From the NCBI GenBank assembly GCA_947650285.1, contig CANTFL010001210.1, positions 1-64,000 of the forward strand: DNA of 64,000 nt, given 5' to 3'. Below the pieces are notes generated by a model. That model saw only the letters and a list, made by a program, of their open reading frames with translations, made no database searches and was not told the DNA's origin. The number at the start of each line of letters is the position of its first letter. Position 1 is the first letter of the stretch. The stretch is from Hyaloperonospora brassicae (Eukaryota; Oomycota; Peronosporomycetes; Peronosporales; Peronosporaceae). This document shows positions 1-64,000 of the stretch, in pieces. The position numbers and the translations under genes are program-made.

Positions 1-191
1 GCGATACATGTCAATCTTCAGAATAGTGCGACGCGGTGAAGGGACCATGACTTACAACCCTACGCAACAAAGACCTGAAGGATATGTCGCAACCGAACGT
101 GCGAAAGAGCGTTCGACCACTTGGTCGAGACACAGTCAAGCAAGACATGCCACAGAGGCCAGCTAATAAGAGTTCACGTCGACTACGTGAG

Positions 192-3100
192 TTACGCGGC
201 TGCCTTACGCTTCTTGAAAACTGCAGCTTTTGCTTCCTCTTGGGACTTGCCCTCTGCTTCGTCGTCCAATCCATCATCTTCGTCCAACAAGTCCATTTTG
301 ACTTCCTGGCGATTGCCAAAGCCCAGAGCAACGTACACTTCTTGACGCGCACGCGGTCGAAGACCTGCAGCGTGCGGCTGTTCTCCTGCACCAACGTAAG
401 CGAGTGGCGGCTTGCATCATAGCGCACGACGTCCTCGTCATCTTGCATCATCTTTGCCACACAAGAAAATCATGCCCCTCGATACCGAAACTGGGCAACA
501 TCACCCCCACGCCATTGCTCTTGACCTTCGTGATGACGGCATCGGTACGTGTCGGATACTGCTGGAAATACAACACCGTGTGTAGAGTCACCGAGGCTCT
601 ACCAGCGAGCTGAGCTGCGTGGTGGCGCCGGTTGAGCTGGTCACTGATCTCATGCAGGTGAGACTTATTTTCGAGGTAGCTTGGCAGCGGTGCAACACCG
701 ATGGCAGCAGCCAACAAGCGGTGGACAACTACATCAGCGTATCGTCGAATAGGTGAAGTGAAGTGCGTATAAATTGGAGCTGCCAAACCGTAGTGGTGGT
801 ACTCTGGAGGCGCCACTTCACCTGAGCTGAAATAGCTAGCCGGCATCATACAGCGCGTGGTCATTATGCGCAACAACTTGTTAAAGTATGGATTGGACTT
901 ATTGCGATGCTTTCGCTTGCCATGCGTACCACCTTCTCCATTCTCGACAAGCAAGTCAGCGGTGTCCAACGAATCTTGGAGCTGCTTGGACGTATCCACG
1001 TGCAGCTCAACACCAATAGCTTTCGCCTGGCTGCACAGTAGATCAAACTGGCGTTTAGAAGGTGCAGGATGCCGCCGTAGCATTGAGGAGGTCGGAAAAT
1101 GACGCACAATCTTCTTGGCCACAGTAATGTTGGCTAGAAGCATGAACTCTTCCACAAGAGCATTCGTATCACGAAGGGTGTACATTTGCACGTCTAGCGG
1201 ATTTTGCGTATCCGTATCAAGTACAAAGCGCACTTCAGGCGAGGCCAACGTCAAAGCTCCGGCCTCGATTCGCTTAGCGCGCAAGCGTGCTGCAATTGCA
1301 TTCAGTGTCTTGATGCCACTTCCCAGCACCTGTCGACGCTCGGACTCTTTCTCACTTCCGACACTTTTCTTCGTCGTCAAGTTTCCGCCCTGCCCAAACA
1401 CACGACCAGCGCCGGGATCGTCCAATAACTCTTGCGCCTGTTGGTACGACAGTGAAGCTACCGAGCGTATAAGGCTTTTGCAAAACGACACGTCGATGAT
1501 CTGCACTTCCTTACTACCCACAAGCTTCATCTCCCACAGGATGCTGAAGGCAAAGTGATCTTCCGTACATGTGAGCGAGCAAAGCTTGGTCGTCAGCAGT
1601 CCAGGAAGCATGTCGAGACGACGGTCAACAAGATACGTCGATGTTCCACGGTCAGCAGCCTCTTCATCAAGGGGGGCTACCCGGCGCCACAAAATGCGTC
1701 ACATCAGCAATGTGCACTCCTACTTGTATGTTCCCGTTTGGCAGACATTTTGCGTGCAAAGCATCGTCGATATCCTTGCAGTTGGGTGGGTCAATACTCA
1801 TGACTGGCAGGTCACGTAAGTCACGACGTCCACTAGAGTTATCGGGTGTAATTTTCCAGTCTTCCGGCGGGAGGCAGCGCATTACCTCGTCACTAAACTG
1901 GTCGCACGGGATGTCATGCTCAATAAGCAGCACGTTCGTTTCGGTCTCCTTGTCACCAATGACACCTAACGTGCGCACATAGTGACCCAAAGGAAATTTG
2001 CTATCCGAGGGCCACGAGTCTATTGCTACTAGAAGCCGTTTGTCCATGAGCGCTTCTTGCTGCCGTGTGCGAATCATAATTTTTGGTACTTTCCGATCCA
2101 CTGGCACTACCAGGCAGCTTCCAGATACACTCAATGTCGTCCCATCCCGTGGCGGCTCCAGCGATCCGCAATACTTGCGCCAGTTGCGTTGAATGATGCT
2201 CACAACGCGTCCGGTAGGCTTCACATTATGTGCAGCGTCGTTCTGCACTAGTGGCAGCTGTTCTGGCGAAATAGTAGGTTCAGCAACACCAATAACTGGA
2301 GGTTGCTCGTCTCCTTTGTCATCATCGACATCTTCGTCATCTGCCGCGTCAACTGTGTTATTCTCCGCAAAAGAATTCGAAGCAGCTTTCCACTGCTCTT
2401 TCGGCAACAGCTCTATGGCAACTACATCTCCATCAATCGCTCGGTTGATATGTTCCCGACCTTGCACCAACACTGGCATCTTCACCCCATTCTCTCCACA
2501 AATCAGCACATGACACTCCAGCCAAAAGTCGCGATTGCATCGAATTGTGCCCTTGAAAAATCTCTTATTTGTGATCCCGGCAAGCACGTCGGCCGTTGGT
2601 ATATGCTCGGGATACAATCTCTTCTTGCACTCCCGTCCTCTTGTGCTGCTCACTCCTTCAGCTGTCAGCTGTTTGTCTTCTGCTGCCGCTACTGAAGCCG
2701 AGAGCAAATCAACTAGTTCGGGAAATTCGCTGGCTACAGGCTTCAGAAACTCTGCTATCGTCATTCCTCCCGTGACGCCGTAGTGTTCAGCACTTTTCAA
2801 GTCCTCGGCGTCATTGGCCAAAAACTGAACTCGAACCTTGTGGCTCCGCTCGAGCTCCTTCAGATGCTTGGCATACCACGTCCAAGCAGTAGCTACAGCG
2901 CGTTCATTTCGCTTGTCTTCCGTCTCGAACGTGCCCATTATCTCTTCGTCTTCCCTGTACCCTTGAGGCAGCATCTGTTGCTTCTGGACAAAACACGACT
3001 GATGGTGCTCGTTAGCAAACACGACAAACCGCCGATCAGCGTTCAGCAGCAGCGCGCGAAGACGATTGTAGACGCCCAGATCCTGTCGCTTGACAAACTC

Positions 3101-3451
3101 CCACACGGTCTCTAATATCAAAACATCGGCAAAGACTTCGCGCGTGTCCGCGTGCGTCCTTTTCTTGCACGAAAACTCCAACACGTCCATCTGAAGCAAC
3201 ACCGTCTTCATCGATGGCAATAGATACGACCCGTCTCGTGGACGGTCGCCCAGCACCGTCTTCATGGTGCCCAGCACGTGCGTGGCCGCTGTCACGTCGT
3301 CATCGGTGCTGCACAACGAGCAGCTCGGCAGCGAGCAGCTCAGATCGTCGCGGAGATAGCGCTCCCGTACTTTGCGCACGATGCGGCCGCGACGCGTGGC
3401 CACGTTGAGCTCGTCCACGCACCAAAGCACCGGCGTCTCGGTCTCGGCCAT
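192..3451 (-). CDS. DIS3: DIS3/RRP44 exosome ribonuclease, with three frame breaks
   Basis: This is the processive 3'-5' (RNB) and PIN-domain nuclease of the RNA exosome. I start it at the ATG at 3451 because the exosome-type N-terminus (TRRGRIVRKVRERYLRDD) follows directly. Next come a CR3-like cysteine motif (CSLPSCSLC), a PIN domain (about residues 80-220), two cold-shock regions, and the RNB centre DPPNCKDIDD at about residues 554-563, then YTHFTSPIRRYAD and an S1-like C-terminus. The reading frame changes three times: at a C6 run on the coding strand (plus 1671-1676), at a GTGTG (about 457-464), and at about 336-346. The third frame runs to a TAA at 192-194 with a basic tail. Each side of every break matches the family in order, so the gene was recently functional or the breaks are assembly errors. 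In the PIN domain, the position of the first catalytic Asp (after YLLP) reads Ser. The divergent eIF2B-alpha gene lies 1.14 kb away. Confidence 0.9.
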
Positions 3452-3456
3452 GGCGG

Positions 3457-3472
3457 TCGATCGATCGATCGA
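3457..3472. repeat. TCGA tetranucleotide repeat, four copies
   Basis: Four perfect TCGA units lie 5 bp upstream of the DIS3 start codon, inside its probable 5' leader. Each unit is its own reverse complement, so the tract is palindromic. Confidence 0.9.
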
Positions 3473-4590
3473 GATGAGGATGAATGGTGGGTGGTGGAGG
3501 TCGGGGACTGGGTTTTGGCCAATCGGAGAGGAGATGGCGGGGTTCGTCATGAAAGCCGCTTGTCGAAACATCTGGAACCATGACTGCGAACTTAACGCGA
3601 ATAAAGTGCTTTGTTCGTCGGAAACAGTGAAACAAGCGCTCGCGACGTGCTGGACAATGAAAGGTTTTGCGCGGGTCAGGACGACTGCATCGCACTGGGA
3701 GCCATTTCTGGCATAAAATCGTTGTACCGTTCTGCTTTTTGCGTGTCGTGCAGAACACAGGTGGAGAAAAAGACCAAAGTGTTCGCGGTTAGCCAAACGC
3801 TTGGTATATGGTCGATGCGTACAGTAGTCAGCAAGACCACGTGTCAAAAACTCTTCTGACATCACCTTTGTGCTCGTGCCATGAGTGCGGCATTAGCATT
3901 GAGCTGCAAAGTTTGGAATGGCAGTCGGTTCGTTTCTGTTTTTCGTACACCTCGGCGGCCATCATTTGTTGACGAGTACGACACAGCACTTCGGGACGGA
4001 CGTGGTCTATCCGCGCTTGACACAACTTTTTGCCATTCTGCTTGAGACGACGAGTTCCTCCTTTTTCGATTCGCTTTGTGGACAACCACGGCCGGTCACT
4101 ATAATGTCGAAGCTTTTCCTGCCACACGCACCTTAGTTCGTAGCAACCTTCAGGCGTTTGCTCGTGGGACATTCAACATGTTCGCGTGGTCAATCAGCAA
4201 CTCCCCCGGAAGAATCTGTTTCGGAAAGTGTTCAAGACGTGGATCTGTCGCCTGTGCGAAACCAACGCCTTGTCAACATGCGATGGCAGATGGAGGACAA
4301 AAGGAGATGCGGAAGTATCCTGCACCGATTCTCATCATAGTATTGCATGACGTTTGGTAAGGTTGACGACCCGTTTCCATGACGAGAGTGTTCCGTGGCT
4401 TATCTCCCTTGTCTTCATCGACTCAGGTCTACTATCTATGCACTTGCGTGTCCATGGGGTAAACCAAAATCCGTCTCATTTAGTCCGTGAAATACAACAC
4501 ACAACGGTGGCAGCAGCAGCAGCCAATCACGGCGCTCTTCACGACCTCTGCCCAACCATTTCGGTTCGCGCGAACCCAATCAAACCGAAA
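3473..4590. other. Divergent intergenic region between DIS3 and eIF2B-alpha
   Basis: About 1.1 kb separates two divergently transcribed housekeeping genes, so it should hold both promoters. The DIS3 frame is open upstream to 3865 and the eIF2B frame upstream to 4354. Neither extension resembles the families, and I take both as untranslated. I see no other gene here. Confidence 0.5.
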
Positions 4591-5797
4591 ATGACTCCAG
4601 TGATCACCGACTTCCTCCACTTCCTGGACGACCCCGACGTGGCAGTGGCCGTCGCTGTGATCAAAGCGCTGACGAACGTCATTCTGCACAGCGAAGCGAG
4701 CACGATGATGCAAATGGAGGGGGAGCTGCAGGAAGCCGCGCAGCAGCTGCGCACGTTCCAGGCCGCCGACGACGCCCCCCGTTTCCACAATTCGATCGCT
4801 ACGACCGCTGGCTGTCAATTGTTTCTGCGTTACGTGACGCGCTGTTTCTTGGAGTTCGACGACTTTGACCATTGCCGCTCTCAGCTCATTGACCGCGGCA
4901 AGTTGTTTGCCAAGACGTCGCTCTCGAGTCGCCAGCGCATTAGTGACGTGGGCCACAACTTTATTCGCGATGGCATGGTCGGTCTGCGTTTGTCGCTTGA
5001 ACGAAAACGAGTACACGTGCTTGTCTTTCCTGCCGTGGACTAACGTGTTGTTTCGGTGGATGATTCGTGGTGCTTGTTGATTCGCAGAAAGTGTTGACGC
5101 ATGGCAAGTCCCGTGTGGTCATTGCACTCCTGTGTGAAGCTGCCAAGACCAAGAACTTTTCAGTGTTTGTCACGGAAGGAAGAAGTACTGCATCAGGGTA
5201 CGTGGACGCGTAGAGTGAGACGACGGCTCGTTCCAATGTAGATGGTCGGTCGTGCTAATGTGTCGGTGCATGGGCTAGAGTGGGCACGGCAGAGGAACTT
5301 GTGCAGGTGGGTATCCCCACAACGGTAATCCTTGATTCCGCCGTCGCGTATTACATGGAACAAGTCGATATCGTAATTGTTGGGGCTGAAGGCGTTGTTG
5401 AAAACGGGGGTATCGTCAACTCGGTACGGACTTTTGTTTTGTTTTGCCTGGTGGAAAACTCGTGTGTTGAAGTGTCGATGATCTGTTGCAGATTGGTACG
5501 TACTCGACTGCGGTGATCGCGCAGGCGCTGAATAAGCAATTTTACGTGGCGGCAGAGAGCTACAAGTTTGCTCGTCTCTACCCATTGACCCAGCGTGAAG
5601 TCCCGCAGAAGCACATGGATGCTATCTCTGGCGATAGTGCTGGTAGTGGATCCACTGCCAAGATGATGAATGACGTATCGTTTATGAGCCCATTCTTTGA
5701 CTACACGCCACCGGGGTACATTGCGCTGATGTTTACAGATTTGGGTGTCCTTACGCCGTCAGCAGTGTCGGATGAATTGATCAAGCTGTACCAGTAG
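4591..5797 (+). CDS. EIF2B1: Translation initiation factor eIF2B subunit alpha, four exons
   Basis: This is the regulatory alpha subunit of the guanine nucleotide exchange factor that recharges eIF2 with GTP; it senses phosphorylated eIF2 in the stress response. I join exons 4591-4977, 5088-5197, 5279-5423 and 5492-5797. The introns are 110, 81 and 68 bp, each GT...AG, giving 315 residues (the human protein is about 305). Family signatures are [16 protein letters not shown] in exon 1, [10 protein letters not shown] at the start of exon 2, [16 protein letters not shown] in exon 3, and [20 protein letters not shown] at the C-terminus. The start is the ATG opening [12 protein letters not shown], which aligns with the usual short N-terminal helix. 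All exon joins keep frame and no break is visible, in contrast to the neighbouring DIS3. Splice sites are inferred from frame and homology; the first donor (GTCGGT) is the weakest. Confidence 0.94.
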
Positions 5798-6100
5798 CTA
5801 CAAAAGCCTCAGGTGAAGGCTCAAGCTAGCGTTCGTCGTAACCGCTGCGGATCAAATGAAAGCTTCCGCTCCTTCACAGCAGCTTGCTGCTCTTCACCTG
5901 TGTTTGCTCAGCACGCTTGCTCTCGGACGAAGCCATCCGAGCATGCAATGCTTGCGAATGTTCTGTGTCGTACACTTTAGTTACTACGGTAGTTGAACCT
6001 ATGCAGTCTATACTTGTAGTCTTTCTACTCGGGCACATCCAGTGAAGCCTTTGACAGATTTGCCAGCAGGTCCAGAGCACGCGTACCGTCCATTGTCCTT
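5798..6100. other. Spacer after eIF2B-alpha, no recognised gene
   Basis: This is the 3' flank of eIF2B-alpha. A minus-strand 68-codon ORF (5874-6080) ends in a charged Ser/Lys-rich tail. It has no recognisable domain and I cannot support it as a gene. Confidence 0.4.
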
Positions 6101-6485
6101 AGCGCAACTTGTGGTACCTTTAGTCACGACTTGTGCGAAGTGGAGGCATCCAGTCGTCAGAGTCTCCACAGTCTTGCCAGGACTCCACTTGCTTGAGTTG
6201 TTATGCGAATATGGTAGTTTGCAAGTGTCGCATCACCAAAAAGACGCAAGTGCTGCTGAATGGTGTGCCATACCACGCGCTGATTGACGTTCGCTATTAC
6301 GTAGCCAACTACTACGCCATGCTTGACCCGGATAGCAACATACGCCTAATGATGCAGTAGAGCATCAAGGCGATGTGAAAGAATTGTTCACCACGGATAG
6401 TGGCCAGAAGGCGCTGCCAAGGAGCCAAGTACAGCTAATTTACACGTTCATCTCCTTTGTCGAGAACGTTGAGCTTAGTCATATG
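6100..6485 (+). pseudogene. Unidentified plus-strand gene remnant
   Basis: Two overlapping plus-strand frames (6042-6287 and 6133-6360) read like consecutive pieces of one protein, for example HLLELLCEYG followed in the other frame by ITKKTQVLLNGVPYHALIDV. A stop at about 6358 is followed by more protein-like sequence up to about 6485. The composition is coding-like, with leucine-rich, amphipathic stretches. No start, complete frame or family is recognisable. I read it as a broken fragment, with low confidence. Confidence 0.3.
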
Positions 6486-6744
6486 CAGGTGATACGCCGG
6501 AGGACGCGTCTATAAATGGCCGGGAGGTAATCCAAAGCAGCCATTCGTATCGCATTGCTACCAAAATTGACAGAATGCGATCGATCGGTTCGAACAACTT
6601 GCGCCTTTACCCCGCGATTAGCCGTTCTTTTGTCACGATGTGGTGGAGAAAACACTCTTTCAAATAATGCACCTGCACTCCTTGCTCGTGCTCGAATAAC
6701 TAGCAGCAATATGCCACAAACCAAACGCTCGGTGTACTGACATC

Positions 6745-7597
6745 ACCGCTGCTCTGGTGGGTTCGGTGAGCGCAACATGGAGGAGTGTCGGACGGCCAGT
6801 GCTGGGTCAAAAGCACGCGAGTAGCGTGCAACGCATGTAGCAACAGCAGCACCGTTTCCAGGAAGTCCCCACCGACACTGTCCACTTTTTTGTCATCCAG
6901 CTTTCACCCGACGATATACGTGATCATGAGCAGCACCGTTTCCAGCACTTTTTGATCGATCAAATTTGCGTCGCGAATTGTGGGAAGCAAAATGCGTCGA
7001 CAGGAGTAGCGTGGTAAATGGCATCCGCGTGCCGAAATGGTCAACGTAGTTTCGGACCCTCGGCAGTTGAGGCACCGTCAACGCAGTCTGAATGATCGAA
7101 ACCAACGAAGTCATATGTGGCTTTGTAACGTCGCGCTTATGATGCACAGCGCTTGCCAAGATCAGAGTTTCTCTCCACCTGTTCCATCACTAATAGGCCT
7201 GTGCTGGTTCGGCCACACAGACATTACCATCGATTCTATGAGCGGACTAATCCGTGCATTCATGAGCTTCGAAGTAAACATCGACATGGTCCAAGAGCTC
7301 AGCACAACCAGCCGAATCATTCGGTCCGTTGCATGGCTTGCAACAGCCGTTTTTTATCGTCGCTAGTAGGAACGCAGTCTTACAACATTAGTTCGACTCG
7401 TGACATTCATCGGTAGCTGATCTGTTCGTCTTTGCGGAGCAGCAGTTGCACAAATTGATCAGTACAAGTGAAGGATAGGCGCCAGCAGTGCGTGACACAA
7501 GTGGCTGACCAAACGCAAATTACATTTTGTCGATGCTGAGCGTCGGGCCCCGTCGACGCAAACGAAACTTTGCAACCCATTGCGTCATGGCACTCGT
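6745..7597 (-). pseudogene. Decayed partial copy of the TARBP1/TRM3-like gene
   Basis: About 850 bp align collinearly and in the same orientation with 28080-28990 of the intact methyltransferase gene in this window. Matches include the gcagcaccgtttcc and gcttgccaagatc segments. At protein level, ALTVPQLPRVRNYVDHFGTR corresponds to ALNVPQLPSVRYYIDLFGIR of the intact copy. The copy has many substitutions, indels and stops, and lacks both the 5' two thirds and the SpoU methyltransferase end. It is an old truncated duplicate about 20 kb from its source. I see no transposon boundary around it and no poly-A tract, so segmental duplication fits better than retroposition. Confidence 0.85.
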
Positions 7598-10500
7598 CCA
7601 GATGTTTACATTTGACACTATAGAATTTAATGATTAACGGCGTCATCGAACATTTGCAACAATTAATTGTACTTTTTTTTACGATTGAGTGCGTTTGAGA
7701 ATTGGTAATGAGTTCTCTGTTAGCATTTTGGTGCAGCGTTCCTCTGCATATACACCGCTAAACTTGACTGGCATGAAGCAATCTGCATTTCCCCGACTGG
7801 ATAAAGCGCGTCTTGCTTTAGGGCTAGCATATTTGCTCGGCCAATAATTTATCGATTGATAGCTCTTTGCGCATGATAATTTTCGTCGATCCGAACAGAA
7901 TTGTTGACAACGATCGGGACCGTTGTAGTATCGCAGCTCCTTTTTCCAGCTCTAGATACAATGCTACCGGTTGAGAAAACTTATCCAGCTGAATGGAATT
8001 TAAATGCATTACAACGTAATAAACAATCAAACAAATAGTTGTAAGTTGTCTTCGAATAGTTGTAAATTCGAAGATCCATCATCCAGATTATATGCCATCA
8101 TTGAATCAATAGATTCATGGTGCAACTGAAATAAAATAGGATCTTCAATTCTTTTTATGTGCATGGGTATGACAATCCATTATCTCCGTTACATGTAGCA
8201 TTCAAAGTGTATCTGACAAAATGGTCAAACTTGATAGCGCTGAATCTTCCCTCTAGTATGCCAAATTTACTCTACTTTATTGCTGTACAACTCTGCCCAC
8301 ATTTCATACCTACATATCTCATGAGGAGAACTATGATGATACGGCTATCGAACGTTTATGATGTATGTTTACTTATATTGTATGACTTTAATATACGATC
8401 GATTGTATCTCGTAAGAATTTGATTAATAAATGTGAATCTATGAAAGGTTGGAATCGTATACTTTGATATCTTCCGCCCATGAGTCGTTGTAGACTCTTC
8501 CCTAAATATATACGGCTTGATATTGCAGTGCTCGCAGAAAAATACATGACACATCTCCTCCTACAAATTTCAAGACCAAAAATAAACTCGATTGATACCG
8601 ACCTTTGCCGCACTCATTTGTAAAGGTTCAGATATCGGGCGATGACAAAATTTCGGCTGTATATGTATACGCGTTCACACGTATACGCGTTCACACGTCC
8701 TGTTAGGTACGGATGCATAAAGCAACATAATTATTTATAACTAACTATCATATCAGACGATTGTTTATATGTATTACCTAGTTCAATCAAACACAAGTCC
8801 TGTGATCAGCGCTCCCTCGGACATCTTTGCGATAATGGCATGTAGCCGACGGCTTTTCACCAATCGACAGGCTTGATCCTGGCTCTCAGTTTTATAATAT
8901 GCATCCTTTGGAATAGCAATATTGCAGCAAAAGTGCACCCATCAATTGTACTCAGTCATTATAGTTTTGTTGCCCTTAATCGGATCATTACAAATGCGAC
9001 AATTCCAGTGAGATATATATACGGATTGAGCCGTCGACGAAACATGTGCTTAAACAGACATCAGAGGCGCATTCCATCCACAATAGAAAATGCGAAATTT
9101 TCATGCCCACCCACTCACCAGTAATTTATTGAGCAAACATTCACCTAACGGTGATAATCAAGCTGATGCGAGCTGCATCAAGTTTGGGCATTCATTGCTC
9201 ACGTCTATCTCTTCAACAAATGTGATCGACGAGTGTCACGGTTGGATTGCAAAAAAATCATAACGGACTAGTGTCGTCCATGCCTCCTACAACAAACAGG
9301 TCAAGTGAAACGGATTTTGGTGTAGACGATGATGCTACCGCTAGAAAGACGGTTAAATTGACAACCCACTTATGAAGTGTAATGATGATTACGTCTCACT
9401 CATGCACTGATTCTTGTTTGATGTCGAGACATCCTTTACAGCTAAAACTATGTCAAATTGTCAGACCACTTTCGGAGTTAGCTCTATAAGAAGTAGGACA
9501 TCCGTGTATACGATCGTCATTGAGATGGTGTAAATCTTTTAATTATTTATCAGGTTTAGAAGTGCAATCAATTCGTTGGTAAACGGGGCGACAAGTGAAT
9601 ATGTTTTGAAGAGCAATGCGTCATATTTCAAATCATCGAGCATCGAGAATCAATTCGACAACATATCATCGTTCATACCGTAATAAACTCAGTCGACATG
9701 ATCGGTCTACGGTCACTGTTAAATCCAGTTTAAAACAGGTAGACAATAAAGCTTTTTGGAGATAAAAAGTAGTTTCATAATGCAAACAGCTAAACAAAAT
9801 TTCGGTGCACAGCTTTTTTACCATCGATCGACTTGCCTTTCGTCGGTAATGGCAACAATCAAACGCGTCAAGAATTAAGGCGACCCTGCAACGAACACGT
9901 TAAAATCGATGTGTAGGTAAATATAGAGTGCTGTCAACAACTTTCGCAATACCGAATGGCGCATGAAGCGTAAAGAAACGTTTCTTGCATCATTTTGTGA
10001 CAAAAATTTCTACGTCAACGCCGCGTGTCGCGATAGACAAGTTCTACACAATAAATAATCTTTGTTTTTGCATGATTAATTTTGTGCCAGCTTTAGCACA
10101 AAGACGAATAAACTCTGCTTTAAGATTAGAGAACATTTGCGCATTATCTCGGCTACACTCATTCATATTGAACACGAGATAGGGCATTTCAGTGCATAAA
10201 CATACTGTACATTCTTTAATGTTGCTCTCATCTCCTAGGACGTAAGGTGCAATGATACCACACCATCGATCTTTAATCGATCATTAGAGGTACCGGCGTG
10301 ACAACGACTCCTAATTTTATCAAAGTGTGAAAAATATGGAGAAAGAGGCCGGAAGGGATAACTCATATCTACTGGTAAATGCCTCATTTCGGTCTAGCAC
10401 ACGGCAGTTTTGTAAATCTTAACAACATAGTTGACACATATGTGTACATGTCATCCCAGGTATGTGTAGAATCAGTCGTTTGGAGCTGATTTACAAGGTT

Positions 10501-13141
10501 TTCTTTGTATTGCTAGTTCATCAATATTTGTATGTCACCCTGCTTCAAAATGAATTTCTCAATGAAAATATTTTGTGATGAACCTTTGGAAACCCTTGTC
10601 GTAACTCTTTCTATGTATGATGAAATTTCGGTTCCGCAAGGCAATGTATAGGTGGAAGTTGAGTATATTTTATGCGCAAGGCATACCTCAGTTACACTGC
10701 AATAGGTGTAGGCTGCTTGAAATCTGCTTCGTGCAGACACAATGTGTTCAACACATGCCTCATATTTGTTATGTTTCATATTTATATATACACAACAACA
10801 CCTTCAGTGACAATCATATCTGCTAAGTTTTAGTGCAGCACCATTACAAAGACGAAAGATCTCAGGCATGAATTGACCTTTGTGCGTTTTAATATACATA
10901 CAACTAAAAGCAACAGTTGCTTAGGATATTGATCATAGATCCAAACACAAATATCACATTAATCATCGATTGCCACAGTTCAAAAAAATAGGTGCACGAA
11001 AATATTCCTATAAATGAATTTCGATCAGCTTTTTTGGTGAGATTTGACCGTGACTTATGAGGAGACGAGTGCGAATTTTGTGTTGTATTGCAGACTGTTG
11101 CATTGTACGATGGTGTGCCTTCTCTCACTCCTTTCTCGCTTAACCTTACTATACACACTCACAATCTACCGTTACGATCCGTGGAACGTCTGGGCAGTCC
11201 TTCGCTCTCTCTCCCTCTTTTCCGATCCCGCTCTCACCGACATGTGCCGTGCCGTCCACGCTTCGACTTCCAACACTCTAAGCATGGAAATAGTTACTAT
11301 ATAAGTAAATCATGAGCATATTTCGTCAGCAATAGAACCCAGCCGTGTTACAGCTGCGTGGGGTACTACATTTGTAGGTCACGCTATTTTGTATACGTCG
11401 CTGATGATAGGATATTGCATTGACACGCTGCTCTGTTTGGATTAGCGAGGGGTTTGGTATTCAACCAGAATATTTCGCTCTTAGTACAGTGGCGGTAATC
11501 ATAGAGAGCAAGGATTTGCATTCCCATCTACATCGATATCTACGTCATCGATGTTGTCTTCTAATATATGGGCTGAACAAAACAGTAGGTGCTGAGTGGG
11601 ATTGCCAACTTGAACGCTACGGTAATGTTTTATAAATAATCGTCAATGTGCAGACCTGACGAAGGTGACGTTTGGATAGCTAATGGCCACTCGCGTTGTA
11701 TCGGATCCTATACCAATTCTCTGCTTTTACTTCTAGCTGCATGAAGAGCTTATGTGTACTAATAAACATAAATTTGACAAACGACTATACAAAATTTACA
11801 CGATGATGTTTATGCCAAGATACATCATACGAGGATTGTATGCGCTGCTGTAGGAGAATGTCATTTTGTACAAAAAACGTTGCCGTTCTATGATATTTGT
11901 TATTTTTGACACATTTAGCCGATGGATCGTATATTGATAGGCTGACCTAGCACAAAAGAGGCAATGGAGCCTCTTCTTTAATGTGGAGGCCATTCTGGCG
12001 TTACAACACGTCTTGCAGAATTAGGAGATATTTTTTAAAGTAGCGCAATTCCATCATGCCCTAATATTTGTACATTATTAGTGTTCATTTGTGGATTGCA
12101 ATATGCATGTTCTTGCAGATCAGCTAAATCGTTAGAGCTGCTTGTCGCCGTGACTTCGGCCAATATTGTCAATCTTAACGATCGCGCTCAACATCGGTGT
12201 GGCTCTACTGCACAGGCTACTGTCGGTATGATAGACAGATTCTACGGCCGGTAAGCCCATCTCTCTGAAAAGGTAGAAGAGCAAGAGCTGAAGTCCGCTC
12301 TTTGTTGCAAATATTCCTTAGTCTTGAGAGCAGGATCGTGTTTCGGAACCTACCGTAGCCTTTTTTATCGTTGGGTTGGCCGTTGGAGGAGGATAGGCTG
12401 TGGGTTGTGAGACTTTGTATCACAGTGTCGCCGTGACTTTCGTGTGATGAAGCAACTCGCTGACATTTCTGCTGTCTTGAAGAAAAGGATGAAAAAGAGA
12501 GAGCCGATGGCTGATGGTTTTCTGTGCGAGGACAACGTTAGCAATTAGAATCCATCGACGGCACGCAATCGATGGATGAAAGAGGTAGAGTGCCAAGGAC
12601 ATTTTCTGTTGCCAAGCGAGAGGAGGATGACTATTCGCGCTACTTGCTTTAACATTGTTCGACATTGCAATGAATAAAGAATAATAATCAGTGCCTGATT
12701 AATGGCTGACATATCCTCGTGCAGTGGCCTAGGTCGCGTGACTGCAGACACATCGTAGACATTAGTGGCCAGAAGCTCGGCTTTTACCTCACGCACATTC
12801 ACGAGCAGCTTTGTAAGTAGGCTTGCCTTATGAACCAAATGATTCAGCCAAATTTGATTCCAAGTGCTCCTAATGAAGCGACGGTGACACACTATTCAGC
12901 GCGCAGTGCGTATTGTGATCTTCTGTATGCGCGAAATACAGGACCGCTGTCCATTTGGTGCAACAATGTGGCCTACCGGCTTGAGGCAAAAGCCCGATCG
13001 AGTGACAGCCAAGTCTAGCTAGAGTGGCTGTCTACGGGTGGCAAGCCAACAACACTCTCCATTTGATACGTCCAATCAAATTGACAACGACACAAACCCA
13101 TTCAGTGTGTATGCAGCACGCCCTCACTCAAAGTCCTTTTC
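7598..13141. other. AT-rich intergenic region without recognised genes
   Basis: About 5.5 kb with only short ORFs and no recognisable family. A minus-strand stretch at 12545-12892 has coding-like composition (for example WLNHLVHKASLLTKLLVNV) and may be a gene fragment, but it has no identifiable domain or supported start. Confidence 0.45.
8665..8696. repeat. 16 bp tandem repeat, two perfect copies
   Basis: The unit GTATACGCGTTCACAC occurs twice in perfect tandem in otherwise unique AT-rich DNA. Confidence 0.9.
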
Positions 13142-14817
13142 CTAGTTGGTGACAGTCCGCCGCAAACGTCTTTCGTTACATGTGATGCAGATGCAACGGC
13201 CGTCAACAATTGGACAGGACACGGCCTTTGAATGATGGACTTCTCCTTTGTGGTAGTGACAAAACTCCTTGTCACACGAACAGCAGTAATGCAGGATACG
13301 CCGATCAAGTGTCGCCGTGAACGGCACCTTCTTCTTGTAACGAGGGTCATGACATACGTGGCACTGGTTGCTCACTGCGCGGCGCTCTGATAAAAGATGC
13401 CGAGGCCTAAGCTTCCCCTTGAGTTCCGGAATCGGCACCATATACGTGGACCGACTTGAGCTTGTGACCAATCCGAATTGGTTCGTCGCTTGGACAACAA
13501 ACTTATACGTCTCCCCGTGATGGAGCTTTCCGACAGTCACTGTGGTTGGTAGCGGTACAGCTAGAAGCCTTGTGCACATCTCTTCTTCGGTCTTCGTGCG
13601 CGTCCAACGAACCGTGTAACAAACAATGGGAACACCGTTGTCGACGGGTTTTTCCCACGATATTCGAGCAACCGCGTTTTCCATCGTCGCTTGGGTAGAG
13701 TCCATTTCAACGGTTACGCGCGTTGGCATGTTAGGTGGCAACCGGCGCAGCAGGCGAAGCAGCAAGTTAGCATCACCGTATATGATACCACGGATCGGTA
13801 GCATCACGACCAAAAGAATAATGATCACGTCGTCCAGCCACCAAAAGTATATCTTCAGCAAGCCCCACATGCTGATTTGGTGGTCACAGCCATCTGCTAA
13901 GTTTGCGTGCTCAACACTTTCGAGGTGGCTGCTCGTCTCTGTGGGCGAACTGCGCTTGTGTCTACTCTGAGGAGACAGCGAGTGTGGCGATTGAGACAAT
14001 CTTGTGCTTGGCAATAGGGAATGCGAAGAGTCTTCGACTTTTGTCGAAGAATCCGATACTGCGGAGACACTTGCAGCTGCATCGTCACAGTGTATGTATA
14101 TGCGCGGGCTACGCCCATACGAGTTCCACGTCGTGAGGCGGTAGACCACGTAGCGATTATACTTCACCACATCCGTAACCTCCGTGTCTGCCCCTGTAAA
14201 CACGAGCTCCCACGTCGATTCTCCAGGCTCTCGACGTTGCAATTGATAGCGTTGTGGCGAGTCCTCTGCTGGCACCCACGCAATCTGAAGCACGACAGTC
14301 TCCTGTGCACTTGGTGAGTCGCCTACCGTGCAGACACTCGATACGACAGCTTTCGGCTTGCGCCCCATGCCAAGATACTTCATCTGCAAGAACATGGCCA
14401 ATTGACGACGATGGAGTCCGCTGTGCACGCCAATCTCTTGCAATCTCGCTCCGTCGTGTGCCATCAACAGAGGAAACGTGTACCCGGAGATGGAGTTGGC
14501 CCGAAAGATCTCACTGTACTGCGGCAGCTGCACTGCGTAGGCCACCCAGTCCGCCACCTCGTCGACAGTCATCTCGGCGCCCACGCTCTCCCAGCGCTCA
14601 TCGAGCTCCTTCCAGGACACAACAGCGTCGTTGTCGCTGTCCAGTTTTTTCAGCGCCACGTCCACGTCCTGGTCGCTCTGTGCCGTGTTCTGGAGCTCAA
14701 ACACGTCCAAGCCCCCGCTGTCGTCCGTGTCCAGATGGCAGTGCAGCTTGTCTTTGATCTGCTGGATCTCGAGGCGGCCCACGCGTCCGTCGTTGTCAAA
14801 GTCCGCCAATAAGCTCT
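13142..14817 (-). CDS. EF-hand / SAM / fibronectin III membrane protein, 3' exon
   Basis: The product appears to be a calcium-binding, membrane-anchored scaffold. In order it has three EF-hand loops (DFDNDGRVGRLE, DTDDSGGLDVFE, DSDNDAVVSWKE), a SAM domain (about residues 100-160), a first FN3 domain, a Ser-rich linker, one hydrophobic segment (DDVIIILLVVMLPIRGIIYG), a second FN3 domain, and a Cys/His-rich zinc-type C-terminus with repeated CxxC pairs. The frame is open to 14848 but has no ATG near its 5' end, and a stop lies at 14855-14857. A splice acceptor (CTCTGCAG) ends at 14818, just before the first EF-hand, so the true start is in an upstream exon. A GTAAGT donor lies at 15062-15057. 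A short minus ORF at 15186-15425 with a hydrophobic N-terminal stretch is one candidate first exon. The exon model upstream of 14817 is inferred. Confidence 0.8.
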
Positions 14818-14880
14818 CTGCAGAGTCAAAGTGCCAGTGCACGCGCACGAAGCGTTAGTGCAATGGACCAATTGTAACTG

Positions 14881-14910
14881 CTACTGCTGCTGCTGCTACT
14901 GCTGCTGCAG
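14881..14910. repeat. CTG-rich microsatellite
   Basis: An interrupted (CTG)n / (CAG)n tract lies in the probable first intron of the EF-hand/SAM gene. Length variation there would not change the protein if the intron model is right. Confidence 0.8.
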
Positions 14911-14936
14911 TTGCTGGGGCTATTGTTGCCACCACA

Positions 14937-14989
14937 GCAGTGCAGGACACTGGAGACAATATATGTGCACACGCAGTGCAGGACACTGG
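14937..14989. repeat. 17 bp direct repeat, two copies
   Basis: The unit GCAGTGCAGGACACTGG occurs at 14937-14953 and again at 14973-14989, separated by 19 bp. Confidence 0.9.
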
Positions 14990-15980
14990 TCCCGTCCACC
15001 CGTTGCTGTTGTTGTTAATTGTTCAGACTGTTAAGTACGAAGAGTCCCAATTCAGCACTTACCCACTTCCGGTCCGTGGCTCGATGGAGATGGCTCGAAT
15101 ACAGGCCGCTCGCGGGTATCAGCGACAGTGTCCGTCCTCTCTCCAATGGCCGCGCAAGTGGCCGTGGCCTCGTCGTCGTCTGGTTTTAGTATTTAGGACG
15201 CAACGCGTTAAAACAACAACGGGATCGACCGCGAGGATCTATTTCAACAAAGGGGTAGCGACGTTTTGTACCGCGACTGGAGGGCGTGACGACTTCAACT
15301 TTCGTCGACAGTAGCAACAGCGTGATGACTGTCGCGGCCGCGAGGGGCAAGAGAGACGACGGTCCGTGTCGGAGATGGCGTCGACGGCCCCCAGACATGC
15401 GGGGACTGGACCGTGGCGGCCACATTCCACGCTCAGTAGAAGATTACTGGTGGTCGGCCAGCGTCAATTTACGAAAATATGTCGCAAGCGTCATGCGAAA
15501 TTTTCTAGTGCAAAGAGCGACTCAAGTGCCGGCTCTTGGTGTACGGTTCCGACCAATCTTCATGATGGGGACAGCATGCCCACCAACACGTGGCACGACC
15601 CTACAGCCTTTTTCGTGTGTGCGTTTTTTTTTCTCCTACGTACATGTCGAGAGGGTATGTCGGGCATTGCTATACGAAGGCATGACATCTACTCGTTCAC
15701 TGTCTTTCTCAGTGGCTTGTTGTGCTGCGTGGAGCTAGCCGGGAGCCGCGATGTCCGCTGGTGTCGCTCCAAGCTACGTAGACTGCTAGGGTGGCGGATG
15801 GCGGTTCAGGTGCACGGCTATCGGTCACAGTCGACCTCGAACATTCCATAACTATTTGCAGTCTACCAAAATAAATGAAGAATAGATGCATGCAACAAGA
15901 TTACAAAATAAAGAGTCGAAAAGAGTCGAAATGATTGCGAATGCGCAGAAATTATACAATTGATCTCCAAATTGTTACAT

Positions 15981-16233
15981 ACCAAAGAAAACGTATGCAA
16001 TACGCACCAATTACCACACTGCCCGTGCCTCTTATTCCAAGAACGTAGACTTTGCATGTTTTATGACGTCGCCAGTTTGCCAACAATACCAAAAGGATCA
16101 GAATAGACCGGCAAACGCAAAGCTGCGTATTTATGTCGGCGGAGCAACAAGATCGAAACGACGAATGGGGATGCCGTCCCGTGACATGATGGTCAACGAC
16201 TGGAACGGACGTTCGGTGATAGCGTCAAAACCT
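15981..16233 (+). repeat. Left arm of a 252 bp inverted repeat
   Basis: This arm is about 95% identical to the reverse complement of 19686-19937 over its whole length. Shared blocks include ATGCAATACGCACC and GACATGATGGTCAACGACTG. Few indels separate the arms. The arms bound a 3.45 kb interior with no transposase ORF. I could not find a convincing target-site duplication, so calling them transposon termini is inference. Confidence 0.88.
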
Positions 16234-19200
16234 GATAACTTATACTTTCAGCGGGCCCGTAACTCTGCATGGTGAAGTCACATATCCTTATAAGAGTTGG
16301 ACACTTCTAAATCATTTCTTTACTTTTGTGTATAGATCGACAGACACGCTCACCTGCGGGAACAGGACTCACTAATTTGTAAGATGCACGATCCGAGTTG
16401 TTTCGAGAACCGGGCTTCAATTGAAGGTCTGCAACTCGTCTGTAAATAGTTGTGTTAAATTGATACTGGTCCCGAAAAAAGAACGACCGGTATCGAGTAC
16501 CGAAAGGTGACGGAGATGTGATACCAGGAGTTTTCGTGTATGCCATTCATTAATAGATTGAATGGGGCTCCTGGTTTTCCTTCTACCTTGATAGAATGCT
16601 GCACTTGTAAGTGCTGCTATAATTGGTCTGTGTAGATGTCTGAACTAGTTTATGGCTCATGATAAGTAGTACGCGTTCTCCGCCACCTTTTTCAGCACTT
16701 TTTCGCCGCCATCCGTGCCATCAGTGATGCACTCATTTCGTGATACCGATCAACATCGCGGGGAAGATACTTGCGGCTCTACTTCCCTCACTGTTGTTGC
16801 AAGGGTCGGCGTAATCCCCTTCTTCGCCAGATCCTTCACAGTCTAAAGCGACGCAATAGAGAGAAGCTACACACCGACAAGAGGTCTTATCATTCCTTTG
16901 ATCAAGGTACGGGCCCTTGTCGCTACCGTAATTATCTCTTTAGTCGCGGCTGCGTTGTTACTGTGGCATACCTTTACGACAAGAAATAGGCTCTAGTAAC
17001 TACCAGGTAGACATCGAGCACAAAAAGTAACATTACTAACAGCAGACGATAAATGGGTCATGTGTGGTAAAGCGTGCAGTATGTGATGAGCGGTGTGCGG
17101 TGAAGAAAAGAGAGACAATATTTGCTATTTTGCAACCTTCCAGTCAAAATTGTCTATTCATTCAACAATTAATTGCATCTCAACTCTCTCATCAATGTAT
17201 ATACCCTACGTGCAAGCGAGTAGGCTATAAGTAGAGCACTGACAGTCGTTCTAAAACGAATTCTCGAGACTGTGCAATACTTTAATCATGAACCATTGTG
17301 AGTCTTGCTTCTCAACTTTACACGACATGTCGAGGCCTGTAATGTAATATAAAAGTTTGAAGGCTTAATGTCCGGGGCTGTAAATTATTAAGCTTGAGGA
17401 AAAACAAAAGGAGAAAATAAAAAAATGAAAAAATATGCCCCACAAGATGAAATATAATGCACCAGATTATGATTTTGGGTAGTAGAAATGTACCACATGA
17501 CGGCAAAACATTAAAGACGATTTGGATTTAGATAATCAAAAAATTCTCTTGACTTACACTCTAGATAGAGTGTTCATCGATAGTGCTGTTAAATACTTCG
17601 GATGCGGGTAGCCACGATACTGTATACAATCATTGGGTTATTTTTATGGTGTACAAATGGTCAAAGGGATCGGAAGGCAATCTCATAATCAGAAAGGTTT
17701 GGTCGTGTCGGATCATATCTTTGTATCTACTGGTATTTACGTTTTACACCGAGCAATTTGACACTTTAGTGCCTTTGCCACAATGCGTGATTATACGATC
17801 CGAGGACTGATTTCATTGTGTTAGCGCACAGACAAAGCGTAGTATAATTGCACATGAGTTTATGCCAAAAATTCTGTATCAGGACGTAGAGGATGGGGTA
17901 CTTGCGGTTGTGCCCATTGTATCCTCCATGGGAACCAGAAATATTGGATCTATTTTCACAGCGTCTAGACTGCAATCTATCGGTTGGCTCTATCATCAGT
18001 ACCGCATGAAGCAGCTTATTTTTGTGCAACCTTGAAGTTCCATCTGTGTTGCGCGCTCTTCGAATGCTCGATCCACGTTGCGTTTCCCCAAGCATATGCA
18101 TGACTTCCTGCAAAAGCACAAAACCATCTTATCGACTGTCCAGTATATTTCGCGGTGTGTTGATGTTATACGAAGTATATTACTGCTGATCGTCAGACCT
18201 TAAGCACCTATTACACCATCGTGATCGACGACCTTGACAGTGTGTGCCACTTTTCATCCAAACTAACAACGCAATGACACATCAACAGCGACAGCCACGG
18301 AGGAATCTAATGTCAAATCAATTATATGAACGTGAAAAAGATACAATATACGTAACCATACAGACGAGTATGCCGTTATGAAAGGCCATGCTCCGTAATA
18401 CCAACGCACCTCTTTTCCTCTATATAATGATTGACGACTGAAAAAGAAGTCGCGAATACATGTAGGCAATAAGCAAGAGGAGAAAAGGATGTATGCATGT
18501 AAATTTGCGCATGATCTCGGGCATATTTGTATACATACGAAGTATACACTTCTCGAGAATTATTTTCTTTACATTATATTGTGTACATTCGAAAAGAATG
18601 ATATGCTTCACTTTGATCCTATCTTATGTGGTACCTTTCTTGATATGAGTACGAAATCAATCTCAATACAAAATTACAACTATTGCATTTGCCGCTACCA
18701 CACATAGCTGAGAATGTAAAAGCAAAACAAAAACACGCACTACACACAGAAACATTGTACGCTTATCCGCATCCTGAGGATTATATAGTAAAGTATAAAT
18801 GCGACGTCTTTGTTGGTCTTACGTAGTAGCAATCGAAGAGAGATGTAGCATTTGCGGTACTTTTAGTGGCATGAAAACGCTCGTTTGCCCCCGTTGTTCA
18901 CACGATCGTTCTCCGAGAAAATTGTGGACAAGCAAGTAGCTCCGCCATGAAGAATTGATTTCCTGCGGCGCGATCGCCATTGTAACTAGTTTTACACACG
19001 AGTCCGACTATGTCGTGAACACCTTGCCGACCTGCCTGTCAGCGTTTTGCTACATGTTCGACCAGGTCATAAAGGTAAAATGCATTTCAGTTAATCATCG
19101 CTCTGAAATACTGTAATGTTTTCGTATGTTGGTGTTTAGCCCAGACTTGTAGACCAACCCATTGACGTTCGGTACCACTTCCCCTTGCTTACCACATGTC

Positions 19201-19685
19201 TCTGTTCGTAAGTTGCGCAGTCGATACCAGCATTGAAAATTATTGACGACACGGAAACGAGCAGTTTCTTGATAGACAATCGATTCGCTAGCAAAAGCGA
19301 CATCATTTCATGGGAGCTGAGCTATACGAAAATGCAACACACCGTTACGTGTTGTTTATGATCATGTAAACGCTATGAAAGGGCACATACACAACATAGC
19401 GAGTTCTTCATCAAGCAGCTTGTATATTTGCGAGCGCTCGTCCATACGACAAAGTCGCATTGCAGGCTCCTGTGTATCAATTCGCCAAATTTGTCAAAGC
19501 ATCTTGTAGATGTGCAGCTAAATTTTAACATTCTGGAAGTCTTGTACTCACAAACTCGACCACGAGATCTGTGCATGAGCGGGTCCCTTGCTAAGAAGGT
19601 AAGGACATAGACAGTACTGTCACGCTTGTAAAAGAATATATCATTCTGAAAAAACACCATTGGTAGGCTGGTAATGTAACGTATA
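16234..19685. other. Interior of the inverted-repeat segment, no recognised gene
   Basis: About 3.4 kb of AT-rich DNA with only short ORFs and some A-rich tracts (for example near 17400). It may be the eroded interior of a DNA transposon, but no transposase motif is visible. Confidence 0.45.
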
Positions 19686-19937
19686 AGGTTTTGACGCTAT
19701 CACCGAACGTCCGTACCAGTCGTTGACCATCATGTCACGGGACGGCATCCACATTTAAAGTTTCGATCTTGTTGCTCCGCCGACATAAATACGCAGCTTT
19801 GCGTTTGCCGGTCTATTCTGATCCTTTTGGTATTGTTGGCAAACTGACGACGTCATAAAACATGCAAAGTCTACGTTCTTGGAATAAGAGGCGCGGGCAG
19901 TGTGGTAATTGGTGCGTATTGCATATGTTTATTTGGT
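19686..19937 (-). repeat. Right arm of the 252 bp inverted repeat
   Basis: Reverse-complement partner of 15981-16233. The clearest mismatch cluster lies where the left arm reads GACGAATGGGG and the right arm (reverse complement) reads TTTAAATGTGG. Confidence 0.88.
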
Positions 19938-21109
19938 GTCCAAAAGTATAGTATCAAGTTTCGTACAATTTTATAGCTTTCGCGATGTTTTGACTTTTAT
20001 GTTCTATAGCCGTCAGACCTATTTTTCTTGTTTTGATGATGCGGGATAGTAGTCTAACCTATTTATGTCTTATCTATTTCTACTGTCGTTCTGAAGTAGC
20101 AACTTTTTGATCGCAAATTACATCCTCCAGCAATAACTGCGGAAGCAGATATGATCGGATTAAGGGCGTTTAGCATGCCAGCAAAGGCTTCCAGTCGGGT
20201 CACTGTCGTATATCAAATGACATCCATTTGGACTGTGGTGATGATCGAGTCGATTGAGTACCCAGCGGGCTTAATCTTGTCGACATCAGTACTTTAAACA
20301 GGCTATATATGCGTAATCATAGGAGGCCATCTACATCCGACCTCCAATCGGGAGCAAGTGGTCGATCATCGTATCCTACGTAGATGAGATTACTCGGTAC
20401 TTTTGCAACACCGTGTCATATACACTCCGAGGGATAATATATGTGCTGAAGACGCCTCAGCTCATTTTAGTATGAACCCAATGCTGTTCCCTTACGATGG
20501 CACGAAAAAAGTCATTTGACCGCAGCAATAGCTATAATGTGCAAATACAGTTCTTTTTTCGCTTTGTAGATTTGCGTGTGTAATCACTACATTTTCAGAT
20601 TTTGGATAGTAAATGCCTCATGTGAAGACCCCGTTCCGACTTATTAATCGTACTGGATGTCGATATATAATTAATTGTCTTGCCAAGATTTGGTAGACGT
20701 GATGCCTACAATCAACAGGTGGTATCGATTTCACGATTCTCTCTCGCCGCCAGCCACGATTTATTGTGATGCTTCACATCGTCTTCATGCCGTGAATGAT
20801 TTATCCTCATCGATAAGGGCACCACCGCGCTCCATTGAGTCGTAGAACTGTTTCTTTTCTTTTGAATTCACGAATGTGTAAGGTCCGTCCCAAAACGTGC
20901 TATTCGTTTTGACGGGTGTTTTGACGGGTGTTTATCGACGGGTGTTTGTACCCAACCTTCTCGTCGACTGCTTGTGCCACAGGTGAGTGGGTGGCGATGC
21001 CCTTCGAGGTGGTCCACACGAACGCGTGTCGCGCAGGCAGCTTCGAGCATGTCGCACGAACGTCGCTCGATGTCGCCCCCAGCCCACCCACGCCAGCAAA
21101 AGCCGTGGC
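19938..21109. other. Spacer upstream of the hAT-like gene
   Basis: No recognised gene. GC content rises near 20880. Around 20907-20945, three imperfect copies of a GACGGGTGT-type motif occur in tandem. Confidence 0.45.
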
Positions 21110-21171
21110 GTAGAAAAACCTTCGGCGCTGGCATTCCGTACGACGCACGTGTCTACAGAAAAACCTTCGGC
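21110..21171. repeat. 17 bp direct repeat upstream of the hAT-like gene
   Basis: AGAAAAACCTTCGGCGC is present at 21110-21126 and 21155-21171, 45 bp apart and 57 bp before the start codon of the BED/hAT gene. It could be a promoter element or a chance duplication. Confidence 0.85.
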
Positions 21172-21227
21172 GCAGCCCCCTCCTTGCCAATCAAGCGGGC
21201 AGGCCACTTCAACTTGCCTTTCCACCA

Positions 21228-23582
21228 ATGACCTCCTCGCCGCCGCCGGCACTTGCGAACATGTTGCCGCCCGCCCCAATGACAACGACGACCGCGGCAA
21301 CGACCGCGGCGACGACGACCCTGAAGCCGACCAAGAAGAAGAAGAAACCAGGCCGCACCCCGAGCCTCATCTGGCAGCTCCTGACCGACGAGCCCGACCC
21401 GCAGCGTCGCAACGCGGCGTCCTGCAAGCACTGCAAGCACCAGGTGCTGTACTACAAAAAGTCCGAGCAGGCGATCCGCCACTTGAAAAAGTGCCCCGCG
21501 TTCCAGGACCTGCAGCACCAGTTCTCCTTTGTCAATCAGTTTGCCGACGTGCTGCCGCTCTACAATGAAAAGATCAATGCCAAAGGGCCCGTGAAGAAAC
21601 GCGTCAAGTCGGAGACGCCGATGCCGCCGCAACAGGCGGTGGCTCAGGCACAGGCTCACGTGCCGCCAGTGGACGTGCAGCAAGCTCTGCAGGACCAGCT
21701 GCAGCAAGTGCATGGACCGCTGACCTGCACGAGCAGTGCACTGAACCAAGCAGCCGTGCAACATGCACAAGTGATGAACCAAATGGCAATGCAGCAGAGC
21801 ATGTCGGAGAGTCTAGTGGACGTTGGAATGGCTTTGAAAGACGAGTCGGGGCACAAATCGGACACAGCGATGAAAGACAGGAGCGGAAAGTACTTGCCGC
21901 TGTCGAGCACGCAGAGTGACATGTTTGAAGAAGCCATGGCCATGCATGCTTACGCGACAGGCATGGCCTTTGAGGCTATTGAGGACTCGCATTTGGCCCG
22001 AGCTGTGACTCTCTTGCGACCAAGCGTAAAGTTGCCAGAGAAGAAAAAACTAGGGGGAGAGCTAATGAGTCGTTGCTACGAAAAGATTCACAAACAGGTG
22101 TGGGGATACCTCACCACTAGTTCTGCGCGGGTGTGTCTGCAGAGAGATGCGTGGTCCAATTTAAATTTGTATCATTCGAGCAACCCAGAGGATGCCTTTG
22201 TGACGTACATGGCGGTGAACAATGAAAAGAGATTTTTTCTGGAGTCCGAAAAGACTGCTGGAAATGAAGCACAACATAATTCGATCATGATTGCACAAGA
22301 CATTAAACGAATGATGCAGCCGATTGTGAGCAATGTAAGTGGAGTGGTGACTGGTAGCACAGTGTTTCACTCGCGAGCGTGGGATATGCTGAAAGCAGAG
22401 TACCCGACCAAATTTTTCTATGGCTGCATCTGTCACGCACTGCATCTTGCAATTATGGACATTTTTGGTCCTGAGAAATCGCTTGAAAACGATCCCAGGC
22501 GGGTTACTCCGCAAGTTCCGATGGATTTTCCGTTTCAAGACCTCGTCGAGCTGAACAACAGCTGCAACGAATTGTTTTTGTTCTTCAGTAGCTATCAGTT
22601 TGCACCCAAATACAAGACGTTCGACGCCCAGGTGCTTCACACCATGAAAGGTTTTGCGAACATGTCACACATTATGTCCTGGGGCACACTTGCGGCACGG
22701 TTCCGAATGTTGGTACAACTGGAAGACGTGCTTCAGACTATTGTAAGCGACTCTAAATTTGTCGGACCCGAATCGCCGGAAAATCAATGCGTCGTCCGTC
22801 ATAGCATAAAGAGCTTTATGCTGAGTATAAACAGGAAGATGACGTTGGAGAAGGCGATTACAATACTTACGCCTATCGAGCTCATTTTGTACAAGTTCCA
22901 AGACGACCGTGTTCCGATTTCGGAGGTATACTTTGAGTCTAAACACCTGCTGACCGACTTTGATGCAGTCTTCGGTTTAACGACGGTTGAGCTGGAATAC
23001 ATCAAGAGGGTAGTCACTGAGAGGTGGCAGTACGTATTGAGTGAAGCCCATGGTCTAGCTTTTTTGCTAGATCCACGGTACATTGGCAAGTCCATGACGC
23101 GTGACTATCGCGAGCAGATTGAAGAGCTTATCTTTAACTTCCCCGAGACAGACCAAGACACGGGCGTTAATGAAGAGCGGAGGCGAGCGATGGCAGCAGA
23201 GTATGTCGATTACGTCAGCTACGCTAAGAACCAGCGCAACAACCGCACGTACAAGTGGGAGATGCTAGAGAAAGGCAATCGCACGCCGCTGCAATTTTGG
23301 CAGATAGACGCTGAAGATTGGCCGCACCTTAAGTCGCTCGCCCTCACGCTTTTTTCGTTAGCGCCCAGCAGTATTGGCTCTGAGAAATCGCTATGCATGA
23401 GCACATTGGCACAGTCCCGTCACCGTAACAAGCTTGCTTTTGAAGAGATGCGTCGCCTGGCTTTCATCTGCATAAATGACTCCCAATTCCCGGGTGGTGA
23501 AGCGCAAACTAATACCGTATCCGATTTTGCCGTGGGAGACACGGCGCTGTCGCCCGACGGAATGATGATGTGGATGATTTGA
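21228..23582 (+). CDS. BED-type zinc finger, hAT-transposase-like protein
   Basis: A single uninterrupted 784-residue ORF. After a Thr/Ala/Pro and Lys-rich N-terminus there is a BED-like finger (CKHCKH then HLKKC, about residues 65-92), then a Gln-rich linker (about 125-200). A transposase-like core follows with the RDAW segment and the hAT CxxH signature (GCICHALHLAI, about residue 400). Near the C-terminus is a hAT dimerisation segment (SLAPSSIGSEKSLCMSTL). These are features of hAT transposases and of host proteins derived from them. The frame is intact while nearby repeats are decayed, and I found no terminal inverted repeats around it. That suggests a domesticated DNA-binding protein, although a recent element with missed termini is possible. 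I did not verify all three catalytic acidic residues. Confidence 0.85.
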   Translation: MTSSPPPALANMLPPAPMTTTTAATTAATTTLKPTKKKKKPGRTPSLIWQLLTDEPDPQRRNAASCKHCKHQVLYYKKSEQAIRHLKKCPAFQDLQHQFSFVNQFADVLPLYNEKINAKGPVKKRVKSETPMPPQQAVAQAQAHVPPVDVQQALQDQLQQVHGPLTCTSSALNQAAVQHAQVMNQMAMQQSMSESLVDVGMALKDESGHKSDTAMKDRSGKYLPLSSTQSDMFEEAMAMHAYATGMAFEAIEDSHLARAVTLLRPSVKLPEKKKLGGELMSRCYEKIHKQVWGYLTTSSARVCLQRDAWSNLNLYHSSNPEDAFVTYMAVNNEKRFFLESEKTAGNEAQHNSIMIAQDIKRMMQPIVSNVSGVVTGSTVFHSRAWDMLKAEYPTKFFYGCICHALHLAIMDIFGPEKSLENDPRRVTPQVPMDFPFQDLVELNNSCNELFLFFSSYQFAPKYKTFDAQVLHTMKGFANMSHIMSWGTLAARFRMLVQLEDVLQTIVSDSKFVGPESPENQCVVRHSIKSFMLSINRKMTLEKAITILTPIELILYKFQDDRVPISEVYFESKHLLTDFDAVFGLTTVELEYIKRVVTERWQYVLSEAHGLAFLLDPRYIGKSMTRDYREQIEELIFNFPETDQDTGVNEERRRAMAAEYVDYVSYAKNQRNNRTYKWEMLEKGNRTPLQFWQIDAEDWPHLKSLALTLFSLAPSSIGSEKSLCMSTLAQSRHRNKLAFEEMRRLAFICINDSQFPGGEAQTNTVSDFAVGDTALSPDGMMMWMI

Positions 23583-26500
23583 ACTACAGTGAGTGTCGTT
23601 GTCTCCACGCAGACACACGTGATTAAACGACAATGTCGAATAGATTTTGTCCTTTTTTAGGTTTTCTACTTTAATCTTCAAGGACCTAGCTCCTGCTGCC
23701 TGGCTCAAGGCTCGCGTACTGACAAGTCTCTTTGTAGCAAGACAAACAGTCAACATCTTGTCGATGCGGCAGCACTTCTGCCAGCTTTTGCGCGCTTGGC
23801 GCACAACGTGCGGTCCAATCATTCGCACTGTACCTTCAGTATGAGTCACACACCTTCAGCATCTCAATAAAGAGAAGTGAGGTAAAAGATGGCAGTAGGG
23901 TTCGCTAGCTTGAAGCAGTTCACCGATGACGATATGCGAATTGTTCGGGAATAGGTTTTCGCACTTTGGTATATAAATGCCTACATCCTGTTCACAATGA
24001 ACGAGACGTCACCGAGATCAAATTAGACGATTAAAGTGTTTCTAATGCTCTGATAGATCTCAACGAAGACCACGCAGCTCTTTTGCAATACTGCTCATGG
24101 ATCTCCCTCATAATTTTCAGGTACAATCCGACGCTCGGACAATTTTAGCTCTTGCCAGCTTTGGCCTGGTCTATGGAGCAGCTTGCCAAATTGCATGTCG
24201 GACCAAACTCAAACCCATTAACCCGTGTCAGGGGTAAGATCGTGCACAATATGCGCCGGATAGAGTTCATTCAATGTCACTTTGTCACGACATTCTTGCA
24301 GAGCGTAGAGGACGCAATGTAACTTACCATTCAGGTTCTAACGACCTTGTGCTATCGTCCGTACAGTAGGACTGCATATGCCTACATGGCGTACACCACC
24401 TCCGTCCGAACACATTTGACGTGGGGTTACAGATGGGAGGGTAAGAACGCAAGAAGCGGTTTGTACGGCACTGTTCATGCACTGTTAAAAGGTCTGCTTT
24501 GTTCGGCTGACGATTCATTGGTTGTAGATATCGAAGATGTCGATTTTGCGATATCACTGGACTGAACATCCAACATGTCATTTTAGTGGCAGCCTCATAC
24601 CCTTCGGCGTCGCAGAAGCTGTAGAGCGACTTATCTATTCATAGGCCGCATGACAAGATGCATCTTTTGTGATCTACTGGCTGGTCATTCTACCATTCAG
24701 GCACACAAAGAGCCGCGTATGTCTCGAAGAGAAATCTTTTGAGCATGTTACAACAGAAGTACCCATACGATAATTTGCGGGGAAGCCTTTGACACGTACA
24801 AATAGGTAGCGCAGTATGGAATGATACCGGTACGATTGTGCTTGCACCGAACTTACGATTGTTGTACAAGTCCATTGTGACCCTGCCTTAAGTCAGTTTT
24901 CTACCATTTCATGCAGAAATGCAAAGATTGACCGGCATTCACGCCACGTTCGGTCTGTTGCAAGTAACATTTAGTTCGCTCGAACGGGGGGCGATGCGGG
25001 AGCGGATAAGGTTACCGTTTCACGGTGCGAAAGTGTATTACCAAAGGGATGTATCTAAATCAAGTTTGTTCACACCGTCGCATCTTGACAGGTAGCAGAA
25101 CATGTAGGCATGTACAAGTATTGTCCTTATTCTTAGACCTGCATGTAGTAGCGAACTTCTTTATTGGCCAACTCTTACTCAAGGACTCCCTCGTCAATCA
25201 TGAAGAAATGCGTCAAGCTCTATTTTATATCTTGCACGACTTGCGTACAAGCTGACGGTCATGGTGTTCGTCTCTATCAACCCATGTGTCACCATTCGAT
25301 CAGGACACGTCGCAATTGGTGATTTTGTGACGTCCGAAGAGCTTACCAAGTCAGAATGGTGGTGGGACCATGCGCCAAATTGCAAAATCGACCATGATAG
25401 TCGTTCGCCCACCATGTACGTGGGACCTGAGCCATTCTAGATTTGCTTCCATGATGTGCAATAGACAGTGGTCACTTGAGTGTGTGCTGTGCAGAATCTT
25501 GGTCAAAGTACCGTAAATTCGATCCTCCGTCGTACCACGGTAATGGATGGACCTGGTCAAGCGCAAGAACAACACCCACAACGAAGCGCCGCAGCAATGT
25601 CAAGCAATGCTCACGTTATGCTAAATGATGCACTGTCTCTCTGTGCATCGTTTGGTGGGTCAATCATTCTACTTGGCAGCTTTACTGCCAACTCGATTAG
25701 GTCTCAAACCAAACCAACCAGGAGCTTGGTCCAAGATGCTGCAAGTGCAACACTCTTCCGCGCGTTAGGGCCATGTCGATGGAAGCTTGCGTATGGTGTA
25801 CCTTGGCTAGCCGGAGCAGCCGCGCCTTGTGTCACTGTCATGTCTTCAGTGTGCACAACACTGAGCCCTACAACAAGTCAGCTATGGCCGTCCACTGCGG
25901 AAGCAGCGTAAGGGAAACGGTCTAAAGAGCGCTGCCTCGTCCTTGGACAAGGCCTGACACCCCGCGAGTTGAGAGAAGAGGTAGAGCTGGAGCAACGGTG
26001 CAACATCAACATCACTTCGTTCCTGTATGTCCCAGTAGTGCTGTCGAGCACCAATTAATTGAAGATACGTTTGGTACAAGCACTGGATGAGCAATACACC
26101 ACATGATAGCGATACCATCGCCACAATCCAAGATCCGAGGCGTTCGCATCACAATCATAAGCATACCCGCAGTGTCGCCCTTTTGGCTCGTGTGCTTTGT
26201 CAGCAACACATATCGGCCAGCGCGACAATCGAATGGGTCTGATTCCAGAAGACCGGTCTTTACATACATCGGACATGCACCGATGTTGCGCATCTTCAGC
26301 AAAGCAAGAGAGTGACAGCTTATGTGACCCTTCTCAAGCAACTACAGTGTGCGTCACGCCAGTACCGGCGTACACAGCACAGCTTTGTCCGTGAGATTGT
26401 CGAATTACCATACCGGTCTACCTTCTGATAGAGAGAGGCGCCTTCATGAGAGCTCATCTACCTCAGCCATAGTTGACGCTCTTCTTGCCTCAGGCTCCCA

Positions 26501-27150
26501 CAGTGACCGCATAGCTAGAGCCTTGCTTTCGATGACGAGGCGCTGACTGCGATGTGCAAGTCGTTTCAAGCTTTTACCCTCAGACATGGGGGGACTGCGT
26601 GTACGCAACTTTGTTCATGTCTGCAGATCATTTGCTGTCGTGGTAAACGCTATCGCTGCGCGAGGCTAGCTTCTAGCGCTGAAGTCATTCGAACTCGAGG
26701 CCTCTAAAGCACTCGCGACCCCATTCAGCTTTCATCACACGCTCTTTATTCGCGGCTGTAGGTAAATAGCTTAGCCGAAGACTTCACGTTTGCGGCAAGT
26801 GCATCTTGGTTTTGGAAGCGGCACACTGGATACCTTCGCTGCCCGCACCGAGACGCGAGAACATCCATGACCCTTGGCCCCAGCTCGACAAAGAGACGAT
26901 ATTGATCGCTGGTTTGGATTGAACGTTAACAGGGAGACGTAGCAGCCTTCACTGCAAATGCTTTTCCACGGAACTTATGCGTGTCAATATGCGACGGATT
27001 CCGTGTACATCCGCAATCAAACGACCAAATGACATTCATCACTGTTCGCCGAATGAACACACTGTGCCACGGCCCCATGGCTTGTCCATCGTATCGTTCA
27101 TCACATTACAATCTCAGTGCCGTTTGGTGTTTGCAATCAGATGAGTTGAC
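23583..27150. other. Region between the hAT-like and TARBP1-like genes, no recognised gene
   Basis: About 3.6 kb. Several short ORFs on both strands (notably 25480-25911 plus and 25882-26341 minus) have fairly coding-like composition, but no domain, consistent frame or start can be supported. The DNA is less AT-rich than other spacers, so this may be one or more decayed genes. Confidence 0.4.
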
Positions 27151-30100
27151 TCAACTTTCACTCAGAAGTTGCTGCTGCGTATACTCCCACAGTACGAGGG
27201 CTCCACTCACATGCACGTTCAGCGATCGCACCAGACCGAACTGCGGGATCTCGACGCACACGTCAACGAGCTGCAACACGTCCACCGGGATGCCCTCTGT
27301 CTCTCGACCCAAAACAAGCACCATCTTGCGCGGCAGCGTGTAGGTTGCGAGACTTACACTGGAACCTGTCTGCTCGACAGCCACAATGGTATATCCTTCA
27401 CTCTTCCAGCGGTGCAAAGCTTGGTGCAGGTTGTCACCCTGCGGCCGAACTTCTTCCAGCGGCATCCACTTGCATGCCGTTGCACTCACAGCCGCGAAAG
27501 TCGGGTCCTGCTCTGTCACGAACAGGTTGGGCACGATCATCTTCTGAGCATTAAATATCTCGCATGTACGTGCCAATCCCGCCAAATTCGGGACCTTGTC
27601 GACCAAGCTTGCGCACATGATGATAGGCTGCCGAGGCCGTTGCCGAGCGTTTAATGTGTCTCTGCTACGCGCTACATCAGCGTCTGCACGCATTACAGGA
27701 GGCAAGGCTTTGTCATCAAGAAGTAACGCTGACGTATCAATCTTGCGCTGCACAGTGATTGATTGTCGCGCAGTGCTGGTCTCTAACGCCAATTTATCGC
27801 CAACATCCGCATGTAATGGAGCCGCAGTAAAGTTTTCGAGTTGGTATTGGGCGTACAGATCATTCATCGCAGCTTTGAACTGCTCACTAAAACGAAGCAC
27901 TTCATCTCGGGGCACGAGTTCCCCAAACTCGCTCATGTAGCCCGAACAAAGCATGCCAAGTAGCGAGCTTTCATAGTCCGGGAGAAACTCTTCCAACTGG
28001 CGCGCCTGCCGACGCAACATTCGCTTGCATTCCTTATTGTTACTCAAATAGCGCGCAGTACCTTCCAAGAAGCAAAGACCCGACGAATCCATGTCACTCG
28101 AGCTCTGACGGAGCTGGTGGATGTAGCAGGGAAGAGTTTTGGTCACCAAATACTGAGCCAGAACACGCGTGTATCCATGGGACGAATTTAGCCATGGCAG
28201 CATCGTTTCTAGCAACTCTCCAGAGTCGACATCAAGGCTTTCGTTATCGAGCTTGTACTTTACGAGATATGTGGCCAAAAGCAGTATCGAAGCACTCACT
28301 TGTGGCATCAAATTCGGATCGCGTAGCATGGGAAGCAGAATACCCGAACAGATCTCACTTGGGTATCGACCTACCATCCGAATGCCAAAAAGATCGATGT
28401 AATACCGGACGCTCGGCAGTTGAGGTACGTTCAATGCAGTCTGGAGGGTGGGAAGTAGCGAAGCTAAAACTGGCTTTGTAACGTGCGCACTCAAAACGCA
28501 GAGCGCTTGCCAGGATCGCAACTTCTTACCATATCCGTCACTGTTAAGCATGTGCTGCTTCTGCCAATCGGGAGTCACGTTCAATTGAATGAGCTGGCAT
28601 ATCAGCTCATCCATGAGCTGCTGAGTATCGGCAGCTGAATCAACAGCGACACTATCCAGGAAGCTCAGCACAACTAGCCGAACGAATCGGTCCTTCGCAT
28701 GGCTTGCGATAGCCGTTGTTTGAGCGCAGCCGTTGCTAGCAGAAACGCGGTGTTGGCCTTTATCAGTCCGATTCGTGACGTTTGTCACTAGCTGCTCCTT
28801 TTCGTCAATTATCGGTTCTTTGTACAGCAGCAATTGCACGAGTTCATCGGCAAACAATAGGGCAGACGCTGGTTGTGCTCGCCATGTTTGGCACAAGCGG
28901 CAAACCAAATGAAAAAGCACATTTGGTCTGTGCCGAGAACCAAAGCAAATGAACTCTTCGATCCAGTGCTTCATGGTGCTCTTCAGCTCACGACGAAGCA
29001 AGAACACAGGCTGAAACACGCAAACGATAACGGCTTGGGTAAGCTCGTCGATTTTCGATTTACTGTCAATATAGGCCATCCAAATATCTTGGAGTAAACT
29101 GCCAAGTTGTTCCACATCATTGGGGTCTCTTGGCTTTGACCCGATCAGTTGCGCAAGCGTAATTGATAGCACGTTTACCATTGAAATCAATGCTGAAGAG
29201 TCCATCCCTGCAGTAGGCAGCGCATCAACGCAATGATGATGAACGCTGTGAAGAAGTTTTGTGTCAACAAATGACGAAGATTTCAAGACTTCGTACAATA
29301 ATACCCACTTGTTCGTTGCCAAGCTAATGGCAAATGTTGCATCAAGCTTGCCACTGAACCGCCGACTTGTGTCAATAGCAAGCAAAAGGGGGATAATGCG
29401 CTCACTCTCGAACGCACTCAACGAGTCTACGGCAGCAGCGTTGCATCCGACTATAGACAAGCATTTTGCTGCTAATGCCAAGTCAAAGGCTGTTTGGTGC
29501 GCAGGGGCTGCCAAAATTCCCTTTAACTTCTCACAGAGCGCATTCAATGCAGTCATTTCAGACGCTCCACCACTTGTGCTCATTTTGTAGACGCTCGTGT
29601 GAGTAAGAACAAACATAGCTGGCGCTACGACTTCCATGGCAACTTCTTTTTCGTAATCTCCAATTACGATCTTGCCGGCTTCCGTTGCATCCTTGACATT
29701 GTCCAACCAGCGCCAGACTATTGCCGTGGCCGAATCAAGCAGGTGTAAATTGCTAAATTGCTCGGTGTATATAGCTTCACGCTCAACCAGAACAGTAAAG
29801 CCTTGTGACGGTAGGGTGGAGCACCTCCCTAGCAGATCCTGAACTTGCTCTTCAATCTTTGCTACCAAAAGCACAAGTCGAGTACAGTTCAGCACTACGT
29901 TTCGATGTTTCGGTAGTAGAGCACTGAGCGAAGTATCAAGCAACACCGTCACGTCGACCTGATCTTCTGATCGTTCCACTGAATGCATCCGGCGACTCTT
30001 GACTTCGCGCGTGTCTTTTGCTGTAAAAAGCAGCAGCCTCGCCAATTGAGTCGGACTTAATAGTGTTCCTTCGTGGCTTCCTGCTTCCTCGGGTACCAAA

Positions 30101-32142
30101 TACTCTTGGAAAGCAGACGCAAGAGCGACTGAAAAACAAGACGAGCTGTCATCAGCGCCAGAAGTCTGTAGCCACGCCATTAAGCGCAACATGGTCTCAC
30201 CGCTATCAGCTACCAAACTAGATATTGGAAATACACAGAGCACGCGCGCCAGCAACAACAGCGGAATTATTGACGCATTGACGAAACCTCCAGTGAGAGC
30301 GTGACTCAGCGCCCGAAGCAACCTTATTCGTGTCGCTTGTGAGAAGGATTGCATCGCATGTACGTCGATCAAAAAGCGCAACCGGTCTACCGCCGCGGCA
30401 CTGAGAAGCATCTTCGCCGACGCTGGGGCAGCTCCATGCTTCAGTCGAGGCGACTGAAACACCTGAAGCATGCTCAGTAGAGCCTCCGGTGAGTGACAAC
30501 GAGCGCCTTCGCCAAATATCGCCTCTTCAACCGCAGCAACAAAGTCATCCAGTATGCTTACCTGCTCGATTTCTACGTACCGAAAAGCAAGAAAAGACGC
30601 CAGAAATTCCGAAACCAAGGCCTGGAAGCGAGCACGATGCGGGTGCTTGAAAAGTATCGGGTCATTGCACGCGAGCAGCAAGTCGTCGAGCACGAAACGC
30701 GCAAAAGAAGACGCACACGCAATGGAGACTTGCCGAATAACACCCTTGCGAGAACTGCTCTGTTGTTCCCAAATGTGCAATGCATCCACACAAGTTTCCA
30801 TGAAGTTGGAGATGAAAAGGCGCTTAACACTGGGATTATCGTGCGCAAAGAGTCGCATGAAAAGACCCTGCATCCAGTCAAAGGTCAGCTGTACCGGCCA
30901 ACCTTTTCGATTTTGTTGCGGCCTCGAGTCTTCATACACAATAAAATTATTCATCAGAAGGCCTGCTACCTGCGGCCAAACTTGTTCAATCAGGTGTTGT
31001 TCGTGGTGCATTTGAATCACTTCAGACGCAATGACAAAGTTTTGCCACTCGGTCACCCCATGTTCTACTTCCGTGCTATACTGCTGCTGCGCAAAGCACG
31101 GTGCACAATGCGACAAGGCTTGTTTCAATACATACAGTCCTTGCTTCCGTGATAAAGCGTCCTCGTGTCGCAACGCAAAGCAAACTAGTGCTTGCAGCTT
31201 CTTGTCGCCAATAACTTCACGAGGGGCTTTTGGCACAATAACACACACAACGTCCAGCAATCCATGCGGAAAATCTTCACCACGTCTGCAGGGCTTCCAT
31301 GCTCGTAGCACTGCAGTTAGCAGCCGCGTACACCTTATCTTAGCAATATCTGCATCATTGAGCTCATTGTCGACAAGCGCCGGCACAACGCGCAGCACGA
31401 CTGCTCGCAGGAACTTTGGCTGCTCTCTGCACGACCTAATGGCATCTTCACAAACTTCCATGCACCTCGTTTTCACAAGCTCAATATCGAGCTGTAGTAT
31501 CTCTTCCAGGACAGTACACAGCGGGTCAAAGCAAATCGTACTGCTGTCGTGTTCATGTCCGCACAACCGCTCTTGCACTCGACGACAGAGCTGCAGTACT
31601 GTGTCGTGACGATCTAAGCCCCGTCCACTCGAGCGTACCAGCATCTGGAGCATTCGTAACGTCGTGCGATGCACTACGTCATTCGTGGTAGTATGCAAAA
31701 GAGACAGCAGCACTTGAGTCGTCAACGGACCCGTCAAGAGACGTCGAGCGTCGAGCTCGTTGGATAACTCGGTCGATTGCAAGTACCTGTCGAGCATCTC
31801 CCCAGCACACACGAGCGTGAATTGCAGTCGTCGCCTTATGTCACGCTCATCGTTCTCAAACGTCAAGAGCGGTGCCAAAAAGGCAACAAACAGCTCGGCG
31901 TCGTCCTGGAACATCTCGAGGAGCAGGTCGTCGCTTGCTGCAAGACCTGTCGCCACGAGCGCAAACTGCGCTTCGACCTCGACACGTTCCAGCGTTGCCC
32001 GTCCACGATGGAGCTCGTGATAGCGCTGCCAACGCGTGAAGGCCGCAGCAACAGCAGCCGCGGCACGCGTCGCTTCCTTCATGACCCGAGATACGCGAGA
32101 CAAAAAGATGGGTTCATAGGTCAAGCTCTGTGGTCCAGTCAT
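27151..32142 (-). CDS. TARBP1: TARBP1/TRM3-type tRNA guanosine-2'-O-methyltransferase
   Basis: A SpoU-family enzyme that, in known members, 2'-O-methylates G18 in the D-loop of tRNAs using S-adenosylmethionine. The 1663-residue single-exon ORF is close to the length of human TARBP1. About 1500 residues form a helical, HEAT-like region. The last ~157 residues are the SPOUT (trefoil-knot) methyltransferase with all three motifs: NLAGLARTCEIF (motif 1, Asn and Arg), MVLVLGRETEGIP (motif 2) and EIPQFGLVRSLNVHVSGAL (motif 3). The ATG at 32142 is the first in the frame and begins a plausible N-terminus. The gene is intact. A partial decayed copy lies at 6745-7597. A 20 bp perfect inverted repeat lies 48 bp upstream of the start codon. 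Confidence 0.93.
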   Translation of the reverse strand: MTGPQSLTYEPIFLSRVSRVMKEATRAAAAVAAAFTRWQRYHELHRGRATLERVEVEAQFALVATGLAASDDLLLEMFQDDAELFVAFLAPLLTFENDERDIRRRLQFTLVCAGEMLDRYLQSTELSNELDARRLLTGPLTTQVLLSLLHTTTNDVVHRTTLRMLQMLVRSSGRGLDRHDTVLQLCRRVQERLCGHEHDSSTICFDPLCTVLEEILQLDIELVKTRCMEVCEDAIRSCREQPKFLRAVVLRVVPALVDNELNDADIAKIRCTRLLTAVLRAWKPCRRGEDFPHGLLDVVCVIVPKAPREVIGDKKLQALVCFALRHEDALSRKQGLYVLKQALSHCAPCFAQQQYSTEVEHGVTEWQNFVIASEVIQMHHEQHLIEQVWPQVAGLLMNNFIVYEDSRPQQNRKGWPVQLTFDWMQGLFMRLFAHDNPSVKRLFISNFMETCVDALHIWEQQSSSRKGVIRQVSIACASSFARFVLDDLLLACNDPILFKHPHRARFQALVSEFLASFLAFRYVEIEQVSILDDFVAAVEEAIFGEGARCHSPEALLSMLQVFQSPRLKHGAAPASAKMLLSAAAVDRLRFLIDVHAMQSFSQATRIRLLRALSHALTGGFVNASIIPLLLLARVLCVFPISSLVADSGETMLRLMAWLQTSGADDSSSCFSVALASAFQEYLVPEEAGSHEGTLLSPTQLARLLLFTAKDTREVKSRRMHSVERSEDQVDVTVLLDTSLSALLPKHRNVVLNCTRLVLLVAKIEEQVQDLLGRCSTLPSQGFTVLVEREAIYTEQFSNLHLLDSATAIVWRWLDNVKDATEAGKIVIGDYEKEVAMEVVAPAMFVLTHTSVYKMSTSGGASEMTALNALCEKLKGILAAPAHQTAFDLALAAKCLSIVGCNAAAVDSLSAFESERIIPLLLAIDTSRRFSGKLDATFAISLATNKWVLLYEVLKSSSFVDTKLLHSVHHHCVDALPTAGMDSSALISMVNVLSITLAQLIGSKPRDPNDVEQLGSLLQDIWMAYIDSKSKIDELTQAVIVCVFQPVFLLRRELKSTMKHWIEEFICFGSRHRPNVLFHLVCRLCQTWRAQPASALLFADELVQLLLYKEPIIDEKEQLVTNVTNRTDKGQHRVSASNGCAQTTAIASHAKDRFVRLVVLSFLDSVAVDSAADTQQLMDELICQLIQLNVTPDWQKQHMLNSDGYGKKLRSWQALCVLSAHVTKPVLASLLPTLQTALNVPQLPSVRYYIDLFGIRMVGRYPSEICSGILLPMLRDPNLMPQVSASILLLATYLVKYKLDNESLDVDSGELLETMLPWLNSSHGYTRVLAQYLVTKTLPCYIHQLRQSSSDMDSSGLCFLEGTARYLSNNKECKRMLRRQARQLEEFLPDYESSLLGMLCSGYMSEFGELVPRDEVLRFSEQFKAAMNDLYAQYQLENFTAAPLHADVGDKLALETSTARQSITVQRKIDTSALLLDDKALPPVMRADADVARSRDTLNARQRPRQPIIMCASLVDKVPNLAGLARTCEIFNAQKMIVPNLFVTEQDPTFAAVSATACKWMPLEEVRPQGDNLHQALHRWKSEGYTIVAVEQTGSSVSLATYTLPRKMVLVLGRETEGIPVDVLQLVDVCVEIPQFGLVRSLNVHVSGALVLWEYTQQQLLSES

Positions 32143-32189
32143 TTGCGCCGAGCAGGTACCACATGGCTACATTCACAGCAAGCCAGCAC

Positions 32190-32243
32190 AGTCGGTCGCA
32201 GAGCCGGACTGCAGACACTACTCGTCCGGCTCTGCGACCGACT
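32190..32243. repeat. 20 bp perfect inverted repeat upstream of TARBP1
   Basis: Arms at 32190-32209 and 32224-32243 are exact reverse complements with a 14 bp loop. The arm begins AGTCGGTCGC and is GC-rich. It lies 48 bp upstream of the TARBP1 start codon, so it falls in the 5' leader or core promoter. It could fold as a strong hairpin in the leader or act as a dyad protein site. Confidence 0.92.
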
Positions 32244-34299
32244 CGATGACGTTTCGAGACGTTACGCCACGCAATTCCTCTTAATGATCAGAAGCGACCG
32301 CCACTTGGGCCGTTCACGTGTCACTATCCCTGTTGCAGAGTCGTTGAAGAGCTTTGCCTCAAGGAGGTGATATGGATCCAGGGCGATGCCAAAGCCTCTG
32401 GTAGTAACCAATTGATACCACGGCACAGGCACGTGATATAGTGAGCTGCGACTGTAGTGCCGTCGAAACTGCTTCGTGTTTGTGCCTAGAGGAGCTGCAA
32501 AGAGATTGCGGTGCCAGCTGCCGGACACGCTGTCGAAAGACGTAACGACTGGAGCAGTTCGACTGCGGTCGCTGATAACGGACCAAGTGACGGCGCTTAT
32601 GCAAGACGCCAAGTGTGGCCTATCTGTAGCCCGTATGGGCCGGACCTCTCTCCATCGACATGATGATCAGCAGTACGAGGATGTGATGATGGTCGAGCTG
32701 ATCCGACAGACGCCGAGTGTCTAGTTGTGGTATCTGAAAGCAAAGGAGGAGGAACCTGTCAAGTCTGACGAAAGGATGGAGTGGCACTCATAGTTTGCAT
32801 TTCAAAGGAGCACTCGCGCGGCTTGCGGACGACGTGGCGCGTGGTCATAATCAGGTGAGACACGACGTTTGACCGAACGTCTTCTAAACGGGTTTCCTTT
32901 TGACGAATGTTCCAGACGCACCGCTGATGGCTTTGACAGCGACGGCCTCTCGCTGGTGTTTCCGGGCGTACAGCGCGCGTTGCATAGTACAAAGGAACGG
33001 GATTTACTTTGAGCTCTGGCAAACATGAATTTCGCATTCGGGACTCGCGACAAACTTCTGGGCAGCGACGTAGAGACGATGATCGCACTATTCCGACTCA
33101 TTTCCAGCTCTTTTTCCGACGATGTGTTTGCTGGATGTAGTTGCTATCGAGTATTGCGTGACGATGTCGATTAGCGAAGATGTGGCTCACTATCAGATTG
33201 TTTGCGGACTGAGCTCTGCTTTTGCCATGCCGGACAGTCGGCAACGGATCGACACATGATGCAAGAAGCGTACCAAATTGAGCAGCTCTGTTTCGTGTGT
33301 GCTAAAGTTTGCTTATGGTATGGACATGAAGAACCACGACCTGCGCATCGGGATCCTCTTTTCAGCTGCCGAGTCTATGAAAGGCCACTACCACGAAGCT
33401 ATGTGCGCGGGGTGAGGCAACAAGCTATCGCTCGGCACCATGTGGGCAGCCCGCATGACGCGCTCATATTGCGCAGGATCCTCTTCATGCTGCGAAAAAG
33501 ACATGACTGCGAAGAAGGGGCCGAGAATGCGGAGAAGTTTCGACTACTGGCTAACCACTGCAAGCGCAACGCGACATGCCGTCGTCAGCAGCTCATCCCG
33601 TGCTTTGGCCAGAGCTTGAGTCCGCTGAGTGTAAACACGTGCACAAGTCGCCAATGTACTCATCGCACTGCTGGTACAAGCCGCTGATCGTACAGATGAT
33701 GGACACGTCAGTATAGCAGCATTTCTTTTGCTTCGCGCACAGGTCAATCCCTTCGTCTCAGTACGTCTTTCACTGCCCGCCCATGCGGAACATCATGTAC
33801 GATTTGCTAGCTGACAAGAGCTGGAGTTGCATAAAGAACGCCTGAGAGAGTCTGCCTGTCGGGGGCACCTGGTTAACCCCACAAAGAGGATGCGCGCGGC
33901 GTATACACAAGCCTTGGCACTTTCTGTGAGCAGACGTGCGTCCGCATCCACAACCTTTCCGTCCGACTTACATCATGCCCTACACCTCTCATTCAACGTG
34001 AAGCTACCCGATCACCCGATGGTCGTGGATCTGTTTATTGGAATGAGTCCCTCGGGATCGATTTCTTTGTCACCAAAGTTCGTGTCGGCTGGTATAGAAT
34101 GAGGAATCGCTAAACATTTGCCTCCAGTGCAGCCGTACATTTGCTTTCCATCTGCGGCTTGGAGTATCTATCTCTACGTTGTACAATGACTTTGGTTAAG
34201 TGACTGACAGCCAGTTTTGTATCCAATTTTCTAAGGTCGCGTTTGTAATAGCACTTTTTATTGCTTATCACGAAGGATGCCGCTTTTGTCGTGCTCTGA
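32244..34299 (+). pseudogene. Decayed gene sequence split by the retrotransposon
   Basis: Plus-strand protein-like pieces occur in changing frames: MNFAFGTRDKLLGSDVET at about 33026, a stretch at 33202-33687, and KLPDHPMVVDLFIGM at 33827-34102. Minus-strand ORFs (32262-32612, 32759-33088) overlap the earlier part. Removing the element and one TCTGA copy joins 34299 to 42284 in an open plus frame for a short distance (HEGCRFCRALKRDRDWFN). A Ser/Lys-rich coding-like stretch continues to about 42512. No family is recognised. I infer an already broken gene into which the element inserted. Confidence 0.35.
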
Positions 34300-34689
34300 T
34301 GTAACGGGGCACACCCTTGCGTAACTTAACGCAAGGGATTTGGGTGCCCCGACGGACGTACACGTGGCGAGCGAGGAAGCGTAGGTAGGGTAAAAGTAGA
34401 ACTGTTATATTAATAAATTAAGTCTTTAAACTACTGTCTCTTCGTTTGACTTAATTCAATTATACTAATATAACTGCATGTATGGTGACGTCTCGTCACC
34501 ACTCATTGCGCGCGTCTTGCGGCGATTGGTGGGTTGATATCATCACGATATCAACCAATGAACAGACCCTTCTGGTCGACCCTTCAATATCACCACTTTG
34601 GTGATATTGTTTAAAGAATATCCATCTTTATATTCTTTATTGTCACTTTCCTTAAGTGACAATATCATGTAACGGGCTGCCCCGTTACA
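34300..34689 (-). repeat. 3' LTR of the Ty3/gypsy element
   Basis: 390 bp. It is composed largely of consecutive perfect hairpins, for example arms 34314-34322/34329-34337, 34484-34490/34494-34500, 34532-34541/34547-34556, 34585-34595/34599-34609, 34613-34620/34631-34638, 34638-34648/34654-34664 and 34667-34676/34681-34690. Confidence 0.96.
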
Positions 34690-34692
34690 TCA

Positions 34693-34700
34693 CCCCCCTT
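34693..34700 (-). promoter_or_regulatory. Polypurine tract of the retrotransposon
   Basis: On the minus strand AAGGGGGG is followed by TGA and then the 3' LTR start TGTAAC. This is the expected position and composition of the plus-strand DNA priming site. Confidence 0.8.
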
Positions 34701-34818
34701 AACTGATAGTCACCGTGTGACTATCGAAATATCGAGGCCACCCGTTGGCCACCATTGGGACAGGGAGCACTTGTTTGGTCCGTTCCACTCACTTTCCGCT
34801 TGACCTCGCATAGTTAAC

Positions 34819-36422
34819 ATGTCTATGCGAGGTGACTCAAGACCCATACAGCCTGGTGCTGTGCAAGCCTCTGCGGCAGACGCTTCGTCGTCTGCCGCCC
34901 CTTCTTCGCCTGCAGCAACAGGTGCTGCAGGTGCACGCGGTATCACGCCGCGTGCGCACGATGACCCCGATGTGGAGGTCATCTACTCTGGCGAGTCAGA
35001 CGTGTCTGACTCGGGCAATGCTCCAGAGGCGTCTCGCTCACCGGCGACGCCTCAGTATTCGCCAAGGCCACTGCCGAACGAACGGACTCGTGATTCGCAT
35101 CACAGTCTGTTCGGCAGTGATGACGATGATCAGGGTGGTGAGTTCTATTCTTCACCACCGCCGGCTCGTGCGTCTTCGCACGAGCGTGATGACGATGGCG
35201 CGAGCCGTCGTCAATCTGGGAGCCGTGGTACCGACAAGGGTACCACTGTGAAGCGTGATGAGTTGAAGCCGTGGCGTTTGCCCGAACAACTCATCAATAG
35301 CCTGTCTCACGAGACAGGCCAACACCATCGAATACCCTTATTCGATGCAACCGAGCTTCACGGCTTGAGTTCCAGCGCGAAGAACTTTCGCGCTGAAGAA
35401 GACTTTTATCTCGATGTCTTTCTTAGACATCGATGGTACAACAGCAACCAAAAGCGTGACAAAACATCGCTTTTGGCTGCGTGGAACGCGTTCGTCCAAA
35501 ACGTCAAGAATTTTGGACGAGAGGGGTGGCTCAAGAAACTTGAGGCAACACGCCTCAGGTTCGAACGGCGAACGCCAACCGGTGCTAGGTACCGGTTGCA
35601 TTGTTTATCTAGTGAGGCAGGCATTCCTTGCCTCACATGGGGAGACCCTTGTGCGAGTTGTGTTGACAACTCGCATCGTGCACATAGGGATGTGTACTCC
35701 CTAAATTCGCCCTGGGGAAGGGCACACATCTCGGCTGAGATGCGTGACGCGATTGCAAACTTGCAATCCGTCTACAAGCGCCTAGGGCGCGTGTTTACCG
35801 ATGGGCCACAGGACTCATCGGATGGGTCTCGTCATACTGGCGGACGAGACCTTCAACATCCATCAACAGCTGAGAGCGGGGCTCCCAGCTGTTCCAAGAG
35901 GGTGGATACCCCCGCCACTGGACGAGGTAGCTCGTCCTTGATCCTGAATCGTCACGGTGATTCAAGATACGCTCCACTAGGAAGCGTTGATCACCGTGAG
36001 CATCCACCAAAGGATGTGGTGGAGGAGGAAAGACCTCCTCCAGAACCCCAGGCCCACCATCTCGACCCTTACGAGATGGATCGCGCAATCGATGAATTGC
36101 GCGATGACTTGAAGCACGAGCGCGACCGGCGCTACGCTTTGACCGACACCGTGCGGAAGAACCGCAAGGGTCACGAGGCTGATCGGGCGAGGGATCGCGC
36201 CGATTATGCCACGGCGCAGCTTCAGGTCGAGCGGGATGTCCGCTCCTTTTCGGCGAGCTGGCGACAGCTCGCGGAGAGATAACTCGGTTGAATACCGAGG
36301 TATCATATCTGCGCGACCAGACGGATCGTCTGGAGCGCGAACGAAAGAACTTGATGGATGTTCTTGAACGTGGGGGCTATCTTCATCGGAAGAAGAAGGC
36401 TCGTACTGACAGTACGACCTAA
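34819..36422 (+). CDS. Antisense ORF (aORF) of the retrotransposon
   Basis: A plus-strand ORF begins 130 bp inside the 3' LTR, opposite to gag-pol. It is open for 487 codons to 36282. Removing one extra AG in the GAGAG at 36274-36278 lets it continue to a TAA at 36420-36422, about 533 codons in all. The N-terminal ~140 residues are Ser/Pro/Asp-rich and disordered-looking. A central part (about 150-300) has aromatic and Cys/His residues ([11 protein letters not shown], then HRAH). The C-terminal ~120 residues are a highly charged predicted coiled coil (for example [20 protein letters not shown]). I recognise no family. Residues from about 326 on overlap the chromodomain-coding end of pol on the other strand. 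The start codon lies in the loop of a hairpin. It could be a chance product of strand-symmetric sequence, but its length and domain-like layout argue for a protein. Confidence 0.65.
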
Positions 36423-39400
36423 GCCTCCCCACGTAAAACGTAGGATGCGTGCGCATCCTACGTGGCAATTCGAGTGTGTATGCATTGCCCTTGCGATGCA
36501 ACACTCGAAATGGCCCAATGTATTTCGGCAGTAGTTTACTACTGCCGACACTAGTGACTGCATGTCCAGGTTAGGTTTACCGTTGACAGTAGTACTAGGT
36601 CATTAACCTTAAATGAAAGAACATTTGCTCTTCCATTCTTGTCTGCGTTCCGTTTCTGACGGTCCACCGCATTTGCGATGGAGTCCTGAACGAAACGGAC
36701 TACCGCTTCTCGAGTCAGCAGGAAGTTCTCTGCTGACTCTTTGTTTTGTCTAGCAGTGCGCACGAAGCGCACTGCTAAGAGATTGCTCTCTTCTTCAGCG
36801 AGGTTGTCTTCTTCCTCGCTGGCATAATCGTTGGCGATGCTGAATATACCAGCATCGTCATCATCATCCGAATCAATAATAGCGTATTCGCTATTATTGA
36901 GATGATCTTCTTCATCGATGTCGACTTGATCGACATCGGCATCATACGTGACGACGTTTGCGTCGACACGTGATGAGCAAGAGCCAAAACGGTTTTTGCT
37001 CGAGCGAGTCCCTCCCCCCTTATCCAAGAGTCACACTCTATAAGGGTGGGCAATCGTGGATGGCGTAGGCCATTCACGTAAAACGGTGTGTGCTGTGTTG
37101 AAGCATGCACCGAATTATTGATGGCGAATTCCACCATGGGTAGGAATTCGCTCCAACTCGGAAACGAGTGGACATATCCTCGAAGGATCTCTTCGAGGAC
37201 ACGGTTCGCACGTTCCGTCTGACCATCTGTTTCTGGATGGTCAGAAGTGGACATCTTCAATCGTGTTCCGAGAGTACGGAACACGGTTTGCCAAAATTCC
37301 GCCGTGAACCGAGGGTCACGGTCGGATACGAGTTCACGGGGTAACCCGTGGAGTCTAAAGACCGTGTCTAGAAAGACACGAGCACAACCTTGAGCCTTGA
37401 TTGACTCAGGGACAGCAGCAAGATGGACCATCTTGCTGAATCGGTCTACAAACACAAGAATACCATTATTCTTGTGGTCGTCTTCAGGAAACCCGAAGAC
37501 GAAGTCCATTGAAACGGACTGCCAGCACTCTGTCGGAACAGGCAGAGGCTGCAATGGCGCACGGGATGAAGGACTAGGCTTCACCCGTTGACAAACTTCG
37601 CAAGCACGGATGTACTTGCGAACAAACTGATACTGGCGGGGCCAGTAAAAGTCGCGACTTACCGTGAGGTAAGTCTTTTCTCTACCACGATGGCCGCTTG
37701 TTGGGGCATCGTGACACTCATACATGATGCGCAATCGCAAATCATGATGAGCGGGTACGACGACACGAGGCGTGTCGTCGGCAACAGCTGTATAGTACAG
37801 CAATCCGTTGCGTGTACTATACCGATCCGATGAGGATCGGTACAAAGCCGGTAAATCCCTCATGGATTTACTGGATGGATTCACCAGATGATCCATCAAT
37901 CGCAGAAGATCCTTATCTTCCGCGTATGCCTTTCGTACGTCGTCAAGTAAGCTTGACGACGGGACACTGACTGACAGTGTCGCAACAGTGGGCTTATCCT
38001 CACTGTTGGATTGTGCGTCCGGCTCGAAATCGGGCCGGCGCGAAAGAGCATCCGCGACGACATTGAGTCGTCCCGGTTTATACTCCACGGAGAAGTTATA
38101 CTCCGCGAAGAAAGACAGCCACCTCGCCATTCTTTGCGAGAGGTGAGGGCTGTTTACGGCCGTGCGTAATGACGCATGGTCCGTGTAGACAACAAACGGT
38201 CTATCTCCCAAGAGATAGACGCGAAATTTAGCCAGTGCGTATTTCATGGCAAGGAGTTCCTTGTCATGCACTGGGTAATTACGCTCAGCTGCTTGCAGCT
38301 GACGCGATTGATAACAGACGACGCGCTCCGCGCCATCTGCATCGAACTGCATTAACGCACAGCCGATTGCGAAATCGCTGGCGTCACAGACCACATGAAA
38401 TGGTCTGTCCTGATCTGCAATCGCCAAGATCGGCGATTGCATCAAGCTTTGCTTGATACCTTCAAAGGAACGCTGGCACTCAGCGTTCCATGACCACTTG
38501 ACATTTTTCTTGAGCAAGCAAGAAAGATGAACAGTCATCTCGGCGTAGTTGCGCGAGTACTTGTGCAAGTACGCCGCAAGACCAAGGAACTTTCGAAGTC
38601 CCTTGACATCGACTGGCACTGGCCAGTCGGTGATCGCCTTGATCTTTTCGGGATCAGGGCGTACGCCGTGTTTCCCCACGATGCACCCAAGAAGTGGTAT
38701 TTCGCTAGCCGCGAATATACACTTCTTGAGGTTGGCGTACAACTTATGCTTGCGCATAAGTTGAAGAACCTGACGAACGTGAGTTCTGTGAACTTCAACG
38801 TCCGTCTTCCCGTCCATAGCCCGGCTATGGACGAACACATCGTCGAAGTAACTCGGTGCAAAGTCTCGCACCGGTCTCAACAGATTTGTTACACATCTGT
38901 TGAATGTTGCAGGGGCATTACTCAGCCCCTGTGGCATCACTAGCCACTCCCACAGCATCCCGCTGGGGGGTGCTCACTGCTGTGAACGGGACGTCCCGTT
39001 CACGCATCAGGATCTGATAGAATCCATCCATCAGATCCATGGACGAAAAGATGGTACTCTTTGACATACCATCTATGATTACGTCCTTCCTCGGTATCGG
39101 CGTCTGAGCCGGTACCGTTGCAGCATTCAACTTGTTGAATGCGTGCACTATCCGCCACCCTCCTGTGGCCTTTCGCACACAGAAGGTCGGAGAGCTGTGA
39201 GGGGATGTTGATTCCCTCACATGGCCCGCTGCTAAGCGATCGGCAAAGAACTTGTCGATCGCTATCACTTGTTCACGAGGCAGTGGCCACTGCTTCATGA
39301 CACAGTATTTCGAGCCCGGTTTGAGCTCGATCTCGTGTCGAGTGCCTTTGTCCTTAGGCAACTCGCAAGGTACGGATTCAGGGAACACATCCCTGAATTC

Positions 39401-40705
39401 GATCAAATCCTTATACAAAGGATTTGCCTGAAGTGACTCCCAGGATTGGGACGCGTATCGCTCAATCCGAGTCTTCTCATCGAGGACACTTTCGTCCATC
39501 GATGAGCTGCTGAGAACCCGTTCGTTCTCAGCAAATACTGTTGCCGACCGAATGTCGGTCACATACTCGTCCTCTGTGACGAGTACGCAGATCTGCTTGA
39601 CTTTGCCACTACGCAGATCACGCAAGAACCGTTTCGGTTCTAGCGTTGGCAACTGAGTTATCTCCGAAGTCAACTTCGGAGGCACAATCAGATCAAGCGT
39701 ATAAGCGCCTACGCTTGATCCGTCATTAACCAAGACGTTCAACGTCTCGGTTTCTTCCTGGGAACTTGCTTCCACAGGTTGCTGAGGGCCTGATCCCTCA
39801 GCAAGCAACTCTTGAGGAACTCCTTCCTCAAGTACGTGGGGACTTATTCCCTCGACGTCTTCCGACTGTGGCTGTGCAACCACAGTCAGGAACCGATCCT
39901 CTACGGTCGACTCTCCAGTCGACCTAGGATTTTCATGTTGCCCCTTGGGGGCAACAGATTTCTTTCTTCTAAGATGCTGCCCGCTAGGCATGCATCCATG
40001 TCCCGGTCCACTCGACTTATTCGAGTGGTGGACCTTCGGCGCAGCCTGTACTTCTGTACAGCCGCCGGGAGCTTGCTCCACAGTGTAGTGATCAACTACA
40101 CTGTGATCTTGTGCAGTCGTGCTAACGACCGTACCGCAAGTGAGGCCATCGCACTCACTCGCAGAACATCCACACGCTTGTGGACGCTCCAAGATGTTCA
40201 TCAGATGGCCATCTGATGAACAAGCAGCAGGCATCTTCACGGATCGATGCTGCCAGCTCACCCTTGGCTCGTATTTTCTGAGCCAAGGTAATCCCAGGAT
40301 GACATCAAATTTGTCATCCAGATCTAGTACGATGAAATCATCATCGTACTGCTCGCCCTCTAACGTGTAGTGGATTCCTACTACACATTTCTCAACGGTT
40401 ATCGATGCGCCTGTTGCAAGGCGCACCGTCATCCTTGTGAGGGGAATGTCGCGCTCAACGAACTTGAGCCTACGACCCTCTAGTGACTGGCGACGAACAA
40501 AGTTGTTCGACGCCCCACAGTCTACTAGGGCACGAAGCGACAAGTCATTTGTCGCTTCCAACTTCAAGGTGATGAGCGAAACGTCATCACCAGGTGCAGA
40601 GACACACAATGATTGTGTATCTGGAGCAATTTTCGTCAAGAGATTTGCAAATTCTCTTGAGGTTGCTGGATCAGTAGGGCGCTCCGCCCCTACTGACCCC
40701 GACCA
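35795..40705 (-). CDS. pol: Pol polyprotein: protease, RT, RNase H, integrase, chromodomain
   Basis: Pol is expressed by -1 frameshifting from gag (site at 40705-40711); the first Met in its frame is at 40639. Visible domains in order: aspartic protease (LVDCGAS, about 40510); RT with [12 protein letters not shown] (about 39035) and the catalytic box YFDD in place of the usual Y-x-DD (about 38842); RNase H ([12 protein letters not shown], then HDKELLA and YTDHASL); integrase with an HHCC zinc region (CEVCQRVK, about 37580) and D, D, E residues ([31 protein letters not shown]). Last is a chromodomain (about 36010-35830; [20 protein letters not shown]) that would target integration to marked chromatin. 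The frame breaks at G6 38965-38970, C6 37014-37019, about 36567-36578, and 36274-36278. The protein on both sides of each break is family-like. Confidence 0.93.
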
Positions 40706-40711
40706 TTTTTT
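40671..40711 (-). promoter_or_regulatory. Gag-pol -1 ribosomal frameshift signal
   Basis: On the minus strand the heptamer A AAA AAT (plus 40711-40705) is in the correct gag phase for a -1 slip. An 8 nt spacer follows, then a 9 bp stem (plus 40688-40696 paired with 40671-40679, 8 nt loop). The gag stop TAG (40690-40692) lies within this stem. After the slip, the pol frame is open through to protease. Heptamer class, spacing and downstream structure all match known -1 sites. Confidence 0.8.
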
Positions 40712-41844
40712 GATGGTCCGTCTCGCTTTTGCGGCTTCGCAACAGCGCTGGACCCACGCCCATTGCCCTTTCTGGCGAATGGTCGTCCATTTCGCTCAGT
40801 ACTGTTTGGTACTGGGCGTGGAGCACTACACTCGTATGCGTAGTGCCCTAACTTCTGACAGCGATTGCAACTCTGCAATCTCTTGTTGTTTGAAGAGCGA
40901 GGTCTCTCGCTCTCAACATAGCAGAGGTCCATTGGTTCTGGATCTCCGATCTCTTGTCGTCTCGGTGGACGATAAGAGTTTGAGCTAGCATGAGCCTGTC
41001 TCATGCTAAAGTCTTCCTGTTCCGCGGCTGATATCGCTTCTTCAAGCGTATTCAGCTCAAGGCGGAACAGGTGGATCCTGACGGGCCCTTCTGCGAGCCC
41101 TTGCATGAACACCGTAATCAACGTGTGTTCATGGACTGGGTTAGCTGTTATACTACTCGCAAGGAGTCGTATATGTTGTGCGTAAGCGTGCACATCACGC
41201 TTACCCTGCTTGAGTTTCAGTAGCTCCGAACGAGCCCTGAACTCAGCACGTGGCGGCTCAAACGTTTGTCTGAGCCGGGACTTGAATTCATCTAGCGACC
41301 TAAACACGTTTGGGTCGCTACTCTCGAGTCCCAGGGACCAAGTTTTGGCACGCCCTGCCAAGTGGGTCTGAGCAAATGTGAGTTTCATTTGCTCATCTTC
41401 GACGCGACGAGCCCTTAGGGCTCTGTCGAGTTCGACAAACCATAGTAATAGGGAGTCCTCCGGGACTCCACTGTACTTGGAGATGTCGACTTTCATCACT
41501 TCGGGACGACGCGCATGCGCCGTCCCGCCCACAGCAGCATGGAATTGCTGCTGTCTCAACAGCTCCGTCTGTTGAGCACCGAGTTCTCTCAACTGCTCGG
41601 CCTGTTGAGAGCCTTGCTGGTGAAGCAAGGCTACTTTCTCCCTCTCGAGAGCAAGTTCATTGTGAATGAACTTGGCGATAGCAGCATGTTGTTGGTCTCT
41701 GTCTAGAGACTCCAACATGGTTCTGACGACGAGTTCGCCTACGGTAGAACGAATGAGTTCTACCGCACCCCATTCGATGTCACTCAAATGGGTAAACCCT
41801 TCACGCGTGGCGTGAAAGGTGTCTTCTTCATCCAACATGTTCAT
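40690..41844 (-). CDS. gag: Gag (capsid-nucleocapsid) of the Ty3/gypsy element
   Basis: 384 residues, intact. The N-terminus has a coiled-coil, Gln/Leu-rich region (about 75-105). A retrotransposon Gag capsid domain spans about residues 120-260 (LLLWFVELDRALRARR, FAQTHLAGRAKTWSLGL, SRLRQTF). A CCHC zinc knuckle, CNRCQKLGHYAYEC, lies near residue 330, and the tail is basic. Gag packages the element RNA into virus-like particles in the cytoplasm. The start ATG (41842-41844) lies at the tip of a 12 bp hairpin (41828-41839/41842-41853). The stop is inside the frameshift stem, so most translation should give Gag and a fraction Gag-Pol. Confidence 0.95.
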   Translation of the reverse strand: MNMLDEEDTFHATREGFTHLSDIEWGAVELIRSTVGELVVRTMLESLDRDQQHAAIAKFIHNELALEREKVALLHQQGSQQAEQLRELGAQQTELLRQQQFHAAVGGTAHARRPEVMKVDISKYSGVPEDSLLLWFVELDRALRARRVEDEQMKLTFAQTHLAGRAKTWSLGLESSDPNVFRSLDEFKSRLRQTFEPPRAEFRARSELLKLKQGKRDVHAYAQHIRLLASSITANPVHEHTLITVFMQGLAEGPVRIHLFRLELNTLEEAISAAEQEDFSMRQAHASSNSYRPPRRQEIGDPEPMDLCYVESERPRSSNNKRLQSCNRCQKLGHYAYECSAPRPVPNSTERNGRPFARKGNGRGSSAVAKPQKRDGPSKNGRGQ

Positions 41845-41869
41845 GTTGGATGATGTGGTCCTTGGAAGG

Positions 41870-41886
41870 ACTACAAAGTGCTACCA
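41870..41886 (-). promoter_or_regulatory. Candidate primer binding site
   Basis: Two bases inside the 5' LTR the minus strand reads TGGTAGCACTTTG, which begins with the TGG expected opposite a tRNA CCA end. I cannot name the tRNA. Confidence 0.5.
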
Positions 41887-41888
41887 GG

Positions 41889-42278
41889 TGTAACGGGGCA
41901 CACCCTTGCGTAACTTAACGCAAGGGATTTGGGTGCCCCGACGGACGTACACGTGGCGAGCGAGGAAGCGTAGTTAGGGTAAAAGTAGAACTGTTATATT
42001 AATAAATTAAGTCTTTAAACTACTGTCTCTTCGTTTGACTTAATTCAATTATACTAATATAACTGCATGTATGGTGACGTCTCGTCACCACTCATTGCGC
42101 GCGTCTTGCGGCGATTGGTGGGTTGATATCATCACGATATCAACCAATGAACAGACCCTTCTGGTCGACCCTTCAATATCACCGCTTTGGTGATATTGTT
42201 TAAAGAATATCCATCTTTATATTCTTTATTGTCACTTTCCTTAAGTGACAATATCATGTAACGGGCTGCCCCGTTACA
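41889..42278 (-). repeat. 5' LTR of the Ty3/gypsy element
   Basis: 390 bp with the same length as the 3' LTR, two substitutions and no indels. It should hold the promoter for gag-pol transcription on the minus strand. The A-to-G difference at 42184 sits at a stem end and would still allow G-U pairing in RNA. Confidence 0.96.
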
Positions 42279-42283
42279 TCTGA

Positions 42284-45200
42284 AGCGTGACAGAGACTGG
42301 TTCAACTAAAGATTTATCCAAGCAGCAGAACTTTTGCAAGAATACCGGGGCCTTAACGTTGATGACAGTGCAAAATCAAAATCGCCAAGCAAACGGCGTG
42401 CAAGTAGTAGCATCACAAAGTCAGTAGATCGTGTCGACCGTGTCGATCGTGGTATTTATTTGTCACAGAAACACGTCTTTAAAACGGAACGACGTCGTTC
42501 AAACATGCTTTAGTGTCCATGGAGCAAGCGGCAACATTAGACCGATGTGTATTCGCTTCAACAATATATATTATTGCAAGATCTGCATCGCAGATTAAGT
42601 AGAGGAGGTGGAGACAGAAAGCTAAATGACGGCGTCCATGCGACGAGATTCTGTTTGCATGAACAAGTAGTGTTAATTTACACGCTTTCGCTGCTCAGAT
42701 CCCACGACCTGTCATCAATGGCTCATGGCGCATACGTTTAATGATGACGGGGTGAGTGTTTCTCCACGACTTGTGGTTCTTTGTGCTTGTATATCCGGTT
42801 ATACACGGAGAATACGACTGTACCTAGCTTGAAATGTTTGTTTGTATAGTGTATGGTATTGCGTGTCCCACAGGTATACAAATGGCCATAAACAACGCCG
42901 ATGACCATGTGCCACCCGGCGTTGGACACCCGGCGTCGGACACCCGGCGTTGGAGGCAGCGTCTTTACCATCTACACGTGACCTCGTCTTCCTCTTGAAT
43001 TAGTGTAGCTTTAGACCTCCGAGCTCTTCGTCCGCTTTGTGTAAAAGATCTGATGGTGCCGTGACGTGATCTTTCCGACGTTGACGTCGAAGCTTGTCTA
43101 TATTTACTACCTGTTTAACCATACGGCTAATACAAGAACGATCATTGCATCATTATACATTTCCTGTAAACATGCAAAACGCACAATTTATAGACATAAA
43201 ATGTTTTTACTTGGGGCAAAATCCTGAAAAAATAAAATTTACGAAGGCGGCGAACTTGTTTACACTAAGTTACAAACAAGCTGATCGAATAGTACCTCAA
43301 AGAGTCAAGCGAGCCCACTTACTAACGTGTCTGAAATTCCAGCATGCACATTAGCGAACTAACGACGACGTGCTGGCAGTATTATGAAAAATGCGACCAA
43401 TATCTTCATGTGCTCTTGTTTACACATTTACTGCACTATCATACACTGACGAGCGCGATACCGGTATGGAGCCAAAGCCGAGCTGTTACCAGTTTGATCA
43501 TCATCGGCCACCCATGGCCAAACAATTAGCTAACATGAATGGCATTCAAACACGAATAAAGTCCTTAATTTTCACCGGCGGAAGGTATATCGCTTACGCG
43601 TCTTTGGTTTACAGGGGTTACAATTTCGCTTAAGTATTGTTTACAACAACAATGCTTAAGAGCTATTTATCTAATGGGACCTACTTGTACTAGTAACCGT
43701 AAGACAGGTGCATCTACACTTCACGCTAACAATGTAGTCCAAACGAGCGCTTGTAGCAAAAAGATAACGCATAGATCATCATAAAAGAGAATGTATTTAT
43801 ATAACAAGTTATCAAATAATATTTTTACTAACTTTTCAGTAAGCAATATTAAGCTGCGCACATCAATGCTGAAACCGTGCTCACCACTAATTGAGCGCGT
43901 CAAGCACTATTGGTTATAATCATCAGATATTCTAATGCTTAGAGTACGCGTAAAATCATATATCTTTCACATCAATGTTCGTTTCATGTCAATATTATTC
44001 AACGGTCCCACTTCGATCATTCCTCGGACCTCGTTTCGATCGAGTCTGTCTACCACAAATTGACCATGCATGAAAGCTCCATTCTACTAAGCAAACGATT
44101 GTTTTTACAAAATTGTCGCGTTGTAGATCTCTCGTGCATAATGGCAGTAATTTCTCGAAATAAAAAGAGTTATCCTCGATTAGCAGTCTTTCACAACATG
44201 TTCGGGGATGAAGTGTACGAGATGAGATAGAATTATTAGTTGGTATTTGACCTTCTCATATAATCATTTAGAGCAACGTACTAGATCAAAAGATAAGTAT
44301 TGACGTATTCATTCAGGTTGGTTGTGAGTGACAATGATATTTGATCTGTGCGTTATAACTGAAGCAATACCTCTAAGTTACCGTGCTTACCGGCGTATTA
44401 ATTAGTAAAAAAGCAGTAAGACTACGAACAGTATTGATGGATGATAATGCGACATTACAAAGTTTGATTTGATCGAGCGAAGAGGATGGCACTAGCCAAT
44501 GGTTCTTCACAAACATCAAATATCGAAATTGTACGCATGTCGATGGAATTAAATGCTACTACTATATGATCTACGGGTGAGTAGCTATTCTATTGCGAGA
44601 ATACAAAGAGGACATTCGACCACAGCAAAACGATAAAATCATAATCGAATAGTGTCTTTAACTTCGAACATCTACTTCGGTGCATGCTCACCGACATCAT
44701 CCTTATGCAAGATAATGCAGTGAGCTCTGGAATAGACGCCTGATGCATGCACGTTAACATCGTTTATAAATGTGGCAGATTTTGATTGACAAAATGTTTT
44801 TCTTTTTATTTGAGCTCGTCTTCTACATAGAAATTTGCGGTTCAGATGGCCATAGAAACAATTCTTCATTAACTTCAAGTTCAAATTATTATCACAGTTG
44901 GATGCGATTTCAAGTGAAAGAGGAGGCAAAATATAAAAAGTGAGATTGCTGACGAAGTGGGGTTATCATTTGGATCGTTTCTGCTGTATGGCGTAAAGCA
45001 TGTACTTATCGGCGCTCTGCGCAATGTATCGTGTATCTAATTGAGTGCACGCGGGTGAGTTCTTTGTTTCTGACAGCCACTCGAGCGGTCGCAATATTTG
45101 AGTGACCCAGCAATACAGTGACGCAAAGTGCCTACTTTATGTGTGAAAAGAGGATTTGGTATGTTGGTCTCAATAATGACGTGTAGAGTACACTCATCGT

Positions 45201-46451
45201 ATTTACAGATACATACAGAAGGTGCTGCGGAGAAATTTTTATGAACCAACGCATGATGAAAAAGGCATGCCTACTGCTCGCAACTTGATGGTAGGAAGAC
45301 GGCTGTCAAATTGTGCATGTTATTACTTCAGCCGCTTTGTAGAAATTGGTTCTGATGAAAGCTACGATCAATGATCTATCGATCATTATATTTGTACGTA
45401 AGATTCTTTGGTCCAAGCGTATACGTATACCGCGAAATGTACATGCCATATGCAAATGTATGGCAAGTGTCTCCTTAAACAAGTATAAAATTTTAACAAA
45501 ATAGCAAACAGAGAAACAAAGCGCTTCGATGATGAAATCTGAACTCCGGCTAGCCGATTTCGATCATTGCGATCAATATGACATTATCATCACTAATATG
45601 CGAGCCATTTTTTCTTCGGTCCTGCCATCCGCATTTAACGGCAGTGAACTAAATGTTTGGAAGAAGTAGCTTCAATCGCCATTCTACATCTTGCGTCGAT
45701 CTATCGACACGCCGGGTCAGCACGTATGGCTGATGTTACATGTTTCATGCAGGATCCAGTATCACATGTATGCAACGTTTGCAAGGTTTGCACTCATAAA
45801 CAAGATCAAACGGACCACGTGTAACTCGTTGAGCAACAAGGCAGACATGGACAAGCAAACGTGTATCTAAGTGAATGTCTAGTGCTTTGACGTTAAACAT
45901 GACTTGTTTAACGGACCTGGACGATGCTATGCATGTGGTGGATTTCTAAATCTGCAGCCGAATAAACAATATAAGGATGTAAATCGAAGCTATTAAATTA
46001 AATTACAAAAGTCTCTTACTTCGCTGTTTGTATGCAGTAGTATTTATTCACCACTTACAGCTTAGTTTCCTAGTGTCTTTTTCCTTTCGTTTCTTTCAAA
46101 AAGTAGTCCATTTCTTTGACCAATGATATAGACTTCTTTGACTAATGCACGATATGTCTATATTAATCGTGTCAAGATCATACGAGGACATGTTTACACG
46201 TCTTATTTCCATTACGTCTGTATTGTTGGAGTTGCATCTCGTCACCTTTTTCAAGCCTTGCTTTAACAGCCAAGGCTAAAGGATAAATACTATTTATCGT
46301 ATCAGCTATCAAGGTTTTTCCTGTCAAATTTTACGTACACAACACTTTCCGTTGTGTCCCTTCATTTTGTCACTGGACAGTTTTGATACCGTCTCGTTCT
46401 CTTGTTACTTTTATACAACAAACTCGCTTGTTATCAAATAATTATCAATTA
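42284..46451. other. AT-rich region right of the retrotransposon, no recognised gene
   Basis: The first ~230 bp continue the decayed coding-like sequence interrupted by the element (Ser/Lys-rich, then repeated VDR). The remainder has only short ORFs without recognisable domains. A cluster of small hairpins occurs at 46254-46432. Confidence 0.45.
42913..42954. repeat. 14 bp tandem repeat, three copies
   Basis: CACCCGGCGTTGGA is repeated three times without gaps; the middle copy has one T-to-C change. The tract is GC-rich in an AT-rich setting. Confidence 0.92.
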
Positions 46452-46660
46452 CCACAAAATGGGGTATGGATATTGGACAGCACATGCCACGGAATGAGCA
46501 TCGATCATTACAAAATTAGTGATGTCTATCGAACAGTACATGCCACGGAATGAGCATCGATCGCCACAAAATTTTAGATATATATTGATCAGTACATGCC
46601 ACGTAATAGCATCGATCATCACATAATTTGTGCTGACTATTGGACATACATGCCACATCA
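46452..46660. repeat. Minisatellite, ~55 bp unit, about four copies
   Basis: The shared core ACATGCCAC recurs at 46482, 46538, 46594 and 46648 (spacing 56, 56, 54). Around it are conserved blocks such as GAATGAGCATCGATC and CACAAAATT. The copies have diverged. Confidence 0.85.
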
Positions 46661-47462
46661 CAATTGTCTACTTCAATTCGGCCTCCCTCTAGTCTACGCC
46701 CATGCCTTAATACTCCCTCATTTGCGTCATCTTTACTGCGAAAACAAAGACCGGATTTTTTCGTCCAATGACGCGCGAATACGGCGATTTCAACAGCGCA
46801 CTCTCTTGTATCATTGCGCTTGTATATTTCAGAGATTTCTAGTCACGATATGTACGACTGCGGGTCTTGAACGTAGCGGAGCTACACAGCTCCTAAAGTT
46901 AGAATAAGACCAAACGCTTAACAAGCAACTTTGATTCAAAGAACCCGACTTTGAAAGTCAACAAGCTCAGAGAGCTTCCGGTCCCTGTTCCAAGGTAATA
47001 AAAGATTAATGAGAATAACAGCACCGAGTGCTCAAGAGTATCTACCTTTACATGCGTTGCTAACTCTTACCGATCAAAGACGCCTCGTGAGGCACGTGTA
47101 TTAAGTGATCAGAATGGGAACTGAACTTTATTTTGGTTTATCTAAATGAAAACCTCAGAACACCATACTTATTGTAGTCAATACATTTTTAATTATTACC
47201 TTCTAAAAGATCTCGTAATTCGGTGGCTGACACACGTCAGCCCCCGACAATTGATATGGTGTTTAAATATCATATTTCATGGGACTCCGTCCTTTGCGTA
47301 CCACACATTTTATGTAACCCGTTACACACACACCTTTCGTGTAACCCTAGTTACATTGGAGGCCATGAACATGCTTATCGTTGTGGATAGTCAAACAAAT
47401 GTCACGCATGTGGTAGATCACCAGCAATGTCCAAACCAGCGTTTTGAAGAAACTATCGGGAG

Positions 47463-48190
47463 ATGAACTTGAGCTATACATATGACGAAACTGAGTTGTC
47501 GAGGTCCATTGCTAATAAGAGCGTCTTTCTGTCGTTGTTTTTGCGTCGAAAATTCCGTACCGGAAGATCTAAAGTAAATAGTGACAAACAATCGATAGTC
47601 CTGATTGCTGCTCTTAAACATACAGGAATAAAGTGCAGAGCGTCGAAAATTTTTGCTCACTGTTCGATGAAAGTGCAGCCATCCTTGTGGATGGTTCATA
47701 TAAATGAAGCAAAGACCGATACACCAATCAATGGACGTGTACTTGCACTTCCAACACGCTTGTATACCTACCAAGTCAACATCCGCGGTTCCGTGATCCT
47801 CGCCTTTGGTGTGCATACCTTGCTTAGTTTTAACGCCTTCGGGGCTGCGAACGGTCAATCACAGTATTTTTCTTTAGCGCCGGTCTCTGGTGAAGCGTAC
47901 GGCGCCAGCATGGAAGAGGGCCGACCAGATGAGATGCCCAGCACGCCGATTTTACCAAAAGACGAGGCGAGCATATTTGCAATGCTCGGACATTTGGCGC
48001 GTCACCCACGTTTGACCTCACAGGTTCTTCATATTGCGCATAAAAACTGACTGATGAGCTTATGGCAAACCTCATAATGAATGAATGTCTCACTTTAAAG
48101 AAGCTGAAGGAAATTCTTGGCATGTGCGAGAAGAATGAGAAATTGGTGAATACAAGGACAAAATATGATAAGGGTCCATTGTAACAAATA
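47463..48190 (+). pseudogene. Possible remnant of a small secreted protein gene
   Basis: A plus ORF (47463-48050) contains, from about residue 107, a signal-peptide-like hydrophobic stretch (SVILAFGVHTLLSFNAFGAA) followed by a polar, helical region. There is no ATG directly before it; the codon at the expected place is ATC. After the stop at 48050, another frame continues with a Lys-rich helical stretch (ECLTLKKLKEILGMCEKNEK) to about 48183. A secreted protein gene that lost its start and frame would explain this, and oomycete genomes hold many such genes. I see no clear effector motif, so no family is assigned. Confidence 0.3.
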
Positions 48191-51100
48191 ATTCTATACA
48201 CTGCATATGTAAAAGCAAAAGACGCGCATGAAACAGCTAAGAAAGCGGCAAATCTCAAGCAACCTTATATTCCTTAACATCAACCATAAAAATTTGAGAT
48301 TGCTGTGTATTTTGTGGTTCGAGTTATATCGAGTCCGTTGTCTCCATCGCGATCGTGCACACCTTTTGACTTGTACGTGTTTTTGGTGCAGCATTGTTGC
48401 GAGACTCAGCGTTTAGACACCTTGCCGCCCGCGTGGATCAATGTACTTAGGGTATGCCTTCTGTAGCAGTCTACCTCTTTCCCAAAAAGCGTAGTACAAG
48501 ACTCAGTGCATACTATATTGTATTGTCATCTTGGCAATATATTTAAGTTAAGAATGAAAATGCCTGCGTCAATGCCCTACAATTACTGGACTTAAATATT
48601 GTTGTACCAAATTCTTGACATTTATTTTCAGATCTTTCATTTTTATGTCTTAAAATATATAATATAGAGCTTAAAATTTGTAATTATTTTTGTTTATCGC
48701 CATTCCATACAAATAGATATTCTTTTAATTCTATTTATTTCTTATTTTGGATAATTTTTTATGCTTTTGTGAGACCTTGAGCGCGTTTTCACATAAACAC
48801 CATCGGCCTTGGCTTATTCTTTTGGCACGTATCAGTACTATAATGAGACAACCGACACTACCGTCGCACGAGTCCTGTATCCTCATAATAGTTTATTTCC
48901 CGCCGTCGCCGCTCTCTTCATAATATATCTATCGACTTGGCTCAACGGGCCAACTACCGTTAAATTTATTCTAATGTGTATTGATATTTTAATTTAGGAA
49001 TATCGGTAGAAAATCAGCGTAAATCACATGATTATTACAAAATTTATTAATATTGAATGATTCCTCGTAATAATAAAAAAGTTTTTAAACATTGTTTTAT
49101 TTCTATAACCCTATTATCATCATCCATAATTAACAAAGATATGGTTCATCATCTTTCAAACTTGACGAACATTGAATCTGGATATACATATTCAGGTCAT
49201 GAGCGTGAAAACAAAAAAGTGTGTATAATGGCTGGTATAAGATACAACTTACCGATTACCGATATAATGATTCCAGTATGATCGTCATCTTCACTGAGTT
49301 TTCCTTTTTAACGAGATTCTATTCAGAGTAGTAATATTAGATCTTGCTTTTGCAAGTGTTAAGAAGCGACATGGATATAAATTATGTTTCTTATAACTGA
49401 AAGTGAATTCATCTTGTTCGACTATAGATGTGCTTCCGTAGATAGGTCTCATTGAAACTGATGCGTCTATTTAAAGGTAAGGTAGGACAAAGACAGGCCA
49501 AAGTTCAGAATTACGTGTAACAAGGCATATTGGGTACAATATATCATCTTTATAAGGTTTAGTGAAATGATTATTACATTACATGTTCTTTTAAGAATAT
49601 CAGAACACGACGTGATATTCTTTCAGTGACCCAACAGTCTTCTTATTGGTAAGTATATTAATAAAACTAAAACACCAATTGCTGCTTGACGTGCGCAATG
49701 GGTGAATTTTGGACGTCACAATGCATGTATGCATATTTTTAAATCAAGATAGGACTAATTGACAGAGAAAGTGTTTAGGACTTAGTTATAAATGTTTTTT
49801 TGCCATATAATACCACTATTACGTAACATCATTTGATAGTTAGGGTTTCTTTTTAAATGTGTACGTGGAAGGATTAAGCACATATGTTCTCTGCTGTCAG
49901 TTCGGGTTTGCTTCGCACTGTTTAGTAATTTGTGGCTGACGGTGCACCACGTTTGTGATGATATAGCGTACTAATTATACAGACACATGCATACCCGATA
50001 TAGTACAAGTAATATCCGACAAGCAAATACATTCATTTGGATACATCTGCCCCCTCACTACGATTCACAGCTCAACCCTGTCTTAGTTTTCTTAGTAAAA
50101 GTATGAGACATATTTCGCGTATTTCGAAACAAGACGAAATTCTACCTCATTGAGCTAAATTAAATAGGTTCAATTCGTAGTGTTGATTTATCGAGAATCG
50201 GAACCGATTTAACGCAACAACACTACTAGGTATATACGTTACTAACGATTTATTAATAAGATTAAGGTGATCTAAATATCGCGAAGTTGCATGCAAGATC
50301 CGTGCAAACATAACAAAGTGGTTAACAACAAGTCCAAATAGACACGTCATTGCTAAACTAACATCTGCTTGGTATCTGGAAAATAATATGATGTTATACT
50401 GGTTAAGTATCATCACCAGACGTAGTATCGTCCGTAAGAACAATATCCAGATCTATTTTTAATCGACCCATTATTCACTTAAAATAGTATAGACGCCTTC
50501 TAAGGGGATACTATATTGTTTTGTAACTTACAATATAAGAACTTTGTCACTTATGTTAACATTTTCGACCCATTCACCCTCTTCAGCTGTGTTAATATTT
50601 CGAAAGATACATGTATATAAACTCGTTCCAATATATTGTGACGTAATGTGCGTCGGTTATAATTGGTTAGGTTGTGTGGAATCAATGACGTCGAAATTTC
50701 GTTTGACACCGACACAGTTGGATCTTATCAAGTGAAGGGGGCTAACACGTAACAGGTACCGGTTATAGTTCATCAAATAATTATATGATCAGGTTATGAT
50801 GTCTATATTAGGGTTTGTAAGATAATAGGTTAACTTAAATATGAGAAAGTAAAGCACAGTTTACCTTTTGATCTTATAGAATACTCTGTCTTCAAAGATT
50901 TGCGTTTTGATCGCTTAGAGTACGAAGACTTCAAAATTCACATACTCTCGGACTTTAAGTACCGGCTAAGTGGTGTGGAGGAATTATTTTAACATCAGTG
51001 CCTTGTACAAGGCCTAAATGATCTACGAGCTCGTGTGACTCTCTGAGTACGAACGCGCTTAAATTTTCATGAAATAGTAGTCTTTTTCGTATTAAATGTA

Positions 51101-52241
51101 ATTACTCGAATAAGTGAACGTTCAGTAATACAGTCTTCATCTAACTTTTGAGCTGAGGTAGTTTTGATTATTAAGGTAAGATCAGTAGTAATTTAAGCCT
51201 GAGACCATAGATAGGTTGACCTTCTGTCAAGATTATTGCACTTGCTGGCTTCTCCGAAAGGCGACATATATCCTGTGAGATGCTGAGTGCTAAATTAGGG
51301 GATTCGAAGCTGTATAATTGTCAGTCTCTGGACTTAGAAGTGTTAAGCGCGCAGCTGAATGCCTATCTATACTTCGAATCTGCATTCATCCATTTAAAAT
51401 TATTTGTAACCATTCGACAGCCTCAATGCCTAATAAATACCTTCCCTTACCGTGTTAAGAGCCTAGAGATTACCATCTAGTCTCAAAATATAAAACAAAT
51501 GAGGGAAAGAAAGGTAAATTTCTCATCTGAATATTCAAGAGGTTGGAATGACCATAAACAATGCCATGCTTCGATTTGAGCAAAAGCGAGTGTTTCAGAT
51601 CATCTTTGAAATCGGTAGTAGAGTCATGGTTTTGGATCTGACTCGTAGCACTTCAGTAGGCATTGCTTTCACAACATTAAATAAGCTAGATCAAATTGTC
51701 ACGTGTCTACGCCCCTTGTAAGAAGTCATATCGTGCAAGTTTACGTTTGTTGTCTTCTCGTAAGTGTAGAAAAGACCTATTGGACTATAGGAGTCAACAT
51801 ATTCTACTACTACGTTCTGCCAGAGGTAATGGTGGTGATTATGTACATAATAAATCTGTGTCCTACCGTGGTTTAAACGAACGTCATCCAGTTCACTTCA
51901 CTACATTCCATGCGGTAGTGGATGTTAAAATGAGCGCCAAATCGGCTTCAAAGCAGCATTTTACGGTAAATACGATAATTTTATTGTCCGTGTTGGTCGC
52001 AGATGTGTGCTTGAATAAAAAGTGGTCATACTAAGCTAATTATGTAGCGCCTCAACATAATGCTTCGCGTCTACCCCTAGAACTTAGTCAGCGGCAACTA
52101 AGGCGCTTATAATGCACCACGTTGATCCGATCTGTGTCCGCTTGGCGACGGAAACTTGTGTCATTGTGCACAAAGTTTCGTAAACCTTATTCGTATAAAT
52201 TTTGGGTTTTGACAGTGTATAACGATGCCTTGTCTTTGCAG
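48191..52241. other. AT-rich region without recognised genes
   Basis: About 4 kb with short ORFs only and no recognisable protein family or RNA gene. A plus ORF at 51696-52034 (112 codons) has no identifiable domain. Confidence 0.45.
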
Positions 52242-52474
52242 GAAGTGCAAGTTGCACTTGGGTCGACTCCAGACTTTCCACTTTAAATATGGCATATATG
52301 GAATGTTCTACAAGTATCTATGTGTTGTATTAGGCAGCAAAAAAAGATATAGGTTGGGTTGTTCTCACTTGCATTTTGACAAGCCACTGACGAGGCCTTT
52401 GGTGGGGGGGCCGAAACGCGTCTGGAGCGCATTTCAATACAGGTCATTTCATTTACTTAATGTTCTCTTTCTAA
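52242..52474 (+). repeat. Direct repeat copy 1, possible LTR
   Basis: Similar along its length to 52926-53155, with shared blocks such as CTTGGGTCGACTCCAGA, AAAGATATAGGTTGGGT and GAAACGCGTCTGGAGCGC. The two copies are 452 bp apart in the same orientation. They may be LTRs of a very short or internally deleted retroelement. Confidence 0.8.
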
Positions 52475-52925
52475 GCGGTTATGAGCCTTAGCGGCTCTGG
52501 TTTGTGCTGCGTTGTACACGGGATGTGCACTGAGAGCGAGTTAGTCCATGAAGTCGCGATGGTACATGGTCCGACGATGGAGATCTACGTAAGCGCACGG
52601 TGGACAAGCATTCGCTGTTTGCGCTCGCGAAGGGACAACCAAGCTCTGCAATTGAAGTTGAAGGTTTCGTGAAGTGTAGTGATGGTAGTATTGAAGTGGT
52701 TAAGAGCAAGAGAGAACAAGAGAAAAAGCCCGACGATGAATGAATGATGTCAAGATGAGACACGGTCCAGGCAATGGGGGAGCCAGGACAAGCTACTAAG
52801 CGAGCAACAAAGAAAACGGCCGAAGAGAAGGTGGACAGCCCCATTGGAGCCTGCAGATAATACAAGACGGTACGGACGATGGATGCTCAGGCGGTTTGAT
52901 CTCATGTCGTCAAGGGGAAGTGTTA
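52475..52925. other. Sequence between the direct repeats
   Basis: About 450 bp of partly coding-like DNA (52481-52672 plus, 52488-52865 minus) without a recognised domain. It could be the leftover interior of a retroelement. Confidence 0.4.
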
Positions 52926-53155
52926 GAAGTGCAAGTTGCGCTTGGGTCGACTCCAGAGATTCAACCTACCCTAGGGCACATATAGGATGTTCTACAAGGT
53001 TCTATGTGTTGTATTGGGCAGCAAAAAAGATATAGGTTGGGTAGTTCTCACTTGTATTTAGACAAGCCATTGACGAGGCTCCTGGCGGGGGCCGAAACGC
53101 GTCTGGAGCGCGTTTCAATATAGGTCATTTCACTAACTTAATGTTCTCTTTCTAA
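52926..53155 (+). repeat. Direct repeat copy 2, possible LTR
   Basis: Partner of 52242-52474. It starts after GTGTTA and ends with ATGTTCTCTTTCTAA, like copy 1. Confidence 0.8.
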
Positions 53156-53879
53156 CAGTCTTAAACCTATATGCAAGATTTATTCTCACCGTCCGAATGG
53201 CCTGGCTCCAACGCTATGTTTTATAAATCAATTGGACGTCGTAGAACTTGAGTCAAACGTGCATTGTTTCAAGTAAGTACTGGAAAGTCACAGACCTAAC
53301 TTAACTAAACAACAAAGCGCTAACGTTGTCAGCCATTGACAGATAATGGTAGTATGTAGGTCATCAAAATGTCAAGATTTATTACTATTGATATATAAAT
53401 ATATGTTGATAACATGTATTTTGATTTTAACTTCATAGATTTTACTGAAACGGCACATAATCCATTGAGTGACGCTTGTTGTGATAACAAACCCATGCTA
53501 ATTTTTAGTAGTAATGGCCTTGAGACGAGTCATTAAGGATGCAATTTTTACGATGCACGTAAAGGGACACGTATACGTTTCATGGATGCTACACTCATTT
53601 TGTATAACTCATTTCTAAATGTCGATTCAATTATCGACTCTTTCATAAAGCAATGTAAGGTGAAAGAGCCGCCCAAGCTCGATAACACGAATAATTTGAT
53701 CTTTATAGAGAGTTAGGTCTCGGCGCATATTCTTAAGTGACGCTAGAAAGCAGTTTTACAAAGCAAAGTGTGCTCGATGTCAGAGAGTGATAAATCGATA
53801 AGCTGTATATGCTAACTAAAGAATATATCCGGGTGACGTTGATGCTGGTATCACCCTTTAATATGTCTCATCATTACAA

Positions 53880-56250
53880 TATATTCAAGAGCTATACGAG
53901 ATGTCTGCCGATGAGTTAGGCCATGCCTTAAAGGCTAATAGTATCATTAACATGGTGGTAATGTCACCGGATGTCGAAAACCAATCACCTTTTTTTCTTG
54001 GTGAGAATTTCTGATGACACGAAGTCGACGCTTATTCCGCACGGTACACCATCAATCCATGAAGATTTGCTCTATATTATATATTATAGCTTTCGAGACG
54101 TAATAAGTCATAACCCTCCATCTGTTATACCCCCCGACAGAGGTTTACGTTTGAATCGACCAGGTTTTTCGATAATGAATATTGCGTAACACGGCAATGT
54201 ACTTTCTGAAAGAATTTGTGCCGTCATCGACTTATTTCTTCTGTGCTAATAAACAGATTAAAACGGCTCGTAAGATTAAGTCTCATCAAGCTAGATCGAA
54301 TTTTGTGGCAAGAACCCGATTGTCAAGTGACGCATAGTTCATGCTTATGATTAGCTGAATGCGGCCATTATACCGGCGCAGACAGAAGGAAGGTTGACGA
54401 AACACTTGGCAGGATGTGCGATTTAACGTGCTCGTCAAAGTCGATTGTTTTTACCATTTGCCCATTCGAGCTAGTAACATATCGTTGACCGCAGTCGGTT
54501 ATACTAGCGGTAGGATATGGTAGTGATGTGTTTGATATCAAGGCATATCAAATGATACGGCTACATCAAAATTTCTGGTGACGCAACTGTTTCGACCCTT
54601 AACATGATATGATCTAATAACATTTGATTATATGTTTATCTGTAGTTATGCTGAGCAGAGTCGTTCCGATGTGTAAAACTACACAAACCTCTCACGATCT
54701 GTGCTCTAGAGCTTGCGCGAACAAGGTGTTTGCTAATGCATTCAAATGAATCTTGGCGCGGATAATATCTCCTATCGTGGTCGTTTATTATCAATAACGG
54801 TCTTTGATCGGACATCGACAGAATATAATATATTGTCTTTCGGCCGACTGAGAACAAGAAAAAGGGGTTGCACAAGTAGCTTGTCGTTACCATTTACTTG
54901 CTCTAGTACAGCGAGCACTGCTTTGAATGACTCGGCCATTATCCAATCTCTTACAGAAAGGAATGGATTGGTGCAACACAAGCACTTATAACGAAGAATT
55001 TGAAGCAAAAAGCAGGGTGTCTTTAATGCCCTAATCTTGGCCCGCCCGATTATTGTCGGCCTTACAGTGACTTCGTTGACGCGTCTGACTTTGCCATTGG
55101 TATTGCGTGATTACAAACAGATGTGTATGAATGGGTACTCGTAATTACATTGAGTCCCAGTAGATAAACGCTTCAGAACAGAACTTCCCAATTTATGACA
55201 AAGAGATGCTTGCTATGAAGAACGCTTCGGTCAAGTTCTGGTCGCACTTAGCTGTCTCTGAACCATTTGTAAACCTAACCGACAATGTATCTTTACTTTT
55301 TACAGATCAGGCACCACACCTCTCACATCAAATGTCCTGCTGTATTTTATTGTTTGCGTTATATGATGTCGAGGTGAAGTATAATTTGGCCAAGCAAAAT
55401 GCTTTGGATGATGCATTGTCACGCAGATCCTGTTATGAGCTTGCCCATGGTACGACTTTGTCGTCATCCATCACTAACTTACTTTGTGCGGCCTTGCCAA
55501 TAGTAAACATCGTACAGATTTCTTAAGGCTAATGCTCCCTCTACTTGATTATGCCTTGACGAACGCTGTTCATGCCTTTTCAGGCAATACCCCTAATTAA
55601 ATTAGCGGTCTCGCAAATCCTTGCGTTACGTTTACGCCTATACTGACTTGATCAGGGCTCAATTGGGAAAAAGATGCTGATCGGCCAGCTGATGTCAGCT
55701 CCGCTTCTGTACAGAACATGTATGCGCATTTCTCGCTACATGATTAAAATTATAAGACATGTGTGTGACGGAATAGGTAAATAGTCAGGATAAACAAAAG
55801 AATCAAGCAATAAATATAGTGAGAAATGAAATTGAAACTTATGGGATAGAAGTCCAAGCCTTTTTTTGATTATGAAAATGCTACCTACCTAAGGCAGTGT
55901 CTACAAGGTCAAAAACAAAGTTCCGACCGCACTTCATTAGACCTTTTGAGGATGTGGACAAGAAGGGCCCCGCATAAACGATAAATCTATATCGCAAGTT
56001 GCTCAAATACCCTGTGTTACACGTTGACTTCCTTTAGCCGTAATGGGATCCGTCTCACTTTCAATGGAACGTGCTTGCGCCGCGTTACTTGTCCTTACGA
56101 CAAGACGCTGCATCGGAGCCAGGATATAAAAACGAGACTCAACTCGACTGAAATTATGCTCCACCGCTCGTAGAAAAATTCACTCTGCGCCTAGCGCAAT
56201 CGACAAATGGTCTGTATTTGCGTCTAGAACGCTAAAATATAATTTTACTG
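53880..56250 (+). pseudogene. Decayed Ty3/gypsy pol relic
   Basis: Plus-strand pieces of a gypsy pol appear in the correct order but in changing frames with stops. They are the linker before RT (FRDVISHNPPSVIPPDRG, about 54090), a mutated RT start (about 54320-54400), the RNase H motif [10 protein letters not shown] (about 55080), and MLAMKNASVKFW with the end of RNase H (NALDDALSRRS, 55206-55440). Last is the post-integrase tail (RPHFIRPFEDV, then PVLHVDFL and WDPSHFQWN, about 55930-56070). Most of integrase is missing or unrecognisable. It is clearly older than, and of a different lineage from, the element at 34.3-42.3 kb. No LTRs were identified. Confidence 0.78.
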
Positions 56251-59200
56251 TCTCTTGCAGACGATATACTTATATGCACTAGTAAATCGTTCGTCTACAC
56301 CATCAACCATAAACCAAACACACACTCCGCCACCAGCATTGCTTGATGAGCGAGGGAACCATTGCTTTCGGAGTTATAAATTACTGGAACGTCGTCGCTG
56401 TTATTGTCAGTACCATAACTTTGTGAAATAACGCGTGAGAATTTAGTCATAGCAATTACGGGGGTATGTATACATCTTCTGCAATATTGCCAAAAAGGCT
56501 TTGGGCTATCGATTCTTGTGGTCAGAATAATCTTTCGAATCATAGCGCTTCTTACCAAATTCGATGATGGTAAGAGGTTTACCAGTCATAGCTTGGCTTG
56601 AAGTCGAGGCTACCAGGATAACTTAAGCGTAGCGTGGTCGAAACCCGTACACAAACGATCTTGACCTCAACTTTGCATTTTAATTGCAAAAAATTTCTTC
56701 AAGGCAAACATTTTTCACACCGACACGTGCATATTGAGCGTAACATGCAGTTTTAGGCACATTGCCTCATGAAATCAGCAAATGAAGCTGTTGTTCTCTA
56801 TACTAATCATTTTTCGGCAAGTAGATATATGAACACCCTTAATCGGTGGAACCGATGCACCACAAATTTGTCGTATAGTCCAAAGTAAAAAATGTCGGAT
56901 ATAATTCTGAAAGAAATTGTGGAACTGAGGTCAAAATATATTTGTCAAATGAAATAATAATTGTATTAAGAATAGACGCTCCACCGTCTAGCTTTGACAG
57001 ATGATTTCAATTATTGTATAAAAATTGATATGTATAAACAATCGACTACTGGCATTTGATTAAGGGACTTAGGCATTTGCTAAAAACCTGACGTAATAAT
57101 GATAGGAACAAAATTGCGGAATATATGTCAAAAATTGGATGAGAAATAGAGAGGATTAAATTAATACAGATCTGATCGTGATTACAAATATCGCGACACT
57201 GTTTAGTGAAGCCAAAAGTTTTAATGACATTCTTATATATAATAATGAGCGAACTCTGCTCCAGTTTCACATTTTAGCCTATTGCAATTCCTTATACCTC
57301 GATGTGGTGACCTGCGACCATTTTTAAAGGAATTTTTATTTAGCAGAAGTCGTTGGAGGTAAGGTATACGTATCTTAAATAAGTCAGATTATTTTGAATG
57401 AATAGAAGCCAACAATTGCTGATTGATGGAATTACGACGGAACTAAATGCGCTCGTACTATTCGATCATAAATCAATTAAGAGACCACAATTTTAACAAA
57501 GGCGACGCATTTCAATCACGTATTTAACCACAAAATTGGATCTTGAAGTAAGCAAGTATGTCAATCTCGTCAATCATCATGTTTTATAGTTTTTGCTAAT
57601 AATAAAAGGGTTGTTTAAGTCTTATTGCGAGTCTATTGCATACAGCTGACCTAACAGCTATTTATACAATATGGCTAGATGGGTCAGTGATCAAATGTTA
57701 AGTGGATAAAGTATAATAAAGATGAATACCGTTTTATTAAAGAAGGATTAGTAGATACCTTAGACAATTTAGTTATTATCAAAGGCAACGATATTGGTGC
57801 GATACAGCCCCTATATGATTTATAAGGCTCAAGCTCAGTAGTGATATTAGTAAAACAAAATGAAGCCTACCTGCTGGCCTATAGAAAATGTTTGAATCCG
57901 TAAATTTTCATGACGTCAATGAGCAGACCGTCCGTTGAAATTTATTATCGTTGCAAGTAAAGAGTCGATGAGACGTGACAAATTCTTTTGATTTCAATTA
58001 CCAGACATAAGCGTATTATAACCATTTTTTGTAATGCTAGCCGTTTATGTTAATACGACGCATGTGTATCAATACATCCCTTGACTATATATATATTCTG
58101 AGTCAAGACAGGGTATAGAGTATCGAAGGTTGAAGAATTGATGACAATGTGATACGAGAAAATAGCGCACATTCGATTGTGGTGGTTATGTGTGTGATTT
58201 TCTTTTAAGGCTTAGCTTCACGATAAATATTGATTGAATCGTATAAGAATTTAAAAAATCAGGCAAATACTGGGATCGCATAACCCTAATTTAGTGACGA
58301 AAAATTTCATAGGGCGTCGGAGAATGTAACGATAATTTATATAAACATTATAAGCGTTTATTAATCTTTTCAATCAATGTCATGTTTAGCTTTTTATGCC
58401 TATAGACAAATTGCTATGTTTAAAAGGAAGGTCTATGATCATCGTAGTAGTATACTAGGATCTGTAGGACCTATAAGTGAGGTGCGGATTCACTAAGAAA
58501 ATATTGATGAGAAACTATACGATTTACTCGTTTTAATATAATATTTGAGACAACAGTACATTGGAGGCTCAAAGACTATCGAATTTATATCGTGTAAGGT
58601 AATTGTGAATTTTTTTGTGAATGTAGAGTTATGCAAGCGCTCATTCATCGATAGTACTTTAATACAAATTAATTGCAAGCAGTACGTCAATCAGCGTATC
58701 CAGAAACGATGTCCTCATTGCTATGTTGTGTAAAGGTGGCGTTTCTAAGTATAAGATTAGTATTGAACAATTTGAAAGCTTCTCGCCCAGTTTAAAAAAA
58801 TCGGATGAAATATAATAGTACTAAATGCGCAGTCTTGTGTTGCAGGCGCGGCTAAACAGACTTTTTATGCCGCTCCTGGAAAGCCTATACTAAGATTGAT
58901 TCAATTACTTGTGGAATCCAATAAAGACACTCAGAAATCATACTATCGCCTATGGAGACACTTATAGATTATAATATTACCGCCTGCTCTCATAATTAGG
59001 GATGTAGTAATGCAGCGGAATTTGCACACGTTTATACCTAAATGAAAATGGCTTTGGTTTGTTTATAGAAGGAAGTCGGCAAAAAGGATGGTAAATCAGA
59101 ATATATTGTGAGTGCATTTTTCGGGTAATTATTAATTCTATACGACGATCAACGAGACGCCGTTATTGGCAATTGACACTTTGGTGTCGACGAATTTGCC

Positions 59201-62200
59201 TTAACACACTTTGATGAGCAAAAGGTTATAATATTAGCATGGATGATATATATCCATAGCAGTAATTAAAGTCATTTATAATCATTCTCGCCATCTATGG
59301 GATATGAATTGACAAAAATAAATCAGGTGTGTCATGATGAAGTTTCGTGTGCAATTCTTGGATAACGCCGTACATGTAACGAATATAGAGATCCAAATAA
59401 TGTGTATGACTGTATTTCTCAGTAAAACCTCACTGTTATTCCCGTGTCATCATTTTTTGGATTTTTATTATAGAATTTTAGACGGACACATCTGAGACTT
59501 ATAGGTGAACATGGAAGCCGACAAACCAAATCATTGGTAGATATACGCGTCCTGTACTTTATACACCAGACTGATAGAGCTCTTGCTTAGGCAACTAATA
59601 GATTCGTTTTTACACAAGAATGATAAGATTTATGCTCTTAAATAGTGAAGATAAATGTCTGTAGATGCAATAGGTGCTGATGATGCCTTGCAATTTTCAA
59701 TTTATTAAATGTACATGTAGGCCTGCTATTAATTGTCATTAGGCAGGAATAAACCTTCATTTACGCCGCCTTAAATATCATGTATAGCGTTTACAGGTCT
59801 AATTTGTACGGATAGCAGACGAAAAGGTCAAATGTTGATTTTGAGCTATTAATTTACCATATTGTAAGCGGTAGGCTTCGAATGACACGAAGCATATTGT
59901 TGATCGTGATTGTAAACATCATACTTTCAAATTCAAGGTCAATTAGCTCAGCATAAATTAAACTATAATCGATATATCGTACATTCACAGTTAAAATTAT
60001 TTTAAGGATTTTTAATGCAATTTTAATATATATGTGATATGTTATTAAAGTTGTGGTAGACGCACTGCTTTAAAGAAGAATAAAGGTGTTCGACGCACCA
60101 TTGCTACAATCAAATAATGCACTATTCATTATATGATATTTAGTGTGTAGTCACAAAATTGACAGTGGTCAGAGACGGGTAAAGGTATATCTAAACATAT
60201 TACATATATAATTAGCTGATTTTTTACGATGAGAATTATGAAAAATAAACTGACAACTTAAGTACCTATTTTAAATCGCATACTCGTGCCAACATCATTG
60301 TAAAAGTAAAGAAGAAACGACCTGAAAGTAATGTATCCTACAATTATGCAACCTGTGCGATGATGGTAAAAAACATGTATATAATGTTGAAAAATGATAA
60401 AGTAGTTTAATTTCGTATATTACATATTTTCGTTTTTCTGCCGCAATTATATAGGTACGTCATTGTACTTAATACCCTAGAAAAAAATTACGCGAATAAA
60501 GATTTTGGCATTGAATTTCTCAAAATAGTTCGGCACACACATTTGATCTATTATTGCTACACATATCAAAAAGGGATTTAAATTTGATGATTAAAATATC
60601 GGTCTTATAGAAATCGATTCTAACTACAGATTTATGAATACTGAATATCCATAATCTAAAAGATCATTATTATATTTATATCATGTTGATGTTGATGTTA
60701 GCAACATAATCCTGTAGCTGTCAATGCTCTATTCGAAAGGCCATACGTGGTGTTGATGAGTAGTTCTATCCCATACTTTCGGTCTATATAAGGTCTTCCA
60801 AGAAAGTTATACAATTTATATATTCTAAAAAGGAAGGAATACAGATATGATATAATATATAAATCACGTCGATAGATAACATTGTCTCAACAATTATTTT
60901 GCGAGGAAGAGCTTATCTCTGTATGTACTTACTGAACAAGAACCAGATTGACGTTATAATAAATGCGAGTTATGACGCAAGTGACTTGAGATAGATGACA
61001 ATTATGTACAGGATGTGCATCATTATGAATTTAAGTGCAAGATGAGTCCGAGTAAGTTCCGACCACGCATAATTTTGTGATTGGTGACAACTGGACCGAT
61101 AGAGGAAGAGATATTACTTCATCTCTGACATTAAGGATGTCGTGGCATATAGGGCGAGAGATGTGAAAGTTAATTACACAAAAAAAGAATTTATTGAGCG
61201 GACAGACGAGCAAAATGCAAAAATCGTTATAGTCGCGTTCCAGTGCGTATGATCAGCAGACGTTTTGACTAAAGTTGATAATTACGCGGACCTAATAGTG
61301 TATTTTTATCAATATCTATTGCAAATAAGACGTTTACGATTGGCTAGGTGACCTTGGGTTTTTGATAAATTCTTACGTTAGACCAATTTTTTAATGGACA
61401 ATGGGAAAACAGATCAAGTGATCGGATTAGTTACACATATGCATCATTATAAGTATATTGAACATTAGCTTAAAACTATATTATACTTTTCATCCACACC
61501 GGCTAATGCTATGTGTTTTTTTCTAGATAAGCTTCTATACGGGTGCTATAAACTCTCGAGAGTGATATACATGTTTTATATTCACTTGTAAATTATCTAA
61601 ATTTTCCGATCCCATCGAATTTTATGTTAGAGGTAAAAGTGGAGACTCACAGTTCTCAGCTTTTTTAGGAGAAATAAACCAAAATTGAATATTGTGTGAG
61701 TCGCTGAATAATAAAGACCCAGGTGCTCGATGTTAAAGCATTTAATCGCGCCTCACATCGCCATGACTTATGGTTGCGTGAAGACAATACTACCGTACAA
61801 TTCGTCTGTGGCCTGCCAGATTAGTCGTTGTTATGATCCGAATGTACTAATAAAGTATATAGCTGATCATTTAAGGGTACGATTGGCATTAGTATGTATT
61901 TCTGAATCATTAAAAACATAAACGTGACTAGTTGTGGCCATCTATCGTACAACATAGTTATATTTGTTTATGTGTTGCTTTATTCTTAAGCATAATGGAG
62001 CATGATACGCGCCTAAAGCCCCTTAACAATTCGATTTATATTTACTATAGCGGTAACTCGTACACCTAGCTATATTGAAGGCTTCGAGACAAACATTATC
62101 GCGTCAAACTTTCGACAAGTGCATAAACTCCTTACAAATAGACCCCAGCACCGCTTCAGCCTCGTCGTACTCCAGAGAACCTTACACGAATCAATTCTTA

Positions 62201-64000
62201 GATGCGTACTCAACCGCAATCCATTTTGTCTTTATTCTTCAAATCGTGCCCTCATCGGCATATATATTATCTGTACCACCATATTTATCACAATGCCATA
62301 CACTTTTAATGCATTGAAAGTTGTTTGACGCTCTTTTCAGTGATAACTAAATAATATTACTAAAATATACGCAAGCAATGTTGACATCGGTATAGAGCAG
62401 ATAAGAAAACTTATGGAGGTAACCAGAAGATACATGGCGAAAATCATGGCGTTGCAATAGTTCAAACATTATATCTCACATTGGAAGCTGACATCTTTGT
62501 TTAAAATATTGCTTAATCTAAATATTGTTGCAATCACTTCCCTTGGTCGCTAAACTTTGAGCTTGTGTCAAGAATTATATTTGCATTTCTACAATCAGTA
62601 ATGTCAGAGAAATGTTTTACGCGCGGCTAATTGTCAATTAACCCAGAAGAAATTACCAGAAAAAGAAATAAAAATATTAATTTTATATATATCAGACCAT
62701 CTTAATCTCTATTTATATCAAGTTCTAGGCTGCATGTATATACAATACATTAAAAAAATATTTGTTTTACCTTGGTTCAAGTATGAACAAGATAATACGT
62801 ATTCCGCACACGATACGGTGCCTGTGTGGATAAATCAAAAAAAATATTAAACAATTTACCGTTTCAAATCTCCATATCGTTCGATTGAGCAAAGCGCATG
62901 TTGTTACACTTTTTTTGCCTTTTCTTGGCGATGCATTATATAACTTCTGGCAAGGTCATATTTGGATATATCTAAAAAAGTATCTCATGGCTGTAAGCCA
63001 TGAGCTTACTCATTTTTAAAGCGTCGCAATAAAGCTAGAAAAATCTTCTGAGTTATATATTAAACGCCAGCTGTATCGGAATGTCCTGATATATTTCTCT
63101 CACGCTCCTTTGTATATAATTACTTGTCCTCACACAGTCGTATATATATGCGAGTACAACCTCAACAGATACAAAGATGGCCTTATTACGCAAGTTACGC
63201 TTTTGTTTTCATTGCACGCCTTTTTATCACTATGCCGCTTCTGCTCATAGTCTGCGTTTTTAAATTTCACTCGCATCTTGCTTGCAGGTATTCTTATCAA
63301 CAGCTATATAAATATGTGCAAATAGAGACATGACATAAAGCTTCCATAAAATACTGCATTAATTATCTATAAAAACGCTAAAAAAGTTATCGAAAATGTT
63401 AATAATGTTTTTGATCCACGCAATATTGTATCCATTCTACGTATTTAGGCTAGCGACTATTTTTTTCGTATAACATTCCTGCTTTGTCGTTTCATAGCAT
63501 AATGATTCATGCTTTGAATTCGGTTCCGTTTGAATGCGCCTTATTAGTATCTATTATTGTATACGTAGGTCCAATGTGATCTATTTGTATGCGACCATAT
63601 ATGACATTATAAAGACGGGTGAGTCAATTTCTCATTCGAATAACTCGAACGCATGGTATAACAACTTTAAAAATCGATAGTGTAACGCTTTCGCATATAC
63701 CACTTCACATTGACCAAATAGTCAAAGTGAAAAAAGACTTTATGAAAACCGAATATATAATTGGACTTCGCGTTATACGTATCCTTTTCCTAGCGATTTG
63801 CGCTTATCGCAACTATTGCGGATACATGTAGCAATAAGTACCTCGTCATCACAATATTGCGTACGTTTAAAATTGTTTGTATTGTAACAAATCACTCAAC
63901 ATAATTGAATATTTTTGTTTAAAGACTTAATTGGCTCGAAGGATTTCGGCGATGTCGACTTTAATTTCTTATCATCCTTACTACGCAATTTTTATATCGT
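56251..64000. other. AT-rich gene-poor region
   Basis: About 7.7 kb of very AT-rich DNA with many stops in all frames. The longest ORFs (under 90 codons) show no domain. I found no RNA gene, repeat array or element boundary by eye; old unrecognisable repeats are likely. Confidence 0.45.

Follow-up and report, generated by a model that had tools for sequence, protein, structure and literature searches.

On its sequence features, the element at positions 34,300–42,278 of the window (the whole 64,000-nucleotide stretch of DNA analysed) is a Ty3/gypsy element with a chromodomain, young and present in many copies in its oomycete host, and our analysis suggests that its sequence is shaped over the full length so that small hairpins form on either strand. 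We counted 113 exact inverted repeats (arms of at least 8 bases and loops of 0–15 nt, unless stated otherwise) in its 7,979 bp, both LTRs included, which gives 14.16/kb versus 24 repeats in the other 56,021 bp of the window, or 0.43/kb. The first-pass annotation had described the whole element as tiled with short palindromes, and the counts agree: every 500-bp bin contains 5–10 inverted repeats, and none is empty.

Architecture and palindrome geometry of the element

The element is coded on the minus strand and flanked by a target-site duplication, the same five bases (TCTGA) being present at 34,295–34,299 and 42,279–42,283. The two palindrome-tiled 390-bp LTRs, both on the minus strand (3′ LTR, 34,300–34,689; 5′ LTR, 41,889–42,278), differ at 2 of 390 positions. 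By position, a candidate polypurine tract adjoins the 3′ LTR (34,693–34,700, minus strand), and a candidate primer-binding site starting with TGG lies two bases inside the 5′ LTR (41,869–41,886, minus strand). Minus-strand ORFs with domain matches comprise gag (384 aa, Retrotrans_gag; 40,690–41,844), a first pol piece with the aspartyl protease and the start of RT (38,918–40,639), and a second with the remaining RT, RNase H, and integrase (36,775–38,958); a chromodomain (Chromo, E 1.8e-14; 35,795–36,088, minus strand) is located at the end of pol, which in the window copy is broken into several ORFs. The LTR pair with the TCTGA duplication and the position of RT and RNase H before the integrase are those of Ty3/gypsy elements, and Chromo after the integrase fits the chromodomain-bearing gypsy clade (chromoviruses). 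A fold-back or MITE-type element is ruled out, as LTRs and coding domains are present instead of long terminal inverted repeats. Protein matches (the best 120 of 2,450) show relatives of pol in Peronospora, Phytophthora, Globisporangium, and Aphanomyces; no relative was found in viral contigs or in bacterial and archaeal genomes. On the plus strand, an antisense ORF of 487 aa with 14 homologues (34,819–36,282) overlaps the end of pol, and outside this overlap its third codon positions change approximately twice as often. This coding ORF counts in favour of the explanation preferred below.

The pattern ends at the LTR edges, as had been claimed, with no repeat starting in 33.0–34.3 kb or 42.3–44.0 kb, and the older gypsy relic at 53.9–56.2 kb, described as not obviously showing the pattern, contains one inverted repeat. 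The 25 pairs reported for 34,803–36,105 became 24 in our recount with loops up to 15 nt and 27 with loops up to 30 nt. The statement that palindromes follow one another almost without gaps was too strong, since the repeats cover 34% of the element and stem-to-stem gaps extend up to 197 nt. Codon-preserving shuffles (100 per piece, loops of 0–20 nt), a check proposed earlier, put the observed density of gag and pol at 20–41 times that of the shuffles: 12 repeats in gag versus a mean of 0.60, 25 in the PR-RT piece versus 0.67, and 24 in the RT-IN piece versus 0.59, with a shuffle maximum of 3 in each case. The excess is short-range, mostly at loops below 20 nt and little beyond ~40 nt, which rejects long-range folding. 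Arms are mostly 8–11 bp and loops mostly 2–10 nt (mode 4–5), the modal span is 23 nt, and only 2 of 118 palindromes have no loop. A second peak of the excess over a first-order Markov background appears at arms of 8–9, and arms are longer where G+C is lower (rho −0.26, p 0.0075). The longest arm with a loop of up to 15 nt is 14 bp, in a loopless hairpin at 40,195–40,222. The codon phase demanding the most first- and second-position matches is under-used (8 of 59 stems), in line with the earlier claim that synonymous choices accommodate the arms.

Copies, conservation of the stems, and folding

The pattern is common to all 29 young copies examined and was also found in 24 further loci of the same family (among the matches listed; 6.7–14.8 repeats/kb) and in 15 more stretches. 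In contrast, the tiling was sought and was absent in 13 control loci, six of one other gypsy family (0.3–0.6 repeats/kb) and seven of copia (0–0.9 repeats/kb), which gives no support to a genome-wide or general gypsy property. The first 560 bases of L003 were dropped before the counts, and L069, which sits at the place of L052, is not an independent control. Successful palindrome-free families in the same genome (among the matches listed) are counted against the explanation preferred below. Older copies contain fewer palindromes, and a copy has the more of them the closer it is in identity to the young ones (rho 0.90, n = 24). A comparison covering 15 of the 24 same-family loci showed that in ~95%-identical copies the divergence of arms defined in a young copy is about that of other sites, as expected after the death of a copy.

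Across lineages the arms change less than their surroundings. At fourfold sites, 14/125 in arms versus 126/454 in the rest had changed in one comparison and 10/143 versus 141/478 in a second; when the arms were set from a third lineage, the values were 6/81 versus 134/498 and 18/107 versus 133/514. Change in the non-coding LTR was 0.09–0.20 in arms and 0.29–0.31 in the rest, and among 30 copies the variable sites numbered 26 of 1,351 in arms, 35 of 492 in loops, and 170 of 2,658 in the rest (p 4e-11). Alignment pieces shorter than 150 bases and gapped sites were dropped from the fourfold and matched-change tests; L073 (73 bases) and L080 (partial) were left out of one alignment, and the mosaic L078 was left out of the LTR group comparison. 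The right end of L061 (from ~1951), tried as an unalignable LTR with its own palindromes, was withdrawn and is not used as evidence: only 35–84 nt match other LTRs, a limit that also holds against the other LTR of its own copy.

Paired changes restoring complementarity numbered 23 versus 2.3 expected and 15 versus 3.7 expected in two comparisons (permutation, 2,000 rounds, maxima of 9 and 13). After stems gapped in an arm were dropped, 85 and 95 of 104 were kept; 45 of the 85 (7% expected) and 27 of the 95 (6% expected) are still perfect. Matched changes are carried by 15 and 11 stems. A hairpin with 12-bp arms at 36,873–36,900 has four in two old lineages, and the hairpin at 40,986–41,008 has two adjacent ones in L070. 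Covariation over 13 sequences gave no excess of pairs changed on both sides (20 versus 17.5 in shuffles) or of further pair types (84 versus 88.4); the cells (68 versus 34) and the score lay above the shuffles, and a slide of +2 gave 19 pairs and 36 cells. The small outgroup-filtered polymorphism test gave weak results, with p of 0.05, 0.04, 0.17, and 1.0 across the four sets of outgroups.

The proposed check of RNA-folding z-scores (30 shuffles per 300-nt folding window; gag and two pol pieces) gave a strong excess in gag and pol with z about −8 on both strands, −7.6 to −8.7 in sense and −6.8 to −8.3 in antisense. As in genome-scale ordered RNA structure, the predicted energy in sense lies below that of the sequence-order controls. 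One control gypsy ORF was slightly structured (z −1.8); this value, the covariation nulls, and the weak outgroup-filtered polymorphism are counted against the preferred explanation. In sense, G-U pairs are not preferred over A-C mismatches (12 versus 10 and 54 versus 52), contrary to what would be expected if the genomic RNA strand, where G-U is tolerated, had moulded the pairing. With no such preference and equal folding of both strands, sense-RNA folding alone is therefore insufficient.

Selection, template switching, and other explanations

The explanation that we prefer, a tiled element whose hairpins are selected in the retrotransposition cycle and whose self-folding is of benefit, is as a whole evenly poised between right and wrong, and its core, selection for strand-symmetric hairpins, is somewhat probable. 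We infer that the ability to form hairpins would be favoured equally on both strands during the cycle, with the protein code acting as a constraint. Less certainly, every single-stranded form, be it sense or antisense transcript or cDNA, may fold on itself before meeting its complement. Such self-folding would reduce double-stranded RNA and small-RNA access; each stem would be too short as a Dicer substrate, and the element's own antisense and the host small RNAs would not easily pair with the self-folded element. Small-RNA evasion, named among the causes in the first-pass annotation, is our leading functional guess. A silencing shield as the function of the hairpins is a tentative possibility, and its fullest form, a strand-symmetric hairpin code laid over the protein code and the LTRs that would act as an RNA-silencing shield in synonymous and non-coding sites with compensatory upkeep, is rather doubtful.

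The main rival is a mutational drive by template switching, which we consider improbable though well worth weighing: the nascent strand would fold back in reverse transcription and one imperfect arm would template the other, so that arms are perfected, loops are sometimes inverted, protein selection filters the products, and the palindromes need no function. Exact loop inversions between copies speak for it, namely the 5-nt loop of a hairpin with 11-bp arms at 36,751–36,777, inverted in the window copy, the 6-nt loop of a hairpin with 9-bp arms at 41,742–41,765, inverted relative to two old lineages; in L056 and L060, moreover, 2 nt are flipped (a 2-nt loop flip in L003 was not counted, lying outside its family-aligned part). 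These inversions point to a copying process able to make arms alike and are counted against the preferred explanation. The equal numbers of G-U and A-C mismatches, some clustering of the matched changes (two stems with at least three versus 0.2 expected, p ~0.02; five with at least two versus 2.6 expected, p ~0.12), and the somewhat lower conservation of residues encoded by codons wholly inside arms also favour it. However, exact flips are few (2 of 80 and 3 of 88 loops compared), fewer than the stems that carry matched changes (15 and 11), and the arm-length peak at 8–9 and the link of arm length to G+C suggest a required stability. By our reasoning, template switching also predicts undiminished change in non-coding arms; as a cause suggested earlier it gains from the inversions, but alone it leaves the low arm change in the non-coding LTR unexplained.

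Selection only on the sense genomic RNA, for its folding, packaging, or dimerisation, like the genome-wide structure of some RNA viruses, is quite unlikely. The marked folding of gag and pol beyond the shuffles would fit it, and short palindromes are reported to work in Ty3 RNA dimerisation (PMC11381356); however, the sense strand has no G-U preference, the antisense folds as well as the sense, zero-loop palindromes are rare, and the density is uniform along the element. Two causes proposed earlier lose ground here: a globally folded genomic RNA does not fit pairing that is local, strand-equal, and without G-U preference, and packaging or dimerisation signals are a weak candidate because loops of 4–5 nt are modal and zero-loop palindromes are rare. 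That the palindromes are made or renewed by the host, through a process working on the integrated DNA, is very improbable, being contradicted by the palindrome-free repeat families of the same genome and by the fewer palindromes of older copies, and no evidence supporting such a process was found. Chance, composition, or an assembly artefact has practically no probability, given the codon-preserving shuffles, the density contrast with the rest of the window, and the recurrence of these palindromes in older copies and in 29 further young copies, which lie on different contigs or in different places.

Comparison with known systems

The element is a chromosomal retroelement in which both strands carry short stems, perfect for the most part, in LTRs as well as genes, and its copies of differing age record how the stems evolved. 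Two ideas become testable now, structure-based escape of a transposon from silencing and a reverse transcriptase that writes palindromes into its own genome; either outcome would be surprising. In the literature searched, we found no element with end-to-end palindrome tiling, which is no proof of absence. Like oomycete chromodomain Ty3/gypsy elements, the element has the gag-PR-RT-RH-IN-chromodomain order, LTRs, and a 5-bp target duplication, but it differs in its antisense gene. Its palindrome tiling is missing in the single further gypsy family that we looked at; with other species, the comparison covered protein sequences.

Genome-scale ordered RNA structure has been discussed for RNA viruses, and the element shares with them an excess of predicted folding over the full length, in coding and non-coding sequence. 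In contrast to these viruses, it is a chromosomal retroelement whose stems are mostly perfect Watson-Crick, local, strand-equal, and without G-U preference.

RNA dimerisation of Ty3 and Ty1 uses palindromes; six of 6 nt are described close to the 5′ end, of which one is reported to be functional (PMC11381356). Short palindromes in the RNA of a gypsy-type retrotransposon are common to both cases, but here ~100 stems extend along the full length instead of lying at the 5′ end. In chloroplast DNA, small inversions of the loop between short inverted repeats are reported in plastomes (PMC12928735). A flip of loop orientation likewise occurs in our element, but there it affects some of the stems that tile a retroelement.

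Structure of the element and its palindromes

The element at 34300-42278, whose coding strand is the minus strand, is an LTR retrotransposon with two LTRs of 390 bp each that differ at 2 positions, a flanking TCTGA target duplication, and gag, protease, reverse transcriptase, RNase H, integrase, and chromodomain regions. The pol of the window copy is broken into several ORFs, and at other loci of the genome reading frames as long as 1,666 aa span the RNase H domain. All organism names among the 120 pol matches listed are oomycetes, the closest of these being Peronospora effusa (86% over 86% of the query). With 40 of 2,118 candidates scored in the 100.6 Mb genome, at least 40 places, including that of the window, were 99-100% identical over 1.5 kb.

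The excess of short palindromes claimed for this element in the first-pass annotation is borne out by the counts, and the palindromes are real. At arms ≥8 bp and loops ≤15 nt, the element contains 113 inverted repeats (14.16/kb), against 24 in the 56 kb of the window outside it (0.43/kb). With loops of up to 20 nt, the ORF pieces contain 12, 25, and 24, compared with ~0.6 each in codon-preserving shuffles. All 500-bp bins of the element contain 5 to 10; the typical palindrome has arms of 8-11 bp, a loop of 4-5 nt, and a span near 23 nt, and the arm-length excess over background shows a second peak at 8-9. The older gypsy relic at 53900-56200, described earlier as not obviously palindromic, indeed has a single inverted repeat with arms ≥8. 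The longest exact inverted repeat of the window (loop ≤30), with 20-bp arms and a 14-nt loop, lies outside the element at 32190-32243.

A 487-aa antisense ORF (34819-36282, plus strand) occupies the region from the 3' LTR to the pol end and overlaps pol; it gave no match in a Pfam search and has 14 homologues, including 2 from Peronospora matthiolae. Change at its third codon positions is 0.215 outside the pol overlap, about twice the 0.11 and 0.12 of the first and second positions, and no such rise is seen within the overlap. The ORF is broken in several relatives and is apparently coding.

Family specificity and loss with age

The palindromes are a trait of one family, not of the host. Per 4.5 kb, 59-62 inverted repeats were found in the 29 other young, near-identical copies and 61 in the window copy. 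Among 30 loci fetched by an RNase H profile, 24 belong to the same family, with 6.7-14.8 inverted repeats per kb, and 6 belong to another gypsy family (~65% identical over 1.2 kb, with reading frames as long as 1,566 aa), with 0.3-0.6 per kb. The density at seven copia loci is 0-0.9 per kb. A further 15 genomic stretches (L061, L070-L072, and L074-L084), 7 of which adjoin copies already counted (L035, L042, L050, L056, and L060), have 6.8-12.1 per kb. Across the 24 family loci, palindrome number rises with identity to the window (rho 0.90); integrated copies therefore lose palindromes over time, without renewal by the host. These comparisons cover one genome, and the relatives of the family in other species were compared as proteins.

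The gag-side end of the L056 copy (L061 1951-2451), which contains five inverted repeats, matches the other LTR of that copy in short stretches only, and the copy is possibly chimeric or rearranged. L078 is apparently a mosaic, with an LTR like the L071/L081 group and an inner part like the window group, which suggests recombination between lineages.

Maintenance and strand symmetry of the stems

The palindromes are maintained in the family. Fourfold degenerate sites inside arms show 2.5- and 4.2-fold fewer differences than those elsewhere when the window copy is compared with two old lineages, and the reduction is 3.6- and 1.5-fold if the arms are instead defined in a third lineage. In the non-coding LTR, with a third sequence used to define the arms, differences per site are 0.09-0.20 in arms and 0.29-0.31 outside. 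Among the 30 copies, 1.9% of arm sites, 7.1% of loop sites, and 6.4% of the remaining sites are variable; after outgroup filtering the numbers are small, and the arm-versus-rest difference is present with some outgroup choices and absent with others.

Matched changes on both arms that restore pairing number 23 in the first old lineage (2.3 expected), alongside 4 double changes that do not restore it and 62 single changes. The second lineage has 15 (3.7 expected), alongside 6 and 130, respectively. Examples of matched changes are TAGCATGAG/CTCATGCTA vs. TAGTGTGAG/CTCACACTA and TCGATGTCT/AGACATCGA vs. TCGATGCTT/AAGCATCGA. The relatives compared are mostly old copies, whose decay adds noise. A covariation analysis of 13 sequences gave a mixed result: double-change cells (68 vs. 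34) and the score were above every one of 500 shuffles, unlike the counts of pairs (20 vs. 17.5) and of pair types. Two lineage groups differ in the palindromes they carry at one place close to the outer LTR end. At L072 532-562, also at the outer LTR end, two mutually exclusive palindromes overlap, and those of the window type at this position are quite different.

Both strands matter for the pairing. Selection acting on the sense RNA alone is expected to favour G-U. Read in sense, near-perfect stems of the window copy contain 12 G-U and 10 A-C mismatches, and the pairs just past the stem ends 31 and 41; single changes in the two old lineages, part of which reflect decay after death, give 54 and 52. 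Folding z-scores are similar for the two strands, at -7.6 to -8.7 in sense and -6.8 to -8.3 in antisense, with sense values of -1.8, -0.2, and -0.9 for three control ORFs.

In the coding pieces, 8 of 59 stems pair third with third codon positions, the phase with the heaviest demand for first- and second-position matches, against 27 and 24 in the other phases. Residues of codons wholly within arms are slightly less conserved in the RT-IN piece (0.685 vs. 0.743, p 0.009). We infer from both observations that the palindromes took shape at a time when the proteins were in use.

Loop inversions and the origin of the palindromes

By column counts, 22 of the 29 other copies have the exact reverse complement of the 36762-36766 loop, and 7 deviate from it by one base; the other orientation also occurs in both old lineages, and it is therefore the window copy that is inverted. 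At 41751-41756, two old lineages have the loop exactly reverse-complemented, and L056 and L060 carry a flipped 2-nt loop, a flip that two substitutions could also produce. Thus, the arms meet, or the polymerase switches template, at these sites. PMC12928735 describes small inversions of this kind in chloroplast hairpins.

The palindromes are family-wide, strand-symmetric, and locally pairing, and are preserved only in the lineage that replicates. They most likely reflect selection for hairpins in each single-stranded form of the element. The main alternative, that reverse transcriptase perfects inverted repeats, accounts for the loop flips and the strand symmetry but explains less well how little the non-coding arms change. 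Both processes may act together. The apparently coding antisense gene implies that complementary transcripts arise, and under hairpin selection short stems could slow their pairing and cover target sites of small RNAs. The stems meanwhile are far shorter than the inverted repeats with the highest small-RNA yield in Phytophthora infestans, where, according to PMC3804510, inverted and tandem repeats give the highest yield per Mb.
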